Source of the DNA: Candidatus Latescibacterota bacterium
Lineage (GTDB): Bacteria; Latescibacterota; MWCZ01
Reading direction: 5' to 3'
DNA: 32,099 nt
Assembly: GCA_029547385.1 (NCBI GenBank)
Contig: JAKPPK010000449.1
Location: 1-32,099 of the forward strand
In this document: positions 1-32,099 of the stretch, piece by piece
Numbering within the stretch: position 1 is the stretch's first letter
Layout: the number at the start of each line of letters is the position of its first letter
Made by a program: the position numbers and the translations under genes
Notes under the pieces: model-generated
The model's input: only the letters and a program-made list of their open reading frames with translations
What the model was told of the DNA's origin: nothing
The model's database searches: none

Positions 1-2538
1 AATGGGGATACTGCCGTGCGCGGGAAACCGCTCCAACTCCCCGACATCGTGCCGCATGAACGCCGCGGGGAACTCCTCCGTCGTGCCGCCTTTGCGGAAC
101 GTCAGGATGACGAATTTGAAGCTTCTGTGGACGCCTTCGAACACCTCTTTTCTGTTCTCGATGCAGAAGAGGCCCCCGATCTCGGTCTCCTCGAACAGCA
201 TTTCGCGCAGGCGTTTCGTGCCGAGATCGGTGTAGATGCCGCTCGGAATGACGATGCCGCACATGCCGCCGGGACGAAGCAGATTCACGCACTGCTCGGT
301 AAAGAGCTTGTACAGGTTGATGTCGGTCCCGGCCTTTTTGCCGCCGACAACAGATATCTGCCGCGCATACTGTGGCGAGCTACGATAATAAAGGCTGACG
401 TGGGGGAATCTACTCTCGTATTCCAGCCACGCTGCTCGTACCTCCGGGTTTCGCATGAGCCGCGCCTGCTCTTCTTCAAACTCCTTGATCGTCATCTTGT
501 TTTTGGTAACGATTTCGGAATGCTCGGCAAAGAATTCCTTGGCCTGAGGTTTGAAGGTTTCCCACGGGGGGTTCGTGATGATGGCGTCGAACCCGCCCTG
601 TCCGTTCATCACCTGATCGAATTCGTATCCCCAGTGAAACGGGTGGAGCGCCTCGATGTCGGCGATGGTGAGGTCGCGCCTGACCGGTTTCCCTTCGGCG
701 TTCCGGGTTTCATCCCAAGTCGCCTGCTCGAACTTGATCTTGAGCTTTCTCGCGAACTCGTTCAGGAGAATCTCGTTGAGGGTCCGTTGGGCGGACTTGC
801 GGAGGTCCGAAATCTCGTCGCGCAACCCGCGTAGATCAGCCACGTAGGTGGTCGCGTGTCGGTAGCTTTCCACCGCGCGGTTTTTCTCTGCGAGCACTTC
901 GTCGTACCGCTTGAAGAACAGATCCCCCTGCTGGTGCCGTTCGTTGAATTCGCGGTCGTCCACGCGCATGAGGCCGATAAGCGAGTTGCCCGGTACGACG
1001 TTGAAATCGATGTTGGGGAGCGGCTCGAGCTGTTCGACCGTCGAGACCGAGGCAACGAGCGCGAGGAAAAGGCGAAGCCGGGCGATTTCCACCGCCTCAT
1101 CCATGATGTCCACGCCGAACAGGTTGTCCGTGATGATGCGGCGCTTGATGTGGTAGTTGAGGCTGCGCCCCTCTTTCCGCATCGCCGCCAGTTGGTCTCG
1201 CAGGCCTTTGTCGTTGAGGTACTCGATCTTGCCGGTGACTGCGCTGTAGACGTTGATGAGCGTCTTCAGCGCCGCGACGAGGAACGCACCGGATCCGCAC
1301 GCGGGGTCGAGAATACGGATACTCGGCAACACGTCGTTCAGGAGCGTCCGGCAGAGCTCCGCGTCGAGACTGAGCAGCAGATCGCCAAGTGAATCGAAAT
1401 GCCTCGGAGCGACGAACCCCGGCACGCCGGGGGAGCTGACTTTGTCGAGGATGAGCCGGTGGATCGTGTGCTCGCACAGATACTCCGTGATTTCCGTGCG
1501 CGTGTAGTAGGCTCCGAAGGCTTTCTGGTTGATGTATTTCTCGAAGATGTACCCGAGGACGCCGGGGTTGATCTCGTCGTCTTTCCCGCCGGGCGTGTCG
1601 TCAAGGCTCCATGAGTACTTCTCAAAGAGCGCGAGGATGCTCTCGAACGCGGCATCAGGGATCGCGATGTTCGGGTACTTGATCTCGATCGGGTGTGGGA
1701 GAAAAAGGCCGCCGTTAAGGTAGGGGATTTGGCCGAGAAGCGCTTCCGTTTCAGGCCCATGGTTCGGTTGTGCGAAACCCTTGAAGAAAAGCTCTTGCAG
1801 GAACTCTCGGTAAAAGCGGTTGGGGCCGCGTTTCTGGCTTTCGTTCAACTTCTTGCGGAGGTAATCCTGGGCGCCGTTATCGAGGAAGCCTTTCTTCTGA
1901 AGGAAGTAGACGAACATAAGGCGGTTGAGGAGGACGCTGGCGTACCATGCCTGCTCATGCTCGTTGTCGATGCCGAGGATGTGCTTCGTGAACACGAGAC
2001 GCTTTTCGTCGAACGCGATGAAGAACTTCTTTGTGACCGGTTCTATATCGAGGGCTTTCTGCAGGCGCGAGACGACGGTCGTGATGGGCAGGTTGCCCTT
2101 CTCGTCCAGTTCGCCGATGTCCACATGCATCGAACTGATTTTGCTGATGAACAGGTCGCCGGGTTGGCCTTTGAAGTAGTACGCATGGCGTGGACGGCGC
2201 ACGCCGCCTTCCCGCTTCACCCAGTACCAGAGGCTGCGCGTCCTTGTCCTGTCGAGAAACACGATAAGGTTCTCGTAACTCAGTTCGGATACGCGCGCGT
2301 GGATCGCGCGTCGCGTGTTTTCGGGTGGTATATCGCCATCGTCCATGGTGACGGCGAATACGTGGACGCCGCCCAATTCGCTCACCATCTCAAGGGTATA
2401 CCGGAGTCCTTTTTCGTCGATGTGCCGCGGTCTCTCGTGTGCGGGCGGATAATTCCAGCCGAGGACCTCGATGAACAGGGTCTGGAAGTCAAAATTGCTC
2501 AGCAGGTCTCGCGTACGAGGGATGTCGAACGTTGCCAT
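1..2538 (-). CDS. N6-adenine DNA methyltransferase, Eco57I/type IIG-ISP-like (partial, runs off left edge)
   Basis: Minus frame read codon by codon from ATG at 2538 to position 1 with no stop (846 codons): MATFDIPRTRDLLSNFDFQTLFIEVLGWNYPP... Motif I ILDPACGSGAFLVAAL (about 1280-1320) and motif IV DAIITNPPWE (about 555-590). N-terminal segment ...WYASVLLNRLMFVYFLQKKGFLDNG... is typical of large Eco57I-type methylases. Absent from the supplied ORF track because it has no stop in the window. Confidence 0.93.
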   Translation of the reverse strand, partial: MATFDIPRTRDLLSNFDFQTLFIEVLGWNYPPAHERPRHIDEKGLRYTLEMVSELGGVHVFAVTMDDGDIPPENTRRAIHARVSELSYENLIVFLDRTRTRSLWYWVKREGGVRRPRHAYYFKGQPGDLFISKISSMHVDIGELDEKGNLPITTVVSRLQKALDIEPVTKKFFIAFDEKRLVFTKHILGIDNEHEQAWYASVLLNRLMFVYFLQKKGFLDNGAQDYLRKKLNESQKRGPNRFYREFLQELFFKGFAQPNHGPETEALLGQIPYLNGGLFLPHPIEIKYPNIAIPDAAFESILALFEKYSWSLDDTPGGKDDEINPGVLGYIFEKYINQKAFGAYYTRTEITEYLCEHTIHRLILDKVSSPGVPGFVAPRHFDSLGDLLLSLDAELCRTLLNDVLPSIRILDPACGSGAFLVAALKTLINVYSAVTGKIEYLNDKGLRDQLAAMRKEGRSLNYHIKRRIITDNLFGVDIMDEAVEIARLRLFLALVASVSTVEQLEPLPNIDFNVVPGNSLIGLMRVDDREFNERHQQGDLFFKRYDEVLAEKNRAVESYRHATTYVADLRGLRDEISDLRKSAQRTLNEILLNEFARKLKIKFEQATWDETRNAEGKPVRRDLTIADIEALHPFHWGYEFDQVMNGQGGFDAIITNPPWETFKPQAKEFFAEHSEIVTKNKMTIKEFEEEQARLMRNPEVRAAWLEYESRFPHVSLYYRSSPQYARQISVVGGKKAGTDINLYKLFTEQCVNLLRPGGMCGIVIPSGIYTDLGTKRLREMLFEETEIGGLFCIENRKEVFEGVHRSFKFVILTFRKGGTTEEFPAAFMRHDVGELERFPAHGSIPI

Positions 2539-2544
2539 GGCGGC

Positions 2545-5500
2545 CTACTCTCCCACGGAGGCAACAAGCCCCAGCGAACAGACGATCTGCGGTTCGGAGG
2601 CTACGTGATCAGGTTCGGTGATGCAAAGGCGATTCTGGGTGAAGAGCGTGCAGACGAATTCCCCGAGGCTTTCGTCCCCAATGCCCGATTTCAGACGCGT
2701 GAGCAGGATATCGCGCGCTTCTTCCCGCAAAGGGGATGTATAGACGGCGTGCACCGCCTTGCGCAAGTCGGGCGAAATGAACAGCGTGCCCTCGTGGCGC
2801 TCGACGTATGTTTTCAGACGCTCGTACACGCGACGCCGCGGGCTGGAGGGCGGCCCGAGTTGTCCTCCCGGCGTTCTGATCTCCTCCTGTGCGATCGTTT
2901 TCACCGCTGTTTCGACCAGCACGTGGTGATCGGGGCGGCGTGGCAAGGCGGGAGTGCGGGGCTCGCACGCGGCCATTTTCAGGATTGCGGACGGGGAATC
3001 CGTAAGCACGTTGCCTGCGGCGTCCAGACAGGTGAGCACATCGTTTCCTTCCGGCGTTCGGACATATGCCAGCACGCCGTCGTTCGCGCCTTCAGGGGCT
3101 GCCTTGCTGGAATAGACCACATCAGGGAGTCGCTTGATGGCCTCCTCCAGTTCCGGATCGTCTTTCGTTGCTTGCTGCCAAATCCGGTACGCATGGGATG
3201 TGAGATCGGTGTCGTCGTCCTCGGCTTCGCCGTCAAGCAGGCCGGCTTTCTCGTGGTAGATATCGGCAACCCATTTCCCGTGCCGTTCTTCCTCGAAGAA
3301 CTGCTCGTCGGTGCCGACGACTTCGGCGTTCTGGTGGAGCCTCTGCACAAGACGCGTGCGCAGGCGAATGATGTTCTCAACACCATCCGCGGGCAGGAAT
3401 GTGTAACAGCGAACAGTTGGTGCCCGTTGCCCGATCCTGTCCACACGGCCTGCCCGCTGCACGAGGCGGATAATTGCCCAGGGGAGGTCGTAATTCACGA
3501 CGATACTGCAATCTTGGAGGTTCTGCCCTTCGCTCAGCACATCCGTGGCGATGAGAACGCGGGTTTCGTCGTCCGGCCGGATGCGGTCTCGTTTCCCGTT
3601 GCTCTCGGGGCTGAACCGATGCGCCGCTTCCGTGGGGTTTGACGATTGACCGGTGACGCCCTCGACCTGCCGCACGCCTGCCTTTCGCAGCTCCTCAACG
3701 AGATAGCGCACGGTATCGGCGAACTGGGAGAAGACGAGCACCTTTTCCCGCGGGTGTGTGGTCTTGAGCAGCGTTACAAGAGCCTGCAATTTGGAGTCCT
3801 GAGCCGGGTCCCACTCGGGGAGGGTTCTGTGCAGGCGGACGAACTCCTCGGTGTCGTGCCGCAGCGTTTTGATCAGTGCATCCGATTCGAACAGATCAGC
3901 TCTGATCCATTTGAATTGCCTCTTCATATGCGTCCGGTAGATATCGTACACTCGCTTCGCACGCGCGGCGTAGTCTCCGCTGAGAGCCTCCTCCGGCGGT
4001 ACCGTTCCCTCAGTGGACTCTTCGTCTTCATCGGGGGAAACGACTGTTGCAAACAGGGAGTCTATGTCCTCGTCGCTGAACGCGGTATCGAGCAGCGCGG
4101 AATCCTGGGTGCCGATGGGCAGCGGCAATCCCCTTTCGAGTGCGTACAAGAAGACGCAGTTCCGCACGATGTGGCGTTCCACGGACTGAAGGAAGTCGTG
4201 CCCGCTGCTTTCGAGGCGCTTGAACAGGTTGGTGCGGCAGTACCCCAGCAGGCGCCGGGCCGCTCGACCCAGGTTGTCTATGATCTCTTTTTCGGTTTCC
4301 GTGGTGTCTGCGGGCAAGTCCTTCCGCACGTATTCCCCGAGGCCGTAGCGCGGCAGGTTCAGGCCACCAATCATGTTGACGACGGATTCCCGGTACAAAC
4401 GCGCGAACTGGTCCGCCTCGTTGACGGGGTACGTGACGGTTTTCGGTTCCCTGATCGGGAAGTACGCCCGTTCCCCGTTTTCCATGGTGAGGTAGTATCT
4501 TCCGGCGCTCTCGTCCTTCGTGGCGTAGCTCTCCATGATGAACCTGCGAGTGCGGCGCACCATGAACATGCGCAGGAGGTCACGCCAGTCCTCCGGCTCG
4601 CTGCTCGCTTCAAACGCGCGCAGCGTTCTCGGCGAGCACTGGTACTTGCGGACGAAGTCCTTCTCCCCGCCGGGGAGCGACGCGATCAGCCTGTTCGGGC
4701 GGATGCCGAGGTCGCGCTCTTCCGGAACGAAGAGACCGAGTTGTGCGCCGAGATCCCGGTAGCTCTTGTTATACGGGGTGGCCGAGAGCAGGATGACTTT
4801 GCAGTCGTTTGTGGCGATGTACTCCCGCAGTGCGCGGTACCTCTTGCCCTCGCGGTTGCGGAAGTTCTGGCTCTCGTCCAGTATGAGGAGCCGGTACCGC
4901 TGGAGTCGTGGCAGATCTTTTAGCATTCTGCCGGTGGACAGGACTCTCCCTCGAAGCTCCCAACGTTCCCGGTAATCTTCCCACATACGAACGAGGTTTG
5001 CCGGGCACAAGATGAGCGGGTTAAGGTCGTCAAACGCCTTCAAAACTGCCGTTGCGGTGAGTGTCTTTCCCAGTCCTACCACATCGCCGATCAACACGCC
5101 GCCGCGTTCCGGCCTTCTCAGGTGGTGCGCAGCGATTTTCACGGCTTCCTGCTGAAACGGGAAAAGCGTTTTTGCGAGGTCCGGAGGAATGACTGATTCA
5201 ATCGCTCCCGCGCGCGCTTCCTGCGAAAGGTGGTATACCATCTTGATGTAGATGTGGTACGGCGGCAGGGGCGTTTCGCTGGCCCAGCTCTCCCCTATCA
5301 CGCGGACAAGCTCATCGGAGATGTCAAGACAGAAGCGGTCGTTCCATCGGTCTTCAAACCATCCTTGGAGCTTGGCGCACGCGTCGTGATCGAGGACATC
5401 AACGTTGAGTTCGCCCTGGTTTACCAGCCCGGCCAGAGTGAGGTTGCTGCTTCCCAGGAACGCGGTGATGGGATTGTTCACGTCCTCACGGTGCAGCATG

Positions 5501-5916
5501 TAGAGCTTGGCGTGGAGAGGATGGCGCAGGAACACCTTGACGATGAGTTTTCCTGCCCGAATCTGCCTCACCATCCGGCGCAACGCGGTCTCTTCCTCGT
5601 CGTTCGGGATGCCACGTGCCAGTTGTTGACGCAGTTCTGTTGCGACCTCGGTTTTCAGGCGGACTGCGGTTTTGTTGTCGATGGTTTGCTCGCGGAAAAC
5701 CCGAAACAGTACCTCCGACGGTCGAGGTTGCATTCCGAGCAAGAGTCGGCAACAGGCCCCGTCGCCACCCTGCCACTGCTCAACGTATCCGGCAAGATGC
5801 TTCCAACCGCGAAGGTTGAAGTACCCGACGCAGAAGTCGCCCCGTTGAGCAACACGCATCGTGTCCTGCAGGGCGGGCAGAAGATCGTTTTCGATGTTGT
5901 CAAAAATGCGCGGCAT
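2545..5916 (-). CDS. PLD-like domain + SNF2/DEAD-family helicase fusion protein
   Basis: N-terminal PLD-like motif HAKLYML...FLGSSNLTLAGL. Helicase motifs GDVVGLGKT (Walker A), LLILDESQNFRN, LLSATPYNKS, VLVFSQFADT, TRVLIATDVLSEGQNLQ and QRAGRVDRIGQ. ATG at 5916 is preceded by a strong SD (GGGGAGGTGGT-ATG), so the ORF-track start at 6162 looks over-extended by 82 codons. Confidence 0.9.
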   Translation of the reverse strand: MPRIFDNIENDLLPALQDTMRVAQRGDFCVGYFNLRGWKHLAGYVEQWQGGDGACCRLLLGMQPRPSEVLFRVFREQTIDNKTAVRLKTEVATELRQQLARGIPNDEEETALRRMVRQIRAGKLIVKVFLRHPLHAKLYMLHREDVNNPITAFLGSSNLTLAGLVNQGELNVDVLDHDACAKLQGWFEDRWNDRFCLDISDELVRVIGESWASETPLPPYHIYIKMVYHLSQEARAGAIESVIPPDLAKTLFPFQQEAVKIAAHHLRRPERGGVLIGDVVGLGKTLTATAVLKAFDDLNPLILCPANLVRMWEDYRERWELRGRVLSTGRMLKDLPRLQRYRLLILDESQNFRNREGKRYRALREYIATNDCKVILLSATPYNKSYRDLGAQLGLFVPEERDLGIRPNRLIASLPGGEKDFVRKYQCSPRTLRAFEASSEPEDWRDLLRMFMVRRTRRFIMESYATKDESAGRYYLTMENGERAYFPIREPKTVTYPVNEADQFARLYRESVVNMIGGLNLPRYGLGEYVRKDLPADTTETEKEIIDNLGRAARRLLGYCRTNLFKRLESSGHDFLQSVERHIVRNCVFLYALERGLPLPIGTQDSALLDTAFSDEDIDSLFATVVSPDEDEESTEGTVPPEEALSGDYAARAKRVYDIYRTHMKRQFKWIRADLFESDALIKTLRHDTEEFVRLHRTLPEWDPAQDSKLQALVTLLKTTHPREKVLVFSQFADTVRYLVEELRKAGVRQVEGVTGQSSNPTEAAHRFSPESNGKRDRIRPDDETRVLIATDVLSEGQNLQDCSIVVNYDLPWAIIRLVQRAGRVDRIGQRAPTVRCYTFLPADGVENIIRLRTRLVQRLHQNAEVVGTDEQFFEEERHGKWVADIYHEKAGLLDGEAEDDDTDLTSHAYRIWQQATKDDPELEEAIKRLPDVVYSSKAAPEGANDGVLAYVRTPEGNDVLTCLDAAGNVLTDSPSAILKMAACEPRTPALPRRPDHHVLVETAVKTIAQEEIRTPGGQLGPPSSPRRRVYERLKTYVERHEGTLFISPDLRKAVHAVYTSPLREEARDILLTRLKSGIGDESLGEFVCTLFTQNRLCITEPDHVASEPQIVCSLGLVASVGE

Positions 5917-6804
5917 ACCACCTCCCCAGCCGTATGTACCACCACATTCTGTTCTAAGGTCACCAAATTCTTGCAGATGGGCAACCCGGTCTTTCCAGCA
6001 GAACCTCAGGGGGTCCGGGAACCCCTGAAGGCGAGCTTTCAATCGTTCCGTTCCTGCTTTCCTTAGGAGGGAAAACCAGCCGCGGGAACGGGAACGCTGT
6101 TCCATTTCGGGAAATCCACGCCTGGCATGCGCGGGCGGGGGGTCGGTGGAGACAGCTCTCACACAGAACAGTCGCGAACAGGCGCGACACGGGAACTCCT
6201 CCTGCGACCAACCTGTCCCGCGTTTCGCAGCAACGGTGCCTCCCCATTCGGGTTCGCAAGAGACAACGGAAAGGCAACCGTGTCTAACTTTCTGTGAAAA
6301 ATATACTTACGCAGCCAAAGCGTTGCCGATGCGAAACGCGGTGTTGTTTTCCCGTGTACGCCTATTTATGGCCGTGGAAGGGTGCCGGAGACGAAACTGG
6401 GCACGGATGATAAGAACGGTTATGTCAACTTAGTGTGGGGATCTGAGCGGGGAGGTATCGGCGGAGCGCATGCTCGGATTACCCGTATGTCAACTGCCTC
6501 GACGAACTGAAGCTCGGTCGAGGGCGCCGGGAACCGAGCGTATCCCGATGCCCCCCAATGGGCCCGCCTTTGCGCACAGGTGGGGTATGATTTGATGGCT
6601 GTTCAGCCTGTCTGCCGCTCGGATTGCGTGATGGAGCACTGGTTGAGCACGGAAGGCTCGCCGAGTGAACTCCTGTTGCTCCGAGGTCGGCGTCCCGCGG
6701 GGTCCACCAACTGAAGGGACTTGACAAACCGAGTCGTTTGCCAAATGACCAACTGCATAAGTGTGCCGCCGTACCCACGGCGTTCCGATTAGGCATCGTT
6801 GACC

Positions 6805-8145
6805 TCAGTCCTTGAGGGACTCTACGAGCTGAATATCCGGACGGCACCGAAGTGAGCACTCCCCGGTCCGGCCGTTCCGATTCTTCTCCACGGTTAGGTT
6901 CAGGAAGCCCGGCTCGCTATTCCCTCTGCGATCGTCTCGGTCAAGCATTATCACAATATCGGCGTCCTGCTCTATCGCGCCTGAGCCCTTGAGGTTGTGC
7001 AGTTTGGGCTTTCGGCCGCTTTGTTCGGTTTCACGGTTCAATTGCGAGAGCACTACCACGGGCACGTTCAACTCGCGGGCAAGTGCCTTCAGGTTCTTGG
7101 ATATTCTTTCCAGTTCCTGGACACGATTGTCTGTTCGTTCCGTTGGTTCAATGAGATGCAGGTAGTCGATGAACACCGCCCGCACTTTGGTATCGGGCGA
7201 ATGAACCAGGCGCCTCGCCTTTGCGCGGATCTGCGTACACGTCATGTTTTTTCCGGGATCTCCGATGAATCCAGGCAATGCGGAAAGGATTTCGCCCGCT
7301 TTTCGAAGCGCGATGGCGTCTTCATCATCCCCACGTGCAAGAACTTCACCGGTGTTGAGTCGGTGCTCTTCCACTTGTGAAACGCTACTCAGCAAACGAG
7401 TGGTCACGGGGTCGCGTGCCATTTCCAAAGAAAAGAACGCCGCTGGGATGCCCTGTGCGCTCATGTTTCGGAACAGGTTCAAGGCAAATGCTGTTTTTCC
7501 TACGGAAGGACGCGCAGCGATAACAATGAACTCGCCATCACGAAAGCCGCCAGTGATCATGTCCAGTTCATCATATCCCGACGAAGCACCCGCGTATTTG
7601 CGACAGCAACGTGCTCGCTTTTCCATGGCTTCAAACGCCTGCGACACGCAATCCTCGAGACTGAACACTTCGAATTCCTCCGAAGGCACGTTGTCAATGA
7701 TCGTCCGTTCTACCATCGCCACAATCTCTCGCACGTCGGCTTCTGGGTCGTCTGCTGCCGTCTGGATTCTCCATGCGAGAGTCTTCAGTTGGCGCCGCAG
7801 ATGGTAATCCAACACGCGGTTGGCGTCATGTTTGACGTGCACGGAGGTGCCAACCGAAGCACCGACGTCGCCCAACCATACCGTGGCGTCGTGGCCCTCC
7901 ATCTTGAGACCAATTCGCGCGACATCCTGAGCAAGTTGGTCGAGGGTCACGGGTTTCCCTGAGTCCGCGGTGCTCACCATGTAGCGGTACAAAGTGCGCG
8001 CACGAATGGAGTGAAACGCTGCACCGTCATCGAGAACAGCCGCCGCGGTTTCGACGGCTTGACAGTCCATCATCATCGCGCCCAGTACCCGGTGTTCTGT
8101 TTCCACGCTGTGAGGCGTGTGCGGTGTTGTCATCGCGTTTTCCAT
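6805..8145 (-). CDS. DnaB-family replicative DNA helicase (phage/element type)
   Basis: SVETEHRVLGAMMMD N-terminal region; GYDELDMITGGFRDGEFIVIAARPSVGKTAFALNLFRNMS Walker A; FIDYLHLI; VVVLSQLNRETE; IEQDADIVIMLDRDD. All are DnaB hallmarks. Confidence 0.93.
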   Translation of the reverse strand: MENAMTTPHTPHSVETEHRVLGAMMMDCQAVETAAAVLDDGAAFHSIRARTLYRYMVSTADSGKPVTLDQLAQDVARIGLKMEGHDATVWLGDVGASVGTSVHVKHDANRVLDYHLRRQLKTLAWRIQTAADDPEADVREIVAMVERTIIDNVPSEEFEVFSLEDCVSQAFEAMEKRARCCRKYAGASSGYDELDMITGGFRDGEFIVIAARPSVGKTAFALNLFRNMSAQGIPAAFFSLEMARDPVTTRLLSSVSQVEEHRLNTGEVLARGDDEDAIALRKAGEILSALPGFIGDPGKNMTCTQIRAKARRLVHSPDTKVRAVFIDYLHLIEPTERTDNRVQELERISKNLKALARELNVPVVVLSQLNRETEQSGRKPKLHNLKGSGAIEQDADIVIMLDRDDRRGNSEPGFLNLTVEKNRNGRTGECSLRCRPDIQLVESLKD

Positions 8146-9068
8146 GCTAGGACGTCCTTCCTTTTTTCTGCGATTCGTTCATCGGCCTTTCGAGCGAGCA
8201 TTTCCCTCTCTTCCTTCGCTCGGTCTGCCCGCGGTTCCATTGTCAGCCCGATCCACGGGTGCCTCTTAAGCCAGTTCTGTGGTTTCGGGAAATAATCGAG
8301 GTCGTCGCATGTGTATACCGATTCACGCAGTGCGGCGAGCACGTTGTCCAAGTTGAATCGGGGGTCTGAACGTTCTTTTTGGAACTGCTCCCAAGCGGGT
8401 ACGAAGTTCCCCTTTTTGTAGCGACAATCGGGGTATTCGTCCCAGAACGCCACGAACATCGAATCCTCTCCCGGGTCGGCCATTTTTGGCGGCGCTTTCG
8501 GTTTGGAGAGGGCGCAAACAACGCGCTTGTCTGGTGCCTCAGCTTTCGAAGAACCGAATGGGATTGGTTCAATACATCTAGGTTCATCATTATTAGGGGG
8601 TACAGGGGGACGGGTAACATCGGCATTTTGGTCGCGTAACAATGGACCTTTGGTCGTTCTGAACCTGAATCGGTCCGTGATTGTATAGACCGTTGGCAGC
8701 GCACCGCGGCCTTTGCCCGCTCCTCCATGACGTCGTTGCCTTCCCAATACCCCGAGCCTGACGAGGTGTTCCAGCGCGTTCGCGACAGTGCGGTGGCCCA
8801 GCTTGAGTCTTTTTGCGATCTCCGCCGTTTTGGGCCAAGCACGCCCTTCAGCGTCTGCGTAGGATACAATACGGAAGAAGACCGCTTCGAGGACGGCGTT
8901 CGACGGATCAAAACGACCGCGCACGTATGCCCCCATCGTGCCGTAAAACGCAATGTGGGCTTCCCAGAACGGTCGCGTTTTGGACTCCCGTTCCGACATC
9001 GGTTCGAGGGGCACCCTGTTTCCCAGGTTGGCACCCGCAGTCGACTTGTCCGCATCGCTGACACCCAT
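8130..9068 (-). CDS. HTH-domain protein, phage replication-initiator/helicase-loader type
   Basis: HTH-like segment WPKTAEIAKRLKLGHRTVANALEHLVRLGVL; overlaps the downstream DnaB ORF by 16 bp, a typical initiator/loader-helicase arrangement; SD-like GAGGT before ATG at 9068. Confidence 0.7.
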   Translation of the reverse strand: MGVSDADKSTAGANLGNRVPLEPMSERESKTRPFWEAHIAFYGTMGAYVRGRFDPSNAVLEAVFFRIVSYADAEGRAWPKTAEIAKRLKLGHRTVANALEHLVRLGVLGRQRRHGGAGKGRGALPTVYTITDRFRFRTTKGPLLRDQNADVTRPPVPPNNDEPRCIEPIPFGSSKAEAPDKRVVCALSKPKAPPKMADPGEDSMFVAFWDEYPDCRYKKGNFVPAWEQFQKERSDPRFNLDNVLAALRESVYTCDDLDYFPKPQNWLKRHPWIGLTMEPRADRAKEEREMLARKADERIAEKRKDVLAWKTR

Positions 9069-9099
9069 TCAGCGAGACCTCTTCACTGGCTCCGATTCA

Positions 9100-9225
9100 T
9101 GGTGTGCCCATGTGCGGCACACCACACGAAATGGACAAACCTGCCTTGCTTGAGTCCTTCGCCGGTACCTGTGCGAAGGATCAACGCCACCCTCCACCCA
9201 GGCACCGACGCGCGTGGGTGGAGGG
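9100..9225. repeat. cluster of three perfect inverted repeats
   Basis: TGGTGTGCC/GGCACACCA (9100-9124); TCCTTCGC/GCGAAGGA (9155-9180); CCCTCCACCCA/TGGGTGGAGGG (9190-9225). All in the gap between the excisionase-like and HTH genes. Confidence 0.85.
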
Positions 9226-9289
9226 AAACGAGGCACCCACGAGGCGTGAGGTTCCTTACGGGGGATAAAGCACCAGAAGCGCGAGTTGT

Positions 9290-9547
9290 TCACTGCGCTC
9301 CTCCTTGGCTTCCTTGCCGGTCGACCCAGGTGAAGAAGGCCTGTTCGTCGATGAGCACCCGGCGGCCGACGCGGCGAATGACTGAATGAAAGCCGTTGCT
9401 CCCTTCGTGGAACACGAGATGGCGGAGGCCACCGATGGGGGGCCATTCGTGGTGCTCGTTCCACTTGGTGACGGGGATGAGACGGGGGATGCTGCGACTC
9501 TCGACAGAATCTTTCATCCCTTTCGTGTGACTTGATTCCACTGACAT
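9290..9547 (-). CDS. AlpA/excisionase-like small HTH DNA-binding protein
   Basis: 85 aa; RLIPVTKWNEHHEWPPIGGLRHLVFHEGSNGFHSVIRRVGRRVLIDEQAFFTWVDRQ matches the small winged-helix/excisionase pattern common next to integrases. Confidence 0.75.
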   Translation of the reverse strand: MSVESSHTKGMKDSVESRSIPRLIPVTKWNEHHEWPPIGGLRHLVFHEGSNGFHSVIRRVGRRVLIDEQAFFTWVDRQGSQGGAQ

Positions 9548-9719
9548 GGTGTTCCCTTTCCGTATTCACTTCGGCCACCATGGCCGAATGTGACATTCGA
9601 AAAGAAAGCGATGGTTTATCGATTGTCAACAGAAGTAACTGAATGTAACCGGGGACATTAAGAGGCAGCTTGAGGGGTACCTTAATTCGTCGGTTAGAGG
9701 ACCGGCCCGCGGAGGGGTC

Positions 9720-10475
9720 TCAACCGCCCGTTTTCCGGAGCCATTCCCGGAGGAGTTTCTCTACCGTGTCGTGATGCTGAGGGACATCCCAACCATCGTC
9801 TGGCTTGTCGCCAGTGTCCCAGAACAGCTGCGCTTTCGAGTTCATCTGGTTTAGTAGATGGGTGACGTTTACGCGACCGTCAGGGTCACAGCATTCATCG
9901 CGGAAAGCAGCGAGGCACGCAAGCGCGGCGCCCAACAACTGGGCTTGGGGCCCAGCGTATTTGTTTACGAGATCGAGACGCGGCCTTCTTCGTTTTGTGT
10001 GTCGAATGAGTTTCTTTGCGGCGGGCGGAGGTAGCAACTGCCCCGTTTCCATCAGATTCAATAGGTTTTCGGCCACGCAATCCCGAAGTGGTTTGGCAAG
10101 TGGACCCGCGAATTCGGTCCACGTGAGCCTCCAGAACAGGAACTGGATCGGTACAACGTGTATCTCGTCTCCGTCGGTGTGGTGAATCGGGACTTCGCCT
10201 GCTTCAAGCTTGGCAAGAACGAATCGTCGGTAGTCAGTGGGGAAAGCTCGGTAGGCCATGATTTTCGCTGTGTCGCCAGGTTTTCTCGGCGTCGGAATCC
10301 ACCCGTATTTCCTGTCCGTCAGCGTGATCGCGTCGTGCAACTCCCAAGTCGGTTGCTTCAACCACCATTCATAGGTTTCTTCTTCGGGCACCGGTGCCAT
10401 CGCAATCCCTGCCTTCCTATCCCAATCAACAGCTTCACACAGAACCCTTCGAACGAAGAGAACCGGTGCGTTCAC
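9720..10475 (-). CDS. hypothetical protein of the mobile element
   Basis: 251-aa ORF with GTG start, between the integrase and the excisionase-like gene, same strand; no motif recognised. Basic patch KKLIRHTKRRRPRLDL. Confidence 0.65.
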   Translation of the reverse strand: MNAPVLFVRRVLCEAVDWDRKAGIAMAPVPEEETYEWWLKQPTWELHDAITLTDRKYGWIPTPRKPGDTAKIMAYRAFPTDYRRFVLAKLEAGEVPIHHTDGDEIHVVPIQFLFWRLTWTEFAGPLAKPLRDCVAENLLNLMETGQLLPPPAAKKLIRHTKRRRPRLDLVNKYAGPQAQLLGAALACLAAFRDECCDPDGRVNVTHLLNQMNSKAQLFWDTGDKPDDGWDVPQHHDTVEKLLREWLRKTGG

Positions 10476-10630
10476 GGAGTCTGATGACCCCTCGCGCTTG
10501 CTCGCCGGCGTGTGACCGAATGAGATTGAGGCTCACGCGCCTTCGTTCCTTTTGTCCGCGAAGCAACTTGTAACTGGCGCCTGAAATGGGTAACAGAAAC
10601 CCTCGCCTTTTTTAGCTCGTCGTGCCAGAA

Positions 10631-11776
10631 CTAACGCGGCGTGCGACCTTGGTCTGTTGCTTCTGGTCTCCCCGGTTCCCTCCCATCACAACTGCTCCCA
10701 TCGAAAATCGCCACGTTCATCCGTTCGACCACAGCACTCGTGTGTGTTTCGGACAAGTGCGCATACCGTTTCACCATCTGGAGTGTCTTGTGGCCCAACA
10801 CTGCGGCGATATCGAGAGGCGATCCCCTGTTCATTGCCAAGTACGATGCAGCGGAATGGCGGAGATCGTGGAAGCGGAAGTTCTTCAGTTCTGCTCGCTT
10901 CAATGCTGACCGCCACGCCGATTCGATATCGATCGATTTTGAACTGCCTTCAGGAGCCGTTGGCGCGGGGAAAACAAGCGCGGAGTCCGAGAGTCGGTCT
11001 TTCCACAACTCCGCCAGCGCCCCGCGCGCGTGACTTTTCAGTGGGACGATCCGAACCTCCGCGTTCTTGGTGTCGGCGGATCGGAGAGTGATGGCGTCCC
11101 GCAAGAAATCTATCCGATCCCACGTCAGGTTCATGATCTCGCTGCGTCGCATACCAGTGCTCAAAGCGAGGAGGACGATCGGGTACAAGAACGAGGAACT
11201 GCTTTGTTTGCACACGCTCAGAAGTCGGCTCCGTTCCTGGTCACTGAGGTACCGCACTACTCCTTGGGGTTCCTTGTTCCGCGATACCTTGCGCATGGGG
11301 TTATCGTCTAACCAGTTGAGGTCCCTCACCGCGTACGTCAAGCAATGGCTCATGGCAGCCATGTAACGATTGACCGTACTCGGGGAACGGGGTTTTCCGG
11401 AAGGAGTCGGCTCTCGGCTGAGTCCTTCCCGGGCATCGGCCAGGAGTGCGGGCCTGAGTTCCTGTAGAAGGTAGTGACCGAGGCGCTCTCGCCACCACTC
11501 CAATTGACTTGCCTGATTCCGAGATGTAGACAACCGCTTCCTGGGTAGTGCATTCGCGATGTACTTGCCGATCAACTCCGCGACCGTGTGGCGGTTCGAC
11601 TCCGGTGTCGGGAAGTCCCTTCCAGCACGCATGTCGGCTTCCGTCCTCTGTGCCCATCGTTCGGCGTCTGTCTTGCGGCCGAATGTTTTGGTCAGAGACG
11701 GGAATCCTCTGAGGCGAACCTGGACGCGGTAATGCGTCTTCTCTGCTTGATCAGTGCGGGGCTGGATCGTTGCCAC
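10631..11776 (-). CDS. tyrosine site-specific recombinase / integrase
   Basis: Catalytic motifs LLALSTGMRRSEIMNLTW, FRFHDLRHSAASYLA and AVLGHKTLQMVKRYAHLSE; located next to a tRNA 3' end. Confidence 0.95.
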   Translation of the reverse strand: MATIQPRTDQAEKTHYRVQVRLRGFPSLTKTFGRKTDAERWAQRTEADMRAGRDFPTPESNRHTVAELIGKYIANALPRKRLSTSRNQASQLEWWRERLGHYLLQELRPALLADAREGLSREPTPSGKPRSPSTVNRYMAAMSHCLTYAVRDLNWLDDNPMRKVSRNKEPQGVVRYLSDQERSRLLSVCKQSSSSFLYPIVLLALSTGMRRSEIMNLTWDRIDFLRDAITLRSADTKNAEVRIVPLKSHARGALAELWKDRLSDSALVFPAPTAPEGSSKSIDIESAWRSALKRAELKNFRFHDLRHSAASYLAMNRGSPLDIAAVLGHKTLQMVKRYAHLSETHTSAVVERMNVAIFDGSSCDGREPGRPEATDQGRTPR

Positions 11777-12142
11777 GAGGTTGTGTCCCCCTGCCAGTCT
11801 TGGATGAAGGTGCGCTTCGTTGGAACCTCCGGTCTTGGAAAACCGCTCCGGCTACGCCAGAGCAACCCACCATTTGGCGATGGGCTACGGGCATGAAGCT
11901 ACGAAAGTCGGTGTGAACAGACAATGAGTGTATTACCCGGACCGAGGTCGGCGTTGGTCCCCCTTTAACGATCTACCACGCGGTCGTGTCCGTTTGTCCG
12001 TGTTTGGCGCATCGAAGGGCCAAGTTGCAAGCGAGAGGAACGGGAAGACTTGGTGTTGCGGCTTACCGCTGAGGACGCGGTTGTGTTGAGAGGTGTTGCT
12101 TCTGAGTGTGCCACCAGTGTGCCATGGTGGCAGTGTGAACAA

Positions 12143-12180
12143 AAAACAGCGACCTACAAATGCATGTAAGTCGCTGTTTT
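12143..12180. terminator. bidirectional rho-independent terminator-like hairpin
   Basis: AAAACAGCGAC (12143-12153) pairs perfectly with GTCGCTGTTTT (12170-12180). An inner TACA/TGTA extends the stem past one mismatch. A-run and T-run on the two sides. Confidence 0.85.
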
Positions 12181-12188
12181 ATAACAAG

Positions 12189-12262
12189 TAGCGGCGCAGG
12201 GACTTGAACCCCGGACACGCGGATTATGATTCCGCTGCTCTAACCAGCTGAGCTACGCCGCC
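12189..12262 (-). tRNA. tRNA with anticodon CAT (Met elongator or Ile2)
   Basis: GGCGGCGTAGCTCAGCTGGTTAGAGCAGCGGAATCATAATCCGCGTGTCCGGGGTTCAAGTCCCTGCGCCGCTA folds as a cloverleaf (acceptor GGCGGCG/CGCCGCT, anticodon stem GCGGA/TCCGC, loop ATCATAA). CCA not encoded. Confidence 0.96.
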
Positions 12263-12311
12263 GAAAACAAATACCTAATCTACGCAGAATCCGCCATCCG
12301 GGCAAGCTCCG

Positions 12312-13754
12312 TTACGTTCGTCCGCGTGCCTTCCGGAGAAATGTCGGCATCCGGAGGTCCGCAGAATCCGTGCTTCCGGCGTAAATACCGTATTGCCGTG
12401 GGAGCTCGCGGTCCAGTGATTCCCGTGGGACCGATGAAACGGGAGCTACCTTCGGTTCTTTGGGAACCAGGACGTGCGCTGCTGTTCCCAGAGATGAGGG
12501 TTCTTCCACCGGGGCCTGGAGAGGCTCTTGTTGTTTCCGCTGCCAGGCGGGTATCTGAAGCTCGTTCTCTGTCATCGGGATGTTGACGACCGTTTCGACC
12601 GTATTGCGCTCGACTTTCTCCTCAACGGGCAATTCAACCGGTTCCGGCACCGCTTCCGCAACCGGCTCTGGCTCCGGCTCCCTTTCCGTTTCCAGTGTGT
12701 TGACCGAAACCGTCGGAGAGGTCGGTACCGCGAAAGGCTTCTGCGCGGGAGTCATGATTTCCCTGGTGAACGTACTCGGGCAACGGCTCTCGAACCCGGT
12801 TGCGATGACTGTCACCCGAATTTCGCCTTCCGGAACGCTGTCGTCGAGAACCACCCCGAAGAACACGTCCGCATCGGCTCCGGCTTCCCGGTTCACCACC
12901 GACATCGCCGCGTTTACGTCCTCCTGCGGCAACGACGAATTGGAGGTGATATTCACCAAGAGTCCTTTTGCGCCTCTGATCGAGACGTCCTCGAGCAAGG
13001 GGCTTGCGATAGCGATCTCCGCGGCCCTGCTTGCGGCGTTTTCTCCGGTTGCCACGCCGCTTCCCATGGTGGCGTCGCCTCGATGGCTCATCACCGTCCG
13101 CACGTCAGCGAAATCGAGATTGATCAACCCCGGAACCAGGATTATGTCGGTGATTCCTTGAACGGCCTGGAGAAGCACTTTGTCTGCCTCCCGGAACGCA
13201 TCGTTGATCGGTGTCCTGGGCGGTAGAACCTGCAGCAGGCGCTCATTGGAAATCACGATAAGTGTGTCGACCGCCTCCCGAAGTGCTTCGAGGCCTTCTG
13301 CCGCTCTGCGGAGGCGCTTCGGCTGCTCAAATGCGAAAGGAGTAGTTACCACCCCTACCGTGAGCGCACCTATTTCGCGCGCTATCTGGGCAACTACCGG
13401 CGATGCTCCCGTGCCGGTTCCGCCGCCCATCCCGGCGGTGATGAAGACCATGTCAGAGCCACCCAATGCGTCGGCAACGCGATCTCTGTCCTCGTCTATC
13501 GCCTGTCTGCCGATTTCTGGACGGCCCCCCGCGCCGAGCCCTTTGGTTACGTTGTTGCCGATACAGATCTGCGTGGTTGCGCCCGAGCGGTGGAGCACCT
13601 GCTGGTCCGTGTTGATGGCGATGAATTCAACGCGCGAAAGGCCACTGTCGACCATCCTTCGAATGGCGTTGCCGCCACCACCCCCGACACCGATGACCTT
13701 GATCCTTGCCACGGGTTCCTGCTCGTGGATCAGTTCGAAGTTGTCATTTGACAT
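12312..13754 (-). CDS. ftsZ: cell division protein FtsZ
   Basis: [37 protein letters not shown] tubulin signature, C-terminal [15 protein letters not shown]. Start taken at [12 protein letters not shown] (ATG 13754) after GGAGGTGGAGAA; the ORF-track start at 13820 is over-extended. Confidence 0.98.
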
Positions 13755-13857
13755 TTCTCCACCTCCTCTGCTCCGAAACCCTCGCGGCAACCCTTCCGTG
13801 CCCGACCACTCCGGCTTCATCGCAGTTGTTTTGGGACGTTCCCGACGAGTCTACTTT

Positions 13858-15174
13858 CTATGCGAAGAATTCCTTCAGCCAACGACGCATGCCCTCAAGC
13901 GGCTTTCTCTGCATCTCCTGGTTGAGTCTCTCAAGCTCTCTCTCAGCGTCTGTCATGGACATCGTTTGTGGCGTTTTCAACAACTGGCTGGCTCCAAATA
14001 GAACCAGTCCGACTCCCGTCGCGTTTGCCGGCGTCGCGACGCTTTCCCGTATTCCGCCAACCCCGAGCGGATAACCGATTCGGACGGGGACGCCGAAAAC
14101 ACGTTGCGCGAGTTCCGCTACACCCTTGACCATCGCTCCGCCGCCCGTCACCACCACCCCGCTCGCCAGATACTCCTGGTGGCCGGATTTCCGAATCTCG
14201 AACCAGGCAGCCCCCAGCAACTCCACCATGCGCATCTCGATTATTCGCGCAAGTTCGACCGAGAACTTTGGTTCCGGTATTTTCGCGTCGAGGACTGCCC
14301 GCGTGTTTTCGCGGAGGAAGCGTATATCAGGTTGTTCCCTCGGATCTTCAGGCAGGTTGTGTTCCTGCTCCGCGAGTTGCCGGGAAGCCCGTCCATATTG
14401 CTTTTTCAGCTGTTCCGCCTCGCTCATGAGGATCGAACAGCCGATTGCGATGTCGCTCGTCACGTACGCGCTGCCGATGCTTAACACTGCCGTGTGACGT
14501 ATGCATCTCCGGTGGTACACTGCGATATCTGTCGTGCCGCCACCGATGTCCAGCATTGCGACGCCCCATTCCTGTTCATCAGGGGATAGCACAGCCAATG
14601 CGCTCGCAAGTGGCTGAATGACTATGCCCGCGACCTGGAGCCCTGCGCGTTGGACCGCGCGCCGCAGATTCTGTTCGGCGGTGGCGGCGCCGCGTACGAT
14701 GTGGACTTCTCCTTCAAGACGCGATCCCGCCAGTCCGATGGGTTGAATGATGTGCTTTTGATCGTCCACGCGGTACTCCTGCGGAATCACATGAATGACG
14801 GTCATATCCGCAGGCATCGAAACGTTCTGCGCATGGTCGATGACTCTCTTGACATCCTCTTCCGAGATCTCGTTCGTGATCTTCCCGACGGTGACCGCCG
14901 CGTGGCTGTTTATTCCGCGGATGTGCTCTCCTCCGATTCCGACGTACACGGAGGAGATACGGCACCCGGCCATATGTTGTGCTCGTTCCACGGACTTCTG
15001 GATCGAGTCCACGGTTTCGTCCAGATTGACTATCATTCCGCGTTCCACACCGCGGGACTCTGTCTGGCCGACACCAATGACGGACACCGCTTCCGATTCA
15101 TCGACCTCTGCGATGATCGTGGTTACTTTCGTGGTGCCGACATCAAGACCGGCGACAATTCGCCCCAGTGGCAT
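13858..15174 (-). CDS. ftsA: cell division protein FtsA
   Basis: IVAGLDVGTTKVTTIIAE, AMLDIGGGTTDIAVY, VVVTGGGAMVKGV; C-terminal amphipathic EGMRRWLKEFFA; upstream of ftsZ. Confidence 0.97.
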   Translation of the reverse strand: MPLGRIVAGLDVGTTKVTTIIAEVDESEAVSVIGVGQTESRGVERGMIVNLDETVDSIQKSVERAQHMAGCRISSVYVGIGGEHIRGINSHAAVTVGKITNEISEEDVKRVIDHAQNVSMPADMTVIHVIPQEYRVDDQKHIIQPIGLAGSRLEGEVHIVRGAATAEQNLRRAVQRAGLQVAGIVIQPLASALAVLSPDEQEWGVAMLDIGGGTTDIAVYHRRCIRHTAVLSIGSAYVTSDIAIGCSILMSEAEQLKKQYGRASRQLAEQEHNLPEDPREQPDIRFLRENTRAVLDAKIPEPKFSVELARIIEMRMVELLGAAWFEIRKSGHQEYLASGVVVTGGGAMVKGVAELAQRVFGVPVRIGYPLGVGGIRESVATPANATGVGLVLFGASQLLKTPQTMSMTDAERELERLNQEMQRKPLEGMRRWLKEFFA

Positions 15175-15200
15175 CGGTCAGATCCTCATATCCTGTTGCC

Positions 15201-16019
15201 TTACGACGACGGAGAAGATGTGACGGCCAGGTGCCCGAGGAAACGAGCATCAAGGTGCGATGCGGTCATGAGAAGATCCGGTTCATACGCAATTACCGAT
15301 GCAAGCATTACCAGCCTGTCTCTTCCCGTTAACCTGGGCAACGAAACAGGTGTCCCGCGCGGCGAGAGAATGAGCACCATCCGCGTTGAATCTGCGAGAG
15401 AGAGCTCTGAAACCGTGTTTCGCAGCACGGGAAACTCCGCGACGACGGCGAGCGCCCGCCCTGCCGGTTCCAAGCTTTCCCACTGCGGGAATGGTATGGC
15501 TTTCAACCCCGTTACGATAGGCAGGTCCGGCACGGTGCGACCGTTCAGTGGCGTTACAAAGCCCTCCTCGTCCATGAGGTAACAGCGATCCAGCTGGAAC
15601 ACCGCGACTGGTGCGCGCTCGACTACCTCGACGCGTACTCTGCCGGGCAAATGGCGTGAGACTCGTACGTCCCGCACCCATGGAACCGATTTGACGCCCG
15701 CAGTGACGGCGTTGACGTCGAGCGCAAGAAGAGGCGAACCACGTCGGATACCCGCCGCGTCGTAAATTGCTCGCACGTCCACCTGGTCCGTTCCCACGAC
15801 GACAACATCGTCAATGGCGAGCCAGGGAAGACGGATGATTCCGTAACCCGTACCCCACAACGCAGCCCCGGTGGCCACGTACGCGACGAATGCCACCAGG
15901 CGTGCTATCCAGGGCCACCTTGAGAACACCCGAGTTTTGTGGGTAACCAGCCCCGCCCAGACTCGCTGACGGAGGCCGGTGCCGCTTTCTGACGTTGTCG
16001 GAGGCGTTTCTTCCGCCAT
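15201..16019 (-). CDS. ftsQ: cell division protein FtsQ/DivIB (POTRA domain)
   Basis: N-terminal TM, then WLAIDDVVVVGTDQVDVRAIYDAAGIRRGSPLLALDV...VRDVRVSRHLPGRVRVEVVERAPVAVFQLD (POTRA). Between murC and ftsA. ATG at 16019 preferred. Confidence 0.93.
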   Translation of the reverse strand: MAEETPPTTSESGTGLRQRVWAGLVTHKTRVFSRWPWIARLVAFVAYVATGAALWGTGYGIIRLPWLAIDDVVVVGTDQVDVRAIYDAAGIRRGSPLLALDVNAVTAGVKSVPWVRDVRVSRHLPGRVRVEVVERAPVAVFQLDRCYLMDEEGFVTPLNGRTVPDLPIVTGLKAIPFPQWESLEPAGRALAVVAEFPVLRNTVSELSLADSTRMVLILSPRGTPVSLPRLTGRDRLVMLASVIAYEPDLLMTASHLDARFLGHLAVTSSPSS

Positions 16020-16020
16020 G

Positions 16021-17424
16021 TCAGCTGTTCTCCTCGGTTTCAGCCAGAGCGGTACCCACCTTCCAGATGTCACCAGCGCCGATGGTCAGAACGATGTCGC
16101 CGGACCTTGCAGAATCGCGGAGAATGGCAGCGGCTTCTTCGTGGGAATGGACCTCACGCACATCCCTCGCGCCCGCCCGCGAGCACGCCTCTGCGACCAG
16201 TCGGCTGGTCACCCCCTCGATAGGGGTCTCGCGTGAAGGGTAGATGTCCAGTACCAGCACGAGTTCTGCCCTCGCAAGTGCGGCGCCGAACTCCTCGTAC
16301 ATGTCCCGAGTACGGCTGAACAGGTGGGGCTGGAACGCCACCAGCAATCGCGCGCCTTCTCCCGCCATGTTACGTGCCGTGTCCAGCGTGACACGAACTG
16401 CCGTCGGGTGGTGTGCGAAGTCGTCAATGATTGTTGCCCCGTGGACCTTCCCCCTCACCTGGAAGCGACGGTCCACGCCAGAGAAGCCCGCCAGTCCTTC
16501 CCGAATCTGTTGCACGGAAACGCCGAGATCCCGCGCGACTACGATCGCAGCGAGCGCATTCTGGACGTTGTGCCGACCAGGTACGGCCAGTGCTACCTCT
16601 CCCAAGTTCTCACCGTTTGCGACGACCGAGAACCGGCTCCCTTTCTCCCACGAACGGACGTCAATTGCCCGGACATCCGCATCACCCGCGAACCCGTACG
16701 TGACCACCCTCCTGCGTATGGAGGGGACGAGCGCGCGCACATTCGGATCATCTATTCCGAGTATGGCGACGCCGAAAAACGGCAATCGCTCGAGATAGGC
16801 TTTGAACGCGCTCTCGATTTCGCCGAAATCGCGATAACAGTCGAGGTGATCCGCCTCGAGAGTGGTGATCACGCCGATTGTGGGGAACATCCGCAAAAAC
16901 GTCCGCGCGTACTCGTCCGCTTCCACGACAAAATAGCCGCCTTTGCCCAGAATTCCGCCAGATCCCAGACTCTTCGTGATCCCGCCCACGATGATCGTAG
17001 GCGCCATTCCTGCGTGCGTCAGAAGCTGACCGACCATTGAAGTCGTGGTGGTTTTCCCGTGAGTTCCCGCGATTCCGATGGTGAACCTCATCCGCGTCAA
17101 CTCGCCCAGCATTTCCGACCGCTCAATGACCGGAATCTTCCCTGCCTGAGCGGCGATCAGTTCGGGGTTGTCCGCCTTTACGGCAGAGGAATAGACGACT
17201 ACCTGCGCGCCCCGGACATTGGCGGCGTCATGCCCTTCCGCTACAGGGATGCCAATTGATTCAAGACGTGCCGTCACGGGACTCAAAAGCCTGTCAGAAC
17301 CCGTCACCGCGAACCCGAGAGAGTGCAATACCTCAGCGATTCCACTCATTCCGCTCCCGCCGATTCCGACCATGTGGATCCGGCGGATTTTGTGGAACAT
17401 CGGAACCACGCTCTCACCGTTCAT
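16021..17424 (-). CDS. murC: UDP-N-acetylmuramate--L-alanine ligase MurC
   Basis: IRRIHMVGIGGSGMSGIAEVL, TIGIAGTHGKTTTTSMVGQLL, VEADEYARTFL, IDDFAHHPTAV. Start ATG at 17424 overlaps the FtsW stop (ATGA); the ORF-track start at 17703 is over-extended. Confidence 0.97.
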   Translation of the reverse strand: MNGESVVPMFHKIRRIHMVGIGGSGMSGIAEVLHSLGFAVTGSDRLLSPVTARLESIGIPVAEGHDAANVRGAQVVVYSSAVKADNPELIAAQAGKIPVIERSEMLGELTRMRFTIGIAGTHGKTTTTSMVGQLLTHAGMAPTIIVGGITKSLGSGGILGKGGYFVVEADEYARTFLRMFPTIGVITTLEADHLDCYRDFGEIESAFKAYLERLPFFGVAILGIDDPNVRALVPSIRRRVVTYGFAGDADVRAIDVRSWEKGSRFSVVANGENLGEVALAVPGRHNVQNALAAIVVARDLGVSVQQIREGLAGFSGVDRRFQVRGKVHGATIIDDFAHHPTAVRVTLDTARNMAGEGARLLVAFQPHLFSRTRDMYEEFGAALARAELVLVLDIYPSRETPIEGVTSRLVAEACSRAGARDVREVHSHEEAAAILRDSARSGDIVLTIGAGDIWKVGTALAETEENS

Positions 17425-18671
17425 TCCGTGTCCTCTTTCACTTCTTCCTCGCCTTCCCTCAAGCGGCGCTGGCGGGAAAGGTTGAGAAGAAGTCCGGTCC
17501 CGGCAAGGTTGAGCACGAGGGAGGAACCTCCGTAACTGATAAATGGCAGCGGTAACCCGGTGGTCGGCATCAGTGCCGTCATTACGCCCATATTCAGCAA
17601 CGCGTACATCAGAATGTTCGCCGTGAGGCCCGTTGCAAGCAGGAATCGAAAAAGTGTCGGTTGTTGGTAAGCGATTCGAAGTCCGCGCCAGCCGAAAAGG
17701 CAAAAGAGCAGAACAACAGCAACCGTGCCTATGAACCCAAATTCCTCTCCGATTATCGGGAGGATCGAATCCGTATACGGTTCCGGCAGGAAGAAGTATT
17801 TCTGGATGCTTCTCCCGAGGCCCCTGCCGAGCAAACCGCCAGAACCCATGGCGACGAAGCCCTGCTGGATCTGATATCCCGTTTCGAGCCGCTTCAGTCT
17901 GTACGGCTCGATAATTATCAAGACGTACACGGCAAGCGCGACTGCACCCATTAAAGGCAGAATGTGTCGCATACGTATGTTGGCGACGAACATCATCACT
18001 CCGAACACGGAGGCCATTGCCACGGCTGTTCCGACATCTGGTTCGAGCACAATTATGCCCAGCGGTATGCAGATCAGTCCGATAAGCGGTAACACGCCGT
18101 CCTTGAGGCTTTCCAGCCTTTCCTGGTGTTTCGTCAAACGGTCAGCAAGGTAGAGAATCAGCGCGAATTTGACGATTTCCGACGGTTGCAGGGTCAATCC
18201 CAGAAGGTTTACCCAGCTTCGCGCGCCCTTGTATGCAACACTGAACAGGGCCGGCAACAAAAGGAGCGAAAAGGACGCAAATGCAAAATACGGGAAATAC
18301 TTCCGCACGCGATCCACCGGGACAAACAGGGCAGCGATAAGGCACAAAAGTCCTAGTGCCGCGCGCGTGACCTGCCGGACCATAAAGTGCGCCGGCCCAC
18401 CGAACTTTTCCGCGGCGATGACGCTGCTTGAGCTGTACACCATCGTTGCGCCGAAACCGACGATCATGATTGTGGCGGCCAGAAGGATGACGTCGAGCGG
18501 CTGAGAAGAACTGGCCAGGGCTTGTTCCGCCCCTTCGGCTTTGCCCGATCCAGCCGCTTCTCGGACGACCTGTTTGCGAGAGGCACCCGTGTCACCGAGG
18601 CGTTCGTGCACCCAGTTCAGGGAATTCGCGTCGATGAGTGGTGCTTCCACAGACGTTCTCTCCACGGTCAA
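17421..18671 (-). CDS. ftsW: lipid II polymerase / SEDS protein FtsW
   Basis: Polytopic SEDS protein: GARSWVNLLGLTLQPSEIVKFALILYLA, TGLPLPFISYGGSSL. TTG start overlapping the MurF stop. Confidence 0.96.
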   Translation of the reverse strand: MTVERTSVEAPLIDANSLNWVHERLGDTGASRKQVVREAAGSGKAEGAEQALASSSQPLDVILLAATIMIVGFGATMVYSSSSVIAAEKFGGPAHFMVRQVTRAALGLLCLIAALFVPVDRVRKYFPYFAFASFSLLLLPALFSVAYKGARSWVNLLGLTLQPSEIVKFALILYLADRLTKHQERLESLKDGVLPLIGLICIPLGIIVLEPDVGTAVAMASVFGVMMFVANIRMRHILPLMGAVALAVYVLIIIEPYRLKRLETGYQIQQGFVAMGSGGLLGRGLGRSIQKYFFLPEPYTDSILPIIGEEFGFIGTVAVVLLFCLFGWRGLRIAYQQPTLFRFLLATGLTANILMYALLNMGVMTALMPTTGLPLPFISYGGSSLVLNLAGTGLLLNLSRQRRLREGEEEVKEDTE

Positions 18672-20047
18672 GAGAGTGCTTTCTGGAGATGGTCTATCAC
18701 CAACTCCATGTGCTCGCTGCGCGAACCTTTTACGAGAACGACATCACCTTCTCTGAGGTTATTCCTGAGCCACTCGGCGCACGCTTGCTGAGTCTCGAAT
18801 CCGGGTGTTTCTGAAGCGCCCGCGGATCGCGCTCCCTGTGCAATGATGTTGCCCAGTTCGCCGACAGTGATGAGGTTCACACCGAGTCCGGCGACGTACG
18901 AGCCGACTTCGCGGTGAAGAGCAAGGCTCTGTTCACCCAGTTCACGCATACCGCCCAGGACAGCTATTCTTCGGCCGCTCTTTCCCGGCTCAAGCGTCAT
19001 AAGGGTCTGCAAAGCGGCGCGGACAGAGGTGGGATTGGCATTGTACGCGTCATCCAACACGAGAACGCCACGAATCCAGAGCGATCTCATTCTCCTGTCC
19101 GCCGGTTCGGTGCGAGATATGCCGACGGCTGCCTCACCTGCCGGAATGCCGAGGGCATCGGCGGCGGCGATCGCAGCGAGCGCGTTGTACACCATATGCC
19201 GGCCGGGAATTCGCAACTGGACTTCCGAGCCGTTGACGACAAAGCTCCAGCACCCATCCTGGCCCTGCTGCAAGGCGGACGCTTTGAACGCGCAATCGCT
19301 TTCGATTCCAAACCACCGAATCGTCCCGTCCCATCTTCTCGCCCGAGCTACGAGACCCACGTCGTCGCGATTCAGTACCAGCATGCGGTCACCCGTAAGC
19401 GTACCGACCAGTTCCCATTTCGCGTCCACGAGAGCATCAAATGAGGGGAAGCTCTCCAGGTGGGCCTGTCCGGTGTTCGTGATGACGCCGACTGTCGCTT
19501 CTGCGATCGTTCCGAGGAGATGGATCTCGCCCGCGTGATTCATGCCCATTTCGACCACTGCGGCGCGGTGTTCCTCCGTTATCTCAAGAAGCGTCAGCGG
19601 AACGCCAAGGTGATTGTTAAGCGTGCCTTCAGTTCGCAGTACAGGACCGAGTCCCGCAAGCGCTGATGCGATGAACTCCTTGGTGGTCGTTTTGCCGTTC
19701 GAGCCAGTCACTGCGACCACCGGTATGGCGAATTTCCTTCTGTGGGCACGTGCCAGTTTCTGAAGTGCGGCAACCGGGTCATCGACGGTGATGAGCGTAT
19801 AGATATCCCATTCGCGCAGATGGGCTTCCACCTTTCTCCGATCTACCAGTGCAGCTCTCGCCCCTTTCGCGAACGCATCCCCGACGAAACGATGCCCGTC
19901 GTTCGTCTGCGTCGTAACGGCGACGAAGAGATCTCCCTTGTTCACTCGGCGGCTGTCAATCGAGACGCCGGTTACGGGTCCCTGACTGCCATTGAGCACC
20001 GTGCCGCCAGTGATCTCGGCTATCTGTTCCGGGCTGTACGCGTCCAC
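18668..20047 (-). CDS. murF: UDP-N-acetylmuramoyl-tripeptide--D-Ala-D-Ala ligase MurF
   Basis: GVSIDSRRVNKGDLFVA, VVAVTGSNGKTTTKEFIASAL, VLDDAYNANPTSVRAAL, MRELGEQSLALHREVG. Confidence 0.96.
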   Translation of the reverse strand: MDAYSPEQIAEITGGTVLNGSQGPVTGVSIDSRRVNKGDLFVAVTTQTNDGHRFVGDAFAKGARAALVDRRKVEAHLREWDIYTLITVDDPVAALQKLARAHRRKFAIPVVAVTGSNGKTTTKEFIASALAGLGPVLRTEGTLNNHLGVPLTLLEITEEHRAAVVEMGMNHAGEIHLLGTIAEATVGVITNTGQAHLESFPSFDALVDAKWELVGTLTGDRMLVLNRDDVGLVARARRWDGTIRWFGIESDCAFKASALQQGQDGCWSFVVNGSEVQLRIPGRHMVYNALAAIAAADALGIPAGEAAVGISRTEPADRRMRSLWIRGVLVLDDAYNANPTSVRAALQTLMTLEPGKSGRRIAVLGGMRELGEQSLALHREVGSYVAGLGVNLITVGELGNIIAQGARSAGASETPGFETQQACAEWLRNNLREGDVVLVKGSRSEHMELVIDHLQKALS

Positions 20048-20065
20048 GGGATATGTTTCCTTCCA

Positions 20066-21571
20066 TTACGGCTTTTTGATGGTTTTCCCGGCCAATTCCT
20101 CGAGAGCGGCGCGTGCCTCCAATCGGTCGTCGAAGGGGTACCGGACGCCCTGGATTTCCTGATACGGTTCGTGCCCCTTGCCCGCGATAACGACAATGTC
20201 TCCTCGCCGCGCAACCGAAATCGCGTGCCTGATCGCTGCTTTCCTGGATTCTATGCGTTCGAAAGTGCGACCTTTCGGCACGCCTTCGGAAATCGCGTCC
20301 AGGATGGCCTCCGGGTCTTCAGAACGAGGGTTGTCCGAGGTGAATACGCAGACGTCCGCGATCTCCGAAGCTATTCGTCCCATAACCGGTCGTTTGAACG
20401 GGTCGCGATCTCCACCGCAGCCGACAACGCAGATCACGCGTCCCATGTTTCCCGTCATGGACCGTGCTGCCATCAGGACGTTTTCCAGCGCATCAGGTGT
20501 GTGGGCATAATCCACAATGACCGCGAAGTCTTGACCCGCCTGAACTGGCTCGAATCGACCCGGCGCGGGCGTAGCGTCTTTCAACCCCCTCGCTATTTCT
20601 TCCGGCGCGAGCCCGAGCGCCAGCCCCGTTCCGATTGCAGCCATTGCGTTGGCGACGTTGAACCTTCCCGCAAGCGGCATTTCCAGCGTGATGGTTCCCT
20701 GCGGCAACTTCACTCTGCCTTTTATCCAGGGCAAATCCGCCACTTCCAAGGGATGGATATCGGCAGAAGGCGAGAATCCGTACGTAAGAACTTTCGCAGC
20801 CGTGCGTCCAACGAGCTTTTGACCATGTCGGTCGTCGATGTTGATTACTGCGGTACTCGACGGTGCCAGATCCTCAAAAAGACGCGCCTTTGCGCGGAAG
20901 TATTCATCAAGTGATCCGTGGAAATCCAGGTGGTCCGTAGTCAGGTTCGTGAACACCGCGACTCTGAAGCTCAGACCCCAGACCCTGTCGAGAGCCAGGC
21001 CGTGTGACGATACCTCCATCGCCGTAAGCGTTGAACCGGCATCGTTCAGTGCTTTCAGAAGTCGGCGCAGTTCGTGCGCCTCTGGTGTGGTGTTCCATGC
21101 CGTGTCGAACGGGAAGTCCTCACCGCGGAGAGTTGCACCGAGCGTTCCTATGGTGGAAGGAACAAAGCCACCGGCAGCGCCGACCGAGCCAACAAGGCGC
21201 ACAGTTGTGGTTTTTCCATTAGTGCCTGTGACGCCTACCAGCGCTGTGTTCCTGTCGGCGTTCCCGTACCAGGCACTGGCCACGACTGCAAGCGCTCTCC
21301 GGACATCGGGAACCACGATCTGAGGTACCGCAAGCCCCTCGATTCGGACTGGTGTAAGCACTGCGGAAGCTCCCCGCTCACACGCGTGCGCGGCGAACCT
21401 CCACCCATCGACCTTCGTCCCGGGTAATGCACAGAAAAGGGCTCCTTCGCGAGCCGTGCGCGAGTCAGTAACGATGCACGTCAGCGGCCGGTCACCTGCA
21501 CTGCCGCTGAAAAAAAGGCTGCCCGGAACGGTGTCCGCAATGGCCTTTGCAGTCCACGGTGCACCCGTCAC
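20066..21571 (-). CDS. murE: UDP-MurNAc-L-Ala-D-Glu:meso-diaminopimelate ligase MurE
   Basis: DSRTAREGALFCALPG, GVTGTNGKTTTVRL, MEVSSHGLALDRV, DYAHTPDALENVL, TSDNPRSEDPEAIL (DNPR motif of meso-DAP-specific MurE). GTG start overlapping the FtsI stop. Confidence 0.96.
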   Translation of the reverse strand: MTGAPWTAKAIADTVPGSLFFSGSAGDRPLTCIVTDSRTAREGALFCALPGTKVDGWRFAAHACERGASAVLTPVRIEGLAVPQIVVPDVRRALAVVASAWYGNADRNTALVGVTGTNGKTTTVRLVGSVGAAGGFVPSTIGTLGATLRGEDFPFDTAWNTTPEAHELRRLLKALNDAGSTLTAMEVSSHGLALDRVWGLSFRVAVFTNLTTDHLDFHGSLDEYFRAKARLFEDLAPSSTAVINIDDRHGQKLVGRTAAKVLTYGFSPSADIHPLEVADLPWIKGRVKLPQGTITLEMPLAGRFNVANAMAAIGTGLALGLAPEEIARGLKDATPAPGRFEPVQAGQDFAVIVDYAHTPDALENVLMAARSMTGNMGRVICVVGCGGDRDPFKRPVMGRIASEIADVCVFTSDNPRSEDPEAILDAISEGVPKGRTFERIESRKAAIRHAISVARRGDIVVIAGKGHEPYQEIQGVRYPFDDRLEARAALEELAGKTIKKP

Positions 21572-24036
21572 TGGCTTCGTCCCCGTCGGATTATCGGTGC
21601 GCCTGGTGACGTCGGCTTTGACGCCACGTCGCTTGCGTCGATCATCACAACATCCGCGTCATCCACGCTCGCCTCTGGCTCCTGGCGTTCCTCAGAAGGA
21701 GTTTCCCGACCATCTGGTTCCAACATCGCGCCCGCTGTTCCGAGAGCTCGTTGGCATCGCAGCACGACGGTACAGCCGGGTTCGGGAAGCGTACCCGGCG
21801 CAGGTTCCTGAGCAATAACGATTCCGCTGCCTTCCCATCGGGGAACAAAACCCGCGGCTGAGAGGGTTGCTACCGCCTGCCGCACCGGCGTTCCCGTCAC
21901 GTCCGGCAATACGTTGGCAAGTCCCTCACGTTCGGCAAGCGTCAGAAACGCGGGTCGGTTCGGCGAGACACGGCAATCCGGCGGTGGCCATTGCGACACT
22001 ACCACGGAACCACGACCGGAACGGCGAACCGGAATTCCAAGCGACGCCAATCGGGCAGTAGCGCCGATTTCCGACATGCCGACAACCTCCGGCATTCGTG
22101 GGTAGACGGCATCAGAAGGTCTTTGCAAAACAGCCGCGTCGCGGTTGATGATCCGGGTCATGATGTTTTTGAACACGGGTCCGGCGACCGTGGCCCCGTA
22201 ATAGCTACCCTGGGGCTTCGTGACAGAAACCACACAGACGAGACGCGGGTCCATGTCCGGGAGGAACCCGATGAACGAGGCGATGTAGGCGCCCCGCTCG
22301 TACCCACGCCGCCCGGCTGCCGCCATCTGCGCGGTCCCGGTCTTACCTCCGACGCGTACGCCGGGGATCGCGGCTTTCTTCCCAGTACCTTTTTCAACCA
22401 CGCCGCAGAGCATGTTCACCATGGAATCCGCTACTGCCGCCGGAATGACCTGTCTCACCTTTCTGGGTTCAAAAGCGTGGATGATTTTCCCATCGGGAGT
22501 CGTTATTCTTTCGACCACGCGGGGCGCCATGAGTACTCCGCCGTTCACTATCGCACCGTACGCCACGGCCATTTGCAGCGCGGTAACACCCACCTCCTGA
22601 CCCATTGCGATTGTCGCATGTGTCCGCGCTGACCAGCGCGACGGCCGCGCAAGTAATCCCCGTGTCTCACCGGGGAGGTCCACGTTCGTCACGGAACCGA
22701 GCCCGAACGCACGCATGTACCCATAAAACGTCTCGGACGATATGCGCTGGGAAATCTTTATCGTTCCTACGTTCGAAGAGTGTGCGATGACACCCCGGAC
22801 GTCCAGAACGCCGTTGGGGTGGCTATCGCGAATCATCCCTCCGGCGACACTTATACGTCCCCCCTGGCAATCGATCATGTCGTCCGGTGTGACCTTTCCC
22901 TCGGCCATCGCCGCAGACACGGTTATCGCCTTGAACATGGAACCGGGTTCGTACGGGTCCGTGATGGCACGGTTCCGTCGAAGCGCTCCGTTCCTCGTCT
23001 GGGAGGACTCATCGGGATTGTAGGTAGGCACGTTTGCCATTGCTCGGATCGCGCCGGTTGATGCTTCGTAAAGGACCGCCAACCCCCCGGCAGCATGCAA
23101 GGAATCCACCATTTTGGAAAGCTCTTGCTCTACAATGGCCTGGTAGTCGGCGTCAATGGTGAGCGTGAGGTCGTTTCCGTGCACAGGTGGCATAAGCGGC
23201 TGGGCCGTGTTCGGGACTTGTTCTCCAAGCCCGTCCACAAGCGAAATCATCCACCCGTCTTTCCCGCGCAACTGCTGGTTGTAGAGCGCCTCGAGACCCT
23301 CGCCCCCGACATTGTCTATGGAAACGTGCCCCAGAACCTGTCCGGCGAGTCCCCCGAGCGGATGTTTTCTTTTGGTGACTGGGTGAATCGTCATCGCGTG
23401 GGGTGCAAGCGCGAATATCCGCTGCGCCTGATCCGTTTCAATATTCCGTGCTACCCACGCGAACGCTCGTCCGGGTTTGGAGATTCTCTGGTATATTCGC
23501 TGTGCCGGCTCTCCAGATACTTCGGACACCCTTTCCGAAAGCAGTTTCATCTCCGTGAGTTTGCGTGGGTTCACGGAGACGGAAGCTGCTGCAAGACTTA
23601 CCGCAAGGTCGCGCCCGGTTCGATCGGTAATCTTCCCTCGCCTCGCGGCAAGGGTAATCTGCCGTTCTTGCTGTCCGGCCGCCTTCGCAAGGTATTTCTC
23701 ATGGTCAAGAATCTGGATCTTGACGAGGCGACTCGTGATCGCCCCCAATCCGAGGAGCCACAGAATTCCGACAATCACCAGCCGGATGGTGTGAGCCCTC
23801 TGTGCAGGGCCGTCGTACGGTCTGTATTTCGGTTCGAGAGGCGGGGTTTGTCCGGGAGCGGTTACGAAATCGGGGCGAGGGGGATTCGCCTCCACCGGTG
23901 CGGTTCTCAGCTCTCCGGGAAACGGCAGACCCGGCCGTTTATGGTCGGTATCCGGCGGCGGAACGCGCCGACGGACGGCCGACGCCTCGAGTGCAACATC
24001 CCGTTCCAGACCAGGTTCATGTTGCGTTGTTGGCAT
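21568..24036 (-). CDS. ftsI: penicillin-binding protein 2 / FtsI-like transpeptidase with C-terminal PASTA-like repeats
   Basis: ITDRTGRDLAVS, YEPGSMFKAITVSAAM (SxxK), HSSNVGTIK (SxN), GKTGTAQM (KTG). Two PASTA-like modules: MPEVVGMSEIGATARLASLGIPV... and LPDVTGTPVRQAVATLSAAGFVP... Confidence 0.95.
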   Translation of the reverse strand: MPTTQHEPGLERDVALEASAVRRRVPPPDTDHKRPGLPFPGELRTAPVEANPPRPDFVTAPGQTPPLEPKYRPYDGPAQRAHTIRLVIVGILWLLGLGAITSRLVKIQILDHEKYLAKAAGQQERQITLAARRGKITDRTGRDLAVSLAAASVSVNPRKLTEMKLLSERVSEVSGEPAQRIYQRISKPGRAFAWVARNIETDQAQRIFALAPHAMTIHPVTKRKHPLGGLAGQVLGHVSIDNVGGEGLEALYNQQLRGKDGWMISLVDGLGEQVPNTAQPLMPPVHGNDLTLTIDADYQAIVEQELSKMVDSLHAAGGLAVLYEASTGAIRAMANVPTYNPDESSQTRNGALRRNRAITDPYEPGSMFKAITVSAAMAEGKVTPDDMIDCQGGRISVAGGMIRDSHPNGVLDVRGVIAHSSNVGTIKISQRISSETFYGYMRAFGLGSVTNVDLPGETRGLLARPSRWSARTHATIAMGQEVGVTALQMAVAYGAIVNGGVLMAPRVVERITTPDGKIIHAFEPRKVRQVIPAAVADSMVNMLCGVVEKGTGKKAAIPGVRVGGKTGTAQMAAAGRRGYERGAYIASFIGFLPDMDPRLVCVVSVTKPQGSYYGATVAGPVFKNIMTRIINRDAAVLQRPSDAVYPRMPEVVGMSEIGATARLASLGIPVRRSGRGSVVVSQWPPPDCRVSPNRPAFLTLAEREGLANVLPDVTGTPVRQAVATLSAAGFVPRWEGSGIVIAQEPAPGTLPEPGCTVVLRCQRALGTAGAMLEPDGRETPSEERQEPEASVDDADVVMIDASDVASKPTSPGAPIIRRGRSQ

Positions 24037-24091
24037 CGGTTCCGCCTTGTGGTATCCCGAAAAGCATTGTGTGCCCTACTGCAGCCGCGGT

Positions 24092-24457
24092 TTATTGCCC
24101 CGACGACGATCGAGAGCGCATCGCACGCAAAATCTCTGTTCCTGTTGCCCTGCACTCCGCCAACGAGTCCGGAGACCCGAGCGACCCGATTGCAGGCACG
24201 TCGACCGGTGGCGTCGTGGGCTCCACGAGCCCCAACCGTTCGCTCACGATATCCTTGATCCTTGCCGCGTGAGAGAGGGCAGTCGCGCGGGCGCGCAGCT
24301 TGTCCTGTTCATCCAGCAACTCCCTCCGTTCCGCGCGCAATTGCTCCAGGCGCAGGGCAAGTTGGCGTGAGTGCCAACCTTTCCACACGAATGCGATCAT
24401 CGTCGCGACGGCCAGCACCACGATGGCTGCGCCCCAGAACAGATTGTGAGCTCTCAC
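24092..24457 (-). CDS. ftsL: FtsL-like septum protein
   Basis: Short bitopic protein: VRAHNLFWGAAIVVLAVATMIAFVWKGWHSRQLALRLEQLRAERRELLDEQDKLRARATAL (TM plus coiled coil) between rsmH and ftsI. GTG at 24457 overlaps the RsmH stop (GTGA); the ORF-track start at 24580 is over-extended. Confidence 0.8.
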   Translation of the reverse strand: MRAHNLFWGAAIVVLAVATMIAFVWKGWHSRQLALRLEQLRAERRELLDEQDKLRARATALSHAARIKDIVSERLGLVEPTTPPVDVPAIGSLGSPDSLAECRATGTEILRAMRSRSSSGQ

Positions 24458-25392
24458 AATCGCTCCGCCACGCGCATACGCGCGCTTCTCGAACGCGAAT
24501 TCCCCGCGATTTCTTCTGCCGTCGGCATGACTGCCCGGCGTGTAATGGCCCTCATCCGGGGAACGTGTCCGCACCGGCATTCAGGCACGGTCGGCGGACA
24601 AATGCAACCTTGGGTTTCCATTCGCATCCATGCCTTCACCGACCTGTCTTCGAGTGAGTGATACGAGATCACCACGAGTCTTCCGCCACGTTCAAGCAGG
24701 TCCGGCACAAGTCCCAGTACCCGGTTCAATGAAGCCAGCTCGTCGTTCACCGCGATTCTGAGCGCCTGAAACACGCGCGAAAGTGTCTTTTCCGGATGTG
24801 TTCCTCGCCGGCCTATCGCCTCCACGAGGTCCGAGGTGGTTGCCAAAGGCCGGCGGCTCCTCCGCTGGAAGATCGATCGGGCGATGGATTTGGCGTGCGG
24901 CTCCTCGCCGAAAACGCGAAAGAGACGCGCAAGCTCCGGTTCTGGCCACTCGTTCACAATGGTGGCCGCCGCAGTTTCCGTGTCAGGTCCCATGCGCATA
25001 TCTATGGGTCCTTCCGACCGATAGCTGAACCCGCGTTCCGGTTGGTCGAGTTGTCGCGACGACACTCCTAGGTCAAACAGCATCCCGGAAATGGGCCCAA
25101 GCTTCGCATTTTCAACGAGTTCATCGAGCCGCGCAAACGATGCCCGCACGAAAATGACGCGGTCTTTGTACTGGTTGAGGCGATCCGCCGCGCGTTCGAG
25201 AGCCTCCGGATCCCTGTCTATGGCCAGAAGCCGACCGCCTCCGGCCAGCCGCTCACAAATCTTCTCTGCGTGCCCGCCGTCACCTACGGTTGCATCGACG
25301 TAGGTGCCGTCATTTCGCCAGACAAGTGCCTCGACCGCCTGATCTGCCAGCACCGGCACGTGCCACCGATAATGTTCCGGCATACGGATCAA
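24454..25392 (-). CDS. rsmH: 16S rRNA (cytosine1402-N4)-methyltransferase RsmH
   Basis: HVPVLADQAVEAL, YVDATVGDGGHAEKI, GMLFDLGVSSRQLDQPERGFSYRSEGPIDMRM, VVISYHSLEDRSVK. Start either TTG 25392 or ATG 25383. Confidence 0.97.
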   Translation of the reverse strand: MIRMPEHYRWHVPVLADQAVEALVWRNDGTYVDATVGDGGHAEKICERLAGGGRLLAIDRDPEALERAADRLNQYKDRVIFVRASFARLDELVENAKLGPISGMLFDLGVSSRQLDQPERGFSYRSEGPIDMRMGPDTETAAATIVNEWPEPELARLFRVFGEEPHAKSIARSIFQRRSRRPLATTSDLVEAIGRRGTHPEKTLSRVFQALRIAVNDELASLNRVLGLVPDLLERGGRLVVISYHSLEDRSVKAWMRMETQGCICPPTVPECRCGHVPRMRAITRRAVMPTAEEIAGNSRSRSARMRVAERL

Positions 25393-25892
25393 CCGCTCTG
25401 TCGGTTCTGACGGAACGAGACGAGGTTCCGCATATTCTGTTCAAAAGAGTTTTCAGCGGCTGCTATCGCCGCTTCGTAGCGATCAGGGTTCCAGATTTCG
25501 ATCCGATAGGTGACGCCGACAAATAACGCTTCCGACCTGATGTCAACTGCTTTCAGCAGGTACGCCGGGATGGAAATGCGACCTTGACCATCCAGCCTGG
25601 CTTCGCACGCGTGAGACGTCATGACGCGGATTTCGTTGCGCTTCTCAAACGACCGTGCATCGTTAAGCGCGAGCTCCCACTGCTCCGCGAGATTTTGCCA
25701 CGTGTCGAGAGGATACGCGAAAAGGCACCCGTCCAACCCGCGCGTGACGTAAAGAGTCCCCTGCGACTCAGGAAGCATGGCTTTGCGGATGGCACGAGGG
25801 ACCTGGATCCGTCCCTGCGCATCCACGACGTGACGGTAGTTGCCGACGAAGCTGGCCTGTCGCCGAACAACTCCGAGTGGACCGGTTGCCAT
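25389..25892 (-). CDS. mraZ: transcriptional regulator MraZ
   Basis: Two SpoVT/AbrB-like halves: GNYRHVVDAQGRIQVPRAIRKAM and ARLDGQGRISIPAYLLKAVDI. ATG at 25892 preferred; the ORF-track start at 26015 would cross the promoter. Confidence 0.95.
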   Translation of the reverse strand: MATGPLGVVRRQASFVGNYRHVVDAQGRIQVPRAIRKAMLPESQGTLYVTRGLDGCLFAYPLDTWQNLAEQWELALNDARSFEKRNEIRVMTSHACEARLDGQGRISIPAYLLKAVDIRSEALFVGVTYRIEIWNPDRYEAAIAAAENSFEQNMRNLVSFRQNRQSG

Positions 25893-25966
25893 GAGTTTGT
25901 CCTGTTCACAGGGGTGGGGCAGTTCGGGTTGCCGGATGTGCGCGCCCCTTATGGGAACCGAATTCA

Positions 25967-26029
25967 GCCAATTCTCCCCTAAATGCCCCTGCTCACCACT
26001 AGGATATGCACGCAAATAGTTTCCGTCAA
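25967..26029 (-). promoter_or_regulatory. sigma70 promoter plus MraZ-box-like repeats upstream of mraZ
   Basis: Minus strand: -35 TTGACG (26024-26029), 17-nt spacer, -10 TATCCT (26001-26006), then AGTGGTGAGC-AGGGGCATTT-AGGGGAGAAT-TGGC with exact 10-bp periodicity. Confidence 0.78.
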
Positions 26030-26206
26030 GATGCTAAGGAGTTTTTTTTTGCCTCAGGAAGGAGTGTTCTGTTTTTAATCTTTAAAAAACAACGTATTAC
26101 AGGCTCAAGTGATTTTTCGGATTCGTTGCTCGGATAGGAAGGGAGGAGCGGCAGGATCGATGTTTAAGAGGCGGAGGGGAGGGAGCGGCGGCCAGTGATC
26201 GAGGAA

Positions 26207-26476
26207 TCAGGAGGATGTCCTTTTCTGGTCCGCCTGAAGACGGGCAATATCGCGCTCCAGTGCGGCAATCCGGCGGAGCAGGTGAAGGATGTACAATACC
26301 GTCCCGAGCCACACAGCCCCGTACGCGGCCACTACGAAGTGCGCGTTTCTCCACAGGGTGACATCGCCCACCAGAGCCTCCCCCGCCCACGCCTGACCCG
26401 AGGCGAATACAACACAGAAAGAGAGCAACAAAAAGGCGGCCACTAGGCGCAGTCGGGCGTGAAAATGCCTCTCCAT
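26207..26476 (-). CDS. CcmD-family small membrane protein
   Basis: Signal/TM segment then NAHFVVAAYGAVWLGTVLYILHLLRRIAALERDIARLQ, directly downstream of ccmC. ATG at 26476 preferred. Confidence 0.65.
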   Translation of the reverse strand: MERHFHARLRLVAAFLLLSFCVVFASGQAWAGEALVGDVTLWRNAHFVVAAYGAVWLGTVLYILHLLRRIAALERDIARLQADQKRTSS

Positions 26477-26495
26477 CGGAATACTCCTGTCTTTT

Positions 26496-27194
26496 TCAGC
26501 CTGCGCCGCACCGCAGGTAATCAACCTGTTCCGTCGCGCGAAGAACGCGATACCTCAGCGACAGCATCACTCCAAAAAGCACCGTAAATGTCGCAAGGGA
26601 AACGACTAGAGCCACCAGAAAATCGGCAGGAAGCCCGCTCGCAAACCCCCGTTGAGACAGGACCACCGCCTCCGGGTGGAGACCTCGCCACAGCACAACG
26701 GAAAAATGGATCACTGGTACGTCAAGTGCCCCTAAAAGCCCCAGAACGGCACAAAATCGCGCGGCCTTCTCCGGTTCTTCGACGAATTCCCGCAGCAGAA
26801 GGTAGGCTATTTCAATGAGCCAGAGCACGAAGGTAGTCGTAAGGCGGGCGTCCCAGACCCAGTACGCACCCCAGGCCGGTCGTGCCCAAAGAGGCCCCGT
26901 TACGAGCACAAGGGTCGTGAATACTGTTCCGACTTCAATGGAGGCGTGTGCTAGATGATCCCAGCGTCTGGAACGTCTTAACAGGTAGGCTACTCCTGAG
27001 CCACTTCCGATGAAAAAGGCGAGGTATGTGATCCACGCGCACGGCACATGGAAATAGAAAATCTTCTGCGTGAATCCCAGTTCTGCATCGAGCGGGGTCA
27101 CCACGAAGATCAGATAAAGGGAAATCGGAAAGCCGACTGCAGCAAGGATCGTCAAGGCCGTTTGGGGTCTCGACAACCCGGTCTTTGTGGTCAA
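26496..27194 (-). CDS. ccmC: cytochrome c biogenesis protein CcmC (haem exporter permease family)
   Basis: Six-TM-like protein with FYFHVPCAWITYLAFF and GPLWARPAWGAYWVWDARLTTTFVLWL (WxWD motif). TTG start at 27194 overlaps the SecA stop (TTGA), preceded by GGAAAGGA; the ORF-track start at 27248 is over-extended. Confidence 0.88.
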   Translation of the reverse strand: MTTKTGLSRPQTALTILAAVGFPISLYLIFVVTPLDAELGFTQKIFYFHVPCAWITYLAFFIGSGSGVAYLLRRSRRWDHLAHASIEVGTVFTTLVLVTGPLWARPAWGAYWVWDARLTTTFVLWLIEIAYLLLREFVEEPEKAARFCAVLGLLGALDVPVIHFSVVLWRGLHPEAVVLSQRGFASGLPADFLVALVVSLATFTVLFGVMLSLRYRVLRATEQVDYLRCGAG

Positions 27195-30100
27195 GTCTCG
27201 TCCTTTCCATGGCAATACTTGTACTTCTTGCCACTCCCGCACGGGCACGGCGAATTGCGGCTCACGCGAGGTACGGCCTTCGCCTGCTGCGGCGTAGATT
27301 TGGGCGCAGAAGCACGGGCCGCGGTTACCGGCTTCCGTGCGCCACGCCCGCCCACGGTGCGGATTTCAGGTTCGGCGACGGCCACTGGCGCGCCCTCTCC
27401 CGCATCAAACCCTTCCATCTCAGCGTGGGTGGCCATCAACTCCGCAGCGGCGCGTCTGCGTGCTTCCACTTCGCGTTCTGAGGGAAGTTGTGACTTGAAC
27501 ACTATTTCCAGCGTCTGCCGGTCGATTTCGCGGATGAGGTTTTCGAATATGTCGTACGCCTCACGTTTGAATTCGACCACGGGGTCTTTCTGACCATACT
27601 GGCGAAGGTGAATTCCGCCTTTCATGTCCTCGATGTCGGTGAGGTGTTCGCGCCAGCGGTCGTCAACAGCCGACAAGACCGCGATTTTGTGGAGTCGGCG
27701 CACAAAAACCTCTTCGTCCTCCGCACCTTGTCTACGGGCCTCGCGCCGAAGCTCGTTGCAGCGGGCATCGTACTTTGAGAGAACCGCGCTTGTCACCCTC
27801 TGTCGGATCACCTCATCAGAGACTGTTTCCTCTGGTCCAAAACGGAGGTTTGCCTCTACCCCGAATCTCTTGCTCAGTTCCGCATTGAGCGCACCAAAAT
27901 CCCAGCCCTCTCCATCGTTCTCGTTTTCGGCAAATCGGGTGATGATGTCATCAATCGCGTTCATGGTCAGCGACCGGATCTCGCCGGTCAAATCGTCATT
28001 CTCCAGAGCAAACCGGCGGCGGTCATAAATGACTTCGCGCTGCTGGTTCATCACATCATCGTAATCCAGCAGCCGCTTTCTTATCTCGAAATTGTTTGCC
28101 TCGATCGTACGCTGGTTTCGATCGATGGCTTTCGTCACCAGCGGGGATTGGATTACCTCGCCTTCCTGAGCACCGAGTCGCGTCATGATATTCGCGATGC
28201 GCTCCGAGCCAAAAAGGCGCATGAGGTCATCTTCCAGCGAAAGGAAGAACTGCGAAGCACCCGGATCACCTTGTCGCCCGGATCTGCCTCTGAGCTGGCG
28301 GTCGATACGGCGCGCGTCGTGCCGTTCCGTTCCGATGATGTGCAAGCCACAGGGTTGTTTTTCCAGACAGTCTTTGATCGTCATGCCGTCAGCAGTGATT
28401 GTGCTTTCAGGAAGGCCGTTGCGAAGCTTGCACTCGTCGCATTTGATGAGGCTTCTCGGAATCTTGATGTCGGTGCCTCGTCCCGCCATGTTCGTCGCGA
28501 TTGTCACCGCGTCGGGCTGCCCGGCCTTCGCAATGATTTCCGCTTCTATCTGGTGGTATTTGGCGTTCAAAACGGAGTGGGCGATGCCTTTGCGCTTCAA
28601 CATCCTGCTGAGAAGCTCGCTCGTTTCGACGGATCGCGTCCCGATGAGCACTGGCAGATGCTGCTGGTGCAGTTGTTCTACTTCTTCCACAACGGCGTTG
28701 AACTTCTCACGCTTTGTGCGGAAGATCACGTCGTCCAGATCGATTCGCCTCACAGGTTTGTTCGTCGGGATGACGATGACTTCCAGCTTGTAGATTCCCC
28801 ACAACTCATCTTCTTCGGTTTCCGCGGTACCCGTCATACCCGCGAGTTTGTCGTACATGCGGAAGTAATTCTGGACCGTAATGGTGGCCACGGTCTGCGT
28901 GTCACGTTCCACCGTGACGTTTTCTTTCGCTTCAAGAGCCTGATGCAGTCCGTCGGAATACCGTCGCCCCGGTTGAAGCCTTCCCGTAAACTCGTCGACG
29001 ATGACGACCTTGTCATCCTGAACCACGTAGTTCACGTCGCGTTCGAACAGCCCGTATGCACGGATGAGATTGGACATTCCGTGGATGCGGTCTGCCGCAT
29101 CCGCATAGCTCGAATACTGGAAATCGATGAGCTTCCTCTTCTGGTCCTCTGAGAAAACGGTGCTCTTCTCGATCAGTTCCAGGTTCTCGCTGAGATCGGG
29201 AAGGATGAACTTGCGCCGGGAATCGTCGAAATACACGCGAAACATGTCTTCGACCAGTGCGAATTTCTGATCCGCCGAGAGGACGTCATTCTGTTCAACA
29301 TGGTGCAGGATCTGGGCAAGATCGGGCAGAACAAGTCTCTGGGTCTGCGCCTCCATGTACGCGCGATATGCATCGGCCAGCAGCCCCGCTTTCGCAGTAG
29401 TGTCCAGCTTTTCGTTGTGAGTGACGAACGCCGTCACGTCGTCGAAAGATGGCCGCGAAAGCCCTTCTCGTTCCGCTGTGGAGAATGCATCGGAAAGAGC
29501 CTTGGTGAGGTCCCCTTTGTCCTGGCTCGTCAAGTACTCATTCGCCGAGATTCGTTCCTCGATTTCTCTTCCAGGGTACGAGAGACGCTTGATGGCCTGT
29601 TTTACCCAGTTCGATGCGGACTCGACGATTTTTGCGCGTCCGGCGTCGCGGTCCGCTTGCGCATCATCTTCCGGACCCTCGGCCTCGTCGGCCAGCGAGA
29701 ATCGAATGAACCCGCGGGACGCGTAGTCCACGGCCAGTGCAAACTGTTCCTTGAGCAGCACGCGCTTCTGCTCGTCGGTGAGTACCTCATCGAGTTCAAT
29801 CGCACGAACGACGTCGCCAGCTTCTGACGTGATCGCTCGCCCCTTCGTCTCGTTGATGTACGCACGGAATTCCTTCTCGAGGCGCTCCTGTTTGACCGCG
29901 TCGTCAACGTTCTCATCGCGTTCGATGCGGCGGACGGTGTCCATGAGCGAAATGAAGCGTCTTTTGTCCTCGGTGAGCAGAAGGCGGGAGCGGCCCTCGT
30001 CAGTGATCTCCGCCGAATGATTTTTCTCGTCGATCGAATAGAGCAACGGTTCGTCGAGTTCGGGAGTGCGCTTATCGCGCATGTAATCGAGTTCTACGCG

Positions 30101-31111
30101 GACGATCGCCTTTTTCACCTCGCCGCTCTCGCAGAGCCGCATGAGTTTTCGTTGTTTCGGAGCGCCGCGTTGAGCCTGCAGCAGCTTCTTTGCGCCGGCG
30201 TACGTTTCTCCCGCTTCCCACAGCCGCTCGCCGTCGTCGACCAGTTCCGCGACTATCCGGCTCTGTTCCTTTACCAGCTTCTCCACGCGAGGCTTAAGTT
30301 CCACGTAACGTTCGCTTTTGGACTCCGGTACCTGCCCGCTGATGATGAGCGGCGTCCGTGCCTCGTCGATAAGAAGCTGGTCAGCCTCGTCCACGATCGC
30401 GAAATTGAAGCCCCGATGACGAATGTCGGCAATATCCCACGCCATATTGTCGTAGAGATAGTCAAATCCGAACTGATCCTGCCTGCCGTAGGTCACATCA
30501 CAGGCGTAAGCTTCCCGGCGAGAGATCGGCACAAGGTGGTACCCCTGCGTTTCATTCCAATCGACTTTGTAACTCTCAATGCCGTTGTTCGCGTTCGGAT
30601 CCTGAAGAACGGAAACCGAGAGCCCGAGCCAGTGGTAAATGGGACCATTCCAGCTTGCGTCGCGCCGGGCGAGGTAGTCATTCACGGTGACGAGGTGCGC
30701 ACCTTTTCCGGGAAGCGCGTTGAGGTAGAGCGGCAATACGGCGACGAGAGTCTTGCCTTCTCCGGTCGCCATTTCCGCGATTTTGCCTTGATGCAGAACG
30801 ATGGCGCCCACCAGCTGAACATCAAACGGCACCATGAACCACGGAGTCATGTTCCCGCAGACATCCCATTCCATCTTCCGTTCAGTGAAACGGCGCATCG
30901 TCTCTTTGACAACGGCGAACGCCTCGACCATGAGATCGTCCAGGGTCTCGCCGTCCGCCAGGCGCTTTCTGAATTCGTCGGTTTTTCCTTTGATTGCCTC
31001 ATCCGGCAGATCATGAAGCAACTCGTACTTCGCGTTTATCTCGGCGACGACAGGCCGAAGACGCTTGATTTCGCGTTTGCTCTTATTGAAAAACCTTTTG
31101 AACAAATTCAC
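27191..31111 (-). CDS. secA: preprotein translocase ATPase SecA, with large internal insertion
   Basis: EMATGEGKTLVAVLPLYLNAL, VDEADQLLIDEARTPLIISG, KLAGMTGTAETEEDELW, IATNMAGRGTDIKI, LRGRSGRQGDPG, C-terminal SEC-C motif SPCPCGSGKKYKYCHG. 1306 aa. Confidence 0.97.
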   Translation of the reverse strand: MNLFKRFFNKSKREIKRLRPVVAEINAKYELLHDLPDEAIKGKTDEFRKRLADGETLDDLMVEAFAVVKETMRRFTERKMEWDVCGNMTPWFMVPFDVQLVGAIVLHQGKIAEMATGEGKTLVAVLPLYLNALPGKGAHLVTVNDYLARRDASWNGPIYHWLGLSVSVLQDPNANNGIESYKVDWNETQGYHLVPISRREAYACDVTYGRQDQFGFDYLYDNMAWDIADIRHRGFNFAIVDEADQLLIDEARTPLIISGQVPESKSERYVELKPRVEKLVKEQSRIVAELVDDGERLWEAGETYAGAKKLLQAQRGAPKQRKLMRLCESGEVKKAIVRVELDYMRDKRTPELDEPLLYSIDEKNHSAEITDEGRSRLLLTEDKRRFISLMDTVRRIERDENVDDAVKQERLEKEFRAYINETKGRAITSEAGDVVRAIELDEVLTDEQKRVLLKEQFALAVDYASRGFIRFSLADEAEGPEDDAQADRDAGRAKIVESASNWVKQAIKRLSYPGREIEERISANEYLTSQDKGDLTKALSDAFSTAEREGLSRPSFDDVTAFVTHNEKLDTTAKAGLLADAYRAYMEAQTQRLVLPDLAQILHHVEQNDVLSADQKFALVEDMFRVYFDDSRRKFILPDLSENLELIEKSTVFSEDQKRKLIDFQYSSYADAADRIHGMSNLIRAYGLFERDVNYVVQDDKVVIVDEFTGRLQPGRRYSDGLHQALEAKENVTVERDTQTVATITVQNYFRMYDKLAGMTGTAETEEDELWGIYKLEVIVIPTNKPVRRIDLDDVIFRTKREKFNAVVEEVEQLHQQHLPVLIGTRSVETSELLSRMLKRKGIAHSVLNAKYHQIEAEIIAKAGQPDAVTIATNMAGRGTDIKIPRSLIKCDECKLRNGLPESTITADGMTIKDCLEKQPCGLHIIGTERHDARRIDRQLRGRSGRQGDPGASQFFLSLEDDLMRLFGSERIANIMTRLGAQEGEVIQSPLVTKAIDRNQRTIEANNFEIRKRLLDYDDVMNQQREVIYDRRRFALENDDLTGEIRSLTMNAIDDIITRFAENENDGEGWDFGALNAELSKRFGVEANLRFGPEETVSDEVIRQRVTSAVLSKYDARCNELRREARRQGAEDEEVFVRRLHKIAVLSAVDDRWREHLTDIEDMKGGIHLRQYGQKDPVVEFKREAYDIFENLIREIDRQTLEIVFKSQLPSEREVEARRRAAAELMATHAEMEGFDAGEGAPVAVAEPEIRTVGGRGARKPVTAARASAPKSTPQQAKAVPRVSRNSPCPCGSGKKYKYCHGKDET

Positions 31112-31151
31112 AGCAACACTCCCGTTTGTATCGGCGATCGAGAGAACGTCA

Positions 31152-31637
31152 TCATGAGACAGGTAACTCCGGGGAGCACCAGGTTACTGGCAGCAGTGGG
31201 CGACCGGATTCGACAACTTGTTTGTAATACTCGAGATCAGTACGCGAGATCGCGGTCAGCGGCTCAGGCAGATCATCCAACGCGAACCATTCCGCCGCAC
31301 TGCATTTCAGCGGCTCGTTGATGTGAGGGACACCACGAACATGCCGGCACACGAATGTAGGGGAAACCCAGTGCTGATGGTCCGCCGGAATGATGTGATT
31401 GACAACGCGCAGAAGCCCTACCGGCACAACCTCTATGTCAAGTTCTTCGTGAATTTCGCGGACGATCGCGTCTTCAAAGCGCTCTCCAAATTCCAGCGCA
31501 CCCCCGGGGTTCTCCCATTGACCTCTCTGATTGCGAGCGGCGTTGCTCCTTCGGGCAAGCAGAACCCGCCCGTCAGAGCCCGTAATGATCCCGCCCACTC
31601 CCACGCCTATGTAGTGCTTCCCCGGTTGAAAATCCAC
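31152..31637 (-). CDS. Nudix hydrolase
   Basis: Nudix box GGALEFGERFEDAIVREIHEELDI; 161 aa; 40 bp upstream of secA on the same strand. Confidence 0.9.
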   Translation of the reverse strand: MDFQPGKHYIGVGVGGIITGSDGRVLLARRSNAARNQRGQWENPGGALEFGERFEDAIVREIHEELDIEVVPVGLLRVVNHIIPADHQHWVSPTFVCRHVRGVPHINEPLKCSAAEWFALDDLPEPLTAISRTDLEYYKQVVESGRPLLPVTWCSPELPVS

Positions 31638-31724
31638 GCCACATTTCTCCGTCCAACAAATGACAACCCATTAAATCTACGCCCGTACCCGCAGGTTCTC
31701 AAGCATAAGCCGTTCCTCCGGGCT

Positions 31725-31752
31725 TTGGTATTGAGACGAAGGCGCCTATAAT
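31725..31752 (+). promoter_or_regulatory. putative sigma70 promoter for the rightmost plus-strand CDS
   Basis: TTGGTA (31725-31730), 16-nt spacer, consensus TATAAT (31747-31752), about 70 nt before an SD plus ATG. Confidence 0.55.
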
Positions 31753-31821
31753 CTTCATTGTTCGCGCTGAGTCGGGGACCTCCTCCCGCCTTGCGCCTCA
31801 CCACACTCCAAGGAGATAGCG

Positions 31822-32099
31822 ATGCCTCACACTCCGAAGTTTTACCCGTTTTCGGACGTGCCGGTATCAGACTCGTGTTGGTCCCTCTCAACAGGGCCCG
31901 ACGGGCGCATCTACATCGCGGTCTGTTCCGAGGGGCTGGGCGGTGTAAGTGTCTACATCGCCCGGTACAATGATGAAACGGATCGCCTCGACTACCTTGT
32001 GGACGCCTCGAAGGAGACAAACGACCCGCCCGATTCCGGGCGAGCGACCCAGTGCAAAATCCACTACTGCTTTTGCCCTTCCAGGCACGACGGCATTCT
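31822..32099 (+). CDS. hypothetical protein, possibly beta-propeller-like (partial, runs off right edge)
   Basis: AAGGAGA SD, then ATG at 31822; open to the window end: MPHTPKFYPFSDVPVSDSCWSLSTGPDGRIYIAVCSEGLGGVSVYIARYNDETDRLDYLVDASKETNDPPDSGRATQCKIHYCFCPSRHDGI. Not in the ORF track. Confidence 0.7.
   Translation, partial: MPHTPKFYPFSDVPVSDSCWSLSTGPDGRIYIAVCSEGLGGVSVYIARYNDETDRLDYLVDASKETNDPPDSGRATQCKIHYCFCPSRHDGI

Follow-up and report, generated by a model that had tools for sequence, protein, structure and literature searches.

A putative two-gene, ATP-dependent restriction-modification system carried by an integrative element of a Latescibacterota bacterium

The window analysed here is the whole of contig C568, 32,099 bases long, of the 3.5-Mb draft genome of a Candidatus Latescibacterota bacterium. 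Its left end holds two adjacent genes, followed to the right by the genes and the insertion site of the element that carries them. The features are as follows, the last one lying on a second contig of the same genome.

1-2538, reverse strand: PglX/type IIG-like N6-adenine methyltransferase, first 846 of about 1150 amino acids, gene cut by the contig end
562-573, reverse strand: methyltransferase motif IV, NPPW
1282-1308, reverse strand: methyltransferase motif I, DPACGSGAF
2545-5916, reverse strand: putative HKD(PLD)-SNF2 nuclease-translocase, 1123 amino acids, single HKD, begins at the ATG at 5916
3427-3459, reverse strand: ATPase motif VI
4774-4785, reverse strand: ATPase motif SATP
4870-4878, reverse strand: ATPase motif DES
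5062-5076, reverse strand: Walker A, GLGKT
5443-5454, reverse strand: HKD motif part GSSN
5506-5514, reverse strand: HKD motif part HAK
6805-8145, reverse strand: DnaB-like replicative helicase of the element (PF03796, E 2e-73)
8130-9068, reverse strand: HTH_36 protein, probably for replication initiation or regulation (PF13730, E 3e-8)
10631-11776, reverse strand: tyrosine integrase of the carrier element (PF00589, E 4e-29)
12187-12236, strand not assigned: att site, a 50-bp direct repeat of the 3' part of tRNA-Met, with an identical copy at 563-612 of contig C493
12188-12262, reverse strand: tRNA-Met (CAT), the integration target (ARAGORN)
contig C190 (L110), 3762-4013, reverse strand: most likely the C-terminal 83 codons of the methylase, by match to a relative's methylase; C190 ends exactly there

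Because the relatives share a conserved start, MPRIFDNI, which in the window is the ATG at 5916, we take 2545-5916 as the correct extent of the HKD-SNF2 gene within a long open reading frame that opens at 6162. The fusion of a PLD domain to a SNF2 helicase described in the initial annotation was confirmed in its coordinates, domains and start, with matches to PLDc_2, NgoFVII-PLD, SNF2-rel and Helicase_C. The protein holds one PLD half-domain (HAK...GSSN) plus a SNF2/Helicase_C ATPase, and HAK, GSSN, GLGKT, DES, SATP and QRAGRVDRIGQ are all intact. Across 56 relatives its key residues are either invariant or conserved in more than 90%: the HKD active-site pattern HxK...GSxN is present, with H135 and K137 invariant and S156 and N158 above 90%, as are the Walker A, DExx, SAT and QRxGRxDRxGQ motifs of a SNF2 ATPase. 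The predicted structure was matched to RapA by Foldseek, which suggests a RapA-like SNF2 ATPase part; because TM-scores were low (0.2-0.3 over the query), the fold matches given here and below back the family and not the detail.

The methylase gene, which had been noted as large, Eco57I-like and 6 bp downstream of the helicase (intergenic gap 2539-2544), is as described and continues beyond the contig end. Its product matches Eco57I, MmeI-MTase and N6_Mtase and has the make-up of an Eco57I/MmeI-type adenine methyltransferase plus a target-recognition domain. A sequence search of the PDB with the methylase gave no match, and its predicted structure was closest in Foldseek to BREX PglX/BrxX, then to DrdV, BsaXI, BpuSI and MmeI. 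PADLOC labels it REase_MTase_IIG, with 373 bits for the incomplete window protein and 1020 bits for a full-length relative of the second methylase type (type B, see below). Because the model, PDLC03628, covers that relative over its full length, annotation software would list it as a type IIG enzyme standing alone, which would itself restrict and merely happen to neighbour an unrelated helicase. Residues 1-195 of 36 methylases argue against such an enzyme, since they contain no conserved D...ExK and only P69 and E87 are invariant; the predicted secondary structure of this region is compatible with a degenerate REase fold. Because the N-terminus has no conserved PD-(D/E)XK motif, the methylase falls short of a complete type IIG enzyme, and the HKD domain is the only candidate nuclease of the pair. 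We regard a type IIG enzyme with an incidental neighbour as very improbable, also in view of the constant adjacency of the two genes reported below.

The initial annotation had placed the pair on an integrase-bearing element, and this element could be delimited. A genome of the same genus (G001) matches the window at 91% from the tRNA rightwards, and the match ends at window position 12187. The native sequence to the left of the single tRNA of G001 has its counterpart on contig C493 of the window's genome, where the element's other end is marked by the 50-bp sequence that window 12187-12236 repeats exactly; the 562 bases of C493 before it encode small open reading frames only. The ends of the element, the att duplication and the empty site in G001 are thus all seen, the interior running over C568, C190 and C493 with gaps between them, and the HKD-SNF2/methylase pair is the cargo that this tyrosine-integrase element, inserted in tRNA-Met, carries.

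To follow the locus leftwards, as had been advised, we used a full-length relative's methylase as a query, and this matched two places in the window's genome. Residues 56-877 of the query match the window, and residues 1121-1198 match C190 at 3780-4013 on the reverse strand with 67% identity. The window methylase is about 300 amino acids longer than the part on C568; because its truncations on C568 and C190 are complementary, C190 is likely its continuation, with about 245 codons missing between the two and the join itself inferred from sequence. After the methylase end, C190 encodes a 248-amino-acid protein without a family, an AbiEi/DUF6088-like protein and a 574-amino-acid PIWI/Argonaute-like protein; no DISARM, BREX or type I genes are present on it. 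Because neither these three genes nor the DnaB, Rep and other backbone genes of the element showed any link to the pair in 80 relatives, we consider all of them to be neighbours only.

These relatives were collected in one scan of genome contigs and are the best 80 of 179. Wherever at least 1.5 kb of downstream sequence was available among them, the methylase lies next to the helicase (67 of 67); two exceptions appear at lower downstream cut-offs, each with less than 1.4 kb of sequence left. The relatives' helicases are 50-58% identical to the window protein throughout, and the pair-bearing relatives belong to at least 24 named bacterial phyla, so that the pairing is far beyond chance and the two genes are inseparable across this range. 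The same pair is found on plasmids of Anabaena, Pelobacter, Synechocystis and Rhodococcus. Because the Rhodococcus sp. 008 plasmid (39% identity, the genes of the pair overlapping by 4 bp) has no further gene in common, the two genes appear to be sufficient. Viral contigs with a full-length HKD-SNF2 relative carry the pair as well, and HKD-SNF2 matches in phage records are weak (27-35%).

Neighbour scans of the 80 relatives found no recurring DISARM, BREX, ARMADA, DUF499 or type I partner; the defence-type neighbours encountered were AbiEi, PIWI, Schlafen, SMODS and DUF1016. This bears on a BREX-like or ARMADA-like defence without cleavage, in which the methylase would mark self, the SNF2 ATPase would block replication of the invader or silence it and the HKD domain would be structural or regulatory. 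The methylase model is indeed nearest to BrxX/PglX and the helicase to RapA, as are BrxHII and ArmA (PMC12458937). We nevertheless consider a non-cleaving system unlikely, because BrxC, PglZ, YprA and DUF499 do not recur as partners in these scans and because the conservation of the HKD histidine, lysine and asparagine in the 56 proteins is what an active nuclease would have.

The methylases fall into two deep types, A (NPPW, including the window) and B (mostly NPPY), with labels assigned by a two-reference comparison. In type B, the C-terminal target-recognition region is variable (mean identity 0.21-0.33 at 801-1040, as against roughly 0.4-0.9 over most of the remaining sequence); conservation of the helicase is more even, and the type A target region is less variable than that of type B in a small sample. 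Well-supported branches of the helicase tree force at least six changes between methylase types A and B, and the helicases of loci L022 (methylase B) and L040 (methylase A) are sisters with full support. Because the methylase types are scattered on the helicase tree, one effector family is served by exchangeable methylases. Of 37 type B loci, 26 have a DprA-like gene downstream, but only one of eight type A loci does, and a third component may therefore matter in the type B branch.

Plasmid pSYSX of Synechocystis 6803 carries the pair as SGL_RS01585 and SGL_RS01600. M.Ssp6803IV and M.Ssp6803V are both located on pSYSX (PMC6604393); the latter is the type I enzyme slr6095, and the former methylates GA(m6A)GGC at 1446 of 1451 sites (>99%; PMC7296061). 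Amino-methyltransferase motif IV occurs on the whole of pSYSX in two open reading frames only, SGL_RS01600 and a type I HsdM at 88-90 kb. Because there are two methylase genes and M.Ssp6803V is the type I one, the HKD-SNF2 partner must be M.Ssp6803IV by elimination. Its motif is asymmetric and the complement, GCCTTC, has no adenine, so that one strand only is marked. The pSYSX methylase is of type B and that of the window of type A. Site-specific methylation by the relative comes from the literature by elimination, and for the window enzyme it is predicted. The primary study of M.Ssp6803IV, by Hagemann (2018, DNA Res.), is reported to assign it to slr6050 and to describe this gene as essential, as would follow from an active nuclease that relies on the methylase; this point does not enter the argument here.

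Synechocystis is also the source of an argument for a non-defence role, in which an orphan regulatory methylase would be accompanied by a DNA-repair or remodelling helicase: its methylases are treated largely as orphan or regulatory (PMC6560206). The patchy distribution of the pair, its carriage on mobile elements and plasmids, the nuclease fused to the helicase, the defence-type neighbours and the variable target region all speak against such a role, to which we give very little credence.

Taken together, we consider it probable that the pair forms a restriction-modification system of two genes that depends on ATP and travels as defence cargo of the integrative element, its restriction step being predicted from sequence. 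Several points count against this reading: Synechocystis is stated to express no active restriction-modification system (PMC6560206), the characterised relative and the window differ in methylase type, the window methylase is incomplete, and the type B branch often has the DprA-like gene as well. The methyltransferase would mark host DNA at an asymmetric site. At unmethylated sites it would supply recognition and recruit or license the SNF2 motor, which would then move along the DNA, translocation on the duplex being the known activity of SNF2 and related SF2 motors. PLD nucleases need two HKD motifs per active site. Because each chain holds a single HKD, cleavage would need two chains and would occur when their HKD domains meet, for example when motors converge from inversely oriented unmethylated sites. 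Such a two-chain requirement would let the host survive replication, when half of the sites methylated on one strand are briefly unmodified. In types III and ISP, which also methylate one strand, the host is safe during replication since two inversely oriented unmodified sites are required. A bolder version, which we put forward tentatively and hold at somewhat less than an even bet, would have the pair represent a pan-bacterial, unrecognised class of ATP-dependent restriction-modification systems, in which a one-HKD SNF2 effector gains nuclease activity only where two chains come together on DNA and interchangeable one-strand adenine methyltransferases also hold the target specificity.

If the restriction-modification reading is true, a widespread restriction system at present goes under the names of two separate and unrelated proteins, 'type IIG enzyme' and 'helicase-related protein', the latter being the name given to HKD-SNF2 in public records. 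The pair reduces the translocase-methylase core common to DISARM, BREX-3 and ARMADA to two genes, so that what this core does alone becomes directly testable, and pSYSX of Synechocystis 6803 supplies a naturally occurring case that is amenable to genetics and whose methylation motif is known. An exchangeable methylase would give access to new target specificities while the effector stays the same.

The initial annotation had compared the pair with DISARM class 1 and read it as a condensed arrangement of translocase, PLD module and methylase. A self-contained nuclease-translocase plus methylase cassette was upheld, but the reading as a condensed DISARM was not. The three outcomes that the initial annotation had named as refuting were each checked and came out in its favour: the PLD catalytic residues are in place, the two genes are strongly co-conserved, and neither DISARM nor type I genes lie on the probable left-hand contig, C190, or recur around the 80 relatives. 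A degenerate DISARM class 1 (DrmD and DrmMI with a fused DrmC) would account for PADLOC matches to DrmD and DrmMI, which are weak (118 and 95 bits). The helicase reaches only 129 bits against the DrmD cut-off of 610 (NF038317) and 80 against 950 (NF038318), the methylase is nearest in structure to BREX PglX/BrxX, and the PLD domain is fused, whereas the DISARM PLD nuclease DrmC is a separate protein. No drmA or drmB was found on C190 or recurring around the 80 relatives; the C568, C190 and C493 parts of the element read so far, with the roughly 245 methylase codons and the C190-C493 gap lying outside them, disfavour these genes. We consider a degenerate DISARM the least probable of the alternatives, with hardly any likelihood.

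More generally, no NCBIfam cut-off is even approached by the helicase, which matches PADLOC models only weakly. For BREX, PglZ and BrxC do not recur in the neighbour scans and the PglX model gives 54 bits against a cut-off of 500. RapA-like helicases adjoin PglX-like methylases in ARMADA and DISARM class 1 (PMC12458937), and the window pair shares this RapA/BrxHII-like arrangement. Those systems need a YprA/DrmA helicase, DISARM also DrmB, whereas the window pair stands without them: DEAD or Helicase_C is found in just 5-6 of 54 large neighbours, and no YprA-like helicase is present on C190.

A SNF2 helicase preceded by an N-terminal HKD nuclease, together with an N6-methyltransferase, is known from DUF499-centred, Hma-like BREX-related type 2 systems (PMC12839542), in which such fusions accompany a COG1743 methylase (PMC7641849). 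The domain order and the N6-methyltransferase are alike, but type 2 systems need a DUF499 ATPase (and DUF3780) and a methylase of another family. DUF499 is absent from the window's locus and is not a recurring neighbour; the genome's only PF04465 match lies on contig C344, not on C568, C190 or C493. SauUSI also combines a PLD nuclease and a helicase ATPase in one chain, but it is a type IV enzyme, which cleaves DNA that carries modifications and lacks a methylase of its own. It is an ATP-dependent endonuclease (PMC7913695), and a PLD-SF2 fusion occurs in PbeA (PMC10853773). Because HKD-SNF2 or HKD-SF2 fusions are known from Hma/DUF499, PbeA and SauUSI-like systems, the fusion by itself is not new. 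For a stand-alone HKD-SNF2 protein with a PglX/IIG-like methylase, no description was found in the open literature, PADLOC or NCBIfam, a scope that leaves out REBASE and subscription papers, and such absence is not proof of novelty.

CglI and NgoAVII likewise comprise a PLD nuclease, an ATPase and a methylase, with NTP-dependent cleavage at an asymmetric site (PMC4267653, PMC5737866). There, the PLD nuclease and the ATPase are separate proteins, the latter belonging to the DEAD family of helicases. Specificity sits in the PLD protein, in a B3-like domain. Type ISP enzymes (LlaGI/LlaBIII) and type III enzymes combine one-strand adenine methylation with two-site cleavage coupled to translocation or diffusion. 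They resemble the pair in predicted mechanism but differ in their PD-(D/E)XK nucleases and helicase families, type ISP also being a single polypeptide. Our best reading is that the pair would be mechanistically like types ISP, III and CglI and built from DISARM/BREX-like parts.

A DprA-like gene (PF02481, PsyrA-like) lies downstream of the helicase-methylase pair in 26 of the 37 loci with a type B methylase versus one of the eight with type A, the type found in the window, and may be a third component of type B pairs. A type A methylase is directly followed by other genes in L196, and AAA_21 ATPases are likewise encoded downstream in the related loci L021 and L065.

L010, 10843-11484: DprA-like gene, type B pair
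L014, 18519-19238: DprA-like gene, type B pair
L196 (Anabaena pANACY.05), 7503-9301: gene for an ATP-binding protein, with an overlap of 4 bp, together with a DUF4276 gene

Contig C190 (L110), which likely carries the C-terminal end of the window's methylase, also encodes the following proteins.

L110, 2972-3718 (-): 248-aa protein directly after the methylase, without a family match
L110, 422-2146 (-): PIWI/Argonaute-like protein of 574 aa, matching PprPIWI and pAgo models with E-values between 1e-12 and 1e-9

By eye, a DEDD catalytic set appears plausible in the latter; its gene and the adjoining AbiEi-like gene probably reside on the same element as the pair. At the end of L110, positions 1-280 hold repeats that are near-duplicates of one another (GGGATGGGAACGCTTGGAACGCTG) and that likely caused the assembly to break there. 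Close to each element end lies one copy of an inverted, GTGCCA/TGGCAC-rich 32-bp motif (window 12096-12127 and L113 429-460; 87.5% identical); the two copies may be integrase arm sites.

Contig C344 of the same genome carries two further genes, possibly constituting a DUF499/Hma system.

C344, 1660-2169: another SNF2 helicase
C344, 17507-19060: DUF499 gene
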